Shown piece by piece: positions 1 through 64,000 of a stretch of DNA of 64,000 nucleotides (the first letter of the stretch is position 1; each line of letters opens with the position of its first letter). The position numbers were made by a program, and so were the translations under genes. Origin of the DNA: Planctomycetales bacterium (lineage in GTDB: Bacteria > Planctomycetota > Planctomycetia > Planctomycetales > Planctomycetaceae); NCBI GenBank assembly GCA_026400835.1, contig JAPLOA010000084.1, forward strand, positions 1 through 64,000. Reading direction: 5' to 3'. A model generated the notes under the pieces. It worked only from the letters and a program-made list of their open reading frames with translations, did not search any database and was not told the origin of the DNA.

Positions 1-6
1 ACAACG

Positions 7-1050
7 ATGCCACGAGTGAATCGGGGGGAGATCTTTGCGGACGATGAAATTCAGGTGTTTCATCTGGTGAATCGCTGCGTGCGTCGAACGTATTTGTGTG
101 GGCGGGATGAAGAAACGGGCCGAGATTATTCACATCGCAAGCAGTGGATTCGCGACCGGCTGGAAGTTCTGGCGGGGATTTTTGCCGTGGATGTGCTCAG
201 CTTTGCGATCATGAGTAACCACCTGCATGTGGTGGCTCGCACGCGGCCCGATCTTGTCAGAACGTGGTCGGATGAAGAGGTGGCTCTTCGGTGGTGGAAT
301 CTGTTTCCTCAGCGGCGGAGGAAGGATCGCTCTCCGGAGGAACCGACCGAATTCGAGCTGAATCAGATTCGCAATGACCTGTCAGGCCTGAAGGAAAAGC
401 GAAAGCGTCTGTCGAATGTATCCTGGTTCATGAAGTGCCTTGCTGAGCCGATTGCTCGACTGGGCAACAAGGAAGAAAAGGTGACTGGGCATTTCTGGGA
501 GGGCCGTTTCAAGGCGCAGCCGCTTCTGGATGAAACGGCGATTGCGGCCTGTATGGTTTATGTGGACCTGAATCCGATTCGGGCGGGCATCGCGAAGACT
601 CCGGAGGCCAGTGATTTCACCAGCGTGAGAGATCGCGTGTTGGACCGCCAGTTGGCTGGTGATTTATCATCGGCCGACGTTCAGGATGTCCGCATCGAGC
701 ATGGGCGGAACGCTGGCTGGTTGGCCCCTGTTCCTCTCGATCCGCCTCGGAAAAAGGTCCGGGAGAAAACCAATTCCCGGCGAGCGTCGAACAAGGGCTG
801 CCTGATGATGTCGCTCGATCAATATCTGCAATTGATGGACTGGACGGGACGTCAGTTGCGAACTGACAAGCGGGGCTCCATTCCGACGGGTCTGGACCCG
901 ATACTGGAGCGACTGCAGTGCAGTTCGGAGAGCTGGGTAGATCTGGTCAAGAATTTTCGAAAACGCTTCCGAGTCGAGATCGGACTTCCGACGACTCTGC
1001 AGTCCATCTCCTCCCGCCGCCGCTCCCATCGAATCGCCGCGCAGGAGTGA
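7..1050 (+). CDS. IS200/REP-associated tyrosine transposase-like protein (RAYT-like)
   Basis: 347 aa. The N-terminal half matches the HUH (Y1) transposase fold: a strand with FHLVNRCVRR near residues 18-27, the metal-binding HUH variant SNHLHVV with His72 and His74, a GHFWEGRFKA motif at 161-170, and VYVDLNPIRAG at 184-194, whose Tyr185 is in the usual position of this family's signature. Family members are single-strand DNA endonucleases, and RAYT-type members are linked to REP palindromes. No flanking terminal hairpins of a complete insertion sequence are visible and the left flank is cut by the window, so a domesticated single-copy RAYT is likelier than an active IS. The last 73 codons are repeated, decayed, immediately downstream. 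Confidence 0.8.
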   Translation: MPRVNRGEIFADDEIQVFHLVNRCVRRTYLCGRDEETGRDYSHRKQWIRDRLEVLAGIFAVDVLSFAIMSNHLHVVARTRPDLVRTWSDEEVALRWWNLFPQRRRKDRSPEEPTEFELNQIRNDLSGLKEKRKRLSNVSWFMKCLAEPIARLGNKEEKVTGHFWEGRFKAQPLLDETAIAACMVYVDLNPIRAGIAKTPEASDFTSVRDRVLDRQLAGDLSSADVQDVRIEHGRNAGWLAPVPLDPPRKKVREKTNSRRASNKGCLMMSLDQYLQLMDWTGRQLRTDKRGSIPTGLDPILERLQCSSESWVDLVKNFRKRFRVEIGLPTTLQSISSRRRSHRIAAQE

Positions 1051-1275
1051 TTCTGAGTCCAGGCGGTAATCCAGATTCGCAATAACAAAGTCGGCGTGAT
1101 CCCTAGTGCGTGTGCTCCGATCCTCGAACGTCTGGACTGCAGTGCCGAGACGTGGGTCGAATTCGTCAAAAACTTCCGCAAACGCTTCCGCAACGACGCT
1201 GGCCTGCCACAGAGTCGCCAAACGTTCCGCTCCACCCGCCGCGAGTCGAGGGCACGTTCAACAGCGTCATCCTGA
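1051..1275 (+). pseudogene. Decayed tandem copy of the transposase 3' end
   Basis: Read in the same frame as the transposase, this stretch repeats its C-terminal 73 codons at a constant offset of 219 bp without indels. Codons from 1117 give PILERLDCSAETWVEFVKNF, parallel to PILERLQCSSESWVDLVKNF in the intact gene (codons from 898). The following KRFRNDAGLP also corresponds to KRFRVEIGLP. The copy has no start, contains an in-frame TGA at 1054 and ends at TGA 1273. It is either a tandem partial duplication or a former longer C-terminus cut by the stop at 1048. Confidence 0.75.
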
Positions 1276-1676
1276 GAAACAGAGATCCCTCCGAATCAGC
1301 AAGGTCGATGAAACTGTCCCCTCCCTCGTTGCGTCGGTTGTCACGACCTGAGTGGCGAACATCAGCTATCTTGCCTGCGTCGGTCCGACACGCCCGAGTC
1401 GTCAAATCTGTTTTCAGTTCACGATTGAGGCCCGGTTCGGGACAGAAAGCCCTTAACCCGCAGCCTTAATGATCTCATCGAACATTCGTACCCGAATTGG
1501 AAATCAGCGGGCGAACTACTTTACGACAAACACCGTGCATCAATGATCCTCTCGTACGCGAGATGTCTCCTGTTGACTTGCGTTTGTGGGCTAAATCCGG
1601 ACACTTTCGGGAATTGTGAGGCGGTCCAGGTGCTGGTCGCCCCAGGTTCAAATTATCCGTGATCAAGAATGAGGCC
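1276..1676. other. Intergenic stretch, no gene recognised
   Basis: About 400 bases between the transposase remnant and the cyclophilin gene. I see no convincing coding frame, tRNA or terminator. A TTGACT hexamer near 1573 could be a -35 element, but no good -10 is paired with it. Confidence 0.4.
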
Positions 1677-2216
1677 ATGAGCAAGAATCGAAAAGCAGAA
1701 GTTGATGCCGCCGTGAAGGACATAGACTTCCAGAAGAACGACTATCAGATTGAACTTAACACCAATCATGGCAAAATCGTGCTGAATCTGCTGCCGGATA
1801 TCGCACCCGGGCATTGCTTGAATCTCATCGGTCTCACGAAGATCGGCTACTACAACGGAGTAATGTTCCATCGAGTCATCAGTGGCTTCATGATTCAGGG
1901 CGGATGTCCTCAGGGGACTGGTACCGGTGGCCCGGGCTACACGATCAAGGCTGAGTTCAACGCGACTCCGCACGTTGATGGTGTCCTCTCTATGGCCCGC
2001 ACCAGCGATCCAAACTCCGGCGGGTCACAGTTCTTCATCTGCCTCGGAACTCAGTCATTCCTCGACCGTCAGTACACCGCATTTGGGCGAACGGCCGATG
2101 CTGACAGCCTCGCTGTTGTCCACAAGATTGGTGCCACGAAAACAGACCGAAGCGATAAGCCTCTGGAAGCAGCAACCATTCAGTCCGCCAGCGTTCTGGT
2201 CAAGCCAAAGGCCTGA
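1677..2216 (+). CDS. Cyclophilin-type peptidyl-prolyl cis-trans isomerase
   Basis: 179 aa. PPIase that catalyses cis-trans isomerisation of Xaa-Pro bonds. Diagnostic cyclophilin motifs are present in order: VMFHRVISGFMIQGG, GTGTGGPGY, LSMAR, PNSGGSQFFI and a YTAFGR segment; the Arg of FHRV is the catalytic arginine. There is no signal peptide, so it is probably cytoplasmic. ATG 1677 is preferred because GAGG lies 3-4 bases upstream and the protein then starts with a short charged leader; GTG 1659 in the same frame is an alternative adding six residues. The gene stands alone, with no cotranscribed neighbour obvious. Confidence 0.93.
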   Translation: MSKNRKAEVDAAVKDIDFQKNDYQIELNTNHGKIVLNLLPDIAPGHCLNLIGLTKIGYYNGVMFHRVISGFMIQGGCPQGTGTGGPGYTIKAEFNATPHVDGVLSMARTSDPNSGGSQFFICLGTQSFLDRQYTAFGRTADADSLAVVHKIGATKTDRSDKPLEAATIQSASVLVKPKA

Positions 2217-2329
2217 TTCGTAAAATGGACCAGAGCCATCACGGTGTCTGAGGCCGTGATGGTTCTGGAATTTGATTTTGAACTCGCGAGGGCTCCGGCG
2301 AGGTGGAAAAAGAATCGGCAGATCGAACC

Positions 2330-2803
2330 ATGCGACGCTATTGGCTTTTCAAATCAGAACCCGATGTGTTTTCGATCCATGATCTTGCCGCAAGCAAAGG
2401 CAAACGCACATCGTGGGAGGGAGTGCGAAATTATCAGGCTCGCAATATGCTGCGGGACGACATCAAGAAGGGTGACGGAGTCCTGTTCTACCACAGCAAT
2501 GCGGACCCGATGTGCATTGCTGGCACTGCCGAAGTTGTGAAAGACGGTTACCCTGACTCCTTTGCCTGGCAGCCCGACCACAAATATTTTGACGAAGCAT
2601 CGACCGAGAGCAAACCAGTCTGGTTCATGGTTGATATCAAGCTGGCAAAGATCTTCTCCGAACCGGTCACTCGTGCAGCCCTGGGTGAAGATCCGGTGTG
2701 TAGTCAGATGATGGTCATGAAAAAGGGCAGCAGACTCTCTATTCAACCAGTCACGGAAGCGGAATGGCTGGCAGTTCACCGGCTTGCCGACGTCGTGATC
2801 TGA
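2330..2803 (+). CDS. EVE domain protein (THYN1-like)
   Basis: 157 aa. The start MRRYWLFKSEPDVFSIHDL, followed by TSWEGVRNYQARNML and KKGDGVLFYHSN, is the characteristic EVE-domain sequence, a PUA-like fold found in thymocyte nuclear protein 1 and bacterial orthologues. EVE domains bind modified bases; the cellular role of free-standing bacterial forms is not settled. ATG 2330 is chosen because it places the conserved YWLFKSEP strand at the N-terminus, as in the family; GTG 2303 would add nine unconserved residues. Confidence 0.9.
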   Translation: MRRYWLFKSEPDVFSIHDLAASKGKRTSWEGVRNYQARNMLRDDIKKGDGVLFYHSNADPMCIAGTAEVVKDGYPDSFAWQPDHKYFDEASTESKPVWFMVDIKLAKIFSEPVTRAALGEDPVCSQMMVMKKGSRLSIQPVTEAEWLAVHRLADVVI

Positions 2804-3022
2804 TCTGTGGCCGTGGTTTTTGCAGATTTCCACGGGAATCCCGTCAAAACTACTCGACCAGCGACATGTAAAACGGTCACGATGCTGCGGTCCCTGATGA
2901 GTGACTGGACAAGAGAGGTCCCAAGGTTGTCGAACGAGCCTGCCTCCGCATCCAACCTGCTGCAGGGAACGTAGCTTTATCCAGTGTCAGACGGGCCATA
3001 TTTCCTGAATCGCTAACTGCCC

Positions 3023-4279
3023 ATGAGCGGAACAGATATTACTTCCAGTTACGCTCCCCTTCGAATCGCCGCGTTCACCTTTTCTTATCTCCCGATGATG
3101 ACGGGGATTTCATCACTGGTGCATGAACGCATCGCCTGCCTGCTCAAGCGAGGCCACACCGTGCGGTTGTTTCATCCACAGGTGCCGGACGGTGATGAAA
3201 GTCACGCCTCAGGATCAACGGGGCTGGATGAACTTGCCGGATTGGGTAACTTCAGTGCGGTTTCTTTTCCAACGGTTCGCAATCCACTGCGGCGTTCTTT
3301 TCCGGAAGCTGCTTCCCATAAAGTCTGGGACGATTGCAAACTGCTGGAAGACTTTTCGCCAGACGTCATTACTGTCGACGAAGCCGCCGGGCTCTACGGA
3401 GCCGCTTCCGGATGGCTGAAAGGGTACGGCAAGCCCGTTGGAATTCGCTATGCTCAGAAGCATCAGATTCCATGTGTCAATCTTTTGCAAACTGACTGGC
3501 AGGGTTATTGCGAACACTATGTCGGAGCAACTATGTTTCGCATTGCCGTGCCCGCTGTTCGCAGAATCATGAAGCCTATTGTTACGGGTTACGATTCGAA
3601 TCTGACTCCGTCCCGCTTTCTGTCTGATCGAAATCGTGCGATCTACGGTGAGCGTGTCGAATATCTGGGCTTTCATGGCGTGGATTGCGAGCGATTCTGC
3701 CCTGGAAATACTCGTTTCAATCCGATTCCGGATGATGATTCGCCCATCATCCTGAGTGCGGGCCGCATTGCAAGAGAGAAGAGTGTTTGGCAGCTACTGA
3801 AGGCTTTTCGACAGGTGCAGTTGAAAGTGCCCAATGCCAAATTAGTTGTTCTCGGACGCGGGCCTCTGCTGAAATCGTTTCGACACAAAGCGGCAGCCTT
3901 TGGTGGCCAGGTGCTTGTTCCCGGGGCAGTCTTTGGAGATCAACTGAAGGGCTGGTACGCTCGAGCGAATGCTTATTGGACAGCCTCCACGACCGAAAAT
4001 TTCTCGGCCGGGATTATGGAAAGCCTCGCCTCCGGAACACCGGTCATTGCGGCCGCCGCAGGTGGAAACATCGAACAAGTTGTTGATGGAGTCAGTGGCT
4101 ATCTGGTGCCATCCGGGGATTATTCCGCGATGGCTCATAACACAATTTCACTCCTGAGTGACTTAGAACGACTTGAGGCAATATCCGCGGCGGCACGTGT
4201 GCGAGCTTTGGAATTGAGCCTGGAGAATTCAACCGAGCGGCTGTTGAACTATCTGCAAAAGCTCATTCACAAAAAATAG
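3023..4279 (+). CDS. Family 4 glycosyltransferase
   Basis: 418 aa, GT-B fold. The N-terminal Rossmann half begins RIAAFTFSYLPMMTGISSLV, a typical acceptor-side glycine/serine loop. The C-terminal half has LSAGRIAREKSVWQLLKAF and the donor-binding ENFSAGIMESLASGTPVIAA with the E-x7-E motif, followed by GGNIEQVVDG. It resembles bacterial GDP-mannose or UDP-sugar dependent retaining glycosyltransferases acting on lipid or polysaccharide acceptors. Substrate and linkage cannot be read from sequence. No clear Shine-Dalgarno precedes ATG 3023. There is no polysaccharide cluster immediately around it. Confidence 0.88.
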   Translation: MSGTDITSSYAPLRIAAFTFSYLPMMTGISSLVHERIACLLKRGHTVRLFHPQVPDGDESHASGSTGLDELAGLGNFSAVSFPTVRNPLRRSFPEAASHKVWDDCKLLEDFSPDVITVDEAAGLYGAASGWLKGYGKPVGIRYAQKHQIPCVNLLQTDWQGYCEHYVGATMFRIAVPAVRRIMKPIVTGYDSNLTPSRFLSDRNRAIYGERVEYLGFHGVDCERFCPGNTRFNPIPDDDSPIILSAGRIAREKSVWQLLKAFRQVQLKVPNAKLVVLGRGPLLKSFRHKAAAFGGQVLVPGAVFGDQLKGWYARANAYWTASTTENFSAGIMESLASGTPVIAAAAGGNIEQVVDGVSGYLVPSGDYSAMAHNTISLLSDLERLEAISAAARVRALELSLENSTERLLNYLQKLIHKK

Positions 4280-5485
4280 TCATTGGGGGCAGAGGACTGT
4301 GGCTCGGTGAACCCCAGCATCCATTTTTGGGCAGTGGAGTACGCTCCCCCCCGCTCTGACTTTTGGGCGAAGTTTCAGCCTTTAGGGCCGCCATTATTTG
4401 CGAGGCTGCCGTTCGTGTCTTGAGTCTGAGTCGTAATCGCCCGACGTCATGTTGCCACAATCACTTCAGGTTCATTTGAATTGCAGCCGTTTGGGCAAAA
4501 ATGTTTTCAGTAGAATCACAAAGAGACGTTGCGACGACACACTTGCGTTTCGTTCGCATCGGCCTTGGGAGGTGAGCTTGGGAGGCCGTTGAAAAAGGTG
4601 TTCGGAACTCTCCAGCGGCTCATACTCGACGTGATCCAATGCCGCCTTCAACGTGCGATACAAATTTTTTTGAACACGCGGTTAGCGACGAGTGCTTTGT
4701 CAGCCGTGAATTGAGGAGTAGTTTTTCGTAGGCCGGACCGAGCGACAGCGAGTTCCGGCAATTCGGAAGCAACCTGTCACAGGCCGGAACTCGCTCCGCT
4801 TGGTCCGGCCTACATCCATCACAGCATCGTTGACCGAGCACTGGAGGTTTTTGCCCAATGCTCTTGAGAGTGGCTCACCGGCCAGAGATCAACTCCAGAT
4901 GGGTACCTGCGCCATGCTGACGAGCCTACAAGCTGAGGTCCTTGCAGGTATCTCGAGAAGACTCCTTTCCGGAGTTCGCGTGTCCCTGAAGTTGCCGGGA
5001 ATCAATCAGTCCTGACTTGCCTCACGCGCATCATTGCTCCCTGCGCATCATGTGAGCACGGGTGAGGCGATTGACGGCAGACACGATTCTGGACAAGTTG
5101 CGTTCTTCCGATCTGATTCTGTCGAGGCGTTGCACCTGTTGATTCGTATTGAATCCGAGAAACGTCCACACTTTCAATTCGGCAGGATTTTTGGATCTAT
5201 GGGGGGACAATCCTGAACAAAAATCACGCATTACTACCTAAAATATCAGAATTACGCTGGAAATTCGCAAGAGAGTCTAAAAAAACATTAACGCGGAGAG
5301 ATGTCCACCAACGCGGAACACGAGTTGCATACGGGGTTTTGGTATTGACCGCGACCTTGTTGACCGAGTGACAGCGTTGAATTTTTACATCAGCTTCTGA
5401 CATGGTGAAACACCGCCCCGCGTAAACAGTGTCGCCGTTAATTGTTGTTTTCCTGTTAATTTGTTTCAACCAGGAGGCTGAATTC
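4280..5485. other. Long gene-free stretch with one palindromic repeat
   Basis: About 1.2 kb without a convincing gene. Short open frames occur on both strands, but none has a recognisable domain, a ribosome site and balanced composition together. It contains the REP-like inverted repeat listed separately. The last 200 bases are presumably the leader of the DUF1559 gene. Confidence 0.5.
4728..4813. repeat. REP-like imperfect inverted repeat (32/31-bp arms)
   Basis: Left arm 4728-4759 begins GTAGGCCGGACC and ends GCGAGTTCCGGC. The right arm 4782-4813 is its reverse complement, with two substitutions and one indel in the middle. The 22-base loop holds AATTCGGAAGC. The size and architecture resemble bacterial REP/BIME elements. 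Only one copy is in the window. Confidence 0.8.
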
Positions 5486-6520
5486 ATGAAAAAACTCATG
5501 AGGCCCGTGAAGCAGAGTCGCGCTGATCGGGGATTTACGTTGATCGAGTTGCTTGTCGTGATCGCGATTATTGCGATTCTCATTGCTTTGCTTTTGCCTG
5601 CAGTACAACAGGCGCGAGAGGCGGCCCGTCGTACTCAGTGCAAGAACAATCTGAAGCAGATTGCATTGGCAGCACATAACTTTGAAAGTACTTACGGAAA
5701 TCTTCCTCCAGGCTATCTAGGGCCTGATCTTCCAACGCAGGACAATTCCTTAGCCGGTTCCCCATATATTGGCCCGCTGGCTCAAATCCTTCCGTACATG
5801 GAGCAGTCTGCACTTCATCAGTCAATGAACGTCAATCAATTGAATCCCGACTTGGCGAGTGCAACTCAGCAACGTTGGTTCAACGATGCGACCACTTTGC
5901 AGGCTGCGTATGCAAAGATCCCCGGCTATGAGTGTCCGTCGGCAAATCCTTACGGGAATTCAGTGAGTGTGATCAGTCGAACGCACTGGTATTTGACAAA
6001 CCCGACAACCGGCGGCGTCACGATCCAAACTAACTCCTTCGCCAACGCTACAGCCTTACCAACCACCGCGAATCCAACTGGCACAGCGGCAGGCCTTGGT
6101 CGTACGAATTACGTCGCCGTAGCTGGGCGAATGGGCGAACTTGGCTTTGCAGCCTGGGATAACTGGAAAGGTTGCTTTTCTCGACGCAAAAAAGTGAAGT
6201 TCAGAGACATTACTGATGGTCTCTCCAACACACTACTTTTCGGAGAAGTCCTGGGGGGATTCAACGCAACGACAAAGGCTCATGAGCTCTCCTTTATTTG
6301 GATAGCATCCGGGATGCTTCCAACTGGATGGGGGACATTGGCAAATGGACCGGATGCAGGAAACGGTTTGCACATCCGCTACGCGAGCCTGCACACTGGT
6401 ATCGTGCAATTTGCCATGGCGGATGGTGCCGTTCGTCCATTGAGTGTGAACATTGACCTCGGCACCTATCGAAGCTACCTGGCAGGGGCTAGTGACGGAA
6501 ACGTAATTGGCGAATTCTAG
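5486..6520 (+). CDS. DUF1559 prepilin-like protein
   Basis: 344 aa. The N-terminus carries a type IV prepilin signature: basic leader, [20 protein letters not shown] with cleavage expected between Gly16 and Phe17 and Glu at +5, then [20 protein letters not shown]. This is the exact arrangement of the DUF1559 (SBP_bac_10-like) family, which is hugely expanded in Planctomycetes. The C-terminal [11 protein letters not shown] segment is the family's other hallmark. ATG 5486 is chosen over upstream GTG 5429 because AGGAGG sits at 5472-5477. These proteins are exported and pseudopilin-like; their function is not established. A small lipoprotein gene follows 90 bp downstream, probably cotranscribed. 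Confidence 0.93.
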
Positions 6521-6609
6521 TTGTGACGTTTCACTTGTCTGATGTCTCCCTTGATCGGCATCGGGGACTTATGTTTCGAAGCTGATCCTCGATGCTCTCT
6601 GGAGGTCTT

Positions 6610-6771
6610 ATGTTCTTGAAGTACTCTTTGTGTGCCATGTTCCTGCTGAGTGTTCTCACTGGCTGTGGCGATGGTGCAGCAAGTTCACCTTCCACGGGTG
6701 GTGGTGCTGCCGCTCCTGCAGAAGCGCCTATCGAGCCAGTAAAGTCTGCAGATGACCCATCAGCACCTTGA
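6610..6771 (+). CDS. Small lipoprotein downstream of DUF1559 (53 aa)
   Basis: ATG 6610 is preceded by GGAGG at 6601-6605. The 53-residue product has a short hydrophobic signal ending in a lipobox VLTGC with Cys19 as the expected lipidation site. A low-complexity tail rich in Gly, Ala, Pro and Ser follows, ending in KSADDPSAP. Tiny lipoproteins with such tails commonly follow DUF1559 genes in planctomycetes, so the pair is probably cotranscribed. The function is unknown. A 9-bp perfect hairpin spans the stop codon. Confidence 0.82.
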   Translation: MFLKYSLCAMFLLSVLTGCGDGAASSPSTGGGAAAPAEAPIEPVKSADDPSAP

Positions 6772-6780
6772 GTGCTGATG
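6758..6780 (+). terminator. Hairpin spanning the lipoprotein stop codon
   Basis: CATCAGCAC at 6758-6766 and GTGCTGATG at 6772-6780 form a perfect 9-bp stem with a five-base loop that contains the stop codon. There is only a weak T-rich run after it, so it may be a pause or mRNA-stability hairpin in front of the stronger terminator downstream. Confidence 0.5.
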
Positions 6781-6840
6781 TTTGATCGACGCCTTGTTGC
6801 CACCCAGCAACGAGAGCAGAGTCAAAAATGGTTTTTAACC

Positions 6841-6888
6841 GACCACCGGCAGGCGTTAAGCCATCATGTCTGCCGCGTGGTCTTTTTT
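6841..6888 (+). terminator. Rho-independent terminator of the DUF1559-lipoprotein unit
   Basis: GACCACCGGCAG at 6841-6852 pairs with CTGCCG at 6870-6875 and GTGGTC at 6877-6882 (one bulged C), followed by TTTTTT at 6883-6888. It lies between the plus-strand DUF1559 unit and the converging AstE-like gene. Confidence 0.82.
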
Positions 6889-7047
6889 ATTGGGGAACGT
6901 GCAAAGGTTCGTCACGAGGGTAATATCAATTGGAGCGACACTTCTCCAGATTGCCTTCTGGCAGATTGAGACCAGCACTTGACGATGCGTCAGATCAGCA
7001 ATCTGGAGATATCCCAATTCACTACGCAACGCTTGCTGAAGTTGCGT

Positions 7048-8076
7048 TCAGGTCAATTCTTTCGCGACAACCACGATATGCTGCCCCTTTGGTACGGGAG
7101 CCACCCAGGCCTGTGCCAGCACAACTCCGTCGAGTGCCGCAACACAGGGCCACGGATCGAGATCGATGCGATCGAAATCATGCAGATAACCGACAGTCTG
7201 CCCTTTTTTTACCGGCGTACCGCATTCAACGAGCGGTTCATAATGTCCGGCGAAGGGAGCAGGAATGAAGCATTCTCGTGCGACCATTTCGAGCTTGCGC
7301 TGAGTCCCCGCCTTGTGGTAAGCGATCGGCTCAATCTTGCCATGCATCAGCTCATTGTTGATCAGTGCTGCTAATACTCCCTGACGTCCATAACGCACGC
7401 CTTCAGGGTTCACCGAACGGCCCCAGCCGAGTTCGGTCCCGACAGTAATCTTTCCGAGCCGTTCCGCTTCTGATGGCAGCAGTCCCGGTGTTACGTTTTG
7501 ATAAACCATCAGGGCGGGCGTGCCGAACCAGCGAGCTGTCGTTTCGATTCTTGCAGCCAGCTCCGGATCATCAACCGGATGGAAATTCGCGCAGATGGCG
7601 AATCGAGCAACATCACCACCGGAATGCAGGTCCAGTACGATGTGAACTCTCGGCCAGATGTACTTGCGAACGAAGGCCGCGATTCGATGAGTAATCCCGG
7701 CAAGTGCTGGAGTTACTCCGGCACCATCCACGAAGGCGCGATTCAGGTTTACACCGTCATCGAGTTTGCTTTCCCGAGTTCCGGCGAGGAACGCGGCAGG
7801 ATTCAAAACGGGGATCAGGATAATTCGACCACGAACATCTTCCATGCGGATATCACGCACCAGATGCTTCAGGACGCACGGGCCTTCGTATTCGTTGCCG
7901 TGATTTGAACCGAACGAAACCAGGCCTTCACCGTCTTTTGCTTCAGGGCCGACAAAAACTGTCAGCGGCATCAGGTGGTCGCCCCAGATACTGTCGTGCT
8001 CAAGAGCAACCCAGTAATCGCGACGGCCAGGAGAATCAAGATCGAGCTTTTCAGGGCGGACAATCACACGGTTCAT
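7048..8076 (-). CDS. Succinylglutamate desuccinylase/aspartoacylase (AstE/AspA) family hydrolase
   Basis: 342 aa, M14-like zinc carboxypeptidase fold. GSNHGNEYEG supplies the HxxE zinc pair (His59, Glu62), DLHSGGD the third ligand (His151), GVNLNRAF the substrate-binding Asn-Arg, and a TELG glutamate the likely general base. The C-terminal 60 residues form a biotinyl-like sandwich (VKKGQTVGYLHDF), also typical. Members deacylate N-acyl amino acids or related amides; the substrate here is unknown. ATG 8076 is used because the family starts near MNRVIVRPEKL; a further upstream ATG at 8112 adds a poor 12-residue extension. It is the third gene of a minus-strand run after the ABC ATPase and cupin. 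Confidence 0.88.
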   Translation of the reverse strand: MNRVIVRPEKLDLDSPGRRDYWVALEHDSIWGDHLMPLTVFVGPEAKDGEGLVSFGSNHGNEYEGPCVLKHLVRDIRMEDVRGRIILIPVLNPAAFLAGTRESKLDDGVNLNRAFVDGAGVTPALAGITHRIAAFVRKYIWPRVHIVLDLHSGGDVARFAICANFHPVDDPELAARIETTARWFGTPALMVYQNVTPGLLPSEAERLGKITVGTELGWGRSVNPEGVRYGRQGVLAALINNELMHGKIEPIAYHKAGTQRKLEMVARECFIPAPFAGHYEPLVECGTPVKKGQTVGYLHDFDRIDLDPWPCVAALDGVVLAQAWVAPVPKGQHIVVVAKELT

Positions 8077-8139
8077 GGAAGCACTCTCTGGAAGATTGTT
8101 GCAAAGTGGCAAGTTGTGTCGGGGCAGGCAGGAGAAGTC

Positions 8140-8505
8140 TCAGCCGTTGGCTTTGACGGGGGGAATATAACGATTGGCAAGTTCTGCGTAATCTTCTCTG
8201 ACGGGACTGAAAACGTCCAGCACGACCGCCGGTCCATTCACCGCCACCGCACGATGAGGCACGTTCGGCGGAATAATAAACAGCGAACCAGCCTCGCAAA
8301 TGCGGGTTTCGTCACCAATCGTCAGTTGAACCTGACCCTTGATCAGCATTCCGGCTTGTTCGTGAGGATGATGGTGCAAAGGCACTTCGGCACCATCTTC
8401 CATTTCAAGATACGACAGCATCACGTTTTGGCCGTGCGGAGTTCGCATTCGGCAACCCGGGACAGGTTCGATCGCCGGGATTTGTGAAAGATCAATAAAG
8501 GGCAT
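8140..8505 (-). CDS. Cupin domain protein
   Basis: 121 aa single-domain cupin. Metal-binding motif 1 is in PLHHHPHEQAGMLIKGQ (His44-46, His48, Glu49) and motif 2 in IIPPNVPHRAV (His84). Small cupins of this type are metal-dependent dioxygenases, isomerases or sensors; no substrate can be assigned. The start lies 8 bases beyond the stop of the ABC ATPase gene, so the two are almost certainly translated from one message, with the AstE-like hydrolase next. Confidence 0.88.
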   Translation of the reverse strand: MPFIDLSQIPAIEPVPGCRMRTPHGQNVMLSYLEMEDGAEVPLHHHPHEQAGMLIKGQVQLTIGDETRICEAGSLFIIPPNVPHRAVAVNGPAVVLDVFSPVREDYAELANRYIPPVKANG

Positions 8506-8513
8506 GATGGCTC

Positions 8514-9461
8514 TCAGTCTCTGAGTTTGTGACCGGTCAGCTTCAGGAAGAGGCGTTCGAGATTTGGTTCGTGAGTTCTGATGGAGCGTACGCCGATCGA
8601 ATGTTGACCCAGCGTTGTCAGAATGGAGGTGACTTCATGATTTAAGGCTGCCTCTGTATTCACATCGGACGTACTGATGCGAACAACCGTCTCATCACCA
8701 TCTCGATCGATCGTCGCCGTTGAGCCCAGAGAAAGCGTCGACGGAAGTGGCGCATTCCCGATCCGCAATTCAATCTCGAACGGAATTTCTTTCAGCAGTT
8801 CCGGAATCGTATCGCAGGCCAGCATTTTGCCGTGATCCACGATCGCTGCGCGGGAGCATATGGCCTGCACTTCTTCCATGTAGTGGCTGGCATAGATCAC
8901 CGCTGTCCCGTTGGCCTGCAGGGAGCGAATGCATTCAATCAGATGCGCGCGACTTTGAGGATCGACACCGACCGTGGGTTCATCCAGAATCAGCAGCACA
9001 GGATCGTGCATCACTGCGGCAGCAAAATTGAGACGCCGTTTCATACCGCCTGAGAATGTATCTGCCAGATTATCCGCACGAGCCGAGAGGCCAACCTGTT
9101 CCAGAACTTCCTCAACTTTTTGTTTTCGTTGCTGACCGCTCAGTTGATAGAGACTGGAAAAGAACAGCAGATTCTCGCGAGCTGTCAGGTCGGGATAGAT
9201 TGCGAGATCCTGAGGCGCCACGCCCAGCCGCTGGCGACTTTGAGGGATCCTGCGGTCGAGTGCTTTTCCTTCGAGCCTGACTTCACCGGAATCTGGTTCC
9301 AGCAGGCCACAAATCATCATCATCGTCGTGGACTTACCCGCGCCATTTGGGCCTAACAAACCAAACGCTTCTCCGGCGTTCACAGAAAAGCTGAGCCCAT
9401 CAACAGCCTTGAGGCTGCCATAGGCTTTGAATAGATAGTCAACTTCAAGCAATGGCGACAT
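8514..9461 (-). CDS. ABC transporter ATP-binding protein
   Basis: 315 aa. Walker [10 protein letters not shown] at 37-45, a Q-loop at [12 protein letters not shown], an ABC signature of the FSGGM form at 136-140 and Walker [13 protein letters not shown] from 156, then the H-loop in YASHYMEEV. The 80-residue C-terminal extension and overall order are those of the DrrA/NatA/CcmA-like exporter ATPases. The membrane partner normally encoded next door is absent: downstream genes are a cupin and a hydrolase and upstream is gene-free, so the permease must be elsewhere or the ATPase is an orphan. Confidence 0.92.
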
Positions 9462-9971
9462 ATCGGATTATGTGGCTTGAGTGGCAGTGCGAGTTCTGCC
9501 GGAATAAGGATTCAGAATGTTCCACCAACATCACAGCCCGTCATGGCTAAAACAGTTTTCCCGAAGGGGTTGGGGAACGACAGCCCGATCTGAGTTGTTT
9601 TTAGAACTGGATCAGTGGAGTATGGTCGAACACGTCCGTGGGTCAAGTCGCCATTGATATCCGCTACGGTCAGGTGAGCGAATCTCGAACCCGTGTGGCA
9701 CAAATTCTCCAAGTGAGGAGCCACCCCAACAAGGCCGTGGCTCCTGACGTCATCACGCATGAGTGCAGTCAATCAAGCAAGTGTCCTTCACTGGTTTGAG
9801 ACGGCGATACGGCTTGAGGACGGAAACGCGGGAATACGACGATCTCAATTCAACCCCGTCCACGGGCAGAGTCGTTAGCCGAACCATCGTTTTACGCAGT
9901 TTTTGGAACGATAAACTCAGCGAACGCCGATTTTTTTACGTAAGCTGCCAATGTTGGGATAAAGCCGACTT
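9462..9971. other. Divergent intergenic region, no gene recognised
   Basis: About 510 bases between the divergently transcribed ABC ATPase and flippase-like genes. It should hold both promoters. I found no reliable sigma-70 pair, hairpin or small gene with a ribosome site. Confidence 0.4.
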
Positions 9972-11477
9972 TTGAGCCAGTCAGACCCCGGAAAACTAAG
10001 CACTTCTGTGAAATCGGGGCTCGGACCATCTGAAGACTCATGCCGAAAATCGCAAGGGAATGTGCTGGTGGAAAAAGAATGGCGGAGTTTTTGGAAGCGA
10101 GTTCTCGTCAGGATTGGCGTTGATGAAGCCATCGGTTTTGCTGTGGCCTCGAAAATCTGGCAGTTGCTTACAGGTCCGATTACACAGTTCCTGATGGTTG
10201 TCCGTTTTACCCCTGCGCTTCAGGACTACTACTACGCCTGCAACAACCTACTGGGGCTGCAGGTCTTTGTTGAGTTGGGGTTACATGTCATTTTGATCAA
10301 TGTGTCCAGTCACGAATGGGCGCATCTGCAGTTACGGGATGGCCGAATCGAGGGTGATCCGGAGGCGAAATCAAGGCTGATCTCATTGGGCCGAATGATG
10401 ATATTGTGGTACGGGATTCTGGCTTTGCTCTTTTCAGTCGGGGCCTCCATCGCGGGCTTTGTTTTTTTTCGTGAGTCCGCAGCCCTCACCGTTGAGGTCA
10501 ATCCACTCCGGGCACAGGTGCAGTGGATCTATCCGTGGATTGTGCTTGTCATGCTGAACGGTCTGCAATTACCAGCCCTGCCAATGACAGCAATTCTGGA
10601 GGGTTGTCACCAGATTGGTGTGGTCAATCGAATCCGTTTTTTTCAAGCGGTGATGGGAACGATGGTCGTGTGGCTGGCGATCAGCAACGGGGCGGGTCTT
10701 TGGTCACTCGTTGGTGCTTCCGCCGTACGACTGATTGGAGAAGCCTATTTGATCCTCGTGCGGTATCGCTCTTTCTTTGAAGCATTTTGGTATCCTGCGG
10801 AATCGTCCCGCATTGACTGGATACGCGAGATTCTGCCTTTGCAGTGGAGAATTGCTGTTCAGGGGGTTCTGCTATGGCTTGCGAATCAGATGCCGCTGCT
10901 AATGATCTTTCAGGAGCGGCCAGAAGGAGAAGCGGCCCGACTCGGAATGACGTGGACAATACTCACCGCATTCCAGGGCGCGGCTCTCGCCTGGATTGAA
11001 ACTCGCCGACCGGTCTTTGGAACGCTTGTGGCAGAAAAGAGATACGCAGAACTCGACCGATTGTTTTTTCGACTTACTCGCATGTCAATGTTTATCATGA
11101 CCCTGATTACATCGCTCTTCTGTATCGCAGTCTGGTGGGTGGGGGGACAAAGTGAGGGAGTGTTGGCTCGAATATCCGAGCGGTTACTCCCGCTGGAGGC
11201 AACGTTATTGTTCTCCGTGGCGCTGGTGCTGATTCAGTTCGCATTATGCACGAATCTTTACGTCAGAGCTCATAAGCGAGATCCGTTCCTGTTGGCTTCA
11301 ATCGCTTCCAGTCTGTCTGTTGCCGGTGCGCAACTCTGGCTGGGAACGTTGTACGGCAGCACGGGCATCGGACTAGGATATTTGCTGGGCATTGGTTGTG
11401 TTCAGGTGCCACTGTGGACATTGATCTGGATACAGACCCGCAAAGAATGGCACCAGATTGGGGCGAACCATGCGTGA
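9972..11477 (+). CDS. Polytopic membrane protein, probable polysaccharide flippase-like
   Basis: Up to 501 aa with many hydrophobic segments (for example MMILWYGILALLFSVGASIA and ISNGAGLWSLVGASAVRL). The layout of about twelve helices resembles Wzx/MATE-like oligosaccharide exporters. No strongly diagnostic motif was found, so the family call is inference from topology and context: its 3' end overlaps a methyltransferase gene, and a glycosyltransferase follows. The start is uncertain: TTG 9972 opens the frame, while GTG 10062 is an in-frame alternative that removes 30 polar residues. Export of a methylated glycan is a reasonable guess. Confidence 0.6.
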   Translation: MSQSDPGKLSTSVKSGLGPSEDSCRKSQGNVLVEKEWRSFWKRVLVRIGVDEAIGFAVASKIWQLLTGPITQFLMVVRFTPALQDYYYACNNLLGLQVFVELGLHVILINVSSHEWAHLQLRDGRIEGDPEAKSRLISLGRMMILWYGILALLFSVGASIAGFVFFRESAALTVEVNPLRAQVQWIYPWIVLVMLNGLQLPALPMTAILEGCHQIGVVNRIRFFQAVMGTMVVWLAISNGAGLWSLVGASAVRLIGEAYLILVRYRSFFEAFWYPAESSRIDWIREILPLQWRIAVQGVLLWLANQMPLLMIFQERPEGEAARLGMTWTILTAFQGAALAWIETRRPVFGTLVAEKRYAELDRLFFRLTRMSMFIMTLITSLFCIAVWWVGGQSEGVLARISERLLPLEATLLFSVALVLIQFALCTNLYVRAHKRDPFLLASIASSLSVAGAQLWLGTLYGSTGIGLGYLLGIGCVQVPLWTLIWIQTRKEWHQIGANHA

Positions 11478-12615
11478 CAAGCCAGAAGCTCCGGAGCAGA
11501 TCAACTCGTTGATGCAGCCAGAAGATGAATCAGTCAATACGCTGCGCCTTGAGCGAATAGCATGCCCGCTGTGCGATTGCACCAAGGCAACAATCGTCCA
11601 GACTTCGGGCGACAATCTGTGCGGAATCCCAGGTGAATTCTCGGTCGAGCGGTGTGATGCCTGCGGGCACCTTTTCATGAATCCAAGGCCGGTCATGGAA
11701 TGTCTCGCCGCCTGCTATCCCGATAACTATGGCCCGCATCAGTCAATCCCGAAGACCACATCACTCTCTGGAGTAGAGAGTCCTCTTTCGGAGCAAGGGC
11801 AGGCCAAAGATCAAACACGGCCACCGATTCTTCGGATCCTGCCCCTGAGATTTGTGCCGGGGCTCAGGAAGTTCTACTACTGGCTCATTGACGATCGCAG
11901 TCAACCTGTGCCGCCAACCCCAACAACATTGACAAATAGCAGGGGAATCGACGCACGGGAAAGTCAGACACACAACAACTGTCTCGCCGTGGAAATCGGT
12001 TGTGCGACAGGTCAGTATCTGGTCCGTCTCCTTGCTGCGGGCTGGAAGGCCACGGGGATAGAACCTGGCGTGGGGCCCGCTACCATTGCAAAAAACGCAG
12101 GCCTTGATGTGCAGTGTGGGCTTCTGGAAACCTGTACTCTAACACCGGAGTCATTCGATCTGGCGGCTGCCTGGATGGTCATTGAGCATGTGCCGGATCC
12201 CCGGGACACATTAAAACGCATCCATTCACTTCTCAAACCAGGCGGCAGGTTTTTGTTCAGCATCCCCAATGCCGGATGTTGGGAAGTCGCGTTCTTTGGG
12301 CGCAAATGGTTTGTTCTTGAACTACCCCGACATCTCCATCATTTCACTCCGTTATCGATTCAAAAGTTGCTCGAGGAGAGTGGTTTCACTAACATCGAAA
12401 TCACCCATCAGCGCAATCTATCGAACGTTGTTGGCAGCGTTGCTCTCATCATTCTTTCCCGCTGGCCACATAGCCGAATTGGCCTATGGTTGTTCCGTTA
12501 TCCACACCATCCCACTTCCGTTATGAAACTGCTGCTTGCTCCGTTCGCACATTTTTTGGCCCTGATGAAACAGGGTGGGCGCCTTACAATAACCGCCGTT
12601 CGGCCGGAAAAATGA
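11470..12615 (+). CDS. Class I SAM-dependent methyltransferase with N-terminal zinc-ribbon-like segment
   Basis: 381 aa. Residues 25-65 carry CPLCDC and CDACGHLFMNPRP, a four-cysteine pattern typical of methyltransferases found in glycan loci. The central Rossmann domain has motif I AVEIGCATGQYLVRLLAAGW, followed by GIEPG and the WMVIEHVPDPRDTL motif around the acidic loop. ATG 11470 overlaps the stop of the upstream flippase-like gene, indicating translational coupling. The product probably methylates a sugar or lipid-linked intermediate handled by the neighbours; the exact acceptor is unknown. Confidence 0.86.
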   Translation: MRDKPEAPEQINSLMQPEDESVNTLRLERIACPLCDCTKATIVQTSGDNLCGIPGEFSVERCDACGHLFMNPRPVMECLAACYPDNYGPHQSIPKTTSLSGVESPLSEQGQAKDQTRPPILRILPLRFVPGLRKFYYWLIDDRSQPVPPTPTTLTNSRGIDARESQTHNNCLAVEIGCATGQYLVRLLAAGWKATGIEPGVGPATIAKNAGLDVQCGLLETCTLTPESFDLAAAWMVIEHVPDPRDTLKRIHSLLKPGGRFLFSIPNAGCWEVAFFGRKWFVLELPRHLHHFTPLSIQKLLEESGFTNIEITHQRNLSNVVGSVALIILSRWPHSRIGLWLFRYPHHPTSVMKLLLAPFAHFLALMKQGGRLTITAVRPEK

Positions 12616-12661
12616 AAATGGCGATCGTGAGTATCAATGCCTTTAGCTGTGAATGCCAAGC

Positions 12662-13702
12662 ATGAAGATTCTGTTTCTGTCTTCCGGAGCACATACTCCT
12701 GCCGCGCGATTTCGAATATTGCCATATGTTCGGTTGTTTCGGCGAGACGGCCATCAGGTTGTGCTTGCGAACAGCTTCCCGCAGAAGTATGACTACTTCC
12801 CCTGGATGGGGTTTCGACCGAGTCAACTGTTGAAACGTGGGGTACGCTGGTGGCACTGGCTCAGGACGAAATTGCAAACGTTCGATGTGGTGTTCATCGA
12901 TCGGGAAATCTTTGATGATGCCTCCACCACAATGGAGCAGAGATTTCGCGAGTCGTGTCGTCGAATGGTGATCGATCTGGACGATGCCATCTTTCTGCGG
13001 TATCCCGAGAAATTTGATCGACTCATGAAAATGGCGGATCTTGTGATCTGTGGAAATCACTTCCTCGAAGACAAAGTTCGACCGCTGAACGAAACGATTT
13101 GTCATGTGCCGACCTGCGTGGACATGGATGAGTATACGGCTCGGTCCTTTGATAATCCGCAGCGCGACATGCCGGTCATTGGCTGGATGGGAACCTCCGG
13201 CAACCTCAAGTACCTTTCTGTGGCAGCAGAGGCATTGCGAGCCTTCTCGAGTGAGGCACGGTTTGAACTGAGGGTTGTTGTCCCCGACCTTCGTGATTTG
13301 CAGGAGGTTGATCTTCGAGGCGTCAATGTCGTGCACGAACCATGGCAGCCCAAGCACGAAGTCCGGCAAATCCAGCAATTTGACGTTGGACTGATGCCAC
13401 TGTTTTCCAATCAGGAATGGGACATCTACAAATGTGGTCTCAAGTTGATTCAGTACCTTGCAGTTGCGGTACCGGGAATCGCTGCACCGGTGGGAGTCAA
13501 CGCTGCAATTCTCGACGGCAACAGAAATGGCTTTGCCGCACAGACAACCGACGAGTGGTTACATGCACTTCGTCAACTGGCCACGAATGCACAGTTAAGG
13601 CGTGAAATGGGCGAGCGAGGCCGTCAAACTGTCGAACAGAAGTACTCAATTCAGGCAAATTATCCCATCCTGAAGAGAGCTCTGCTGGAGATTACGGCTT
13701 GA
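12662..13702 (+). CDS. Glycosyltransferase (GT4-like)
   Basis: 346 aa, GT-B-like protein. It begins MKILFLSSGAHTPAARFRIL, and the segment GWMGTSGNLKYLSVAAEAL is the start of the C-terminal donor half. CGLKLIQYLAVAVPGIAAPVG corresponds to the E-x7-E donor loop region, here with Gln/Lys rather than the usual acidic pair. The closing RGRQTVEQKYS is common in GT4. ATG 12662 is preferred to 12653 because the hydrophobic strand then starts at residue 3. It is the third gene of the plus-strand glycan unit. Acceptor and donor are unknown. Confidence 0.82.
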   Translation: MKILFLSSGAHTPAARFRILPYVRLFRRDGHQVVLANSFPQKYDYFPWMGFRPSQLLKRGVRWWHWLRTKLQTFDVVFIDREIFDDASTTMEQRFRESCRRMVIDLDDAIFLRYPEKFDRLMKMADLVICGNHFLEDKVRPLNETICHVPTCVDMDEYTARSFDNPQRDMPVIGWMGTSGNLKYLSVAAEALRAFSSEARFELRVVVPDLRDLQEVDLRGVNVVHEPWQPKHEVRQIQQFDVGLMPLFSNQEWDIYKCGLKLIQYLAVAVPGIAAPVGVNAAILDGNRNGFAAQTTDEWLHALRQLATNAQLRREMGERGRQTVEQKYSIQANYPILKRALLEITA

Positions 13703-13797
13703 AGCCATATCGCTGCCTCGTGCGTAATTGTAAACGTTAAAAATGGTCAAAAATTCTCTTTTCCGGGTACCTGATTGGTGGTGAATCCAGGAATATC

Positions 13798-13826
13798 GCA
13801 CCCGACGGGTGCTGAGACATCTCAGC
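13798..13826. terminator. Paired hairpins between convergent genes
   Basis: GCACCC/GGGTGC (13798-13803 with 13807-13812) and GCTGAG/CTCAGC (13811-13816 with 13821-13826) sit between the glycosyltransferase and the oppositely oriented epimerase. Neither has a good T-tract, so a terminator role is only plausible. Confidence 0.35.
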
Positions 13827-14856
13827 GTTCAGTCCATGAAGTTGGCAGCCCTTCAGAGATCTCTATGTGGTCAAAAGACTTGCTCGAACGTGGTCCAATA
13901 CTCCGCACCCATTTCGCCATTTGATGAAGTCCATCAGCCAGTGTCGTTTCCTGTTGAGGCCCGAAGACATCGTCACAGAGACTGTGGTCAGCCCATGCGA
14001 GTTTGACTTCATTCCGAGCCGGCAGAAATTGAATATCCGGTGCAATCTGAAACTCATGGCAAACTGCGATCGCCAGATCAAGGACTGTCGTCGGCGTCTT
14101 CGAACCGATGTTGAACACGCCGCCGATTGCGGCATCGATAAACGGGGCTCGGAGCATGGGAGCCATCAAATCGCCGACATACGAAAATGCTCGCTGTTGC
14201 AATCCGTCGCCAAATACTGGTAACGCCTCGCGCTGCAGGAGTCGGTTCATAAAGATCCCCACGACGTTTCGGTAACGATCCCCGATATTCTGGAGTTCAC
14301 CGTAGACGTTGTGCGGGCGAAAGATTGTGTACCTGAGCCCGAATTGTTCATGAGCCGCCTTCAGGTCCAGTTCGACCGCATACTTCGAAATTCCGTAGGG
14401 ATCTTCGGGCTGTGGCTGAGTCGATTCCAGCAATGGAACCTGGCCACTTCCGTAGACGGCAATTGAACTTGTGAAAACCATATGCCTCGCTTTGTAACGC
14501 ACCGAGGCATTGATGATATTGACGCTTCCGATAAGGTTATTTGTGTAATTGAATCGCCGGATGAAGTGGCTTAGACCCTCTGCCGCGTAAGCCGCGAGAT
14601 GATAAACAAATTCGAAACGATATTTTTGAAACAGTTTCTCAATGAGAGCGTGATCGCAAACGCTTCCCTGATGAAAATGAACACGCTCGGACACAGGGAC
14701 GTTGTCGAGAAATCCTCCTGAAAGATCATCCAGGACTACAATAATGGCCGTGCGGAATTCAGGATCTTTCAGCAGGCTCGCCGTAAGGTGAGCCCCCAGG
14801 AATCCTGCACCGCCTGTTACCAGAACAGCCCCTACTTTCGCGTCTTGTATCAACAT
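13822..14856 (-). CDS. NAD-dependent epimerase/dehydratase (extended SDR, GalE-like)
   Basis: 344 aa. The Rossmann motif VLVTGGAGFLGAHL (TGGAGFLG at residues 14-21) binds NAD. VFTSSIAVYGSG and EDPYGISKYAVEL give the Ser/Tyr-xxx-Lys catalytic set, and TIFRPHNVYG plus FNIGS follow, as in UDP-glucose 4-epimerase-type enzymes. It probably interconverts nucleotide sugars for the nearby glycosyltransferases. ATG 14856 is chosen because it lies ten residues before the nucleotide-binding strand; an upstream ATG at 14904 adds a Cys/Arg-rich leader that looks untranslated. It converges on the glycan unit 9972-13702. Confidence 0.87.
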   Translation of the reverse strand: MLIQDAKVGAVLVTGGAGFLGAHLTASLLKDPEFRTAIIVVLDDLSGGFLDNVPVSERVHFHQGSVCDHALIEKLFQKYRFEFVYHLAAYAAEGLSHFIRRFNYTNNLIGSVNIINASVRYKARHMVFTSSIAVYGSGQVPLLESTQPQPEDPYGISKYAVELDLKAAHEQFGLRYTIFRPHNVYGELQNIGDRYRNVVGIFMNRLLQREALPVFGDGLQQRAFSYVGDLMAPMLRAPFIDAAIGGVFNIGSKTPTTVLDLAIAVCHEFQIAPDIQFLPARNEVKLAWADHSLCDDVFGPQQETTLADGLHQMAKWVRSIGPRSSKSFDHIEISEGLPTSWTER

Positions 14857-14987
14857 TCTCAGGTGACTTTGCTTTCGGCATGACTGCAATATGCAGCGAT
14901 CCACACTTTGACATCAATTTCATCCGGTGCTATTATCAAATTCACGGCTTTCTGTCTCTATGAAAGCTGAATTTTCAGGAGCGTTTC

Positions 14988-16703
14988 ATGAGGCTCAGTC
15001 TGATTCTGGCAACGATTGTTGTAATGCTGGAAGTTCAATCTGTGCATGCTTTCGATGGTCCGAGGAAAAGCACCAAAGTACCCCGATTTGATGCTGCGGT
15101 CGATAAAGCATTGACTTATCTGCACGCCGCTGTTGAAAAACAGGAACCTCACGGGGGCGAACAGATACTGGTGGCCTACGCCATGATCAAATGTGGGATC
15201 CCGAAGGATGATCCTTTCATTGCACATGCCGTAGAAACGGCCGCGGCTCGCAGCGGGACGAGCGGATATCGGCCGATCAGTGCCTACGATCACATCTACG
15301 GGTCTGGCGTAGATGCCATGCTGCTTTCAGACGTTGATGCTGAAACATATAAGCCAAATCTGCAGGCCATTGCGAATTATGTGCAGAGCGTTCAGCGTGC
15401 CGATGGATCCTGGAGCGATGGACCACAACAGCCCGGTGACGTCAGTATGTCTCAATACGGCATTCTTGCATTATGGGCCTGCCAGCGTGCCGGTTGCGAA
15501 GTTACGCCCGCTATCGTGGATCGAGCCGGCGATTTCCTGATGAAACGTGGAAACGGCGATGGTGGATGGGGGTACCGTCCCGGTACCACGGCTGGACCCG
15601 GCGCAGGGAATTCGACCCATAATATGACGATGGCGGGTGCTGGCAGCCTGGGAGTCGTCCGAATTCTTCTTCACGGACCGAAGAAACCTCCGGAACCCGC
15701 GAAGAAGGAAGACAACACTCTGTTCGGTGGCGCACTCACTAAGGTCGAGTTGGATGACGAAGAAGGTGTGTTTGGCGCATTTAAAGACTATCAGGCTCAG
15801 AATTCCACTGGGGCACTTGATAGTCGAGTCGATCGAGCATTCAGCTGGATTCAATCGCATTTTACGCCCGTCAGCAAGGTGGAGCACAATCTGTATTTTT
15901 ACTACTGTATCGAGCGTGCTGCGGCAATCAGTGAACTCGGCGCCATTGATGGGGCCGACTGGTATCTCGTTTATGGCGATGGTTTGCTGCAGCTTCAGCA
16001 ACAAGATGGCAGTTTTCCAACTCATACCGGACCGGTCGTAGGGACCAGCTTTGCTTTGCTGTATTATATGAGGTCCACTCAGCAAATTATTGACAAGCAA
16101 TTTGGCGTCGGTCGCCAGCAGGGGAAACGTGGCAATCCGTTTGGTGATAAAGAAGTCAAACGCGAACCAACAGAGCTCGACCTTTTGATCGCCGATATGG
16201 AGAAACTAGACCCATCTGTCATTGATGATGCCCCAATCGAAGTCGCCGATGAAATCGTGCGCAGCGTGATCTCGATTGATGATCCCGAGGAATTGGTAGG
16301 GCAGGCGGACAAACTCAAGAGTCTGATGAAGCATCCAAACGCCGATGTTCGCAAATCCGCGTGCTGGGCTTTGGGACGGACCGGCGAATTCAAACTTGTT
16401 CCATTCATGCTGGATGGGATTCGTGATCCTTCTGTGGATGTCAATGTTGAGGCCATTGCTGCTCTTAGGTTTATCGCACGCAAGCCAAACGGGTTCGGAG
16501 AAACTCTGAACCCGCTTGAAGGCATTGAAAACCCGACCGATGAACAGAAGATAAAAATCGTGAATGAATGGCGGCAAAAAGCGATCAACTCATGGTCTGC
16601 ATGGTATGCTCGAGTGCGCCCGCATGAAGATCAGGATGGTTTTGATCAACTCCTGATTGCGGTTCCGCTGAGTTCAAAAGCCGTTGAACAGAAGAAGAAA
16701 TAG
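14988..16703 (+). CDS. Exported prenyltransferase/squalene-cyclase-fold and HEAT-repeat protein
   Basis: 571 aa with a signal peptide (MRLSLILATIVVMLEVQSVHA). Residues about 30-370 contain repeated alpha/alpha-toroid segments such as QRADGSWSDGPQQPGDVSMS, NGDGGWGYRPGT and LQQQDGSFPTH, the QW-like repeats of terpene cyclases and prenyltransferase beta subunits. Residues about 430-510 form HEAT-like units (ADVRKSACWALGRTGEFKLV). I see no DXDD catalytic motif of squalene-hopene cyclase, so an enzymatic cyclase role is doubtful. Exported proteins of this build are widespread and uncharacterised in planctomycetes; a structural or binding function is more likely. Confidence 0.8.
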   Translation: MRLSLILATIVVMLEVQSVHAFDGPRKSTKVPRFDAAVDKALTYLHAAVEKQEPHGGEQILVAYAMIKCGIPKDDPFIAHAVETAAARSGTSGYRPISAYDHIYGSGVDAMLLSDVDAETYKPNLQAIANYVQSVQRADGSWSDGPQQPGDVSMSQYGILALWACQRAGCEVTPAIVDRAGDFLMKRGNGDGGWGYRPGTTAGPGAGNSTHNMTMAGAGSLGVVRILLHGPKKPPEPAKKEDNTLFGGALTKVELDDEEGVFGAFKDYQAQNSTGALDSRVDRAFSWIQSHFTPVSKVEHNLYFYYCIERAAAISELGAIDGADWYLVYGDGLLQLQQQDGSFPTHTGPVVGTSFALLYYMRSTQQIIDKQFGVGRQQGKRGNPFGDKEVKREPTELDLLIADMEKLDPSVIDDAPIEVADEIVRSVISIDDPEELVGQADKLKSLMKHPNADVRKSACWALGRTGEFKLVPFMLDGIRDPSVDVNVEAIAALRFIARKPNGFGETLNPLEGIENPTDEQKIKIVNEWRQKAINSWSAWYARVRPHEDQDGFDQLLIAVPLSSKAVEQKKK

Positions 16704-16744
16704 GCTCTGTCTGATTGATGCCTGGTCATGGCCATGATCCAGTT

Positions 16745-17728
16745 TTATCTCGTCAGCCTTCGAATCCCGCGTTTCATGAGATTTCGAATCATCGCCTGTA
16801 CCTGCGAGATTCGGTCTTCGCTCGCGTGCGGACTGACTTGCCATGCGGCTGGTTGGTATCCGCAGGCCAGCATTCCGTTTTGTGCCACTGCTTCAATTCG
16901 GGCGATGTCTTTCTTGCTGAGTTCCGTGCGGTATCGTCCAATGCGTCCCGCATTCAAGGGTTCCTGCAACCGCTGATGATGTGCCAGGGCGGCCACGCTC
17001 TGAAATGTTCCGCCTCCAGCGTTGTCTGCAACTCTCAGTGTGGATTCCATGTCCAATGGCGTGTCGTCAGCCCTCAGCCAGTGAATGAGTTTTCTAAGCG
17101 TGGACTCCGCAGACTGACATAGATCTTCGTACCGAATCTCAATCCGATTCTCCGGCGGTATCATGCGTTCTGCCATCAGCCAGCATCCCAGCGCATGATG
17201 CCATTCCATGGCGGCCACTACGGGATCGTCTGCTCCGAATCGCATCGCCAATACTGAACAGACAACATCTCTCGGATCGCGAATCATATGCACAAATCGC
17301 GCGCCGGGGAAAAGTTCAAGCAGCCATGGAATCGACAGGACATACAGTGGTGTATTGTCGCCGATAAAGTTCAGTTGTTCCCAGGGAGTCGGTGAGTCAA
17401 TCTGCCAGACGTAATGTATGAACGCCGATGGGCCATCGATTTGATGCCGATGGCAGAATTCTGCAAACCCATATTCGCTGGCTCGCCCCGACCACGTTTC
17501 TACAACCAGCCATGAGTTAACAACATCAATCAATTGTCGTCGCGATTTCGGGTTTGCGATATCGCGCAACTGCTCCACACTCTGGGCAATAAATCCTGTC
17601 TCTTTCGCGATATGCACGCCTGGCAGTCGATTGATCAATGACGCCGTAACCGTCGTTCCGGACCGACCGCTGCCCAGAACAAAAATGGGGACAGGAGAAT
17701 TGCTCATGGATTGTTCTCCCGAGTTCAT
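16745..17728 (-). CDS. Sulfotransferase family protein
   Basis: Up to 327 aa. The PAPS 5'-phosphosulfate loop is FVLGSGRSGTTVTASLINRL near the N-terminus, and the 3'-phosphate-binding segment is RFVHMIRDPRDVVCSVLAM. IEIRYEDLCQSAESTLRKL and the closing GRYRTELS also fit the family. It would transfer sulfate from PAPS to a sugar or lipid hydroxyl. ATG 17728 overlaps the stop of the upstream GT4 gene (TGATG), so the genes are coupled; an internal ATG at 17707 begins directly at the conserved strand and is also possible. It is the last gene of the glycan locus. Confidence 0.88.
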   Translation of the reverse strand: MNSGEQSMSNSPVPIFVLGSGRSGTTVTASLINRLPGVHIAKETGFIAQSVEQLRDIANPKSRRQLIDVVNSWLVVETWSGRASEYGFAEFCHRHQIDGPSAFIHYVWQIDSPTPWEQLNFIGDNTPLYVLSIPWLLELFPGARFVHMIRDPRDVVCSVLAMRFGADDPVVAAMEWHHALGCWLMAERMIPPENRIEIRYEDLCQSAESTLRKLIHWLRADDTPLDMESTLRVADNAGGGTFQSVAALAHHQRLQEPLNAGRIGRYRTELSKKDIARIEAVAQNGMLACGYQPAAWQVSPHASEDRISQVQAMIRNLMKRGIRRLTR

Positions 17729-18885
17729 CAGGCTGCTCGTCGCAATGATCGGAAGACTTTGCAGGACTCAATCTTCTGCCACTCGTATTCCCATGTCATA
17801 TCGTCACGCTGCATCAGGTTACTGGCATTGTTTGACATCTGTTTGCAGAGGTCTTGATCATCGAGCATCTTCGCCATTGCCGTGGCAAGTTGATGCTCGT
17901 TAAAGACGCTGTCTACCAGAAGCCCAACCTGATTGTTGCTGATGAACGACTCAAATTCGCCGATACGCGTTGCGATAACGGGCATACCGAGTGCCAGATA
18001 TTCATACAGCTTGGTGCAGTTCGTTCCGACAAGACGATAGCGTGGCGTATCCGCCAGCAATGCCAATCCGCAGCACCGATGCTTTTCTGCGAAGGCTCGA
18101 AACTGTGCCGGCGTCACGCTGTGATGAACCACGACGCCGGAGGTCCGTCGTAGCTGCTCAAGCAGCACGCGATCTCCGTCTCCGAAGATATGAAGTTCTG
18201 CGCGTTGCTGGTGACTCGAACTCAGTTGCTGCAACGCTCTCGCGGCAATCCCGGGGCCTTTTTCTTCGAACACTCCCCCAATGTAGACAAAACAAAGTGT
18301 CTCATTCACCAGTTGATCGCCAGACGAAGTACGCCAGTCGATGGTTGGGTAGTTGTGAATCTCGATAACTGCCGACTGCCAGCGTTGCAGATGACGCTTT
18401 AGTGACGCATTGTCCATATGGATGCACGTAACGACGGACACAAAAGGCAGGCATACTCGATGAATGCTGCGAACCAAAAGACCGCCGAACAACCGACGAA
18501 ATGCTGAACCGCCGGACTCGATTGTGTTGAGTTCATAGTGATCATGTTCATCGTAAAGAATTGGAACGCGCCGGATTGCGGCGAGGAGTATGGCCATCGG
18601 CAACATCACCCAGTGAAAACACATTACAGCCCGCAGTTTCGCCCGTTTGAGTTCACCCAGATCCAGCGTCAGATTTCCTCGGCGAGTCTCCGGCAGCGGA
18701 CGTTCCGATTTATCAAGCTGCCACGTTCCTCGTGGCAATGATCCGATCCGAACACTAACACCCATCGACCGGACACCTTCGATAAAGAGTGTCATGCGTT
18801 TATTGACCGCGCGCATGCCCGTGAGACACAGCACGTAGCCCGTGCTGGCAGCCATTGAGTCAGATGGAATCGGATCGTTCAACAT
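17728..18885 (-). CDS. Family 4 glycosyltransferase
   Basis: 385 aa. MLPMAILLAAIRRVPILYDEHDHYELN is the acceptor-side strand-loop, CFVYIGGVFEEKGPGIAARALQQL starts the donor domain, and TKLYEYLALGMPVIATRIGEF is the E-x-LA-G-PV-A donor loop of GT4 enzymes. It resembles ALG1/WbuB-type mannosyl- or aminosugar transferases. It sits between the polymerase/ligase-like gene and a sulfotransferase and is translationally coupled to the latter, so it probably adds a sugar to the repeat unit of the same polysaccharide. Confidence 0.86.
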   Translation of the reverse strand: MLNDPIPSDSMAASTGYVLCLTGMRAVNKRMTLFIEGVRSMGVSVRIGSLPRGTWQLDKSERPLPETRRGNLTLDLGELKRAKLRAVMCFHWVMLPMAILLAAIRRVPILYDEHDHYELNTIESGGSAFRRLFGGLLVRSIHRVCLPFVSVVTCIHMDNASLKRHLQRWQSAVIEIHNYPTIDWRTSSGDQLVNETLCFVYIGGVFEEKGPGIAARALQQLSSSHQQRAELHIFGDGDRVLLEQLRRTSGVVVHHSVTPAQFRAFAEKHRCCGLALLADTPRYRLVGTNCTKLYEYLALGMPVIATRIGEFESFISNNQVGLLVDSVFNEHQLATAMAKMLDDQDLCKQMSNNASNLMQRDDMTWEYEWQKIESCKVFRSLRRAA

Positions 18886-18918
18886 TAACCTGTTCGGTGT
18901 AAACCTGAAAACAGAAAT

Positions 18919-20169
18919 TCAATGGGCTCGATGAGGCTGCTGACTGCGTGACGTGGCCGAAACCAGAGCGGCAGTAGCCGGAAGTCGAACCCGCGGCCTC
19001 GGAGTTGTCGTGTACTTTCGTATGGCCCCGAGTTTTTCTCCACCGAAAATTCCTGAGCGAGCTTCGTTCACGCAGGCTGCCAGCAATAGAGTTGCTCCGG
19101 GGAATGCCAGAGGTCCGCCGGTCCATGAAAAAATGATGTAGGCTACGATCGGAATTGTGGGCACAAACTGTTCTCGCCGCAGAAACACGGCCCGCGCGGG
19201 CAACCACAATAACAACAGCATCATGGCGGTGAAGATGACGGCGGCAGGGAATCCGGATTCAAAAGCCACCTGCAGAAAGTTGTTGTGAGCGTGATTGATG
19301 TCCATAACCGCGAGGAATTTCTGAGGTTTCCCCGGACCAACGCCAAGCATCGGATGCGCTGTTGTGTGATGCCACGCGATCTTCCAGATCAAGGATCGAG
19401 GTGCCGCCGGCACAAATCCCACGAGTCGCATTTTAACCAGCAGTTGATAGACAAAGGGCGTTTGCAGAATATTGTCCAGAAAGTAGTACGTGGAGGCGAT
19501 GCCTGTGATGAAGAGCACGGCCAGCCGCTTGTGATTGAACAGAATATAAAGTGTCAACACAATCAACATGGCGCCGATGCCATTGCGAGACATCACAAGG
19601 AATACGGCCAGGCAATTCAGAGGCAACAGTATCAGCCATGGAAGTCGTCCCACACCTTTTGCTGCATCAAATTTTGAGAGTATCAGCGGCAACGTCATAT
19701 TGATCTGAGCAGCCATCAGGTTTCCAGCTCCTGATGGATTCGAAATCAACCAGGCTTCCAAAGCGCTCAGGTGATAAGCCTGATACAAAATCCAGTATGT
19801 CAAAATCAGGTTCGTTCCGAGGATCAACTGGCGACAGAACGATGAGACATCTGTGGAAGAGAAGGCCAATGCTCCCAACGCGGCGTAACAGGAGAGCACG
19901 TGAATCGTACTGGAGATTTCTGCGGTGTTGACTTCTGCGGAGACCAGAGCCAAAACCATCAATGCAATCGCACCAAACAAGAAGAATAAATACGCGCGAG
20001 CATGAGGGCTCAGGATGGCGCAGCCCGCGAGCATCAGCGATGCGACGCTGCCTCCCAGAAGCGTCGCTGTGTGCGAGTAGGCTGATGTCATCCCGGTTGT
20101 AATCAGGGCAGCAACAATCGCCGCAATCGTGGTTGATACGGAACGGTCTGCAGCAGCGTTCGGAGTCAT
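18919..20169 (-). CDS. O-antigen ligase/polymerase (Wzy/WaaL) family membrane protein
   Basis: 416 aa, about a dozen transmembrane segments. The large loop region carries HHTTAHPMLGVGPG and HAHNNFLQVAFESGFPAAV, the H-N-x-FLx4-E-x-G motif that defines the Wzy_C/O-antigen ligase superfamily. Such enzymes polymerise or ligate lipid-linked glycans at the outer face of the inner membrane. ATG 20169 is chosen because it overlaps the flippase stop (ATGA); the open frame continues upstream to 20682, but that part lies inside the flippase gene and is not membrane-like. It forms the export and polymerisation step of this locus. Confidence 0.87.
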   Translation of the reverse strand: MTPNAAADRSVSTTIAAIVAALITTGMTSAYSHTATLLGGSVASLMLAGCAILSPHARAYLFFLFGAIALMVLALVSAEVNTAEISSTIHVLSCYAALGALAFSSTDVSSFCRQLILGTNLILTYWILYQAYHLSALEAWLISNPSGAGNLMAAQINMTLPLILSKFDAAKGVGRLPWLILLPLNCLAVFLVMSRNGIGAMLIVLTLYILFNHKRLAVLFITGIASTYYFLDNILQTPFVYQLLVKMRLVGFVPAAPRSLIWKIAWHHTTAHPMLGVGPGKPQKFLAVMDINHAHNNFLQVAFESGFPAAVIFTAMMLLLLWLPARAVFLRREQFVPTIPIVAYIIFSWTGGPLAFPGATLLLAACVNEARSGIFGGEKLGAIRKYTTTPRPRVRLPATAALVSATSRSQQPHRAH

Positions 20170-21569
20170 GCGGTCCTCGCTTTCGCCGCTACTACTGTTA
20201 AGTCCGACAGCAATGAACTGTGATCTGTCACGAACGCTTGCAGGGGGTTCAGATAGGGAAGCATCAGCAGTCCCGGCGATCGATAGATCTGGATCACGAT
20301 CAGGAGATTCCAGAGGCTTCGTGAAACAAGATAACCAGCCGCAGCTCCCGTTAGCCCCCAGAACCCACCGAGGATGACGACAAGAATCAGCTGCAGGGGC
20401 CAGTGCCCGAAGAAAACGCGAGCGTAGAAGTGCTGAAGTCCCATCGTCTGCATGACGGGAACTGTCGGACCCGTGATGCAGTCGATAAGCGTCGCGAGCA
20501 AGAGAATCGGCATCACATGGACAACTGCCTGATATTGAGGCCCAAGGATCTGAATCAACTGCGATGATATCAACCAAATGCCAGTTCCTATCAGAATTGC
20601 AGACCAGAAGGTCAGCGTCGCCGCAGTTCGCACACAGTGACTGGCCTGAGCGAATTCGCCGCTCGAATGAAAACGAGCACATTGAGGAATCAGGCTCAGG
20701 CCCAGAACTCCCAATGGCACTGCCGGCAGAGCGGCATAGGGAATCGCCAAAGCGAAGTAAGCGGCGTTCTCAAATCCACATCCGGCAGCAATCGCCATCG
20801 GCAGACTCGATTGCGATGCCACCGCGCCGATCGATACGGCGACTAATGGCAATCCGCGGCGGAGCAAGAAAAGGATCTCCTCGCGACTGACGCCCAGTGC
20901 CAGTTTCAATGCTGCTCCATGCAGGTCACGCAGGCGACCAAAAAAAATCGACCCTGCAAAGATTAATCCGGATCCCGTGGCGTAAATCGCGGCCATGCTT
21001 AACGCTGAAAATTTCCAGCCGAGAATGTTCGAGAACAGTACGACCAGAATCACGGCTGCGGGCAACAGAGTCTGTTCGGCCAACATCGCTCTGGAGGTCC
21101 CGATGATCGGCATGGCGGTCCACTGACGCAGGTAACTCAAAGTGAGTGGCGCGAGGATCATCGTGGCTGACAGAACTGCAGCCCTCCATTCGGACGACAC
21201 TCCCGCGAGCGATCCGAAAAACATAAACGCCATCAACAGAGTCAGCAGGACGCCGATTGACATTGTCGTGCAGCGGTACGCAACGGCGATGGCTTTTGCG
21301 GAGTCACCAATTGCCGTCCCCGGTGGATTTGATGAATCACTTTTGAATGTGCAGGCGAGGGTTTGCGAAAGAATTCGATCCGTTCCCAGCGGAGCCAGGG
21401 TGGCCAACAGCATCGCCAATCCCAGCGCTGCACTGTAGGTGCCATATTCGGCCGGGCCCAGAAATCCGGCCAGCATCGTCGTGGAAACAAATACAAGCAC
21501 AATCCCCACCGCGCGCACCAACAGTGCGCTCAGGGCGTCGGAGAGCCATGCTGACGGTTTCCATTTCAC
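20166..21569 (-). CDS. Oligosaccharide flippase (Wzx/polysaccharide biosynthesis protein)
   Basis: 467 aa with twelve to fourteen predicted hydrophobic helices. The N-terminus (ALLVRAVGIVLVFVSTTMLA, then GFLGPAEYGTYSAALGLAML) is the classic start of Wzx-type flippases of the MOP superfamily. It would translocate undecaprenyl-linked repeat units. The gene begins with GTG at 21569, overlapping the stop of the CapD-like gene (TAGTG), and ends overlapping the start of the Wzy-like gene, so dehydratase, flippase and polymerase form one coupled unit. Confidence 0.88.
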   Translation of the reverse strand: MKWKPSAWLSDALSALLVRAVGIVLVFVSTTMLAGFLGPAEYGTYSAALGLAMLLATLAPLGTDRILSQTLACTFKSDSSNPPGTAIGDSAKAIAVAYRCTTMSIGVLLTLLMAFMFFGSLAGVSSEWRAAVLSATMILAPLTLSYLRQWTAMPIIGTSRAMLAEQTLLPAAVILVVLFSNILGWKFSALSMAAIYATGSGLIFAGSIFFGRLRDLHGAALKLALGVSREEILFLLRRGLPLVAVSIGAVASQSSLPMAIAAGCGFENAAYFALAIPYAALPAVPLGVLGLSLIPQCARFHSSGEFAQASHCVRTAATLTFWSAILIGTGIWLISSQLIQILGPQYQAVVHVMPILLLATLIDCITGPTVPVMQTMGLQHFYARVFFGHWPLQLILVVILGGFWGLTGAAAGYLVSRSLWNLLIVIQIYRSPGLLMLPYLNPLQAFVTDHSSLLSDLTVVAAKARTA

Positions 21570-22675
21570 TACGCAGCACGCTTTCGAAGAGCAGGTCGGA
21601 ACGGAATTGTGGCACGACTGTATTCGCCCAGAATCGAATGGCGTTCGCAGAAGCTTCGCAGTTCAGCAATCGACATCGCGTTGTCTTCTGTGCTGACGTA
21701 AGGATCCGTCACAACGGCATTGATCAGGTCGGGGTAGTCATAGGCGATGTCTTCATAGACGCTGCGAAACGCAGGCAACACTGCGAACATCTCTTCAAGC
21801 TCGATGGTCCGCCGGGTTTCCTCATCGCTCATCAATTCTTCGTAGAGTTTTTCGCCCGGCTTCGATCCAATCTCGGTGACTTCCATTTCCTCAGGAGCAA
21901 TGCCCTGTTGAGGAGCCAGTTCCTCAATCATGACCTGAGCCAGATCTGCGATTCGAATGACCGGCATTTTGGTGACGAACACTTCTCCGCCACGCGCTTT
22001 CTCAGCGGCCGCCAAAACCAGCCGACAACTTTCTTCCAGTGTCATGATGAAACGCGTCATCCGCAGATCCGTCAGAGTGACCGGGCCACCCTGTTCGATC
22101 TGTCGCGCAAAGATTGGAATCACGGATCCTCGTGAGCCGAGTACGTTTCCAAATCGAGTCGAACTGAAGATCGTGCGTCGTCCCATCTTCAGGCTGTTCG
22201 CGGCGGTGATGAGTCGTTCGCCCATCAGCTTGGAGGTTCCCATCACGTTTGTGGGATTCACCGCTTTATCCGAACTGGTGAAGATCACTCGTTCAACATC
22301 ATTCGCCAACGCCGCCTGAATGACGTTCTTGACGCCCATGATATTTGTCTGCACGGCATCAAACGGAGCACGTTCGCAGAGTATCACGTGCTTCAATGCC
22401 GCCGTGTGCAGCACGATATCAACGCCGCTGCACATGAGTTGCAGCTTGTCGGCATCACGAATGTCGCCAATCTGACAGAGACTTCTGACATCACTTTCCG
22501 GGTGACTGCGGCGATACTCCTGGAGTTCCTGTTCAAGAAAGAAGATCTCCGATTCGTTCGTATCGACGACTCGAATCTCTTTCGGCTCATGGGCCAGCAA
22601 CTGCCGTACGATTTCACGCCCGACCGTTCCGCAGCCGCCAGTGACAAGGATGGTTTTGGAAGTGAAGAAGGTCAT
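21569..22675 (-). CDS. UDP-GlcNAc 4,6-dehydratase-like (CapD/WbpM/FlaA1 group)
   Basis: 368 aa extended SDR. TGGCGTVG at 12-19 binds NAD(P); VVDTNE, HTAALKHV and the catalytic stretch FTSSDKAVNPTNVMGTSK follow. The usual YxxxK is replaced by Met145-xxx-Lys149, the Ser-Met-Lys arrangement known in WbpM/FlaA1-type 4,6-dehydratases. LRMTRFIMTLEESCRLVLAA and GEVFVTKMPVIRI also match. It probably converts a UDP-N-acetylhexosamine to the 4-keto-6-deoxy form for the polysaccharide repeat unit. ATG 22675 is preferred; an upstream ATG at 22711 adds a charged, unconserved leader. Confidence 0.9.
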   Translation of the reverse strand: MTFFTSKTILVTGGCGTVGREIVRQLLAHEPKEIRVVDTNESEIFFLEQELQEYRRSHPESDVRSLCQIGDIRDADKLQLMCSGVDIVLHTAALKHVILCERAPFDAVQTNIMGVKNVIQAALANDVERVIFTSSDKAVNPTNVMGTSKLMGERLITAANSLKMGRRTIFSSTRFGNVLGSRGSVIPIFARQIEQGGPVTLTDLRMTRFIMTLEESCRLVLAAAEKARGGEVFVTKMPVIRIADLAQVMIEELAPQQGIAPEEMEVTEIGSKPGEKLYEELMSDEETRRTIELEEMFAVLPAFRSVYEDIAYDYPDLINAVVTDPYVSTEDNAMSIAELRSFCERHSILGEYSRATIPFRPALRKRAA

Positions 22676-22752
22676 GGGAAAGGTTTCGGTTTGAGGTTTT
22701 CGGACCACCATTGAGCGATCACGTTCGTCCTGACACGCTGGTTCTGCGGTGT

Positions 22753-23934
22753 TTAAGCCGCTCTGTTGCGGTAAAGACTGTGGTCAATAACCTGAGCCAT
22801 AGCTTCGGTGTCCAGGCAATATCCCAGGTGTCGATTAATCTGAGCGATCGTGGAGGCCGGCCGTGACAGCAACTCGTTGTAGCTGACGTTAATCAGCTTG
22901 AGATGTGTCTGTGATGGCAACCATGAATAGAACTGCCGAAGAACTCGTTCAAAGAGTTCCTTGATTTCTTCATCGGGGATCTCCGTCTTGATCCCATTGC
23001 GTAACAGCATGGCACGCTGCGATTGAATGATTTCGTCGATCTGTCGTCGCATGAAGACAACGCGATATTTGCGGTCCTTCGGGAGATGCTCCAACAGGTT
23101 GTAGACCATCTTCACCGAGTGACCGATGGCTCGATCAATCCAGTCACCGTAGTCTTGAATGCTCTTAACGCTTTCGAATTCGTAATAGCCGTTGGGATTG
23201 TCAGCGTCCGGTGTGCGATGTTCATCACAGAGCACCGGAATTCCGCCCACATTCAGCATCCGCATCATCAGCGATGTGCCGGACCTTGGCAGGCCTGAAA
23301 CGATGGTGATGAACCGATGACCTTCTGATTGCGTTGCTTGGCTTTCCTGTGATTCAGGCCCGAATGGGCTGACATAACCTTTGCCGGGGTCCTCAGGCCC
23401 CGGTTGGATGTTGAATGGCTTTGAAGGGCTGAAGGCCCGGCACATTGTTGCTGCATCCTGTGCCGCCCCTTCAGGGCTTTCATCCTGCACTTGGCTCAAA
23501 CCGGTGGCTGACGCCACCGGCAGAGGTTGTATCGGCCCATTCGGGCCTGAATCGCATGATGGTTCGAGATCCTCGGAGACGCATTCAAGCTGATCGTCTT
23601 CCGCATCCTCGATCGGCATCGCCTCCAACGCCTTCTTCAGCAGTGCCGTCAGTTGATTCTCTGTCAGCGCACCGGTCTTGCGGTCGATCGGTTCGCCGCC
23701 GGCGAATGCCACAAAGGTCGGCACGCCGCTGATTTGATACTGGCTGGCGAGATTCGGGTTGCGATCGATGTTGACGGAGTACACATCGGCCCAGTCACTG
23801 ACTTTGACCGACAGTTTTTCCATCACCGGCTGCATCATCTTGCACGGCGGACACCACGAAGCCCAGAAATCCACCAGCACTGGCCGTTCGGAATCCAGGA
23901 CAAGTTCTTCAAAATCAATTTCGCGAAGTTCCAT
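22753..23934 (-). CDS. Thioredoxin-sulfotransferase fusion protein
   Basis: 393 aa. Residues 1-108 are a complete thioredoxin: VLVDFWASWCPPCKMM with the redox pair Cys28/Cys31 and the cis-Pro loop ISGVPTFVAF. Residues 205-393 are a P-loop sulfotransferase-like domain: ITIVSGLPRSGTSLMM (loop 213-221), NPNGYYEFESVK, YRVVFMRRQIDEIIQSQ and a C-terminal DHSLYRNR. The linker, residues about 127-195, is encoded by a 205-bp nested palindromic repeat read in frame (see repeat). I infer an in-frame fusion across an intergenic repeat. Its neighbours are an SQD1-like enzyme and a phosphodiesterase. A link between thiol chemistry and sulfonation is speculative. Confidence 0.85.
   Translation of the reverse strand: MELREIDFEELVLDSERPVLVDFWASWCPPCKMMQPVMEKLSVKVSDWADVYSVNIDRNPNLASQYQISGVPTFVAFAGGEPIDRKTGALTENQLTALLKKALEAMPIEDAEDDQLECVSEDLEPSCDSGPNGPIQPLPVASATGLSQVQDESPEGAAQDAATMCRAFSPSKPFNIQPGPEDPGKGYVSPFGPESQESQATQSEGHRFITIVSGLPRSGTSLMMRMLNVGGIPVLCDEHRTPDADNPNGYYEFESVKSIQDYGDWIDRAIGHSVKMVYNLLEHLPKDRKYRVVFMRRQIDEIIQSQRAMLLRNGIKTEIPDEEIKELFERVLRQFYSWLPSQTHLKLINVSYNELLSRPASTIAQINRHLGYCLDTEAMAQVIDHSLYRNRAA
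23350..23554. repeat. 205-bp nested palindromic repeat inside the fusion gene
   Basis: Outer arms 23350-23379 and 23525-23554 are 30-bp inverted copies sharing GATTCAGGCCCGAATGGGC. Inside lie CCGGGG..CCCCGG (23384-23403) and CCGGTGGC..GCCACCGG (23501-23520), centred at equal distance from the element midpoint. Inside those are 23423-23442 and 23461-23480, which resemble each other inverted. The whole is one mirror-symmetric composite and could fold as a long branched hairpin. It resembles intergenic palindromic repeats of planctomycetes, but here it is translated. Confidence 0.85.
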
Positions 23935-24045
23935 GGGAGGGAAGTTTTCAGTGTTCGGTTTACAGTGTTCAGGTAATCACAAATTTCGGGTGCTGGATAG
24001 GTCCCATACGACCTATAAGACCTATTCAAAGTCAGAACGATTTCT

Positions 24046-25524
24046 TCATGCCGCCGGTTTCCATGTCTCCAGGACTTCCAATTTACCATGTTCCCCGGAC
24101 CACTTGGTTTTTGGGAACAACGTATCTCGCATCTCAATAATTCGCTGTCGATTTTCTGGCTGCGTAAGCACTCGGAAAAGATGTCGCACTTCGTCAGCGA
24201 AACCAGACTCTGAGGCGAACCCAAATCGGTCGCTGAGTTTTTCGTGGATCACTTCGTAAGGATGCTCTTCCGCTTCGACGCGAGGATTTTCAATTCTCTG
24301 CACTTCGACTTCGAGTCCGAACTCACGGCCGATTGACGCAACCATTTTTGCAATCTGCATTACGCTGAAGACATCGGTCACCTGATTGACAACGTCATAT
24401 TGCCCCGGCTCAGGCGGCGCGGCGATGAGTCGAGAAATGCATTGCATGGCGTCGCGCAATGTGATGTACCCTCGCAGTTGATTTCCGCTGCCGTAGATTG
24501 TCAGCGGCATGCCGATCACGGCCTGAGCAACAAAGCGATTGACGACCGTGCCCCACCATTCGTCGATATCGAAACGAGTATTCAAATCCGAATGTGCCTG
24601 GAGTTCTTCGGAGTAGTTTCCGTAGATCACTCCCTGCATCACATCGTAGCTTCGCAGCCACCAGTACTTGCAGGCTTCATAGACACTGAAAGTGCCCTGG
24701 ACTTTACTCACGTGATAGAAGCTGACTGGATCGCGAGGTGTTAATTCTCCGCCGAGACTCCACTCCTGCCCCTGATATTGCAGGACCGCGTCACCGGGGA
24801 ACAGGCCTTCGAACAGTGGCCGCCCGGTCAAGGGACTGCCATATTCGCCCATCGTGCCAAGCTTGATGATTGAGGCATCCGGAGCATGATCGCGGACACC
24901 GAACAACAATCCCAAAGTTCCCACGACGTTGTTCTGGATCGTGTTTACGGCCTTTTCAACGTCCGCCATGCTGTACGGTGCACTTGGGATTTCGGCGAAT
25001 TGAACGATCGATTCCGGCTGAACCTCTTCGATGTAGGCGAACAGAGCCTTTCGATCCAGCAGGTCGATTTCGCGAAAATCGATTTGCACGCCAAGGTGTT
25101 CCTTCGCAGCGGCAATGCGATCTTCCATCGATTGAATCGGCGTGACCGACTGGGCGCCTCGTTCTGCAACTAATTTGCGACGCAGCATGTTGTCGATGCC
25201 ATAAACCTTGCAGCCCAGTTTTGCCAGTTTCAGAGCCAATGGCCAGCCGAGGTATCCGTCCATGCCCAGGATCAGAACTCGCATCCCCTGGAGCAGATAA
25301 CCGGTGTCGGTCTTCTTCCATTCCGGGCACGATTCGTAGGTGATCGACATCGGATCGAAGTAGCCGATCTCCGGACGCCGCTTGCATTCGACAACCAACT
25401 GCCCCTGAGCCGCTTTGCGAAACGCTGCCTGGCCACACGCACGAAAATCCACATGCCCCTTAAACTCCACCGCCGGACAACTCCAGCAGGTGTGATTGGC
25501 GTTATGGCAGGATTGTTCGGTCAT
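24046..25524 (-). CDS. SQD1-like (UDP-sulfoquinovose synthase-type) NAD-dependent enzyme with Cys-rich N-terminus
   Basis: 492 aa. The core from residue 81 follows plant and cyanobacterial SQD1/SqdB closely: MRVLILGMDGYLGWPLAL, SAPYSMADVEKAV, NNVVGTLGLLF, KLGTMGEYG with Thr224, the YHVSK catalytic pair Tyr270/Lys274, MQGVIYG, YGSGNQLRGYITLRDAMQC and NPRVEAEEH. SQD1 makes UDP-sulfoquinovose from UDP-glucose and sulfite. Residues 1-80 are extra and contain six cysteines (6, 13, 16, 30, 47, 66), suggesting a metal site. ATG 25524 has GAGGAA upstream. Its place between two sulfur-related genes supports a sulfosugar role, though a related 4-keto sugar enzyme is possible. Confidence 0.82.
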   Translation of the reverse strand: MTEQSCHNANHTCWSCPAVEFKGHVDFRACGQAAFRKAAQGQLVVECKRRPEIGYFDPMSITYESCPEWKKTDTGYLLQGMRVLILGMDGYLGWPLALKLAKLGCKVYGIDNMLRRKLVAERGAQSVTPIQSMEDRIAAAKEHLGVQIDFREIDLLDRKALFAYIEEVQPESIVQFAEIPSAPYSMADVEKAVNTIQNNVVGTLGLLFGVRDHAPDASIIKLGTMGEYGSPLTGRPLFEGLFPGDAVLQYQGQEWSLGGELTPRDPVSFYHVSKVQGTFSVYEACKYWWLRSYDVMQGVIYGNYSEELQAHSDLNTRFDIDEWWGTVVNRFVAQAVIGMPLTIYGSGNQLRGYITLRDAMQCISRLIAAPPEPGQYDVVNQVTDVFSVMQIAKMVASIGREFGLEVEVQRIENPRVEAEEHPYEVIHEKLSDRFGFASESGFADEVRHLFRVLTQPENRQRIIEMRDTLFPKTKWSGEHGKLEVLETWKPAA

Positions 25525-25559
25525 CGTTTGATTCCTCGGTCCCATAATTCACAAGATCC

Positions 25560-25608
25560 CATTACTCCCATAATTCCGATGCGGTCTACGGAGACCATGG
25601 GAGTAATG
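25560..25608. repeat. 12-bp inverted repeat between phosphodiesterase and SQD1-like genes
   Basis: CATTACTCCCAT at 25560-25571 and ATGGGAGTAATG at 25597-25608 are perfect inverted copies with a 25-base loop. Further CCCAT/ATGGGA fragments flank it. There is no T-tract, so it could be an intercistronic mRNA hairpin or a small mobile repeat rather than a terminator. Confidence 0.65.
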
Positions 25609-25634
25609 AGAGTCATGGGAACGATGATTTATGA

Positions 25635-26921
25635 CTATGCGGCTTTTCGCAATTGCTGTTGATGTGCCGGCATGATGACGTCGAGCACGTTTTCCACTTT
25701 CATTTCTTCAGGGATCTCGCCAAGGTTCCGACCTCGGACGAAGAATGAAGATTCCTCATAGGTGTGTTTGCCGTTGATTGCTGTTGGTTCGATCAGAGCT
25801 GACAGATTCATGCGGCCGGACAGAGCGACGTCTTTCGCCGGCATCACAATCAGATCCGGGGCACGATGAGCAAATGGGCCGCTGTAGACGTCTTTTCCCC
25901 GAAGCACTTCTGCGGCAACCGGCTGGCCATTCACCTTTGCGGTCAGGAACAGAGCGGTCAGTTCCTGCAACAAGGCTTCTGATTCGTCGGCGTTGACCAA
26001 GCCGCTCGGATATCGTCCCTGGCGATGCAGATAAATGCGGCCCGGATCCATGGCGAACGCTTTGGTTTCGGGCAACATATCGATGTAAGAAGGTCGATCA
26101 GAGGCACGTAGTCGAAGCAAGCCCGCCTCTGCCAGCAGACAGTTCACATTGACGCTCAGACGCTGACTCGCGAAACCATGATCGGAAACAGCACACAGTG
26201 TCGTTTGATCATCAAGTCGATCGAGAACGTATCCAATTTGGCGATCAACTTCGTGGTAATAGTCCAGAAACGTCTGATGAAATGGTGAAGAGCTATCTTC
26301 AAAATCTTCCCATAGATAGTGATTCAGTCGATCGGTTCCGGTAAACACAAACATGATGTTCTGCCAGGATTGTCGATCCCAGTGGTGATGCAGAGCCTGG
26401 CAACGCGCTGTCATGACTCGCCGGAGTTCATCAACAAATCTCTGCTTGCCTTTTTCAATCAGCGACATGTCCGCATCGACCGCGTAGTTAATGCTCTGCA
26501 GCCATGAAAGCTGCTCAGACGGATAGACCGCACGCTTCAAATCCAGCGCGACAAAGCCAGAGACCAGCATACCGTCCAGCGGTTGCGCGGGATACGTCTG
26601 TGGCACATTCATGATCAGGCTTGGTCCAGCGCCTTCGCGAGCCCAGAACGGCTTTGCTCGAAAAGTCCGCGATGACGTGAAGCCAAGCGTGTAGCTTCCG
26701 TCCATTAAGTCCGTGAAACCAAACACATTGTGGCCACCGGAATTTTCTCCGGTTACGATCGAGGCCCACGCCGCCGAAGAGACTTCAGGCAACGAAGATT
26801 TCATCGGCATCAGCGTTCCGGTCTGCAACAACTTCGCGCTGTGCGGCATCACACCGGACGCAGCAAATTGCTGCCACATCCAGCGAGGAAGACCATCGAT
26901 GCCGAGCATGAAAAGTTTCAT
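25635..26921 (-). CDS. Alkaline phosphatase-superfamily type I phosphodiesterase/nucleotide pyrophosphatase
   Basis: 428 aa. Metal ligands of the alkaline phosphatase superfamily are visible: IDG with Asp9, the nucleophile region LPEVSSAAWASIVTG, FTGTDRLNHYLW supplying Asp and His, and VSDHGF supplying Asp-His. There is no signal peptide, so it is likely cytoplasmic. Relatives hydrolyse phosphodiesters, phosphonates or nucleotide-sugars. ATG 26921 is used because GGAGG lies 8 bases upstream in the transcript. In this locus it may act on a nucleotide or lipid-linked intermediate; the substrate is unknown. Confidence 0.87.
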   Translation of the reverse strand: MKLFMLGIDGLPRWMWQQFAASGVMPHSAKLLQTGTLMPMKSSLPEVSSAAWASIVTGENSGGHNVFGFTDLMDGSYTLGFTSSRTFRAKPFWAREGAGPSLIMNVPQTYPAQPLDGMLVSGFVALDLKRAVYPSEQLSWLQSINYAVDADMSLIEKGKQRFVDELRRVMTARCQALHHHWDRQSWQNIMFVFTGTDRLNHYLWEDFEDSSSPFHQTFLDYYHEVDRQIGYVLDRLDDQTTLCAVSDHGFASQRLSVNVNCLLAEAGLLRLRASDRPSYIDMLPETKAFAMDPGRIYLHRQGRYPSGLVNADESEALLQELTALFLTAKVNGQPVAAEVLRGKDVYSGPFAHRAPDLIVMPAKDVALSGRMNLSALIEPTAINGKHTYEESSFFVRGRNLGEIPEEMKVENVLDVIMPAHQQQLRKAA

Positions 26922-27038
26922 CACCGCAGCCTCCATGCTGCTTTTTTGGTTTTTAGTTTTCGGTTTTCAGAGAACTGCAGAGGCGTTTCTGAAGGCATTG
27001 ATTGTCTTATCCGAAAGCCGAACACTGAAAACCCGGTC

Positions 27039-27443
27039 TTATAGATATCCCAGCTGTCTCAGTCGCTCCGAAACCGCTTCGGCGTCTTGTTCGTCCATGT
27101 AGTCGTCGGCGTCGCAGAGGTTCATCAGTGTGCAATGCAAATGGGGAATTCGCTGAGCAACAAGTTCTCTTACGAGCCTTTCCGCATCGCAGCATTCTTC
27201 TTCCGACACGACGACAATCCGAAGTGCGGAGTCGGAGATGAGTGTGCCAATTTCCTGAGCTGCCTTGAGTGACCAGCGGAAACCACAAGGACGATTTACC
27301 AGAGACGCACCGTTCTGGTCCGCGGAAACGAACATCGTCCCGGCGATGGTATTCAGTGGCTGCTGAGTCAGATTCAGCACGGCATCACCGGCCAGCAGGA
27401 CCTCGGTAATCGAATTGGCTGTTGTTACGCATTCCGTTGCCAT
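27039..27443 (-). CDS. Conserved-looking small protein of unknown function
   Basis: 134 aa, not recognised. It has an alternation of strands and helices (RIVVVSEEECCDAERLVREL, HLHCTLMNLCDADDYMDEQD) and no signal peptide or membrane segment. It contains several cysteines, including a CC pair. Its last residues, SERLRQLGYL, resemble the C-terminal tail seen on many alkaline phosphatase-superfamily proteins, and the gene lies directly upstream of such a phosphodiesterase, so a partner or detached domain is possible. Codon use and position within the minus-strand run support it being real. Confidence 0.6.
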   Translation of the reverse strand: MATECVTTANSITEVLLAGDAVLNLTQQPLNTIAGTMFVSADQNGASLVNRPCGFRWSLKAAQEIGTLISDSALRIVVVSEEECCDAERLVRELVAQRIPHLHCTLMNLCDADDYMDEQDAEAVSERLRQLGYL

Positions 27444-27633
27444 CGCACGCTCTTATTACAAATCCCGCGTGAATTACGCCTTGTTGAGGCTCGACGATCC
27501 ATCGCCGACCACGCAGAACTTTACCCGCCTTTCCATTTTGCAGCAACGCGGCTTTTGGGACGGAAACCTTAAGTAAAAGTCGTGTTTCAGGCCATTTTTG
27601 GGCGTAAACGCAGGCGCTCAGCTTTTAGGCGGG

Positions 27634-27718
27634 ATGGTGCGAGCCATCCGGCGACTGTCTGAAAACTGAAAGGGAGCCGTCTGGACACTTCGTTGACTCA
27701 CCGGAGGGCTCGCACTAT
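27634..27718. repeat. Imperfect inverted repeat (about 21-bp arms)
   Basis: Left arm 27634-27654 has GGTGCGAGCCATCCGGCGA. Right arm 27698-27718 is its reverse complement with a few changes (TCACCGGAGGGCTCGCACTA). The arms flank a 43-base centre containing CTGAAAACTGAAAGG. The element fills the gap between the GT2 gene and the small unknown gene. It is a second REP-like family, distinct from the hairpin at 4.7 kb. Confidence 0.75.
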
Positions 27719-27737
27719 TACGCATCCACGGCAGAAG

Positions 27738-28490
27738 CTATTCTGCTGACGAACCACAGTCTGCGGTAAATCGCTGTGACATCCCGCGACGCTCCAGTTC
27801 GGTGTTCAGCACGCTGTGGTAGTGAGCAAGGCGGATTGCTGCGTCATCCAGAGAGCCTCCGAACGATCGCTTCTCATCGAGATAGATCAGCGGCACGGCA
27901 AATTCCTGAATCTTCCAGCCCAGATCAACCGCTTGCACCCATAACTGGAGCGGCATCGCATAACCAGTGTCCGTGATGTCCAGCCCAGCCAAAGCAGGAA
28001 CTCGGTAGGCTTTGAATCCGCAGAACGCGTCGGTGATGGACAGCCCGAGTTGCTCATTCAGGCAGCCTGTAATGCGAGCATTGATCCGGCGACGTTCGAT
28101 CGGAGGAATACTGTCGCCGGAAAATTGCTTCAGATATCTCGAGCCGGAAACCATATCGACCGGCCCATCGGCTCCCTGAACCATGGCCGCAATCTGCTGC
28201 ACCAGATAAGGCTGATGCTGGCCATCGCAATCCATCGTCACAAGCACGTCGAAGTTGTGTTTCAGAGCGTATTCGAACGCTGTCGCCAGAGCCGCACCGT
28301 AACCACGATTCGGGTTGTGATGCACGACCTTCACATCCGGGAAACTCTTCAGCACCTGAGCTGTTCCGTCTGTAGAACCATCGTTCACGACCAAAATGTC
28401 TTTGGTGTGGTTCTGGAGTTCCGACAGCACGCCGGCGACGTGCGACACTTCGTTGTAGACGGGCAAAGCCGTCAGAATGCGCTGGCTCAT
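27738..28490 (-). CDS. Family 2 glycosyltransferase (DPM1/polyprenyl-phosphate sugar synthase-like)
   Basis: 250 aa, GT-A fold. LTALPVYNEVSHVAGVL, DILVVNDGSTDGTAQVLKSF and the metal-binding VTMDCDGQHQP are the GT2 signatures. GFKAYRVPAL and RLAHYHSVL near the end match dolichyl/polyprenyl-phosphate mannose or glucose synthases, without a membrane anchor. It likely makes a polyprenyl-phosphate sugar or extends a lipid-linked glycan. It is the first gene, in transcription order, of the sulfur-flavoured glycan locus. Confidence 0.9.
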   Translation of the reverse strand: MSQRILTALPVYNEVSHVAGVLSELQNHTKDILVVNDGSTDGTAQVLKSFPDVKVVHHNPNRGYGAALATAFEYALKHNFDVLVTMDCDGQHQPYLVQQIAAMVQGADGPVDMVSGSRYLKQFSGDSIPPIERRRINARITGCLNEQLGLSITDAFCGFKAYRVPALAGLDITDTGYAMPLQLWVQAVDLGWKIQEFAVPLIYLDEKRSFGGSLDDAAIRLAHYHSVLNTELERRGMSQRFTADCGSSAE

Positions 28491-28558
28491 GCGGTCATCG
28501 TAGACTTGGCGACAGTGATGTCAATTCGACAGGCCTGAATCTTGAATTCTCGCCGCGA

Positions 28559-29614
28559 TCAGCGTCGGTTCTGGAAGTTATGGCGAACAAGTCCGGGTAG
28601 CACGTCTGCGTCGAGATTGGCGGTTTTTCCCGCTTTCAACAGATCCCAGGCGATAGCCGCCATCGCAGCATTATCCGTACACAGGTTCATCGGAGCCACC
28701 AGCAGTTCGATTCGTTCACGCTTGGCCATCTTCTGCAACTCATTACGCAGAAGCTGGTTCGCAGCGACGCCCCCTCCGACACAAAGTCGAGAATAGCCGA
28801 GTTGCCGAACGGCCTGGCGACATTTGGACACGAGAACATCGACCGCTGCTTCCTGAAACGCAGCAGCCAGATCATTCACACACTCCGGCGGAGTTTCAGC
28901 AAGCTGATTCGGCCCCGGAACACCTCGAGCCGCGTACAGAACGGCCGTCTTCAATCCGGCAAAACTGAAATCCAGTCGGCCGCTATGAATCAACGGTCGC
29001 GGCATGGTGAATTTCTTTGCATTGCCACTGAGGGCCGCTTTCTGAATGGCGGGACCTCCCGGATAGGGCAAGTTCAAAATTCTGGCCACCTTGTCGAAGG
29101 CTTCACCAGCCGCGTCATCCGTCGTTCCACCAATCAACTGGCATTCTGTCGCAGAGCGACAATCGTAGAGATTGGTATGTCCGCCGCTGACAACAAACCC
29201 CGCGCACGGATAAATGGAATGATCCTGACCCATTCCACAAGCGTAGATGTGAGCCTCAACATGATTGACTGTCACGAGCGGAATCTGAAGGCTCATCGCC
29301 ATTGTCTTGGCCGCCGTCAGACCGACCAGCAATGATCCGACAAGCCCGGGCTCCGTCGTCACAGCAATCGCATGGAGATCCGACGTCAAGCAGCCGGCCT
29401 CTTTCAACGCCGCCTGGATGACTGGAAGAATGCGACGCACATGGGCTCTGGAAGCAATCTCCGGAACGACACCGCCCCACTCTTCATGCAGTTCGAACTG
29501 CGACGCAATAATGCTGGACAGGACGACGCCATCTTCGCGCACAACCGCCGCCGCTGTTTCGTCACAGGACGATTCAATCGCCAGCAATCGTCGTAAAGAA
29601 GAAGCTTCGTTCAT
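28559..29614 (-). CDS. tsaD: tRNA N6-adenosine threonylcarbamoyltransferase TsaD
   Basis: 351 aa, the usual length. [15 protein letters not shown] is the ASKHA nucleotide-binding start, [12 protein letters not shown] supplies the iron/zinc ligands His117 and His121, and [13 protein letters not shown] and [10 protein letters not shown] are conserved. It transfers threonylcarbamoyl from TC-AMP to A37 of tRNAs that read ANN codons, together with TsaB and TsaE, whose genes are not in this window. It sits between serS and the glycan locus on the minus strand. Confidence 0.97.
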
Positions 29615-29685
29615 GAGAGGCGATGCAGTGCGAAGAAAAAGTCCCGTCGGCGGAGCGACGTGGCCGTGGTCAACACATTAAAGAA

Positions 29686-30966
29686 TCAGGCCTTCGTGAA
29701 TACGTCCTTGCCAACCCAGGGTCGCAGAACCTTTGGCACCACCACACTTCCGTCTGCCTGTTGATAGTTTTCCAGAACCGCAATGATTGCTCGCGCACAG
29801 GAAATAGCTGTGCCGTTCAATGTCTGGACAAACTGAGTACCCTTCTTGTCAGGGCTTTTGCAGCGGATGTTCAACCGGCGTGCCTGATAATCCGTGCAAT
29901 TTGAGGCACTGGTGACTTCGCCGTATTCTCCGCCGTCACCTCGTCCCGGCATCCAGGCTTCGATATCGAACTTGCGATAAGCCGGACCGCCAAGGTCTCC
30001 GGAAGCCGTATCGATGACCCGATAAGGAATGCCAAGTTCCTGGAAGACTTCTTCTTCGATCCGCAGGACTTCTGCATGCAACGCATCTGAGTCCTTCAGA
30101 TCCGGCCCGGTGTAACCGAACATTTCCACCTTCGTGAATTGATGAACTCGGTAGATGCCCCGCCCTGCTCGACCGGCCGCACCAGCCTCTGTCCGAAAAC
30201 AGTGTGACAACCCCGCGTACTTCAGTGGCAAGGTCGCGACATCCAGAATCTGATCCTTCTGAATTCCGCCCAGAGTGATCTCGGCAGTGGCCACCAGACT
30301 CAGATCGCTATTGGCCACAGAGTAGATCTGTGTTTCATTACCGCGAGGATTAAAGCCGATGCCTTCCAGAACGGAATCGCGAGCCAGGTCGGGCGTTGTG
30401 AACAGCGTGAAACCTTCGCCGCGCAGCTTGGTCAGTGCAAACTGAACCAGAGCCATCTCCAGCATCACAGCATCGTTCTTCAGGAAGTAGAATCCTGAGC
30501 CCGCCACGCGTGCACCGGCTTCGAAGTCGATCAGATCAAGATTCGCGGCGATTTCGACATGGTCTTTCGGTTTGAAGTCGAACTTCGGCTTGTCACCCCA
30601 AACGCGAATCTCGAACGCATCCTCTTCGCCACCAATTGGCGCGGAAGGATGAGTCATATTCGGGATGCGAATCTGCTCGTCGCGCAGCTGCTCCTCAACC
30701 TTCTTCTGCTGCTCTTCGGTCTGACTGACCTGATCGCGCAACTGCTTGCCCTGTTCGACAAGCTTCGGGCGATCTTCGGTCGACGCTTTCGGGATCTGTG
30801 CAGACACTTCCTTCTGCTGGCGACGCAGTTCATCACCTTTGGCGATCAGAGCATTTCGCTCATCGCGCAGTCGCACGACAGCATCAACATTGACTTCAAC
30901 ACCGCGTTTTTTGCAGTTGTCGACAACAAGATCACGATGATCGCAGATAAACTGCAGATCCAGCAT
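29686..30966 (-). CDS. serS: Seryl-tRNA synthetase
   Basis: 426 aa, class II aaRS. Residues about 30-100 form the long antiparallel coiled coil that grips the tRNA variable arm. Motif 2 is in FRTEAGAAGRAGRGIYRVHQ and motif 3 in LNGTAISCARAIIAVLENYQ. It charges tRNA-Ser and tRNA-Sec with serine. ATG 30966 has AGGAG eight bases upstream. It is followed after 71 bases by tsaD in the same direction, so the two translation genes may be cotranscribed. Confidence 0.98.
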   Translation of the reverse strand: MLDLQFICDHRDLVVDNCKKRGVEVNVDAVVRLRDERNALIAKGDELRRQQKEVSAQIPKASTEDRPKLVEQGKQLRDQVSQTEEQQKKVEEQLRDEQIRIPNMTHPSAPIGGEEDAFEIRVWGDKPKFDFKPKDHVEIAANLDLIDFEAGARVAGSGFYFLKNDAVMLEMALVQFALTKLRGEGFTLFTTPDLARDSVLEGIGFNPRGNETQIYSVANSDLSLVATAEITLGGIQKDQILDVATLPLKYAGLSHCFRTEAGAAGRAGRGIYRVHQFTKVEMFGYTGPDLKDSDALHAEVLRIEEEVFQELGIPYRVIDTASGDLGGPAYRKFDIEAWMPGRGDGGEYGEVTSASNCTDYQARRLNIRCKSPDKKGTQFVQTLNGTAISCARAIIAVLENYQQADGSVVVPKVLRPWVGKDVFTKA

Positions 30967-31068
30967 TGGAAAACTCCTGGAGCAGATTCAATAGTCAGTG
31001 AAGCAACGAGCTGAGGGCTAATAGCAAAGAGCGGAGAACGTCAGGCCGATTTCATGGCGACGGCTCCC

Positions 31069-32442
31069 TTAGGTTTTCTTGACCTTTGCCAATTCCGACC
31101 AAAGGCAGGCGCTGGCAAGAGTGCCACGATGAAAATCCGTGACATGGATGTGTTCATCCGGGCTGTGAAGATTGTCCGAGTTTCGGCCCCAGCCGAGCAG
31201 AAGAGTATCGATTCCCAGAATCTGTTTGAAGCTGAGAACGACTGGAATGGAACCACCCTCGCGGATCAGAACCGGCGGCTGCCCGAAGGCTGTTTCCACA
31301 GCCTTGCGCGCGGCTGTCAGCCAGTCGCTGGTCGGATCAAAGACGAAGGCTTCACAACCGTGAGATCGCTTGAATTCGAACTCAATTCCCGGCGGACAAT
31401 TTGCCTTCAGAAATTTTTCAAGAGCATCCAGAACTTTCGTCGGGTTCATCTTTGGAACCAGACGGCAGGTAATCTTCGCAATCGCTCGCGACGGAATAAT
31501 TGTCTTTGGACCCTCGCCCTGATAACCGCCCGTGATGCCGTTGATATCGCAGGTTGGTCGGGCGGTTCGTCGCACCAGAGTTGATCGGCCTGCTTCGCCG
31601 AAAGTTGCTGAACTCCCAACTTCCTTCAGAAAAGCAGATTCAGAAAACGGCAATACTGCGTACTGTTCCTGTTCGATACTGGTCAGCTCCAGCACGTCAT
31701 CATAGAAGCCGGGGATCTGAATTCGCCCATCGTCACCAACCAACTTGCCGCACATTTTGGCCAGGGCATTGACGGGGTTTGCAATGCTGCCGCCGTAAAT
31801 GCCGCTGTGAAGATCTTTGGATGGTCCTTTTAGACGCACCTCCGCAGCCACGATTCCTCGCAGACCGCAGGTGATTGCTGGAATGCCATCCGCATACTGA
31901 CTGGTGTCGCTGACAACAGCCACGTCGGCCTTCAGAAGCTGTTTGTGAGTCTCAAGGAAGTGATCCAGATTGACCCCACCAACCTCTTCTTCACCTTCGA
32001 TCAAAACCTTTACATTGACCGGCAGGCTGCCATGAATCTTGGTCCAGGCTTCGATCGACTTCAGGTGAGTAAACAACTGGCCTTTGTCGTCCGTTGCTCC
32101 TCGAGCGAACAGTTTCCCCTCTCGAACCTGCGGTTCAAAAGCCGGGGTTGTCCAAAGGTTATGTGGATCCGGGGGCTGAACATCATAATGACCGTAGACC
32201 AGCACTGTTGGCAGGGCAGGATTCTCGATCCGCTCACCATAGACGATTGGATGGCCTTTGGTGGGATAGATGGTGGCCTTCAGGCCGGCTTCCGTCATGG
32301 AGTTCCTGACCCACTCCGCACAAACTCCCATCTGGGGCGCATAAGCACTGTCGGCGCTGACGCTGGGAATGCGGAGAAAGCTGCACAGTTGCTCCAGCGA
32401 GATCGATTGTTGCTGCCGAAGAAAATCGAGCACATCATTCAT
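31069..32442 (-). CDS. M20 family dipeptidase/carboxypeptidase
   Basis: 457 aa. Co-catalytic zinc site residues are in VYGHYDVQP (His85, Asp87), ATDDKGQ (Asp118) and IEGEEEVGG (Glu151/Glu152). A dimerisation lid domain occupies the middle, and GGSIPVVLSF with a late His completes the set. The length and the order of motifs match CNDP-like dipeptidases of the M20 family rather than desuccinylases. It is cytoplasmic, with no signal peptide. It lies between serS and an MBL-fold gene on the same strand. Confidence 0.92.
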   Translation of the reverse strand: MNDVLDFLRQQQSISLEQLCSFLRIPSVSADSAYAPQMGVCAEWVRNSMTEAGLKATIYPTKGHPIVYGERIENPALPTVLVYGHYDVQPPDPHNLWTTPAFEPQVREGKLFARGATDDKGQLFTHLKSIEAWTKIHGSLPVNVKVLIEGEEEVGGVNLDHFLETHKQLLKADVAVVSDTSQYADGIPAITCGLRGIVAAEVRLKGPSKDLHSGIYGGSIANPVNALAKMCGKLVGDDGRIQIPGFYDDVLELTSIEQEQYAVLPFSESAFLKEVGSSATFGEAGRSTLVRRTARPTCDINGITGGYQGEGPKTIIPSRAIAKITCRLVPKMNPTKVLDALEKFLKANCPPGIEFEFKRSHGCEAFVFDPTSDWLTAARKAVETAFGQPPVLIREGGSIPVVLSFKQILGIDTLLLGWGRNSDNLHSPDEHIHVTDFHRGTLASACLWSELAKVKKT

Positions 32443-32508
32443 GAGAGTAACCTAATAACAGGAATAGAGTTTCTCGTTCTTCAAACGATCCCGGAACCGT
32501 TGTCTCAG

Positions 32509-33300
32509 TCAGGATGCGGCCGGATTTTGACCCTTCGCAAGTTCCGCTTCCCACTCATCAAGCAAAGGCCAGTCAACGGCACACGTTCCGAAGTCGGCCA
32601 TGTGCTGATATCTGTCGAGGCGATCAATCGCCGACTGCAGCAGCTTTGCTTCATTTCGGAATGCTGGTCCGTGACTTGGCAACAACCACTCAACACTGCT
32701 CTTCTGAATTCGCTTAAGTGAGTCAATAAACGCTGGCAGGTCAGAACCATGATGTGCATCAATACTGCCAACGCATCCATCCCGGAAAATATTGTCGCCG
32801 GAAAACAGAAGGTTCCCAAGTCGAAATGCCAACTGACCGACGGCATGACCCGGAGTATGCCAAACCTGGATCTTCAGCTTGCCAAGCTCCAGTGTTGTTC
32901 CTTCATCAACCTCTTTGTCGATCACAAAGTTCGGCATGTCGATGGAGATACCCTGGGCGGGAATTTCTGCAAACGATGCAATGCGGTCATTTGACTCAAG
33001 AATAATTTTTGCGTCGGGATGAGCGACGAGTTGTGATCCCGGCAGCAGCTCTTTCGCGCGCTGGAATCCCTGGACATGGTCCGCGTCCGCGTGTGTCGCG
33101 ACGAGATACTTGCAGTTGGCGAGAGGAAAGTCCATCTGACGAATCAGATCGATGATTTCATCGACGGTGTCAGCGTAACCGATATCCAGCAGCATCCAGT
33201 CGCTGCCGGAAAAAATCAGATACACACAGCATCCCAGTCGACGTCGCGCCTGAAAGTTGAGTTCAATTACGTTTGGAAAAAGCTCACGCCGTTCGAGCAT
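32509..33300 (-). CDS. MBL-fold metallo-hydrolase with HxDxDH motif
   Basis: 263 aa metallo-beta-lactamase fold. The usual HxHxDH is read as THADADH (His70, Asp72, Asp74, His75), so the second histidine is an aspartate. [13 protein letters not shown] and [12 protein letters not shown] supply the other ligands, and a late LLPSHGP gives the last histidine. Glyoxalase II-like or generic thioester/phosphodiester hydrolysis is typical of the fold; the Asp variant may shift metal preference. It is the most upstream gene of the minus-strand run. Confidence 0.88.
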
Positions 33301-33537
33301 TGGGGCCGCTCACATGTCCTTAACAGGGGTCTGGCTGCCGCAAAATCCCACTTTGGCAGCCCATTGCTGATTCTAGGGAAGCCCCTCGGTCCCGGCAACG
33401 CACCCTTCCGTTCCTCCCGCGGCAACGAACATTTCCGTGATGAGCCTGATTTAGGCTGTTTCAGCTTCGTGAAAGCTGTTCCTGGAGAGTGACTTTGGCT
33501 CCGCTAGAGTCCTCACAATCCCTACAGAGGAGTCATC
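33301..33537. other. Intergenic, no gene recognised
   Basis: Divergent promoter region upstream of the MBL gene. It precedes a ribosome-site-led small frame starting at 33538. No clear hairpin or sigma-70 pair was seen. Confidence 0.35.
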
Positions 33538-33645
33538 GTGAGCAACATTGTCATAAATGCTGCCTGCCTGGCGGACTCCCGACGTTATAGTTTTTTCGGG
33601 GCCGGACATGACGGGGCTGTTGTGGTCGGATGTTTTTGCGAATAA
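33538..33645 (+). CDS. Possible 35-aa small ORF with ribosome site
   Basis: GTG 33538 lies five bases after AGAGGAG (33526-33532). It encodes VSNIVINAACLADSRR followed by YSFFGAGHDGAVVVGCFCE, then TAA. No family is recognised. After the TAA the same frame stays open for another 43 codons, to TAA 33775. The stretch could therefore be a single small gene broken by a nonsense codon, two small genes, or chance. Confidence 0.3.
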   Translation: MSNIVINAACLADSRRYSFFGAGHDGAVVVGCFCE

Positions 33646-33648
33646 AAC

Positions 33649-33777
33649 GTGAGTTCGCAGAATCTGGAAATTACACAGAGTGGGGTCCCGGGCATCAGTT
33701 TAAAAACGATGGTGCTGTGGCAGCCTGAACAGGGCACACCTGAAGATCAGGCCCAAAGGATTGCCCGGCAACGTTAA
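33649..33777 (+). CDS. Possible 42-aa small ORF in the same frame
   Basis: GTG 33649, four bases after the TAA of the preceding small frame, opens 42 codons including LEITQSGVPGISLKTMVLWQ and ending in QAQRIARQR. Its polar, helix-prone tail looks protein-like, but no ribosome site precedes it. It ends 24 bases before the M24-fold gene. It is listed because the two frames together could be a degraded gene. Confidence 0.25.
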   Translation: MSSQNLEITQSGVPGISLKTMVLWQPEQGTPEDQAQRIARQR

Positions 33778-33801
33778 TCGGCACGGCAGGAGTAGTTCTC
33801 A

Positions 33802-35151
33802 ATGAGCTCTGGCAGCATGGATGATGCATCCCGCCGTCGTTGTCTGATTCAGGACAAGCGCCGTCTGGCTGATATCGAAGAAAAGCAGGAACGTGTTCGA
33901 GCGTTTCTTCCGTCCGTCGGTGCTGACGCGATGCTCCTGCAGGATCCGGCCAACATCGCCTGGTTTACGGCGGGTGGAGATCTGAGTCGTTGTGCGTCCG
34001 ACAGTTGCACCAGCAGCGTGTTTGTCACCGAAGACGCTCGTCTGTTTGCCACCAACGCCGTTGATTCCGCGCAGCTCTTTGAACGGGAGTGCTTCGGCCT
34101 CGGTTTCCAGTTGAAGCAGCGAGAATGGTTTCAGCCACACTGTGCATTGGTGGAAGATTTGTGTCGTGGCCGCAAGGTAGTGAGCGACTCTGGTTTCGAG
34201 GGAACTCGTAACGTCGGCAAACGAATTGCTAAACTACGATTGCCTCTGACCAGTCTCGAAGTTGACCGTCTGCGAAAACTCAGCAAGGTATTGGTGCACG
34301 CGGTCGAAGTAACGGCAGGACATATTCGCAAGGGAGTCACGGAAGCCGCTGTGGCCGGTGAATTGAGCAACCGACTTCTGCGGCGGACGGTGACGCCGGC
34401 AAGAATTCAGGTATGTGCTGACGGTCGCAACATTCGTTATCGCCACTGGAGCTACAGCGAAGATCCGATTGAATCTTATGCGACAGTTTCCTGTGTGGCT
34501 CGCCGCTGGGGTCTGCATGTCGCGGTGTCGCGAACTGTGTGTCTGGATGAGGTTCCTCAGGATCTTTGGGCGGCTCATCAAAAAGCAGTCATGATGCATG
34601 CCACGGGAATTTATTTTTCGCGACACGGTCAGCAGTTGAAAGATGTCTGGCCGAAAGTCAAACGCATTTACGATAAGTTCGGCCTGCCGTCGGAATGGCA
34701 ACTGTGTGATCAGGCTGACATCATTGGTTATCGCACGAGCGAACATCAACTGACGCCCTCCTCCGAGTTTGAATTGCAGGGACCAGTTCCAGTTTTCTGG
34801 CATCCTGGAGTATCAGCCGCAATGCTCGGCGATACAGTGCTTGTGATGCCCAGTGGATTTGAGATGTTGACTCGCTCTACGGTTTGGCCGGAACTCAAGG
34901 TTCAGGTCAGGGGGCATGATGTTCCGTGTTCTGGTTTGCTTTTGATTCGAGAAACACAGGCTCCGGAATCGTCTTTGAAGACAAGTCGCGATCACGATCA
35001 TGATTCGGCGATTTTCCGAGGCTATAACCTGCCCGATGATGACGCCGATGGTTCCCGGATGGATTCCATCTGGGAACTGGACATATCCGCAGGGGGTTCC
35101 GTCTTCGACGAGAGCGAATCGCAATATTCTCAGGAATCCGTACTGGATTGA
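33802..35151 (+). CDS. M24-fold (aminopeptidase P/creatinase-like) protein, apparently lacking metal ligands
   Basis: 449 aa. The N-terminal creatinase-like domain is recognisable (RVRAFLPSVGADAMLLQDPA, NIAWFTAGGD), followed by EVDRLRKLSKVLVHAVEVTA, the helix that precedes the pita-bread domain. The five metal ligands of active M24 peptidases are not found: the segment aligned to DxG..Y..D reads SCVARRWGLHVAVSRT, GHGxG is IGYRTSEHQ, and the final E-D-T-V reads LGDTVLV. It is therefore likely a non-peptidase member. AGGAG precedes ATG 33802. The acidic C-terminal 90 residues are unlike the family. Confidence 0.75.
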   Translation: MSSGSMDDASRRRCLIQDKRRLADIEEKQERVRAFLPSVGADAMLLQDPANIAWFTAGGDLSRCASDSCTSSVFVTEDARLFATNAVDSAQLFERECFGLGFQLKQREWFQPHCALVEDLCRGRKVVSDSGFEGTRNVGKRIAKLRLPLTSLEVDRLRKLSKVLVHAVEVTAGHIRKGVTEAAVAGELSNRLLRRTVTPARIQVCADGRNIRYRHWSYSEDPIESYATVSCVARRWGLHVAVSRTVCLDEVPQDLWAAHQKAVMMHATGIYFSRHGQQLKDVWPKVKRIYDKFGLPSEWQLCDQADIIGYRTSEHQLTPSSEFELQGPVPVFWHPGVSAAMLGDTVLVMPSGFEMLTRSTVWPELKVQVRGHDVPCSGLLLIRETQAPESSLKTSRDHDHDSAIFRGYNLPDDDADGSRMDSIWELDISAGGSVFDESESQYSQESVLD

Positions 35152-35287
35152 GCCTTCTCTCTGTGCCGAAAGCCTTCACTGACTGGGCACCTCCTGCTTG
35201 TTGCACGATTGAGTGTCGTCTTTCGCTCCGTGAAAGTAACATACCGCCCGGATGAGGTTGGTAAGCGTTATTGAGTGAGCGACGATA

Positions 35288-37567
35288 GTGAGTTCTCAGG
35301 GACAATTTGGCTTTGCGGAGATGCGTGAATGGGAGCACGCTGCGATCGAGGATGTGAAGGTCGCAGAGGTCGTGTTCAATTTGCCGCTGGAGCGTCCTTA
35401 CACCTATTCGATTCCAGAACCGTTGCGTGATCTGATCAAACCCGGTCAACGCGTGAAGGCTCCGCTCGGGCGAAGCAACCGGATCGTAGTCGGTTACTGT
35501 GTGGCGATCAGGCCCGGTGAGTCCGGCCAGAAGCGTCTGAAGCCGATCGAAGAGTTGCTCGACAGCGAACCATTGTTAAATGGCCAGATGCTGGAGCTGA
35601 CTCGCTGGATCGGTGAACGCTACCTCTGTGGTTGGGGGCAGGTTCTTGACAGTGTGATCCCGGCCGGCGTTCGCAAGAAGAGCGGTACGCGAGAAGTACA
35701 GAATTTTATTCTTGTTCCGGGCACGGAAGAAAAACTCACTTCCGCGCGTCTGAGTCGTCAGCAGAAGATGGTGATCGAGGTTCTGCAGAAATCGACCGGC
35801 CCTGTGACGGCGACTGATCTTTGTGAACGAGCCGGTTGCAGTCCCGGACCGCTGAAGTCACTGCAGGAACGAGGACTGATCAAGGCGATGAGAATTCGTT
35901 CCGAGATTTCCGGCGATGATCTTTTGCCAGTACAGCAACAGGCAGACCTGAAATTGAACGTTCAGCAGCAGCAGGCTCTGGACAGAATTCTGCAGCCAAT
36001 TCGAGCCAGCGAACATGAAACGCTGTTGTTGCATGGCGTGACCGGTAGCGGCAAGACGGAGGTTTATATCCGCGCGATTCGTGAAGTGGTCAGCTATGGT
36101 CGGCAGGCGATTGTGCTGGTGCCTGAGATCAGCCTCACACCGCAGACAATTCGTCGCTTCCGCAGCCGATTTTCCACAGTCGCCGTGCTGCATAGTCATA
36201 TGACAGATGCGGAGCGACACTGGCAGTGGCAGCAAATTTCCAGCGGCGAGATTCAGGTCGTCGTCGGAGCCCGCAGCGCGGTTTTTGCGCCGACTCCGAA
36301 TCTGGGACTGATCGTGATCGACGAAGAACATGAACCGTCATTCAAGCAGGACAGCACACCTCGATATCATGCACGCGAGGTTGCCAGAAAACGATGTCTG
36401 GATGAGCGAGTGCCGTTGATTCTGGGGTCAGCCACACCAACTCTGGAATCGTGGATCCGAGCGACTCGCAAACTGGACGTGCTGGTTTCCATGCCAAGTC
36501 GCGTTGAGGACAGGCCGCTGCCGCCGGTTGTGGTTGTCGATACACGGAGCGATCCTCGCATCTCAAAAGGATCCGCTATCGGTCGGGCGTTGTATGGAGC
36601 GATTGATCGAGCGTTGAAGGATAAAGGCCAGGTCATTCTGTTTCTGAATCTTCGAGGATACTCGCCGACGGTCTGGTGTCGCAGTTGTGGAGCCGGCATC
36701 AAGTGCCCGAACTGCGACATTACTCTGACATGGCATCGTGACCGGCAATGCGTCGTCTGTCACAGTTGCGATTACGAAATCACTCCGCCCAAGGCCTGCC
36801 CGACATGCCAGAGTCCTGCTGTTCGATACCTTGGGACGGGGACACAGAAGCTCGATGAAGAAGTGCAAAATACTTTTCCGAATGCCACAGTGATTCGTAT
36901 GGACAGCGATTCGATGCAAAAACCCGGAAGCCACGATGAGGCTCTGGAGAAGTTTCGAAAAGGCGAGGTTCAAATTCTCCTCGGGACTCAAATGATCGCC
37001 AAAGGGCTCGATTTTCCGAACGTCACTCTTGTTGGCGTGATCGATGCCGACACGATGCTGCGTCAGCCGGATTTGCGTGCGGCTGAGCGTACTTTTCAGT
37101 TGATTGCTCAGGTCGCCGGAAGAACGGGTCGCGGCGAACGTGGTGGAAGAGTTCTCGTGCAGACAACAAGCCCGAATGATCCCGCAGTGAAGTTTGCATC
37201 AAAGCATGACTTCATTGGGTTCGCTCAGCACGAGTTGGCCGAACGCTACGACACTCAGGCTCCGCCGTTTTCCAGCGTAGCGCGAGTGATCTTTCGCGGG
37301 CCCGATGAGATGCGTACTCGTCAGACAGCACAGGCCGTCGCTGATCGGCTCCGATCGGCTCGCAGGGACGCGACTGAAGTAGTGCGAGTTCTGGGAGCAG
37401 CCCCGGCCCCGATTACTCGTTTACGCGGGCTATGGCGATTTCATCTGCAGATCGCAGCGAAAACGCCGGAGCTCGTGAAAGAATTATGGCAATCTGCTGA
37501 GCAATCTCTGTCATTGCCGGATGATGTGGAGTTCGCGATCGACGTTGATCCGATTAATGCCAGGTGA
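35288..37567 (+). CDS. priA: Primosomal protein N' (PriA helicase)
   Basis: 759 aa superfamily 2 helicase. Walker A GVTGSGKT at 250-257, DEEH at 345-348, LGSATPTLESW, and the C-terminal motifs GTQMIAKGLDFPNVTLVGV and QVAGRTGRGERGG. The zinc-binding insertion has paired cysteines in CRSCGAGIKCPNC, CHSC and CPTC. PriA restarts stalled replication forks by loading the replicative helicase. The start codon is GTG. No recombination gene accompanies it here. Confidence 0.97.
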   Translation: MSSQGQFGFAEMREWEHAAIEDVKVAEVVFNLPLERPYTYSIPEPLRDLIKPGQRVKAPLGRSNRIVVGYCVAIRPGESGQKRLKPIEELLDSEPLLNGQMLELTRWIGERYLCGWGQVLDSVIPAGVRKKSGTREVQNFILVPGTEEKLTSARLSRQQKMVIEVLQKSTGPVTATDLCERAGCSPGPLKSLQERGLIKAMRIRSEISGDDLLPVQQQADLKLNVQQQQALDRILQPIRASEHETLLLHGVTGSGKTEVYIRAIREVVSYGRQAIVLVPEISLTPQTIRRFRSRFSTVAVLHSHMTDAERHWQWQQISSGEIQVVVGARSAVFAPTPNLGLIVIDEEHEPSFKQDSTPRYHAREVARKRCLDERVPLILGSATPTLESWIRATRKLDVLVSMPSRVEDRPLPPVVVVDTRSDPRISKGSAIGRALYGAIDRALKDKGQVILFLNLRGYSPTVWCRSCGAGIKCPNCDITLTWHRDRQCVVCHSCDYEITPPKACPTCQSPAVRYLGTGTQKLDEEVQNTFPNATVIRMDSDSMQKPGSHDEALEKFRKGEVQILLGTQMIAKGLDFPNVTLVGVIDADTMLRQPDLRAAERTFQLIAQVAGRTGRGERGGRVLVQTTSPNDPAVKFASKHDFIGFAQHELAERYDTQAPPFSSVARVIFRGPDEMRTRQTAQAVADRLRSARRDATEVVRVLGAAPAPITRLRGLWRFHLQIAAKTPELVKELWQSAEQSLSLPDDVEFAIDVDPINAR

Positions 37568-37571
37568 CCGG

Positions 37572-38750
37572 TTATTCTTTGTCGTCCGTTCCATAGAACA
37601 CCAGGTTCACGATCTTCCATTCGTCACCCTGCTTGATCAGCGTGAAGTGATCGTAGCCGTATTGTAAGCGGGGGCCGGCGGTCAGTTTCCAATAAACGAC
37701 TGCTCGTGCAAGATCGGCTTCAAAGCGAATCTCTGTCTTTACGGGAACCTCAATCGCTTTATGGGCGGCCGATTTGTGATACGCGGCCTGGCCGGCGACA
37801 AACGGGACTTTGTTCTGAGTATAGATTTTGCCGCCACGACTGATCTCCTGTACAACGGCACCGTCGGCAAAACAATCTCCGTAGTCTTTCATGCGCTGCT
37901 CAGACCACGACAGGAAGTAGTGCTTGATCAGTTTCTCGACAGCCGGCAGCTCAGGGTTCGTTGCCTTGATCGACTTCTCTGCCGCCTGAGTTGTTGGCTC
38001 AGCAGCGATCAGTGATGTCGGAGTTGCTTTTGTGTCAGCGGCTTTCTGCGTTGTTCGAAGAGTTCGCCAGGTTTCCAGATAATCACCGACGAACTGTTGA
38101 ATGTACTTCGCGTCCACGCGTTTTTCGCTTACGGTTGCTCCGAGCGGCGGGACATGGCAAAACGCGACATCCAGCTCAGGATGTTTGGCATGCAGATACT
38201 CAAGCGAATACAGAGTCTCCTCGCAAAGATACTGACCTGCTCGGCGAGATACTCGAACGGGATAACCCTGGTCGGCCAGTCGGTGCTGCATCATGTCGCA
38301 GTCGAGAGACGACTTGAACTCCGCCGGGCCGTCAGCAGTGATCACCGTCACAGCGGGAAGTTTGCCGTCGTTATCCTGAATCTGACCGCGCTGGTTGGAG
38401 GCTCGGGATTCAAGAGCAAATCCGTCTGCACCTCCCTGACCAAAAGAGAAGACAGCGACTGGTTTATGCTGTTCAATCAGCTTCTGCAGATGCTTGAGCG
38501 GTTCGCCCCAGACAACAGGTAGCTCATGAGCGATGATCAGATGCCCGTGCCATTCTGTTTGATGCAGATTTCGAATGCCCTGCCATGAAGGATTTGCGGG
38601 ACGGCTGGGGCCAAACGGTTCGAATCCCGTCAGCAAAATCACGGGCTTTGCATCATCCGCGAGGACTGCAGGTGAAATCTGTGCCAATGGTGTCAGCCAG
38701 TTTGTGCACGCACAGAGAACAGTCAGGAGCAACATCCGTGGAGGCATCAT
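37572..38750 (-). CDS. Exported pyroglutamyl-peptidase (C15)-like protein fused to a SnoaL/NTF2-like domain
   Basis: 392 aa. A signal peptide (residues 1-31, MLLLTVLCACTNWLTPLAQI) precedes a peptidase C15 domain: LLTGFEPFGPSRPANPSW, then Glu114 in FALESRA, Cys176 in GQYLCEETLY and His199 in FCHVPPLG, giving a complete Glu-Cys-His triad. Residues about 265-392 are a SnoaL/NTF2-like ketosteroid-isomerase fold (YFLSWSEQRMKDYGDCFADG to DEWKIVNLVFYG). C15 enzymes are normally cytoplasmic; export and the C-terminal fusion are unusual. ATG 38750 is chosen to start the signal peptide; the frame continues upstream to 38867. Confidence 0.83.
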   Translation of the reverse strand: MMPPRMLLLTVLCACTNWLTPLAQISPAVLADDAKPVILLTGFEPFGPSRPANPSWQGIRNLHQTEWHGHLIIAHELPVVWGEPLKHLQKLIEQHKPVAVFSFGQGGADGFALESRASNQRGQIQDNDGKLPAVTVITADGPAEFKSSLDCDMMQHRLADQGYPVRVSRRAGQYLCEETLYSLEYLHAKHPELDVAFCHVPPLGATVSEKRVDAKYIQQFVGDYLETWRTLRTTQKAADTKATPTSLIAAEPTTQAAEKSIKATNPELPAVEKLIKHYFLSWSEQRMKDYGDCFADGAVVQEISRGGKIYTQNKVPFVAGQAAYHKSAAHKAIEVPVKTEIRFEADLARAVVYWKLTAGPRLQYGYDHFTLIKQGDEWKIVNLVFYGTDDKE

Positions 38751-38937
38751 GAATCTATCTCGCTGAATCAGGCCTGTCGCATTCGTTCGGACGACGCATT
38801 GTGAGACACCGGAAACTATCAGTGAAGCAAGGATCGTACGGTACAGCCCTCGTCGCTCATGTCGCAACTCTTCGTCGCGACCAGTTGATCCGGGCGAGAC
38901 CTGAAAAGATTCTCAGGCGGCATCAGTAGAAGGCACG

Positions 38938-39237
38938 TTATGGCTTTTCCGAATCTGCACAGACGCAGATCATTTTGTGACAGCCCGGGCATCCCTGGCC
39001 GTACTTCATCTGGACAGCTTCGGTCAAATTGATGCCGGCCACATTGGCAATGGTAGCCAGCCAGGCCAGAACATCCGCAAATTCTTTGGCGATCTCTTCT
39101 TTAGGTGACTCACGTAGCGCCGCTGCGAGTTCGCCGATTTCCTCCATGAGCCACATGAAGGTGCCCTCCACGCCGCGTGCCTGATCTTTGCGAGAATACA
39201 TGCGATCAATTAACTGCTGGAGTTCGTCGAGTGTCAT
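38938..39237 (-). CDS. MazG-like nucleotide pyrophosphohydrolase
   Basis: 99 aa. The magnesium-binding EExxE (WLMEEIGELAAAL) and ExxD (KEFADVLAW) helices of the all-alpha NTP-pyrophosphatase fold are present. The C-terminus has CPGCHKMICVC, a short cysteine tail seen in some small MazG proteins that may bind zinc. It would hydrolyse (d)NTPs or a modified nucleotide to the monophosphate. It lies after the SDR gene on the same strand. Confidence 0.86.
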   Translation of the reverse strand: MTLDELQQLIDRMYSRKDQARGVEGTFMWLMEEIGELAAALRESPKEEIAKEFADVLAWLATIANVAGINLTEAVQMKYGQGCPGCHKMICVCADSEKP

Positions 39238-39369
39238 GCCGTGAGCCTGAAAAAGCTATTAACAATTCGCTGCATTTGAACACCATGAGTCCATTTTTCG
39301 TCATGGTGCGATGAGACGCGGATACTGACCGCACCCAATGATGACGTCAAGACATTGGCTTCCGAAGGC

Positions 39370-40176
39370 TTATTGATGCAGGGGCTTCCGTAATGTCGCA
39401 CCTGCGTTGGCCGCGAGATTCCCACCGTCCATGGGAATCAGAGTTCCTGTGATCCATTCCGAGGCATCGGAGGCCAGCAACACAATCAGGCCCTGAATAT
39501 CGGATGGCTTTCCCAATCGACCGCACGGGATTCCGCTGAGCCATTGCTGTTCGATCGCAGGGTCAGCAGCGATGCGTTTTTCGAGGCTGGGGTTCAGCAC
39601 CTGAGCGGGCAAAATCGCATTGCAGCGGATCCCTTGAGCGGCCCATTCAGTGCTTAATTCGCGAGTCATCTGGATAACAGCTCCCATCGCCATGCTGTAC
39701 GCAATATGGCCTCGACCGAGAGCTGTTGTGCTCGCCAGTGAGCCGATGTTCACAATGCTTCCTTTGCCAGCCATCAGCATGCGGCGCCCCGCTTCCTGAC
39801 ACATCAGAAACCGTCCGAAAACGAGATTCTGAAAGACCTGCTGCACCGTTGTCAGCGGCATCTCTTCAGGTTTGCCGAGGATGCCTTCTCCCGCGATATT
39901 GGCGAGGAAATCAATGCGTCCGAACTGATGATCAAGGACCGTGAACAACTCCTGAATTTCATCCGCATCTGAGACATCCGTACGACGATAAACGGCTTTG
40001 CGACCGGTCTTCAGGATCTCATCAGCAGTGGCTTTCAGTCCCGGCTCATTGAGATCCGCGAGCACTAAGTCCGCACCATGAGCTGCCAAAGCCAGAGCGG
40101 CCGCTTTGCCAAGACCGCTGGCTGCCCCGGAAACGATTGCCACTTTTCCGGAAAGATCAAAGAGAGAACTATTCAT
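39370..40176 (-). CDS. Short-chain dehydrogenase/reductase with Met in place of the catalytic Lys
   Basis: 268 aa classical SDR. Cofactor loop VSGAASGLGKA, NNAG-like LANIAGEG, catalytic Ser146 in INIGSLAS, and Tyr160 in AYSMAMGAV. The Lys of YxxxK is a methionine (Met164), read directly as TAC AGC ATG GCG ATG. The C-terminal SEWITGTLIPMDGG is standard. Without the lysine, normal dehydrogenase chemistry would be impaired, so the protein may have altered activity. It lies just downstream of the EutBC-like gene and may be cotranscribed. Confidence 0.87.
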   Translation of the reverse strand: MNSSLFDLSGKVAIVSGAASGLGKAAALALAAHGADLVLADLNEPGLKATADEILKTGRKAVYRRTDVSDADEIQELFTVLDHQFGRIDFLANIAGEGILGKPEEMPLTTVQQVFQNLVFGRFLMCQEAGRRMLMAGKGSIVNIGSLASTTALGRGHIAYSMAMGAVIQMTRELSTEWAAQGIRCNAILPAQVLNPSLEKRIAADPAIEQQWLSGIPCGRLGKPSDIQGLIVLLASDASEWITGTLIPMDGGNLAANAGATLRKPLHQ

Positions 40177-40203
40177 AAAGGTGCCTTTGATGAGCGGTGG
40201 GGA

Positions 40204-42480
40204 CTACATCTGCCTCAGGATTCGAACTGCGTCGACGGCTGCCGCATCCGGTGCCATGGTCGTGATGGAAATGCCTGAGACGACTCTTGTAATATCATGG
40301 TCCACTTTGTTGGGAATCGACCATTCTGAACCATCAGCGGTTGTCATGTAAATTGACAGTGTGTGATGTCCACTTCCGGGACGCTCGCCAATGATATGCA
40401 AAAGAGTGAAACGCCCCTCGCGGCCTCCGAACAGTTGCTCACCGATACGATAGCCAGCTCGAACTCGTCCCGCATCGACAACCAGATGCTCTGGCGAAGT
40501 CCTGAAGCCCGCGGTCTGCAGTTCTCTGCGGAGTCCCGTGATCAGGCTCATCAATTGATCGCCGTCGGTAACAGCCTGCGCGTTTAGTCCATCGGAGATA
40601 ACGATCTGAGCATTCAATTGATCATGCCGACGGCGTATCCCATCAATCATCTCGCGAGACTGCTCGGAGAGATGTTCACCGGATACCGGATGCAGAATAT
40701 AGTCGGTTCGATCCGCTGACTGACTGCGGAGTCGAACGGCGTTTGGGATGGTCGTGACGAAGGCGTCATCCAGTTCCTTCCAGATTGAGATTCTGGCGTC
40801 TTCATAGATATGCTGAATCTGTTTGGCCAGTTCAGGCTGAAGATCAGACGGGCTGGCGCCGTAACCCTCCGCCACGAACACACCTCGTGAGCGGACTTCG
40901 TCGATGCGATCCCTGGCTTCCTGCCGGATGGTCTCATCATCGCGAGCGTCGTTCTTCCGTCGGCAGTACTGCAGATAAACCCACGTCGGATCGCCAAAGT
41001 GCGGCGTGGGTTTGCCGTTGTTATCGACAATGTTCAGCGACCGGAAAAAGTTCCACATGCGATCATTGACGCGGTATCCGAATTTCTGACGGATGTGGAC
41101 ATGGTCCTGATAGCCTGTGGTCAGATATCCCAGCATCGGGTCAATTCGTGTCGGCAAGGCCATCAGATAGCCCGGGTTGGCCGGCATAATCTGATCAATG
41201 CACCAGCCAAGATCGTCGAGACTGACATCCATATGCAGCGTGGAGCAAACGTCGAGTCCGATCATGAGGCCGTGAAGTTTTCCCATCACGATATCTTCAA
41301 GGCAGCATCGCACAAGCTGCTCGCGGGAGCGAAAGACTTCCGGTCCGATAAAGCCTGCAACATCATTCAGATGGACCCACGGCGGCCGGTTTTGACCGCG
41401 TTTCTTCAGGGCCTCGGCAGTGACAGTGGTCAGAGCTCTTGCGAAGCCATACTTACGAGACTCATGAATCACCATGTCCGTGCCGTGGCCGTGTCCGTTT
41501 GTGAAGTCGGCCCCCTGCCCCGTTTCAAAATAGAGAGCGTAACGTCCTGTGCGAGATCTCGCATGCAGCTTCATTTTTTCGACGGTCAGATCGAAAGTTT
41601 TGTTGGCTGCATCGTTACCGGCAATGCTCTGGAACCAGAACTCTGTGGAGCCAGGATGTTTGCGTTCCACTTCCGCCTGTACGTTGATATGGGACAGCAC
41701 ACAATGAGGAAGAACATCTGTGATTTCGAATGTCGCGAGAATATCCTGCAGAGCATTCTCGACGGCCGCGACAGATTCGGGAGTGCTTGAAACCGGATTC
41801 GTTCCGATCAACACATCACCGACGCCGTACGCGAATGCATCAAAGACCTGCCAGCGAATATCATCGATATTGTCAGTGGGTGAGTTCGGCTGAATTCGAG
41901 CCCCCATGTAGCCCTTTGCGCCGAGTTGAGTGCCGGGCAGTGGATTGAAGACCTTCGCGCCAACTTTGATGAGTTCGTCGTTACTCATCAATCGCACAAC
42001 GCAGGCGATGACGTCACTGGAGAGACCATTTCGAATCTCGTGAATGTCCTGTTCACTGCGCTCCAGAAGAAAGGTCCTGAGATCGCCCAGCGTCATTTCG
42101 CCAAGATGAGTTCTCAGGCTGGCATCGAGATCCGCGTTGATAAATTCAAACAGTTCATCCTTGAATGGGGGATGTTCATCGATTTGTTGAATCGTGGTGC
42201 AAGACAGGAGATTGCGAGCCAGCGTTCGAGTGGCATCATCAGCCGCAGCGACCCCCAGAATCTGATCGCCCTCTTTAAACTCATTCGCCGCACCCAGCAT
42301 CTGACGATAGGCGTGCTCGTTCCAGCTGCCCTGGGTCCGATGAATCCAGACAAAGAGGTCTTCGTTTTGCGGAGCATCAGAAACGGGGCACAGCATCACG
42401 GACGCTGTGGAACGCGAAGTGCTCGCGACAGCAGAAATGCCGGCGATTCCGGCAGCCAGAAACCGTCTGCGATGTAACAT
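40204..42480 (-). CDS. eutBC: Tat-exported ethanolamine ammonia-lyase, EutB-EutC fusion
   Basis: 758 aa, close to the sum of E. coli EutB and EutC. A twin-arginine signal, HRRRFLAAGIAGISAVA, opens the protein. Residues about 40-490 are EutB: FNPLPGTQLGAKGYMGARIQ, TGQGADFTNGHGHGTDMV, EDIVMGKLHGLMIGLDVCST, LDDLGWCIDQIMPANPGYLM and FGYRVNDRMW. Residues about 560-758 are EutC-like: VVDAGRVRAGYRIGEQL and HIIGERPGSG. EutBC uses adenosylcobalamin to turn ethanolamine into acetaldehyde and ammonia and is normally cytoplasmic. Both the fusion and the export signal are unusual. No other eut gene is nearby. Confidence 0.88.
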   Translation of the reverse strand: MLHRRRFLAAGIAGISAVASTSRSTASVMLCPVSDAPQNEDLFVWIHRTQGSWNEHAYRQMLGAANEFKEGDQILGVAAADDATRTLARNLLSCTTIQQIDEHPPFKDELFEFINADLDASLRTHLGEMTLGDLRTFLLERSEQDIHEIRNGLSSDVIACVVRLMSNDELIKVGAKVFNPLPGTQLGAKGYMGARIQPNSPTDNIDDIRWQVFDAFAYGVGDVLIGTNPVSSTPESVAAVENALQDILATFEITDVLPHCVLSHINVQAEVERKHPGSTEFWFQSIAGNDAANKTFDLTVEKMKLHARSRTGRYALYFETGQGADFTNGHGHGTDMVIHESRKYGFARALTTVTAEALKKRGQNRPPWVHLNDVAGFIGPEVFRSREQLVRCCLEDIVMGKLHGLMIGLDVCSTLHMDVSLDDLGWCIDQIMPANPGYLMALPTRIDPMLGYLTTGYQDHVHIRQKFGYRVNDRMWNFFRSLNIVDNNGKPTPHFGDPTWVYLQYCRRKNDARDDETIRQEARDRIDEVRSRGVFVAEGYGASPSDLQPELAKQIQHIYEDARISIWKELDDAFVTTIPNAVRLRSQSADRTDYILHPVSGEHLSEQSREMIDGIRRRHDQLNAQIVISDGLNAQAVTDGDQLMSLITGLRRELQTAGFRTSPEHLVVDAGRVRAGYRIGEQLFGGREGRFTLLHIIGERPGSGHHTLSIYMTTADGSEWSIPNKVDHDITRVVSGISITTMAPDAAAVDAVRILRQM

Positions 42481-42898
42481 GGGCCGAATCCTTGCAAGGC
42501 TGCGTTCCAGAAGTCCCGCTCCGAATGTAATCCTCGGAGCCCCAAACTGCCACCGACTTTCGTCCGGCCCGGCCGGCTAATGAATTTGGCGTCCTTCGTT
42601 GTGAAAATCTGGAACAAGTGGGGTTGTCTGCATTTGACGAAGATAGCCTCTACTCCTATTCTGACATCAGTACGCGTGCATTATTGCACGATGCCCCGCC
42701 GGAAGTTTGCCTGCCTTGAATCCCACCCTCACCCGTATTCGCCTTTCTGAAGGGTTTTGTCCCCGAAGCGTTGGCGTTTGAGCGGCAATGCTGTTCGGTC
42801 TGAAATGCCTGCTGGTTTTGATTCCCCTGGTGTGTTTGTGCGTTGACGGAGCGACGCGAATGATCGGATCCCTGAGATTCCGATCTCGGAGTTGTTTC
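42481..42898. other. Divergent intergenic region
   Basis: About 400 bases between the EutBC gene and the exported peroxiredoxin gene, holding both promoters. An in-frame ATG at 42788 would extend the peroxiredoxin by 37 residues but lacks a ribosome site and would put a second hydrophobic stretch ahead of the signal peptide. Confidence 0.4.
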
Positions 42899-43483
42899 AT
42901 GCGTGGCTCGGTATTCGTTTTACTGATGGTTGTTCTGGCGTCCGCCGTGAACGCAGAATCTCCCGAGGTTGCTCTGGCGGAGGGAGATCCCGCGCCAGCG
43001 TTTGAAGCGATCTCAGTGTCCGGGGAAGTTTGGAAATCAGAAGAGCACGTAGGAAAAAAGTTTGTCGTGGTCTATTTTTACCCCGCAGATTTTACCAACG
43101 GATGCACTCGACAGGCCTGTGGGTTCAGAGATCACAGGCAAGAACTGGAAGAGGCTGACGTAGAGGTCGTTGGGATCAGTGGTGATTCCATTCGGACTCA
43201 TGAATTGTTTGCACGAGTCAACTCGCTAAAATTTGACTTGCTGGCTGATGAAGATGGGAAAGTGGCTCAGGCGTTTGGAGTGCCGGTTCGCGAAGGCGAC
43301 ACGATCACCAGAATGGTGGAAGGTGTTGAGCAAACGTTGAAACGCGGTGTGACAGCCAGTCGCTGGACTTTTATCATCGGGAAAGATGGGCGGATTATTC
43401 GGAAGAATACGATGGTCGACGCAGAGCAGGATTACAGAAAAGTTCTGGAAACCGTTCGACGTTTGACTGCTGATGCCGAATAA
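42899..43483 (+). CDS. Exported peroxiredoxin (BCP/PrxQ type)
   Basis: 194 aa with a signal peptide (MRGSVFVLLMVVLASAVNA). The thioredoxin-fold core has FYPADFTNGCTRQACGFRDH with peroxidatic Cys69 and a resolving Cys74 five residues later, the PrxQ/BCP alpha2 arrangement, and VEVVGISGDS plus RWTFIIGKDG. It reduces peroxides using a thiol donor outside the cytoplasm. ATG 42899 is chosen to start the signal peptide. The next gene downstream encodes an exported CxxC protein that could act as its redox partner. Confidence 0.9.
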   Translation: MRGSVFVLLMVVLASAVNAESPEVALAEGDPAPAFEAISVSGEVWKSEEHVGKKFVVVYFYPADFTNGCTRQACGFRDHRQELEEADVEVVGISGDSIRTHELFARVNSLKFDLLADEDGKVAQAFGVPVREGDTITRMVEGVEQTLKRGVTASRWTFIIGKDGRIIRKNTMVDAEQDYRKVLETVRRLTADAE

Positions 43484-43617
43484 TGCGTGTGTCGAAGGCT
43501 GGAAAAGAATCCAGGCAGTTGGTCAGGCCAACTGAACGACTGGCTTTGTGATGGGTTTCTCTCAGTGTGTTGAGGGGCTCTGGTTGTCGAATTGTTTCAT
43601 TCAGGGAGTTTCGAAGC

Positions 43618-44169
43618 ATGAAGAAGTTTGTTGCATTTTGCATGATGGCTCTGGCCGCAGTTAACGTTGTCAGCGCTGCTGACATTAAGTCCGGTCTGCA
43701 GATTGATGAGTTCCCTGCAGCTTTCAATGTCACCGACATTACCGGCCCATCGGCTGGAGAGAAGCTTTGCTACCGTTGCCAGTACGGTGCTCGTCCGGTA
43801 ATCAGCATTTTCGTCCGAAAGATGGATGAGAACACTCTGAAGCTGGTCAAAGAACTTGACGCTGTTGTTGGCAAGAATGCGGAAGACAAGAAGATGGCAG
43901 CCTTCGTCACTGTTCTGACCGACGATCCAGATGCTCAGGAAGCCTCTCTGAAGAAGGCTGCTGCAGAGCAGAAGATTGAGCACACTCCGCTGACCGTTTT
44001 CGAAAACGCAGTTGGTCCTGCCAAGTACAAGATCAGCGAAAAGGCTTCTGTCACCGTCATGATGTGGGTTGATTCCAACGTAAAGGTCAACTACGCATTC
44101 GAAGATGGCAAGCTTAACGCTGAAGCCATCGGCAAGGTTGTAAAGGACACAGAGAAGATCCTGAACTAG
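43618..44169 (+). CDS. Exported thioredoxin-like CxxC protein
   Basis: 183 aa with a signal peptide (MKKFVAFCMMALAAVNVVSA) and a CYRC motif (Cys51/Cys54) in SAGEKLCYRCQYGARPVISI, followed by strands and helices in a thioredoxin-like order (MAAFVTVLTDDPDAQEASLK, EHTPLTVFENAVGP). The fold call is inferred from this pattern. It lies 134 bases downstream of the exported peroxiredoxin on the same strand and is followed by a strong terminator, so the pair probably forms a two-gene redox unit. AGGGAG precedes ATG 43618. Confidence 0.75.
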   Translation: MKKFVAFCMMALAAVNVVSAADIKSGLQIDEFPAAFNVTDITGPSAGEKLCYRCQYGARPVISIFVRKMDENTLKLVKELDAVVGKNAEDKKMAAFVTVLTDDPDAQEASLKKAAAEQKIEHTPLTVFENAVGPAKYKISEKASVTVMMWVDSNVKVNYAFEDGKLNAEAIGKVVKDTEKILN

Positions 44170-44244
44170 TTTCGGATGTCGTTTGGCTGAACCTGATTGG
44201 CTGCTGAACGGCTTCGATCTGAATTAGAACAGATCTGAAAATTT

Positions 44245-44285
44245 AAAAAGACTGAGTGGCCCATCGGGGTTGCTCAGTCTTTTTT
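44245..44285. terminator. Rho-independent terminator
   Basis: AAAAAGACTGAG at 44245-44256 and CTCAGTCTTTTTT from 44273 form a stem with a 16-base loop and T-tracts on both strands. It lies between the CxxC protein gene and the converging AIM24-like gene and can serve both. Confidence 0.9.
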
Positions 44286-44289
44286 GCTG

Positions 44290-45225
44290 TTAATGTTGCC
44301 CCTGGAAATAAACTTCCTCGTACGGCTGAACAACGACAAATCCGTCGCCCTGAAACTGCATCTGAATTGATTCGCCGCTGCCCCGGCCAAAGAACGTCTT
44401 CAGCGAGATATCCTTTTTGAACTCCGGCGTCAGGTTGCCTGACCAGGCGATTGTGGCATTCGGATCGGTCGTGACAGGTTGGCCGGGTCGCACTCGCAGA
44501 GTCATCGGCTGAAAATGGGACGTGATTGCGATCATCCCGATTCCCCGGAGTTTCACGTTGAAGAGTCCTCCAGCCAGCATGCCTGTGATGGACTTCATCA
44601 TTTTGATGTCCCATTCAACAGACGTTTCCAGTGCCAACAGATCGTTGCCGTTCACAAAGATTGCTTCGCGATTAAGGCTTAGAATACTGATCCGCTTGCC
44701 GGAATCCGCCAGATAAAGTCGCCCCTGTCCTTCAGCTTTTGTCAGCTTTGTACCTTCTCCACTGACGGCCCTCTTAAGCAGCTTCCCCAGTCCTTTTTCC
44801 AGCAGTCCTTCTCGCGTGAACTTGATGTTCCCGACATAGGCCACCATCGACCCCATTTTTGTCCATACCGGCCCGTTCAGATTGACCTCCAGCATGTACG
44901 GGCTTTCCAACTCAAAGAGGCCGTGACCGTGGTCCTGCTGAGATGTCTCCTCGACAAACTCGGCCAATGAATAACGCTGATCATTGTCTGGTGGCGGAGA
45001 GTTCTTTCGGGGAGAGGAAAAGGCGGGTGATGATCCGAAGACTGATTTTTGCGGAAGCGACGCTTCGTACTCGACATCATCTTCAAAGTCTTCATCAGCC
45101 GGAGTTGCGGCGAGTGCCGGGACCTGAATCGCGGCTTTACAGCTTGGGCAGGACACCGTCCGTCCCGCAAGATTGTCCGGAGCTTTCAGGCGTTTTCCAC
45201 ACTGACATCGGATCTCGATTGGCAT
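44290..45225 (-). CDS. AIM24-family protein with N-terminal zinc ribbon
   Basis: 311 aa. Residues 1-40 are a treble-clef/zinc-ribbon-like segment: CQCGKRLKAPDNLAGRTVSC followed by PSCKAAI. A variable linker to about residue 90 follows. The rest fits the AIM24/TIGR00266 beta-sandwich family: YMLEVNLNGPVWTKMGSMVA, GKLLKRAVSGEG, GRLYLADSG, AIFVNGNDLLALE and GGLFNVKLRGIGMIAITS. The function of AIM24-like bacterial proteins is unknown. A small CPRC protein gene lies 32 bases upstream. Confidence 0.82.
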   Translation of the reverse strand: MPIEIRCQCGKRLKAPDNLAGRTVSCPSCKAAIQVPALAATPADEDFEDDVEYEASLPQKSVFGSSPAFSSPRKNSPPPDNDQRYSLAEFVEETSQQDHGHGLFELESPYMLEVNLNGPVWTKMGSMVAYVGNIKFTREGLLEKGLGKLLKRAVSGEGTKLTKAEGQGRLYLADSGKRISILSLNREAIFVNGNDLLALETSVEWDIKMMKSITGMLAGGLFNVKLRGIGMIAITSHFQPMTLRVRPGQPVTTDPNATIAWSGNLTPEFKKDISLKTFFGRGSGESIQMQFQGDGFVVVQPYEEVYFQGQH

Positions 45226-45257
45226 AAATCAATCACTTTCGTGCAGTCGCAAATCAG

Positions 45258-45473
45258 TCAACCGTCAGAGCCTTTATGCGCTTTGGTGTTTTCGGAGTCA
45301 GCGAATTCAGAGGGAGAAGGGGGCCTGGATGATTTGCAGACGTTATTGCTTCGGACCAGTTCCGTCCAGGGAGTTGGCGACGCCTTAAAAAAATCGCGTT
45401 TACATCGCGGACAGACGGAATAGTCCACGGACTTCCCTTCTTGAAAATCGCCCCGGAAATACGCCTTCATCAT
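45258..45473 (-). CDS. Possible small zinc-ribbon-like protein (71 aa)
   Basis: 71 aa beginning MKAYFRGDFQEGKSVDYSVC, followed by PRCKRDFF, with a single CPRC knuckle and one later cysteine, and a polar low-complexity tail. There is no clear ribosome site. Position, 32 bases upstream of the AIM24-like gene on the same strand, supports a real small gene, but it could be chance. Confidence 0.4.
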   Translation of the reverse strand: MMKAYFRGDFQEGKSVDYSVCPRCKRDFFKASPTPWTELVRSNNVCKSSRPPSPSEFADSENTKAHKGSDG

Positions 45474-45785
45474 TCAGTGTTGTTGTCAAATTCGCTGCTG
45501 GTGCCGGGTGAGAACCCGTAGAAACGGGCCAATACCCGTAAGTTTGGCAATTCGTAACAACTGTACTGATCATAACGCAAGGCTGAATTCGGTTCGATAT
45601 TGGTTGCTGGTATTTACGCTGCCGATAGCTTTGATCAACCGATGGATGGTCGATCGTACTCAAAGAATAAGGTGACTTAAGGGGTTCCGTCGTTGTGCTT
45701 GCTGCAGATCAGGGAACTCCTGATTTGAGCCCTGATTGAGTTCGAGCGTCACGGTGAGACCAGTGACTCACGGAGGAGGTTGAAA
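45474..45785. other. Divergent intergenic region
   Basis: About 310 bases between the small CPRC frame and the outer-membrane protein gene. A short GC-rich patch near 45510-45535 holds CCCGT/ACGGG inverted fragments. No gene seen. The plus-strand ribosome site GGAGGAGG is at 45772-45779. Confidence 0.4.
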
Positions 45786-46817
45786 GTGCTGTTTCAACGT
45801 CATGTTTGCCTGAGCCTCATCTTTTGCCTGAGCCTCATCCTTTGCCTGCATTGCGCAGCCGCGTCCGCGCAGTCGGAAAGCGAATCAATGGCGGGGCATG
45901 CTCAAGCGGATCCCGTGCAAGAGGTGGCCAGAATCGCTTCGTTTCGAAACGAGGCTGTTTCAGATGACACTACAGAACTTGAAGCTCGAGTCCAGCGGCT
46001 GGAAGCGGAACTTTCCCAATTTCGAGCGCCGACATACTCGGACCCGATGAGAACTCTGGAGTCGCAACTTCAAAGACAGGACGCAGGGACCGGAGCCCTG
46101 TTTGGTGATATCGAAGTCACTTTTCTGCAGCCGCACATTTCAGGTTCACAGGCAGCCTTCGGATTAGGTGCTGTCGGGCGACTTATTGACGGCGACTATC
46201 AGACTGGAATGCGTTACGTCCTCGGATATCGCAATGATTCCGGAGTCGGCGTTCGCGGGCGTTTTTGGCAGTACGATCACAGCTTTGTGTACCTTCCGCC
46301 ATTCGAGCCTGCGGTTTTTGGAATCCGGATGGATGTTGCGGATACGGAAATTACACTCGACCAGCGTTTGCGACACTGGGATATGCAGGTTTCTGCCGGC
46401 CTTCGCTACGGACGTCTGGAATACTCCAACGAAACGCCCACTTTATTCGGTGTGGGTACAGCGACGTTTGAAGGCGTTGGTCCCACATTTGCCCTGAATG
46501 GTCGTCGTGCCATAGGCAACAGTGGGTTCTCATTTTTCGGTAATGTCCGTGGGGCAATACTGATTGGCGACATTCGCAATTCTGCACTGCTTCCTTTCAT
46601 GCCAGCTGTGAGATTGGAAGATGAAATCATGACGGTCGCCGAGAATCAGCTTGGCGTCGCATGGACTCATGATCTGAACAAGTTCGTGCAACTGGATGTA
46701 AAGACCGCGTGGGAAACCCAATACTGGATGAACTCATCGTTGTCGGACGACGTTTATGGAATTGGATCCAACCTTGGTTTCACCGGACCGACACTGTCCG
46801 TGGAACTGCGCTACTAG
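45786..46817 (+). CDS. Lpg1974-type pore-forming outer membrane protein
   Basis: 343 aa. A signal peptide is followed by a short coiled coil (LEARVQRLEAELSQF), then alternating amphipathic strands of a beta-barrel: GALFGDIEVTFLQPHISG, YQTGMRYVLGYRNDSGVGVR, LRHWDMQVSAGLRYGRLEY, ending in LGFTGPTLSVELRY with a C-terminal aromatic typical of BAM substrates. This fits the Lpg1974/Legionella MOMP-like group abundant in planctomycetes. GTG 45786 is chosen because GGAGGAGG ends six bases before it; TTG 45780 would be too close. The signal peptide contains an 18-bp tandem duplication. Confidence 0.82.
   Translation: MLFQRHVCLSLIFCLSLILCLHCAAASAQSESESMAGHAQADPVQEVARIASFRNEAVSDDTTELEARVQRLEAELSQFRAPTYSDPMRTLESQLQRQDAGTGALFGDIEVTFLQPHISGSQAAFGLGAVGRLIDGDYQTGMRYVLGYRNDSGVGVRGRFWQYDHSFVYLPPFEPAVFGIRMDVADTEITLDQRLRHWDMQVSAGLRYGRLEYSNETPTLFGVGTATFEGVGPTFALNGRRAIGNSGFSFFGNVRGAILIGDIRNSALLPFMPAVRLEDEIMTVAENQLGVAWTHDLNKFVQLDVKTAWETQYWMNSSLSDDVYGIGSNLGFTGPTLSVELRY
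45806..45848 (+). repeat. 18-bp tandem repeat inside a signal peptide
   Basis: TTGCCTGAGCCTCATCTT (45806-45823) is followed by a near-identical copy (45824-45841, one change) and the first 7 bases of a third. The unit is in frame and lengthens the hydrophobic core by six residues per copy. Confidence 0.85.
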
Positions 46818-46866
46818 ACTAGAATTGTGCCGATGGATGTTGGCCGGGGCAGGCTCCGGTGATGTC

Positions 46867-46956
46867 ATGGTTGTTTTGATCAGCTGGATGGGGCCGTTTA
46901 TCGCCGATACCGTTAAAAAACGGGCACATTCCGTGCGAAGGTCTGAGACGAGCTGA
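46867..46956 (+). CDS. Candidate 29-aa peptide upstream of the radical SAM gene
   Basis: ATG 46867 to TGA 46954 encodes MVVLISWMGPFIADTVKKRA followed by HSVRRSETS. It contains one Trp and a basic tail. No strong ribosome site is visible, and the frame runs in from the outer-membrane gene. It is listed only because a radical SAM/tryptophan-halogenase pair follows and such pairs can act on peptides. Confidence 0.2.
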   Translation: MVVLISWMGPFIADTVKKRAHSVRRSETS

Positions 46957-47103
46957 GGGCCACCGAGTTTTCGGGGTTCAGGCACTGGGAAGTCGCCTGC
47001 TGCTTCGATCTGCAAGCCCCTGGGCGTTTCGGATCGCGACGGGCAGGAATTCTCATCCCACATCAGGGATCAGGCCGTCGAGTTATCGCAGGATGCGGGT
47101 GTA

Positions 47104-48009
47104 ATGGGCTTTTTCAATCATGCTGACTACGTCGAAATGACGGTTCACTTTCGCTGCAATCTGCGATGCCGTCACTGCATGATTCTGGAAACCATGGATT
47201 GGTTACGTCCGGCCGATGAACGTGAGTTCTCCGACTTGCTGGAAGAGAATCGCCGAACTTCCCGATGGAAGGGCCTCATACTCACGGGCTCTGAAGTCAC
47301 TCTTCGCTCAGACCTTCCCCAGATGGCTCAGCGAGCACGGGACGCTGGTTTTGAACACGTTCGGATTCAGACCCACGGGATGCGACTGGCTGATCTTCGC
47401 TACTGTCAAACCTTAATCGAGGCGGGCATCAATGAGTTCTTTATCAGTGTGACGGCTGACACTGCGGAACTTCACGATTCGATAACCGAAGTGCCCGGCT
47501 CCTTTGAGAAAACTCTGCAGGCGATTCGTAACCTGGCTCTATTTCCAGGCGTGCGGCAGATGACCAATACAGTCATCACGAAGCTCAGTTACCAGTCTCT
47601 GCCGAACGTGGTAGAGCTGCTGGAGGAGGTTCCCAACCTCGTCGAAATGGACTTCTGGAATTACTGGCCGATGACAGAAGACGGAGATCCGAATCTTCTT
47701 GTTCCCCACTTCGAGGTGCAGCCGTTCCTTCGCTCGGCGATTCGTTTGGCTCGTGCATTGGGGCGACAGGTCGAAGTTAAGAATTTTCCTCACTGCCTGC
47801 TGGGATCGGACGCTGATGCGTTGGTCAATGATCAACCGGAACTGCGAATTGATCCTCGGTTCTGGAATGAGTTTAACCGGAATGGGTTTCATCAATGTGC
47901 GTTTCGCGAAGTCTGCGGTTCTCGACAATGTCTGGGGCTGAATGCGGCGTACGTTCGGGAATTCGGCTGGCATGAAGACCTGCTGAAGCCTCTTCCGAGG
48001 AGTGCCTGA
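47104..48009 (+). CDS. Radical SAM protein with C-terminal cysteine cluster
   Basis: 301 aa. The SAM/4Fe-4S motif is CNLRCRHC (Cys18, Cys22, Cys25). SKLSYQSLPNVVELLEEV and earlier GSEVTLRSDLPQMAQRA are the TIM-barrel segments. The C-terminus has Cys265, Cys271 and Cys276 in HQCAFREVCGSRQCLGL plus an upstream NFPHCLLG, suggesting an auxiliary iron-sulfur cluster of SPASM/Twitch type. Such proteins modify peptides or make cofactors. It is followed after about 100 bases by a tryptophan-halogenase-like flavoprotein in the same direction, and the two probably act in one pathway. The substrate is unknown. Confidence 0.85.
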   Translation: MGFFNHADYVEMTVHFRCNLRCRHCMILETMDWLRPADEREFSDLLEENRRTSRWKGLILTGSEVTLRSDLPQMAQRARDAGFEHVRIQTHGMRLADLRYCQTLIEAGINEFFISVTADTAELHDSITEVPGSFEKTLQAIRNLALFPGVRQMTNTVITKLSYQSLPNVVELLEEVPNLVEMDFWNYWPMTEDGDPNLLVPHFEVQPFLRSAIRLARALGRQVEVKNFPHCLLGSDADALVNDQPELRIDPRFWNEFNRNGFHQCAFREVCGSRQCLGLNAAYVREFGWHEDLLKPLPRSA

Positions 48010-48106
48010 TCATGGCAGTCGATTATTCATTGCTGATTACGGGCTGAGAAGAGCATCTTCGAGCTGAGTCGTACTGCGTTAAACAGAATGTTGGAGTTGG
48101 TTTCCG

Positions 48107-49642
48107 ATGAGCAGCAAAGTCGCAGAGTCGACAAAACGAATTGTGATTGTTGGTGGCGGGACATCCGGATGGATGACGGCTGCCTTGATGTCACAGGTCA
48201 TGCGATCATCCGAGCAATCCATAACCGTTATCGAGCCGCCCGGTCCGCGGGGAATCGGCGTCGGTGAAGCGTCCGTGATTTCCATGGTACAGTTGCTGAA
48301 GCAGCTCGGTGCTGATGAAGTGGAGATGATGCAGCGGTGTGAAGCCACCTACAAGCTGGGAATTCGATTTTGCGACTGGTACGAAAAGGGTCACGATAAC
48401 TGGCATCCATTTGGAGTCTGTGGTGCCAGAATTGACGGCCGAGACTTGTTTCCATTCTGGCTGGCGGATTCGAAACGATTTGGTACCTCGGAGCCCTATG
48501 AAGCTTATTCTCTGCAATGGGCCGCATCGAATGCGGGCAAGGCGCCTCACGCGTTTCATTGCCCGTCCCCCATCGCACAGACTCAGTCGTATGCATTTCA
48601 TTTCAATGCGGAAGCACTGGCCGGCTGGCTGCGCGATATGGCTCTGCGAAACGGCGTCAAGGAGATTGCCGGGGCAGTTCAGAATGCTGAATTGGCGGAG
48701 AGCGGAGATGTGAATGCTGTGACACTGTTCGCCGGGGAAAGAGTCGAAGGTGACCTTTTCGTGGATTGTTCCGGTTTTCAGTCCGTGCTGATGAATAAGG
48801 CTCTGGGAGATCCATTCGAGAGTTGGAACAGCTATTTGCTCTGTGATCGTGCCGTTGCTTTCAAGATTCCGGCTGAAGGTTCTGTGCCACCGTATACGAA
48901 GTCCCATGCTCTGTCGGCAGGCTGGGCGTGGCATATTCCACTGGCCTCGCATCTGGGATTGGGATATGTCTACAGTTCACAGTTCATTTCCGATGAAGCT
49001 GCCTGGGAGGAACTACGGCAGCACGCGCAACTCAATCCAGGTGCCGGACAGGAACCTCGCTTCCTGAAGATGCGTGTCGGTCGTCAGCAGTCGTTCTGGA
49101 AACGGAATGTCGTTGCCATTGGACTTTCAGCCGGTTTCCTGGAACCGCTTGAGTCCAGCGGTATTCATCTGAGTCAGGTCGGAATCGAACTGCTGCTGAA
49201 GAGTTTTCCATCCGGCCGCAACGCGGACTCGTTGCGAGATCATTACAACCAACGTATGGCTTTGATCTACGATGAAGTCCGCGACTTTGTGCAGATGCAC
49301 TATCGGCTCAGTCGACGCACGGACAGCGCATTCTGGATTGCTGCGCGAGAAGCGGAGATCTCCGGTGACTTGAAACGACGGCTTAATCTATACGATGAAG
49401 TCGGGATGCTGGACAATTTGCAGGCAGAAGCATTTACTGAGACCAGCTACTTCCATCTACTGACTGGAAACAAACGCCTGCCGCGGCGAGCCCCTGCCCT
49501 TGCGGCTTCCGCTGATCCACATATGGTTCATTCAATATTGGCTTCGATCAAAGCACAGAATGACCAAGCGCTCCGCGATCTGCCGCCGCACGAGGAGTTG
49601 CTGCGGCGGATTCATCGGATTCAGCTTGCCAGGGCCTCCTGA
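48107..49642 (+). CDS. Tryptophan halogenase-like flavoprotein
   Basis: 511 aa. FAD-binding GGGTSGW at 16-22, the halogenase lysine Lys83 in EATYKLGIRFCDWY, the diagnostic WAWHIP (WxWxIP) at 273-278, and FLEPLESSGIHL carrying the conserved glutamate after the Pro-Leu-Glu-Ser turn. These are the hallmarks of flavin-dependent tryptophan halogenases, which use FADH2, chloride or bromide and O2. It shares orientation with the radical SAM gene just upstream. Substrate could be free tryptophan, a peptide or another aromatic. No flavin reductase is adjacent. Confidence 0.93.
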   Translation: MSSKVAESTKRIVIVGGGTSGWMTAALMSQVMRSSEQSITVIEPPGPRGIGVGEASVISMVQLLKQLGADEVEMMQRCEATYKLGIRFCDWYEKGHDNWHPFGVCGARIDGRDLFPFWLADSKRFGTSEPYEAYSLQWAASNAGKAPHAFHCPSPIAQTQSYAFHFNAEALAGWLRDMALRNGVKEIAGAVQNAELAESGDVNAVTLFAGERVEGDLFVDCSGFQSVLMNKALGDPFESWNSYLLCDRAVAFKIPAEGSVPPYTKSHALSAGWAWHIPLASHLGLGYVYSSQFISDEAAWEELRQHAQLNPGAGQEPRFLKMRVGRQQSFWKRNVVAIGLSAGFLEPLESSGIHLSQVGIELLLKSFPSGRNADSLRDHYNQRMALIYDEVRDFVQMHYRLSRRTDSAFWIAAREAEISGDLKRRLNLYDEVGMLDNLQAEAFTETSYFHLLTGNKRLPRRAPALAASADPHMVHSILASIKAQNDQALRDLPPHEELLRRIHRIQLARAS

Positions 49643-49680
49643 GGGCAATGCCACAAAGAGGGCCATTGTGGTGAGAGCCC

Positions 49681-50301
49681 TCAGCCCTGCTTTGGAGCTT
49701 CTTCGGGTTTTGACTCAGCAGGTTTTTTGACGACCGGCGGCAGTTCTTTGCCTTCTGCGATGAACTTCATGGACACTGAGTTAACGCAGTGGCGAGTGTC
49801 TTTATCTGTGAAGCCTTCGCCCACAAAGACGTGACCAAGGTGACCGCCACAGTTCTTACAGGTGATCTCCGTGCGTTGGCCATCTTCGTCCGGAGTTTCT
49901 TCAACAGCGCCTTCGATCTTGTCATCGAAACTTGGCCATCCGCAATGACTGCTGAATTTGTCATCGGATTTGTACAGCGCTGCATTGCAGCGACGGCAGA
50001 TGTAGGTTCCGGGATCTTTCAGGTCGGTATACTCACCGACAAACGCTCGCTCGGTGCCTTTTTCAAGGATCACGTACTTTTCAAAATTGGTCAGCTCGTT
50101 GTATTCCGTTGGGGCTGGCTCTGGGGGCATTTCGTTGGCTTTCTGTTCGGATGGGGCCGACGGTTCACCGGCTTTGGTCGTGTCCGGCTGAACAACTGCG
50201 GATGAGATGGTCTCCACCGCATTCGGCTCAGGCCCTTCAGCACATCCGCTGAACGGTATTGCCAAAGCCGCAACGAGCATGAAACGATTAACAGACTTCA
50301 T
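49681..50301 (-). CDS. msrB: Peptide-methionine (R)-S-oxide reductase, lipoprotein form
   Basis: 206 aa. A signal peptide with a lipobox, ALAIPFSGC, and an acidic/proline-rich spacer precede a complete MsrB domain: ERAFVGEYTDLKDPGTYICR, HCGWPSFDD, the two zinc CxxC pairs (CRRC, CKNC), GHLGHVFVGEGF and catalytic Cys in RHCVNSVSM. It reduces methionine-R-sulfoxide in envelope proteins. ATG 50301 is preferred because AGGAAG precedes it and it starts the signal; an upstream start at 50379 overlaps the infC stop. It lies 74 bases after infC on the same strand. Confidence 0.93.
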   Translation of the reverse strand: MKSVNRFMLVAALAIPFSGCAEGPEPNAVETISSAVVQPDTTKAGEPSAPSEQKANEMPPEPAPTEYNELTNFEKYVILEKGTERAFVGEYTDLKDPGTYICRRCNAALYKSDDKFSSHCGWPSFDDKIEGAVEETPDEDGQRTEITCKNCGGHLGHVFVGEGFTDKDTRHCVNSVSMKFIAEGKELPPVVKKPAESKPEEAPKQG

Positions 50302-50375
50302 TCTTCCTGCTCCTCGAATGACAGAGGGCACGCTGTTTGCGTGCCCTCCAGCTAACCAAAACGATCCGACGAAGA

Positions 50376-50918
50376 TCAATGCTTGATCGGCGTCAGCATC
50401 ACGGACATCATCTTGCCGCTTTCCATCCGCGGTGCTTGTTCTACAGTTGCGATATCTTCCAGCTTCTTCACGACTTCCTGAAGCATTTCCATACCACGCT
50501 CATGGTGCGCGTTTTCGCGTCCCTTGAACATGACGTTAATTTTGACTTTGTCACGTCGTGACAGAAAGTCGCGAGCCTGTCGGATCTTGACATCAATGTC
50601 GTTTTGTCCGGTCTTGGCACGCAGACGCAGTTGTTTCAGCTGTGTCTTATGTTGCTTTGGACCGCTGGACTTCTTCTGTCGTTCATAAATCACTTTGCCG
50701 TAATTCATGATACGGCAAACGGGAGGACGGGCTTCCGGGCTTACCTCAACCAGGTCTAAACCTTCATCCTGGGCCATCCGCAGTGCAACTGCGGTTTCCA
50801 TTTCACCTAGCATTTCCCCGGTCGCACTTACAACTCGAATTGGAGAAATGCGAATCCGCTCATTCATGCGCGGAAGATTGCTCTGCGGGGGAGCTGCTGC
50901 TGGACGAGATCGTTTAAT
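50376..50918 (-). CDS. infC: Translation initiation factor IF-3 (AUU start)
   Basis: 180 aa. [20 protein letters not shown] is the conserved N-terminus, followed by [20 protein letters not shown], the linker helix and the C-domain ([25 protein letters not shown]). The start codon read here is ATT at 50918: GGAGG (50924-50928) lies five bases upstream of it, and no ATG/GTG/TTG is suitably placed. The frame continues to an ATG at 50972, which would put the ribosome site inside the gene. An AUU start is the known feature by which infC autoregulates in bacteria. Confidence 0.93.
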
Positions 50919-51381
50919 GATTACCTCCGGAAAGAACAAATCGATCAGACTCAAAGACCTGACATTGGTCATTCAGTTGAAAACAGCAGAGGGAATCTCA
51001 CGGTATTCCGTGGTGTCTCACTCCGCACTCCGTTTTTTGCCATAAAGCTCCAAAAAAAGCCAGCGTTTTTGAGCCCATCCTCCAGGAAACTCTCCAGACA
51101 CCCGGGGTTTTCCTGCTTGCGGTCTCCGAGGATTGCCCGAATCCCTGTTTTTGAGCCGAATCTGAGCCAATTCCCAGCTCGACGACAAATGAATCGCGCG
51201 GGAGGGAACTGGTATGCAGGCCACCAATCGACGCCTCTTCGGGCTGATCGCGATGACTTCTTCATTTGGCTGGACTGTTTGTCTGCCTGAAGGCATAACA
51301 CGCTCAACCTGCAGTTAATAGTCGGCGGGCAGTTTTTGCACGCTCGCTGATTCACTCGCGAATTCTTCGGATGGGATCTTA
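50919..51381. other. infC leader and divergent promoter region
   Basis: About 460 bases between infC and the PQQ-propeller gene. It contains the infC ribosome site GGAGG at 50924-50928, read on the minus strand. Short frames on both strands lack domains. I see no clear hairpin typical of an attenuator. Confidence 0.45.
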
Positions 51382-52671
51382 ATGATGGCCTCTTTTTCTG
51401 CATCGCTCTTCAGCCGCCTGGTTGCTGTCATGGTGCTGATGCTTTGCTTCAGCAATGTTGTACTCGCTGGAAACTGGGGCCATTGGCGAGGTCCATCGGG
51501 AAATGGGGCGGCTCCGGATGCGGCGCCGCCGACGGAATGGAGCAGTACAAAGAATGTGAAGTGGAAGATGGCTTTGCCCGGACGAGGTTCCTCGTCACCG
51601 GTGATCTGGGATCAGCAGGTCTTTGTGACAAGCGCGGTTCCGGCTGCGAAAGCGACTGGCGGGAAGTTGCCGAATCTGGAATTCAAACTGCTGTGTTACA
51701 ACCGTGCTGACGGAAAGTTGCTCTGGGAAAAGACCGCTGTCGTTTCCGTGCCGCACCAGGAGACACATTCGACCAACGGGTTTGCGTCGGCTTCTCCATG
51801 TACCGATGGCGAACATGTCTATGCTCATTTCGGTTCACGAGGTCTCTACTGCTACACGATGAAAGGTGATCTCGTCTGGAAGAGGGATGATTTCGGTCTG
51901 ATGAATACGCGCAACAGCTTTGGAGAAGGAAGTTCTCCAACGCTCGCGGGCAACAGGATCATCGTGCCGTGGGACCATGAGGGACCATCTGCTGTGTTCG
52001 CCCTTGATAAGCTCACCGGAAAGACGTTGTGGAAGACCGATCGCGATGAGCCGACTTGCTGGGCGACTCCACTGGTTGTCGAATTCGAAGGCAAGCAGCA
52101 GGTCGTTATGAATGGACAGACGTGTGCTCGCAGCTACGATCTGGAAACCGGAAAAGAGCTGTGGCGTTGTGCAGGGCAAACGGAACGTCCGTGTGCTTCG
52201 CCGGTCGCAGAGAACGGACTTGTGTATGTTGGAAGCGGACATCGTGGCTCATTTTTGGGAGCATTCCGGCTGGATGGTCAGGGCGACATTAAAGGCAGCG
52301 ACAAAGTTGTCTGGACGATCGATCACGACACGCCGGATATTGCTTCTTTGCTGCTCACGTCGGGACGCATTTATTTCCACAAAGGCAAGAATGGTCAGTT
52401 GTCCTGTGTGGATGCGGTTACCGGCAAGCCTTTTTATACGGCCGAACGAATTCCGGGGCTGGATTCCATCTATGCGTCACCGGTTGCAGCCGGTGGGCAT
52501 GTCTATCTGACTTCGCGAGCAGGCACGACGGTTGTGATTTCTGACGCGGCGGAGTTGAGCATTGTTGCAACGAATAATGTTGAAGAGACCGTAGACGCAA
52601 CTCCGGCCCCGGTGGACAACGAACTGTTTATTCGCGGCGAAAAGCACCTGTTTTGCATTGCTGCACAATAG
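51382..52671 (+). CDS. Exported PQQ-binding-like beta-propeller protein
   Basis: 429 aa with a signal peptide (RLVAVMVLMLCFSNVVLAGN). Repeated blades with the WxG-type signature are visible: NVKWKMALPGRGSSSPVIWD, DGKLLWEKTAVVSVP, KGDLVWKRDDFG, LTGKTLWKTDRDEPTCWATP, ETGKELWRCAG, VYVGSGHRGSF. This is the PQQ-like/outer-membrane BamB-like eight-bladed propeller, very common as exported proteins in planctomycetes. It probably acts as a binding scaffold; PQQ binding cannot be shown from sequence. A terminator follows. Confidence 0.9.
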   Translation: MMASFSASLFSRLVAVMVLMLCFSNVVLAGNWGHWRGPSGNGAAPDAAPPTEWSSTKNVKWKMALPGRGSSSPVIWDQQVFVTSAVPAAKATGGKLPNLEFKLLCYNRADGKLLWEKTAVVSVPHQETHSTNGFASASPCTDGEHVYAHFGSRGLYCYTMKGDLVWKRDDFGLMNTRNSFGEGSSPTLAGNRIIVPWDHEGPSAVFALDKLTGKTLWKTDRDEPTCWATPLVVEFEGKQQVVMNGQTCARSYDLETGKELWRCAGQTERPCASPVAENGLVYVGSGHRGSFLGAFRLDGQGDIKGSDKVVWTIDHDTPDIASLLLTSGRIYFHKGKNGQLSCVDAVTGKPFYTAERIPGLDSIYASPVAAGGHVYLTSRAGTTVVISDAAELSIVATNNVEETVDATPAPVDNELFIRGEKHLFCIAAQ

Positions 52672-52703
52672 CGTTCACAGCATCGAGCAATTCAAACTTC
52701 GCG

Positions 52704-52744
52704 GACCACAAGCATGTCAGGATTGACGGCTGGTGGTCTTTTTT
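52704..52744 (+). terminator. Rho-independent terminator after the PQQ-propeller gene
   Basis: GACCAC at 52704-52709 pairs with GTGGTC at 52733-52738, followed by TTTTTT. The T-tract runs into the last codons of the converging ligA gene, whose TAA is at 52743-52745. Confidence 0.72.
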
Positions 52745-54824
52745 ATTCTGTCTCAAGCATTGCGAGGAACTCATCTTCTGTCAGCACCTTGACTCCCAGT
52801 TCCTGCGCTTTGGTGAGCTTGCTTCCCGCCGCCTCGCCCGCGACAACGTAATCTGTCTTTTTCGAAACACTGCCGCTGGCTTTGCCGCCGTGATCGCGGA
52901 TGAGTTGTTCAATCTCATCGCGTTTCAGGCGAATCATGGTGCCCGTTACAACAAGCGTTTTCCCTGCCAGTTTTGCTCCGTCACCGCTTGTCGTGCTGCC
53001 GGAACGCTCAACGGCCTGGCCCATGTTAAGGCCCAGTTCCGTCAGCTCCCGGACGAGAGCTTTGCCGTAGTCAGAATGAAAAAACTGCACGACGGACGCG
53101 GCAATGACTTCGCCGATTTCATCAACCTTCGAAAGTGACTCTTCTGTCTGAACGGCAATTTCCTTCATCGTGCCGAAGGCTCGTTCCAGAGTTCGTGCGT
53201 TCGTCTGGCCAACGTGGCGAATGTTCATTCCGGTCAACAGCCTCCAAAGCGGCTGTTGCCTCGAAAGCTCCAGTCCGGACAAAAGCTTGTCGATCGATTT
53301 TTCTCCGAGACGATCAAGCTTCAACAATTCGTCGCGACGACTGCTCAGCCGATAAAGTGACGGGATTCCATCAACAAGCTTCGCGGCAAGCAATTGCTCA
53401 ACCAGCTTTTCTCCCAGGCCATCTATGTTCATTGCTGGTCGAGATGCGAAGAAGATCAGTGTCTCACGCAATTGAGCTGGGCAGGCAGGATTCTGACAGC
53501 GAATGTAGACTCCGCCCTCATCCTTTTGAACATCGGATTTGCATTCCGGGCATTGTGTTGGGAATACGAACGGTTGCTCATGTCCTGTTCGAGCGGACTC
53601 GTTGACACGCATCACGTGAGGAATGATCTTGCCGGCTTTTTCAACGATAACCGTGTCGCCGATCCGGATACCGAGACGGTCAAGTTCCTCCGAATTATGC
53701 AGGCTCGCGCGGGACACTGTGGTTCCGGCGATCTCGACGGGTTCCAGTTCGGCCACGGGAGTTAACGCGCCGGTCTTGCCGACTTGTATCGTGATCGCAC
53801 GAACTCGTGTTTCCGCTTCGTAGCGTTCCCACTTGTAAGCGCGAACCCAGCGAGGGTGTTTCGAGGTTGCTCCGAGCTGTTCACGATCGGCAAGATTATT
53901 CAGCTTGATCACAAGGCCATCGACTTCAAACGGCAACTCAGGGACTCGCGCAATCATCTCAGCGCAGACTTGCAACAGTTCTTCGAAGCCATTTGCATGG
54001 GACACGTTGGGGGTCGTCGGAATACCGAGATTGCGAATGGAGTCCAGAAATTCGCCGTACGATGTCCATGAGATTCCTTCAACGTAACCGACACCATGAG
54101 CCAGAAATCTGAGCTTGCGTTCTCGCGTGAGTCCCGGATCCAACAGCTTCAATGCGCCGGCGGCAGCGTTGCGAGGATTCTTGAAGGGCTCTTCACCCGC
54201 GCGAACCTGCTCCGCCTGAAACGCTGCGAACTGTTCGTTCAGGATGATGACTTCACCGCGGACTTCGAGTGAGGTCGGGGGCTTTTCGGTCATCAGCCGG
54301 AGAGGGATTCCGGCGATGACTTTTGCGTTATTCGTGACATCGTCGCCGACAGTTCCGTTGCCTCGAGTTGCTGCACGAACGAGTGTGCCATTCTCCCAGA
54401 TCAACGCGATGGCGACGCCATCGATCTTGAACTCAACGGAGTATTCGAGTGATTCACGGTTCAGCGTTTTCCTGAGGCCGGCATCCCAGTCGACCAGTTC
54501 CCGCTCTTCAAACGCATTCTCAATGGACAGCATGGGAATGCGATGGGAGACCTGCGTAAAACCGGCGATAGGTTCACCACCGACTTTCACGCTGGGGCTG
54601 TCTGCGGTCGCGTACTCCGGATGAGCTTTCTCCAGAGCAATCAGGCGGGCCATCAGAGCGTCGTATTCACGGTCCAGAATTTCTGGTTTGGCTTCGACGT
54701 AGTAGAGGCGGTTGTGCCGCTCCAGCTTTTGGCGGAGTTCAGTGATCTCCTGGAGTTCATCAATTTCATCGTGCGGAAATAAACTGGCCATGAACAGCGG
54801 CTTATCGAGGGGGATAGTTGACAT
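52743..54824 (-). CDS. ligA: NAD-dependent DNA ligase
   Basis: 693 aa. The adenylation lysine is Lys133 in EYSVEFKIDGVAIALIWENG. Upstream, TELRQKLERHNRLYYVEAKP and DREYDALMARL form the NAD-binding Ia domain. An OB-fold, a four-cysteine zinc finger (CPECKSDV, CQNPACPAQL), helix-hairpin-helix repeats and a C-terminal BRCT domain (LAGKTLVVTGTMIRLKRDEI) follow. It seals nicks during replication and repair. The convergent PQQ gene and shared terminator lie at its 3' end. Confidence 0.97.
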   Translation of the reverse strand: MSTIPLDKPLFMASLFPHDEIDELQEITELRQKLERHNRLYYVEAKPEILDREYDALMARLIALEKAHPEYATADSPSVKVGGEPIAGFTQVSHRIPMLSIENAFEERELVDWDAGLRKTLNRESLEYSVEFKIDGVAIALIWENGTLVRAATRGNGTVGDDVTNNAKVIAGIPLRLMTEKPPTSLEVRGEVIILNEQFAAFQAEQVRAGEEPFKNPRNAAAGALKLLDPGLTRERKLRFLAHGVGYVEGISWTSYGEFLDSIRNLGIPTTPNVSHANGFEELLQVCAEMIARVPELPFEVDGLVIKLNNLADREQLGATSKHPRWVRAYKWERYEAETRVRAITIQVGKTGALTPVAELEPVEIAGTTVSRASLHNSEELDRLGIRIGDTVIVEKAGKIIPHVMRVNESARTGHEQPFVFPTQCPECKSDVQKDEGGVYIRCQNPACPAQLRETLIFFASRPAMNIDGLGEKLVEQLLAAKLVDGIPSLYRLSSRRDELLKLDRLGEKSIDKLLSGLELSRQQPLWRLLTGMNIRHVGQTNARTLERAFGTMKEIAVQTEESLSKVDEIGEVIAASVVQFFHSDYGKALVRELTELGLNMGQAVERSGSTTSGDGAKLAGKTLVVTGTMIRLKRDEIEQLIRDHGGKASGSVSKKTDYVVAGEAAGSKLTKAQELGVKVLTEDEFLAMLETE

Positions 54825-55061
54825 TGGGCATCATAAGACGGCCAAATCCGGGGCCGCTGCGTATCATTGTGCGGTTCCGTGTTCCATACAATCGAAGGAA
54901 TGTCGAATGCGAGTGGCAGCGTGTTGACGAATTGGGGCGTTCTCCATTAGAGTTTCAGGACAAATTGACAAGAAAAAGTGAGGCCGCACCGCCATTCGAC
55001 CTCGCAAGTTCCTGCAGTGCGCTGGATTTTTGAATGAGTCGAAGCCGCAGGACGCAAAATA

Positions 55062-56291
55062 TTGGCGCATGATCCTGGAAATACATTGGAAGTCCTGTTG
55101 GAAACGACGTTTGAACAATTGGGGCTAAAAGCCTCGACTCTGAAACAACTTCAAAAGATCGGCTACGAAAAGCCGAGTCCGATTCAATCGGCCTTCATAC
55201 CCGTCGCGTTGACGGGGAAAGACTGCATTGGACAGGCCAGAACCGGAACCGGTAAGACTGCCGCTTTTATGCTTCCCGCGCTGGAACGCGTGGACCTGAG
55301 CCTGCCTAAAGTTCAGGTGCTTGTACTCGCTCCGACTCGTGAGTTGAGTGAACAGGTTTATGCCGAATCGAGGAAGCTGGCCGGCGGAGATAAGCTGAAG
55401 TTCGCTCTCGCGACCGGTGGGCGTCCAATCGGGAAACAGATCGACGATTTGGAAAGTGGTGCTCAGGCCGTTATTGGAACACCGGGCCGAGTGATCGACT
55501 TGCTGCGTCGACAGCATTTGAAGCTCAGGAATCTGATGGTCGTTGTACTGGATGAAGCCGACCGAATGCTGGACATCGGGTTTCGCCCTGACATTGAACG
55601 CATCCTGAAGTCATGCCCGGAAGAACGCCAGACGTTGTTGTTGTCGGCCACGTTGCCTCCGCCTGTGGAGAAGCTGGCTCAAAAGTTTATGTCATCTCCC
55701 CAGATGGTGGATCTGTCAGAAGACCGCGTTGTTGTTGATACGATCGAACAGTATTACATCACTGTTGATGAAGATCGGAAGACGGCCTTGCTGCTGCGAG
55801 TGCTTGCGAAGGAAAAGCCAGGTCAGGCGATCGTGTTTACTCGCACGAAGCGCGGTGCCGATGCGTTGCACCTTAAGTTTTCTAAACGACTGAAGTCTGA
55901 TCGGATTGCTGCGATTCACGGCGACTTGCCGCAGCGAAAGCGTGACAAGGTCATCAAGTCACTTCGCGCGGGTGAGATTCGTCTGTTGATTGCGACGGAC
56001 GTTGTGGGACGCGGCATTGACGTCAGTGGGATTTCGCACATCATCAACTTTGATATTCCCGAGTATTGCGACGACTATGTGCATCGAGTTGGCCGAACGG
56101 GCCGACTGTCGTCGGCAGAAAACGGACGAGCGATCACGTTTGTTACGTTGCAGCAGGGTGGCGAGCTGACAAACATCGAGAAGCGGATCAATACTGTTCT
56201 GCCGGAGTACAAAGTCGAAGGCTTTGAAGCATTCCGCAGCCGCAATCGGCCGACTCGCACGATCAAAAAGTTCGGGCAAGGCGAAGAATAG
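55062..56291 (+). CDS. DEAD-box ATP-dependent RNA helicase
   Basis: 409 aa. Q motif in LGLKASTLKQLQKIGYEKPS, motif I ARTGTGKT at 59-66, PTREL, GTPGR, DEAD at 164-167, LLSATLPPP, then VGRGIDVSGISHIINFDIP and HRVGRTGR. There is little C-terminal extension (FGQGEE), so it is a compact RhlE-like helicase for RNA unwinding or ribosome assembly. The start is uncertain: TTG 55062 opens the conserved part with AGGA about ten bases upstream, and no ATG lies in frame before it. It is divergent from ligA. Confidence 0.93.
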   Translation: MAHDPGNTLEVLLETTFEQLGLKASTLKQLQKIGYEKPSPIQSAFIPVALTGKDCIGQARTGTGKTAAFMLPALERVDLSLPKVQVLVLAPTRELSEQVYAESRKLAGGDKLKFALATGGRPIGKQIDDLESGAQAVIGTPGRVIDLLRRQHLKLRNLMVVVLDEADRMLDIGFRPDIERILKSCPEERQTLLLSATLPPPVEKLAQKFMSSPQMVDLSEDRVVVDTIEQYYITVDEDRKTALLLRVLAKEKPGQAIVFTRTKRGADALHLKFSKRLKSDRIAAIHGDLPQRKRDKVIKSLRAGEIRLLIATDVVGRGIDVSGISHIINFDIPEYCDDYVHRVGRTGRLSSAENGRAITFVTLQQGGELTNIEKRINTVLPEYKVEGFEAFRSRNRPTRTIKKFGQGEE

Positions 56292-56362
56292 ATTCGCTGA
56301 TGAGTGGCATGCTGGATCCCTCCACGGGATCGTCAGGTCTCTTTCCTCATGCAGGTGAATTC

Positions 56363-57703
56363 ATGGACCGTCGTACCTTCTTGAAGTCCGGCGCGGGTCT
56401 GTCTGCGCTTTCGTTGAGTCCTGGAGCGTTTGCGGCTCCGGCCACGAAGATTCCTCGAGTCGGTCTGATCGGCACCGGCTGGTACGGCAAGGTTGACCTG
56501 CTGCGTCTGATTCAGGTTGCTCCGGTCGAAGTCGTTGGGCTCTGCGATGTCGACAGCAAGATGATGGCGGACGCGGCCGAGATCGTTGCTGGGCGACAGG
56601 CCTCCGGACAAAAGCCGAAGACCTGGAAGGATTATCGGCAGATGCTGAAGGAGCAGGAATTCGACATTATGCTGGTCGATACTCCCGACCATTGGCATGC
56701 GCTGCCGATGATCGACTGCGTGAATCAGGGCATCGATGTCTGGGTTCAGAAGCCGATCAGTGTCGATGTCATCGAAGGGTTGTCGATGGTCACGGCCGCT
56801 CGAAAGAACAATCGAGTCGTTCAGGTGGGAACTCAGCGCCGAAGTACTCCGCATCTGATCGATGCGAAGAAGCGCGTTGTCGATGCCGGGCTGCTGGGCG
56901 ACATTGGCATGGTCGAATGTTACTGCTATTACCACATGCGGGCTCAGAAGAATCCGCCGGAGATTGCTGTTCCGGAGAACCTGGATTATGAACTCTGGAC
57001 CGGCCCTGCTCCGATGCGACCGTTTACGGAGCTGACTCATCCACGAAGCTGGCGAGCGTTTATGGAGTACAGCAACGGCATTGTCGGCGACATGTGCGTA
57101 CACATGTATGACATGGTTCGCTGGATGCTGAAGCTGGGTTGGCCGAGTCAGATTTCTTCTTCTGGCGGAATTCTGGTTCAGACCGATTCCGCGGCTAATA
57201 TCACTGATACGCAGACCGCTACGTTTCAGCATCCCGATTTTCCGGTGATCTGGCAGCATCGTTCGTGGGGCGCGGCCGCCGACTCACAATATCCCTGGGG
57301 ATCGACGATCTATGGCGACAAGGGCACTTTGAAGCTCAGTGTCGACAAGTACGAATTCATTCCTCGCAATGGCGGCGAGAAACTGACGGGCTCGGCCCTG
57401 TTCGAGTACGACAAGTACCCGGAAGATGAGACCGAAAAAGATCTGGAGCGACACGTGGCGTCAGCGGTACGCGGTCACATGTTGAATTTTCTGGAGTGCA
57501 TTGAGAGTCGTGAGAAGCCGGTTTCCGACATTGAAGAGGGCCACATTTCGACGGCCAGCTGCATCCTTGCCAACATCGCGTTGCAGCTGGGACGCACATT
57601 GAACTGGGACGCAAAAACTCACACAGTCATCGGCGACGAAGAAGCCACGCGACTCCTTCGCCGCGAATACCGAGCCCCGTGGATGCATCCGGAACCGGTG
57701 TGA
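56363..57703 (+). CDS. Tat-exported Gfo/Idh/MocA family oxidoreductase
   Basis: 446 aa. A twin-arginine signal, MDRRTFLKSGAGLSALSLSP, precedes an NAD(P)-binding Rossmann domain (PRVGLIGTGWYGKVDLLRLI, DTPDHWHALPMIDCVNQG, WVQKPIS in place of the common EKP) and a C-terminal beta-sheet domain (YSNGIVGDMCVHMYDMVRWM). Such exported oxidoreductases are very common in planctomycetes and probably act on sugars at the cell surface. The cofactor is usually bound before export. The gene follows the helicase closely but is functionally unrelated. Confidence 0.92.
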   Translation: MDRRTFLKSGAGLSALSLSPGAFAAPATKIPRVGLIGTGWYGKVDLLRLIQVAPVEVVGLCDVDSKMMADAAEIVAGRQASGQKPKTWKDYRQMLKEQEFDIMLVDTPDHWHALPMIDCVNQGIDVWVQKPISVDVIEGLSMVTAARKNNRVVQVGTQRRSTPHLIDAKKRVVDAGLLGDIGMVECYCYYHMRAQKNPPEIAVPENLDYELWTGPAPMRPFTELTHPRSWRAFMEYSNGIVGDMCVHMYDMVRWMLKLGWPSQISSSGGILVQTDSAANITDTQTATFQHPDFPVIWQHRSWGAAADSQYPWGSTIYGDKGTLKLSVDKYEFIPRNGGEKLTGSALFEYDKYPEDETEKDLERHVASAVRGHMLNFLECIESREKPVSDIEEGHISTASCILANIALQLGRTLNWDAKTHTVIGDEEATRLLRREYRAPWMHPEPV

Positions 57704-57844
57704 CGATCTTTATCCGGGTCCTGCGTGACACGTCTTCATCAACATTCGATCGAAGGTCACGTCTTCGCGCGCCCTGGCTGAATCGATTTTATGCATTCTC
57801 AGACCACAGTGTGTAAGGTCAGGGATTCGATGCGGGCCGTACGA

Positions 57845-59950
57845 TCAACGATCACCAGATCCAATAAACTGAATATTCAAAGTTGGGCGAACCGTGTCCA
57901 CGATGCCCCGATCCAAATCATCGATCCCGCGTCCCTGCAGGGAAATTTGTTCCAATGTGTCCGATGCGGTCAGGATCTGAAAGGCTTCGTTGGAGATCTC
58001 ACAGTCCGTGAATGACAACGAGGTTATTTGGCGTGTCTGGGAGAGAGTTCTTGTCGACTCTGCACCCAATTGACAATCAATCAGGGTCAGGCCCTTTACG
58101 CGTTCAAACAATTTGAGGAACAGTAATTGTTCAGGATTCGCCGCGCGGATGGTTAAGGATACCAAAGACTCTGAACGCACAGGACCGGGTAATTGATCTG
58201 AAGTCAGGTGTGAGCCGTCGAGGACGAGTTGTTTAATTTCAGGGTCATTTGTGAATCTCTGAATGGCTTTCGGTGGCAAGGTGCTTCCTTCGAGACCCAG
58301 CCACTCGGTGCCATTTAGCTTGCATATCGAAGTGACTCCTTCATCGTTCAGATTCACGCGGCTTAGTTTCAGATAGCGCACATTCAGATCAGGGCAGTCT
58401 TTAAAGCCCGAGCCATTGAAAGGCGAGGCCGTGAGGTAAAGTGAATGAAGACCTCTCCAATGTGCAAGTTGAGCGAGCCCTGGATCACTCAAGACTGTGT
58501 TTTCCGCGACCAGTGAAGTAATTGGCAGGCTCGCCAGTTGGTCCAGTGTGTCCCCCTGAATGGGATTCTCCGAGAGATCAAGCGTTGTCAGTGCAGGAAA
58601 CTTGCTGAGGGACGCCACGTCGTAGTCGTAAATGTTACACGACACCAATGACAGTCCGGCAAGTTGCGGGGCGGCGATTTGTCGAAGCAAATGGTTAGCG
58701 CCAGTCGCGTGATTGAGGCTCAATGAATTCAGTTTCATAAAGCTGATAGCTTCAATCCGTTGGTCAATATTGATAGTCGCCCCATTGAGATCCAACATTT
58801 TGAGGTTCGGAAGCTTCGCCACGGACTGAAGAGTTTTTGTACCTATGGTGACATTGTTGAACGTCAGTCGCTCCAGAGAATGCAGAACGTGAATTCCTGC
58901 CAGCGCCTCATCGGAGCATCGAGAATCTGAAAGGTTGAGTGTCTTAAGATTTCTTGACAAGAATACGCCTGCCAGAGCCGAATCACTTACGCCTTCGCCG
59001 GTCAGGCGAAGTGCTTCCAGCTGGGGAAGAAATTGCAGTGGGGTCAGGTCCATTGTTTCAGGAAGATGAAGTTCAAGTGAACGTATTGGGCCCGTCTCCG
59101 GAACTCTTCCCCATAGTCTTTCTGCCGCAAGGTTCTGCGCATCAAGCGAGCATTTCGCGATCAGCGGCTGAAGGTCCGGAGCGATTGACTGATCGTAAGT
59201 TAGTATCGTGTTTGGGCGGAGTTGCTGGAATTCTGCGGCGGCCTGCAGATTGAGAGGAACCGCAGTGATTGTCACCTGCTGCAGATGTGGAAAGAGTTTC
59301 AGTGTTTTCAGGGACTCGCTATTGAGCTGGGAGCAAAATGAAAGATTGATGCGATTGATACTGTCACATTCAGCCAGCACCTGCAAACCAGAATTGGAGA
59401 TTCGAGTCCGGGACAGGTCGAGGCTTTGAAGTTCCGGCAGCTTGGTGAGTGAAGCCAGGTCTTCGTCATGAATCCAATCGCATCCACTGAGATCGAGGTC
59501 AGTTAAATCGGCGTGAGTCTCGAGCGAAGATCTTCCCGACTCAGGCCCTTTGCTGTCGGAGAGACTGAACAGCTTCAGTGGAAGCTGGCTCAGCATCTGC
59601 AACTGGGCGGTTGTGACGTTACAGCGTTCCAGCCGAACTGACTTGAGGTTTGGAAGCGGCGTCAGTGCAGAGATAAGTTCATCTGTACAATCAAGATCTT
59701 TGCCGTGAAATGACTTCAGTGAAGATTGAATTGCAATATCATCGGCAAGCCCCTCGTACAGATCGCCCTTGTTTAACTCGATCCCGATGACTCGCTGGTC
59801 GCCATCCCGCATCATCGTAATGTCATTTTGGCCAAGGCGGCCTGGATCAGAGTCTGAGGGAGCTCGCCAGACCAGAATAAGGACAACCGCCACCAGTCCG
59901 ACGAATCGGGCGATGTGCCATATTGCAGAAAACAGCGACCTCTGCGACAT
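57845..59950 (-). CDS. Membrane-anchored leucine-rich repeat protein
   Basis: 701 aa. An N-terminal transmembrane segment, FVGLVAVVLILVW, precedes at least fifteen LRR units of the LxxLxLxxxxI type (for example LPELQSLDLSRTRISNSGLQ, SLSKFPALTTLDLSEN, LRSVR-like strands, LNGTEWLGLEGSTL). This is a cysteine-poor planctomycete-type LRR, likely facing the periplasm or surface and used for protein binding. ATG 59950 is chosen to place the membrane segment early. No partner gene is adjacent. Confidence 0.82.
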   Translation of the reverse strand: MSQRSLFSAIWHIARFVGLVAVVLILVWRAPSDSDPGRLGQNDITMMRDGDQRVIGIELNKGDLYEGLADDIAIQSSLKSFHGKDLDCTDELISALTPLPNLKSVRLERCNVTTAQLQMLSQLPLKLFSLSDSKGPESGRSSLETHADLTDLDLSGCDWIHDEDLASLTKLPELQSLDLSRTRISNSGLQVLAECDSINRINLSFCSQLNSESLKTLKLFPHLQQVTITAVPLNLQAAAEFQQLRPNTILTYDQSIAPDLQPLIAKCSLDAQNLAAERLWGRVPETGPIRSLELHLPETMDLTPLQFLPQLEALRLTGEGVSDSALAGVFLSRNLKTLNLSDSRCSDEALAGIHVLHSLERLTFNNVTIGTKTLQSVAKLPNLKMLDLNGATINIDQRIEAISFMKLNSLSLNHATGANHLLRQIAAPQLAGLSLVSCNIYDYDVASLSKFPALTTLDLSENPIQGDTLDQLASLPITSLVAENTVLSDPGLAQLAHWRGLHSLYLTASPFNGSGFKDCPDLNVRYLKLSRVNLNDEGVTSICKLNGTEWLGLEGSTLPPKAIQRFTNDPEIKQLVLDGSHLTSDQLPGPVRSESLVSLTIRAANPEQLLFLKLFERVKGLTLIDCQLGAESTRTLSQTRQITSLSFTDCEISNEAFQILTASDTLEQISLQGRGIDDLDRGIVDTVRPTLNIQFIGSGDR

Positions 59951-60179
59951 CGTTGCAGCAACCTGAAACAGGAAAAACACATCGGGCGATAAGAAACATC
60001 GCTGGACATGCGATAAGCGAAATCAAACGCCGATCATATTCCCCGATTTCAGGTCCGCATGCAAATCGGCCGTAGCCCCAACGCGATTGCAGCAATGCTG
60101 GCTGATCAAGGAGAAAACTCCAGGGAGGGAGACAATCCTGTTCTCGGTTGCCAATATGCAATAGACGTTAAGAGCCTGA

Positions 60180-63100
60180 CTATTCCACGATCAGTTTCAC
60201 CGCAACGGGTTTGCTGATCGTCGCACCGTTGGCGTGTTGGACTCGCACAGACAGGTTCGGAACTTCGCCGGGGGCGGCGGATTCAGGAACGGTGACTGCC
60301 AGGGTGAAGGCTGTCTGATCTGCAGCTACGGCAACAGGTGCTGCCGCGTAGCCTTGAGGCAGGCCGTCCAATACGACAGTCACGGCTTCGCTGAAGAATG
60401 GATGACGACGAATCGCGCCCGCAATGTTCACCATCGTTGCTTTCTTGCCCTTCGCGGGTTCTGCAGGAGCATTGACCAGTACGGCATCATCTACCGCCAG
60501 AACCAATGGTGCGGTCCATGAGCGGGAGCCGCTGGCTGCGGCCAGAGGCTGCGGCACAAAGTCCGCGGAGATAACTGAGTCGATCGTGCTGGAAGGTGTA
60601 TCCGCCGGGACTCGAACAGTCAGGGGAAATACGCCCTGTGACGTTGAGCCGAACTGGAAATCATCGAGACTGACTTGTGGCTTCAGCGGCGAATCTGGTT
60701 TATTCGGATCTTCGCGACGAGCGATCTCCGTTGTCATCATTTCGAAGCGAACGTAAGCGGGAACCTGATCAGTCAGCGGGATGACTCGCACTGAGATTGT
60801 CGCCGGGATGCCTCGGAAGAGAACGGGCGGAACAGAATCCAGCAGCATCGTCGCCGGAATGGAATCTGCAGGTCCGGCGACCACTGAGGTATCCGGAAGA
60901 GTTAATGATCCCGACGGCAGCGTGTCAACTTCGATCGCGGCTGTTGTGATGAAGACCGGTTCTGCTCCTTCAGCACGAGCTTCGATGAGGAATGACTGGC
61001 CTGCGGCCAGTGCGGAGGCATCGCCGGATGTTGATCGAGTTAACATGACCAGCACCTGTTGATTCTGCTCGTTGGCTGAAATCGATTCGGGCACGATGCT
61101 GACCCCTGAGATTCCTTTGATAGCCAGCCGAATTGGTCCGGTATATCGATACGAACGAGACTGCCGAACAACCGACAATCGCAATGGTACAGATCCGTTT
61201 ACTGGCAATCGCAACGCCGCGTCACGCGTGCTCAGTTGAAAGGCCTGACGATCCGTGCGGGAAACCAGCAGTCGATAGGTGGAATTGGCAGAACCTTTTC
61301 CGTTCACATCCTTGATTTGAACCTTCAACTGAGTGACCCCGTCCGGAACTTTGAAGTCCAGAGCAGGATCCGTTGCTCCCGTTTCACCGTCGTTCTGAGC
61401 CGCGACAGCGTCACCATTCAGTACGGCCAGATATGGTCGCAAAGGTGAAGCGAGTTCTCTGGCAGCGACCGCGAAGTGCAGGGTCTGGCCCGGCGTCACT
61501 GTCAGCAGAACGGTATCGACTTCTTTCGCTGCGGTAATGCGTCCGCTGACCAGCAAGGCCGGAAAAGGTGCAGTAGTGAACGCTGCATCGATAGCGGTTG
61601 CGGCATAAGTCCCATCGACAGGTTCGAGGACCAGTGTCCCGGCTTCTGTTTTCAAAGGCGGCAAAGCGAGGATTGGTGATCCGGCATCCACCGCGACCTG
61701 ACCAGCCGCAGTTTTCACGGAGACAGCTTCGGAAACGGCATCAGCTCCAACAGTTCGCAGGGAAGTTGCGGCGGCTGCGACAGTGGCTGGAAATGCCAGC
61801 GATGATGGAGGCAGATCGCCCAGCAGCAATCGCCATGAGCTTCCTCCTGGAGCACGGAACTGGAGGTCATGAACTTCGGCGAAATACAGACCGTCTGCGG
61901 GCAGCACGACAGCTGTGCGCGCGTCGCCTTTGAGATCTGATTGTTGCCACTGAATCGCCAGAGGAGTTCCAGCCTGACTGCGAATTTCGATCACAGGATC
62001 CAGCTTCGAGCCTACTCGACGGCTTTCCACTTCGGCCACAATCTTCTGATTGGCTGTGCCTTTGAACCAGACTCGCTTTTGTTCCGCACCGGAAATCAGG
62101 CCTGAGGAAGCAATCGGAAATGCGGCTGCGGGGTTGGCTTCGGTAAAGGTTCCTTCCGGGAGCGTTGCGATTCGGTCCAGAGTGATGATAACCGGATTGC
62201 TGACGCCCGCAGGTGTTATGCAGCGGACAAGATATCGACCGGGGACAACTGTTGCATCGGCGGTCACGTCTATAACGGCCTGTCCTGCATTGCCACCCTC
62301 GGCCACGGCTACCGTCAGACCTTTGATGTCCGTATGCAGCTTTGCATTCTCCAGATTCTGTCCCGCCAAAACCATGCGAGTCGTCTTGCCGATTTCTGCA
62401 GAGTGCGGAGCGACTCCTGCGATCTGTGGAAGAGGCTTTGCGCCGTCCCCTGCAGTGCCCTGTTCGGCAGAGATTTCAGCCGCCGCCGCGCCAGCGACTT
62501 CCGCAAACAGGGCCTTGGCATCGTCATCCGACAGAGCTTCAGCAAAGACATGCACATCGTCACAAATCAGCTTCATCATTTCGCCGTTGGCAAAACTGGA
62601 GCCTATCAGCAGCGGTGTATCACTCACGCATTTCGCCAGCATCACATCCTGCAGCCAGCCCACGTTACCTTCGACAAAGCCGCCGGAAGCCCTGACTGGC
62701 GCGAGAGGAACGCCGTTGATAAACAGTCGAATGCGAACATCATCGGCGTCTGTATCGGCGTCAGCTCCCGGTGCGTCGCCCTGATCTAGACTGGCCGTCA
62801 GGTGAACTCGCCGACGATACCCGATCGCTCCTTTGACGCTGAAGTTGACGACTTTGTAACCGGTGGCGTCGTTAAGGTAGACCTGAAAGTTGTCCGCCGC
62901 CGGCTGGAAGTTGATACCGTAGTTGGTTGGATCTCCGGCACCGAGTTTTCGTTTTGCGAAGAGCCCGAAAGTTCCGCCATCATTCAAAGCTTGCAAACTG
63001 GCGAACAGACCGCTGACTGTGACGGCGTTTGGTTGACTGATGTCTTCGCTATTGGCGATCGATAGAACCTGCTGTTTGGTACCGTCGATCAACAACGAAT

Positions 63101-63341
63101 AGCCAGCGCTGCCTGTTACGAAGGCCGAGGGGATTCGCGTCGGGCTAGCCGCAAAAGAAACGGCATCGGCCACTTTGCCGGCTTTGCCGCTATCGGTGGC
63201 GGTTGTCACAGCTGCTGGAGCATCGTCAAAGTTGAGGCTGACGACGGCACGATCACGAACCTGTGCCAGGGTTATGTCGCCACTGAAAGCGAGATTTGCG
63301 ACAAGTAAAGCGACCAGCAGGAAATGAGAACCGGAAGGCAT
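60180..63341 (-). CDS. Large exported protein with lectin-like and PPC-like domains
   Basis: 1053 aa. A signal peptide (MPSGSHFLLVALLVANLAFS, then GDITLAQ) is followed by a concanavalin/LamG-like domain (VSLNFDDAPAAVT, FGLFAKRKL, RVHLTASLD, RLFINGVPL, IGSSFANGEM, ICDDVHVFAEALSDDDAKAL). Repeated beta-sandwich domains come next, with bacterial pre-peptidase C-terminal features (EVESRRVGSKLDPVIEIRSQ, GLYFAEVHDLQFRAPGGSSW). It is probably a surface or extracellular protein; no catalytic motif is visible. It is transcribed away from the cytochrome c gene, a common planctomycete arrangement, and overlaps nothing. Confidence 0.72.
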   Translation of the reverse strand: MPSGSHFLLVALLVANLAFSGDITLAQVRDRAVVSLNFDDAPAAVTTATDSGKAGKVADAVSFAASPTRIPSAFVTGSAGYSLLIDGTKQQVLSIANSEDISQPNAVTVSGLFASLQALNDGGTFGLFAKRKLGAGDPTNYGINFQPAADNFQVYLNDATGYKVVNFSVKGAIGYRRRVHLTASLDQGDAPGADADTDADDVRIRLFINGVPLAPVRASGGFVEGNVGWLQDVMLAKCVSDTPLLIGSSFANGEMMKLICDDVHVFAEALSDDDAKALFAEVAGAAAAEISAEQGTAGDGAKPLPQIAGVAPHSAEIGKTTRMVLAGQNLENAKLHTDIKGLTVAVAEGGNAGQAVIDVTADATVVPGRYLVRCITPAGVSNPVIITLDRIATLPEGTFTEANPAAAFPIASSGLISGAEQKRVWFKGTANQKIVAEVESRRVGSKLDPVIEIRSQAGTPLAIQWQQSDLKGDARTAVVLPADGLYFAEVHDLQFRAPGGSSWRLLLGDLPPSSLAFPATVAAAATSLRTVGADAVSEAVSVKTAAGQVAVDAGSPILALPPLKTEAGTLVLEPVDGTYAATAIDAAFTTAPFPALLVSGRITAAKEVDTVLLTVTPGQTLHFAVAARELASPLRPYLAVLNGDAVAAQNDGETGATDPALDFKVPDGVTQLKVQIKDVNGKGSANSTYRLLVSRTDRQAFQLSTRDAALRLPVNGSVPLRLSVVRQSRSYRYTGPIRLAIKGISGVSIVPESISANEQNQQVLVMLTRSTSGDASALAAGQSFLIEARAEGAEPVFITTAAIEVDTLPSGSLTLPDTSVVAGPADSIPATMLLDSVPPVLFRGIPATISVRVIPLTDQVPAYVRFEMMTTEIARREDPNKPDSPLKPQVSLDDFQFGSTSQGVFPLTVRVPADTPSSTIDSVISADFVPQPLAAASGSRSWTAPLVLAVDDAVLVNAPAEPAKGKKATMVNIAGAIRRHPFFSEAVTVVLDGLPQGYAAAPVAVAADQTAFTLAVTVPESAAPGEVPNLSVRVQHANGATISKPVAVKLIVE

Positions 63342-63664
63342 GTGGCGTGGTCCTTCAAGGAGAGATTTTGCGGCGGGAAACTGCGGAGATTTGCCCATGG
63401 TGGCAACTGGATGGCTCTCAGGCAAGTCGACAGTCAGATTCTCGTAGCTTTCTGTAACATCTGCTCTCATCTGAATCTTACGAGGCGTAATAGTGGACGC
63501 TTTTGAGAATGAGGAGAGAACTAATAGTCAAATGGCCAGGCAGGAGCTTCGCGATGTTGGTTCCTGGACCCAATTTTTGAGGCTGCCTGGTTTCCGACTT
63601 GTGATTCGGAGTTCGAACGCCTACCTTGATGTTCCCGCCTTTTTTTGGGTTTGGAGGACCTCCA
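63342..63664. other. Divergent promoter region
   Basis: About 320 bases between the divergent PPC/lectin-like gene and the cytochrome c gene. It holds the GGAGG ribosome site of the latter at 63653-63657. No other feature recognised. Confidence 0.4.
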
Positions 63665-64000
63665 ATGCCACTTGCCACATTTGCCGTTCGATCCGGACTG
63701 ATCCTCGCGGCTTGTGTTTGCGTGTCTGTCACTGCAAATTCGCAGGAGACTCCGGTTTCCTCAGCGTTTGCCGACTCCGTCGCACCTTTGCTGCAGAAGC
63801 ATTGCATCGCCTGTCATGGGGCTGATATGCAGGAAGGCGGGCTGCGTCTTGATACGCTGGCCGGGCTCACCAAAGGAGGGAAATCCGGACCCTTGTTGCT
63901 TCCGGGCAAGCCGGATCAGAGCCTGCTGATTACGGCGGTTCGCAGAGAAGACGAGTTATTGCAAATGCCTCCGGATGAAAAGCTTCCGGATGAAGATGTT
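63665..64000 (+). CDS. Planctomycete-type cytochrome c (PSD1-like), truncated by the window edge
   Basis: 112 codons to the edge of the window, no stop reached. ATG 63665 has GGAGG seven bases upstream. A signal peptide (SGLILAACVCVSVTANS) is followed by VAPLLQKHCIACHGADMQEG with the haem motif CIACH (Cys47, Cys50, His51), then LRLDTLAGLTKGGKSG and LLPGKPDQSLLITAVRREDE. This is the start of the Planctomycete cytochrome C domain family, which normally continues with PSD domains; the rest lies outside the window. Confidence 0.88.
   Translation, partial: MPLATFAVRSGLILAACVCVSVTANSQETPVSSAFADSVAPLLQKHCIACHGADMQEGGLRLDTLAGLTKGGKSGPLLLPGKPDQSLLITAVRREDELLQMPPDEKLPDEDV

Follow-up and report, generated by a model that had tools for sequence, protein, structure and literature searches.

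The linker between the thioredoxin and sulfotransferase domains of a planctomycete protein very probably houses a copy of a dispersed family of six-hairpin palindromes, inserted into a gene that was already fused, with the encoded peptide as a tolerated passenger. The gene lies on contig JAPLOA010000084.1 of a Planctomycetales bacterium, within a 64,000-nucleotide stretch that is referred to here as the window. We propose that the element is a non-autonomous mobile palindrome (REP- or MITE-like) that would be moved or copied as a hairpin-rich unit and would settle mostly outside genes. Among copies entering genes, selection would leave those with a stop-free frame at tolerant places, such as linkers and loops. 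In the thioredoxin–sulfotransferase (Trx-ST) gene, the element arrived in a stop-free orientation and frame, which would add ~68 residues. The peptide would simply ride along, whereas the hairpin-forming nucleic acid would be the conserved part.

The uninterrupted reading frame suggests that the Trx-ST protein is made as a single chain. Within its sulfotransferase half, the Pfam model Sulfotransfer_1 matches residues 211-389 and Sulfotransfer_3 matches residues 254-372, while the 69 residues of the element have no Pfam match at E 0.001. An AlphaFold model, computed from a two-row alignment only, has a mean pLDDT of 31 and is uninformative on the linker. On the opposite strand, a 95-aa ORF (23445-23732, plus strand) covers half of the palindromic element. 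The coordinates of the gene, its domains and the hairpin blocks are collected in Table 1.

Table 1. Features of the Trx-ST gene and its palindromic element (positions in the window).
Feature	Position	Strand	Evidence
Thioredoxin-sulfotransferase protein gene, 393 aa	22753..23934	-	ORF, Pfam, 13 complete orthologues
Thioredoxin domain, residues 3-100, with WCPPC	23635..23928	-	Pfam PF00085, E 1.6e-26
Palindromic element, ~68 residues (129-196)	23347..23553	-	Inverted arms, absence from 12 of 14 genes, family alignment
Hairpin block A (outer)	23528..23551	-	Family alignment, hairpin analysis
Hairpin block B, loop codon TCA (most relatives outside genes: TGA/TAA)	23501..23523	-	
Hairpin block C	23459..23480	-	
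Hairpin block C' (mirror of C)	23423..23444	-	
Hairpin block B' (mirror of B)	23382..23404	-	
Hairpin block A' (mirror of A)	23353..23376	-	
Sulfotransferase domain, residues 211-389	22768..23304	-	Pfam PF00685 E 2.2e-5, PF13469 E 5.6e-9

The element consists of blocks in the mirror order A-B-C-C'-B'-A', each of which forms a small hairpin on its own, and a profile match spans 23347-23550. Its two 64-nt arms (23345-23408 and 23496-23559) are 81% complementary and lie 87 nt apart, giving the element terminal inverted repeats like those of MITEs. These arm positions bear out the original prediction of a 205-bp element (23350-23554) with three concentric pairs of inverted blocks around a centre at 23452, and the ORF and Pfam matches agree with its claim that the frame (22753-23934) runs through the element, supplying about 69 linker residues between the two domains. 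As RNA, the sense strand of 23340-23564 folds with a predicted energy of -118.4 kcal/mol, compared with -77.7 +/- 4.7 kcal/mol for 200 dinucleotide shuffles, none of which is as stable (z -8.7). The window has no Rfam match at the gathering threshold.

Whether the palindrome joined two genes or entered one can be read from the orthologues, which we searched for in 40 genomes chosen as relatives. Eighteen of these belong to the genus of the window genome (G000, itself included), all as draft assemblies of 112 to about 1260 contigs. Counting the window gene, the genus has 14 complete genes encoding the two domains in a single ORF. Four genomes fall outside this count: in G002 and G015 a contig end truncates the gene, and in G003 and G017 no orthologue was identified. 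Twelve of the 14 are fused without any insert (306-328 aa), and only the window gene and its counterpart in G004, 393 aa each and 87% identical as proteins, carry one. The downstream neighbour is kept at all 15 loci compared (the 13 other complete ones plus G002 and G015) and the upstream neighbour at 13, both misses being the loci cut by a contig end. Since the repeat-free genes are fused and have the same neighbours, the fusion is older than the insert. The element came into a linker that was already there, in the simplest case before G000 and G004 separated. The linkers have diverged, so a target-site duplication is not readable by eye. The idea that thioredoxin and sulfotransferase were once separate genes, fused through an intergenic palindrome, could draw on the position of the element between the two domains and on the absence of a long spanning ORF around most family copies; given the 12 fused, repeat-free genes in the same neighbourhood, it would survive only if all 12 had lost the element, and we reject it as barely credible. 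Thus, of the two origins initially put forward, the data contradict fusion of genes across an intergenic mobile palindrome and support insertion into an existing linker. The checks suggested along with them, a search for further copies and for repeat-free orthologues, turned up a repeat family and fused genes lacking the repeat, rather than orthologues sharing the linker with no repeat family behind it.

The family can be followed well beyond the window. Within the window genome, 15 matching places are listed, including the query and its own reverse strand; the remainder are partial or divergent, and the near-full-length relatives reside in other species. Seven contigs of this genome (C35, C41, C60, C73, C75, C101 and C106) have pieces of the element a few hundred bases from their ends; such repeats may cause breaks in the draft assembly, so that copies in this genome may be undercounted. 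DNA matches occur in at least 9 of the 18 genomes of the genus (E <= 0.001). For a closer comparison, 75 loci were chosen, fetched and searched with a profile built from five copies, yielding 58 near-full-length copies (>=165 model positions), or 59 with the window copy, a chosen sample that does not give the true number in the genomes. The block order A-B-C-C'-B'-A' is common to them, except that A is missing from L129, at a contig end, that parts of B and B' are gone from L156, and that L053 has a non-matching outer block A. In another locus (L176, G003:C347, 1416-2455), several half-elements stand in a row within ~1 kb, as though one half of the palindrome were able to multiply in tandem.

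By origin, 57 of the 59 aligned copies belong to the genus and the other two to G083, a member of another genus of the same family. At the peptide level, a profile search at E <= 1e-5 finds the element in 7 of 170 genomes searched across the taxonomic order, all from the genus, and a family-wide sample at E <= 0.001 finds it in 10 of 150, five of which are from other genera with weak scores (<=27 bits). A peptide scan of named genomes gives 14 loci. Three are strong and lie in MAGs labelled Planctomycetaceae (two) or Kuenenia (one), taken as G012, G014 and G004; the other 11 are weak and come from Pirellulaceae MAGs, Rhodopirellula and Stieleria. The record titled Candidatus Kuenenia stuttgartiensis (CAMAXD010000119.1, L179) is seemingly mislabelled, as G004 is placed in the genus of the window genome. 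The family is therefore concentrated in the genus, although not strictly confined to it, its members in at least one other genus being more distant.

Most of these copies lie in no long ORF. A mechanical test, which required an ORF extending at least 50 codons beyond the element at both ends, was failed by 54 of the 59 copies (not each of which has been shown to be intergenic) and passed by five: the window copy, the one in G004, two in G012:C650 and one in G014:C1. The last was discarded as a genic copy, for its 583-aa ORF has just 51 codons before the element and, by eye, a likely start with a signal-peptide-like stretch after it. The five copies that we call genic, at four sites, are those of G000 and G004, the two of G012 and one in G014:C7. 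The G014:C7 copy has 8 codons before it and 1405 after it, where a signal-like segment follows; its translation is doubtful, and the start may lie inside or after the element. Its gene corresponds to part of a longer ORF in several orthologues. In this gene family (L039, with orthologues L214-L227), several species of the genus have a single stop-to-stop ORF of ~2700-2800 aa, whereas G014 and G001 have ~1500 aa, the element of G014 being located just past the break; short orthologues such as those of G005 and G004 are near contig starts and may be cut.

The gene in G012 (L040) encodes FecR and VIT domains (Pfam) and is unrelated to the Trx-ST gene. Its two in-frame copies, together with short flanking stretches, are absent from 10 aligned homologues of about 21-32% identity. 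The first looks to be placed in a loop of an apparent VWA domain (not reported by Pfam) and the second after it. In the same ORF (1007-6397), HGGLTPNRSP follows both copies, and there are further repeat-like stretches, LTLTLTLSPESGERG and NLKSQISNYK / SNLKSEISDPP, which presumably recur elsewhere. It looks like a gene that is tolerant of many in-frame repeats.

What sets the genic copies apart is their reading frame. Exactly one of six frames is open in each, and it is the same frame in all five; some open frame exists in 30 of the 54 other copies, without a common one. The loop codon of hairpin B is TCA in four genic copies and TTA in the fifth. Among the 54 others it is TGA (26), TAA (18), CGA (2), TCA (2), TGT (1), TTA (1) or unread (4), bearing in mind that the B stem is one base longer in most G005 copies, so that their loop codon is not strictly in the same frame. 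A maximum-likelihood tree of the 59 copies separates the five genic ones from the 54 others (support 98.1/100). A plain comparison of genic and non-genic models is biased by training; it favoured the genic model at 7 of 83 places, comprising four genic copies and three partial matches (one in G005:C416 and two in G003:C347). A raw tally of 55 of 223 came from redundant, overlapping loci and is disregarded. We trust the leave-one-gene-out version, in which each genic copy scores 124-147 bits with a model of the copies from other genes, whereas 40 size-matched sets of non-genic copies from other genomes reach at most 122 bits and a model of all 54 gives 109-118 bits.

The genic group may be a lineage that dwells in genes, or else a subfamily whose members persist there only when free of stops; four sites are too few to tell these apart. 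A lineage adapted to genes would have lost the stop in loop B and would spread between coding sites as a translatable cassette, and it would account for the grouping in the tree, for the higher scores of all five copies with models from other genes and for their one shared open frame. However, simple filtering would likewise leave copies with this one frame open, 6 of the 54 others have a sense codon in the loop as well, and it is uncertain whether the G014 copy is translated. A partial copy at the end of contig G015:C821, which lies just past a stop codon of an open frame, is sister to the five (91.2/97), yet has TAA in the loop, and its inclusion lowers the support of the five-copy group to 72.9/96. 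We therefore hold adaptation to genes to be possible, though doubtful. With similar reserve, one may tentatively picture the palindrome of the genus as split into a lineage between genes and a gene-dwelling linker cassette that, without the loop stop, can enter unrelated genes in frame, its hairpins still selected.

Comparisons between copies suggest that it is mainly the nucleotides that are constrained: the hairpin DNA or RNA, not the peptide, seems to be conserved. Between the genic copies, dN/dS ranges from 0.77 to 1.47 (10 comparisons), and in the eight between-site comparisons the differences are distributed across codon positions. The two closest pairs have the fewest differences at the second codon position (3 of 20 between G000 and G004; 9 of 46 between the two G012 copies), so a weak constraint at the protein level is possible. 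The G000-G004 pair has a dN/dS of 0.07 and 0.04 in the two domains and 0.88 in the element. Nevertheless, the element differs at only 19 of 199 sites (8 of 138 in hairpin blocks and 11 of 61 in spacers), compared with 47 of 128 four-fold sites in the domains (p 5.5e-9 for the whole element; 0.011 for the spacers alone). This low divergence could also stem from recombination or a younger insertion instead of constraint. We infer that selection, not recombination, keeps the hairpins. Across the 59 copies, 89.2% of cells are paired in the local hairpins, against 84.7% after shuffling and at most 54.6% in slid controls. Their covariation is 0.124, against 0.053 for shuffled alignments (0 of 500 as high), a control that leaves relatedness uncorrected; one example is hairpin B', where 28 of 58 copies show a switch from G-C to U-A. 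Block A is paired in only 51% of cells, which we ascribe to a one-base shift of its stem between subfamilies. Compared with the local hairpins, the full-length fold-back is less well preserved, with 72.5% paired (70.5% shuffled, slid controls <=48.0%) and a covariation of 0.112 (0.084 shuffled).

Such conserved hairpins might act in the mRNA, by pausing ribosomes between the domains or stabilizing the transcript, and be kept for that purpose, in line with how much less the element than the four-fold sites differs between G000 and G004. We regard this as unlikely, because the element is lacking from 12 of the genus's 14 complete genes and the same hairpins are kept outside genes, so that the constraint may be the element's and not the gene's. 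Selection on the peptide as a functional linker is very unlikely: motifs such as LPVA, SPEG and CRAFSP do recur in unrelated proteins, and the second codon position is least different in the two closest pairs, but dN/dS among the genic copies is 0.77-1.47, and the recurring motifs follow from the conserved hairpin DNA. The preferred reading is still that of a mobile palindrome with a tolerated peptide.

For a possible source of mobility, the window genome has 19 matches to Y1_Tnp transposases (RAYTs, the movers of REPs and REPINs); no element was found in flanks of up to 1.5 kb at the 10 of these 19 loci that were searched (best score 5.8 bits). REPINs are doublets of REPs, whereas our element has three mirrored kinds of hairpin and is not such a doublet. 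It resembles REPINs and BIMEs in that hairpins of alternating orientation build a larger palindrome (PMC3116915 and PMC2817692). PMC3733652 reports REP families in Planctomycetes and describes GTAG/CGTC REPs as 20-40 bp long and tagged by GTAG or CGTC at one of their ends; these also lie inside genes, for example in Opitutus terrae (PVC superphylum), as hairpins and dimers and sometimes several per gene. By inspection, neither tetranucleotide is present in the 59-copy consensus; CGTC does stand after block A in several G005 copies, and four genic copies have it in loop B. The mitochondrial genes of Nematomorpha likewise contain long inverted repeats within their coding sequence (PMC6649704); those are perfect, while ours is an imperfect, dispersed family residing mostly outside long spanning ORFs.

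The closest likeness is to the Rickettsia palindromic elements (RPEs), many of which lie in frame within ORFs that likely encode functional proteins (Ogata et al. 2002, as cited in PMC3733652). Like these, the planctomycete element is a dispersed palindromic repeat family with in-frame insertions in unrelated genes that are absent from homologues (the Trx-ST gene and, against distant homologues, the G012 VIT/FecR gene). The likeness is one of description, and the element differs in its phylum, its 205 bp with six mirrored hairpins and its separate genic subgroup. A literature search, covering few subscription journals and so giving weak evidence, found no other planctomycete in-frame palindromes in titles and the beginnings of abstracts, and no paper with any of five hairpin B variants. 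The best reading, by analogy, would be a Rickettsia-palindrome-like insertion in another phylum.

On this reading, a palindromic repeat has been converted into protein sequence far from Rickettsia, in a bacterium with a large genome, and this has happened in two unrelated families of proteins; the repeat-free orthologues serve as before-and-after evidence for insertion. Conserved hairpins combined with a peptide dN/dS of ~1 bear on how mobile palindromes may lengthen linkers or add loops while leaving a gene unbroken, and the genus offers a natural series in which the adaptation of such elements to coding DNA can be tested.
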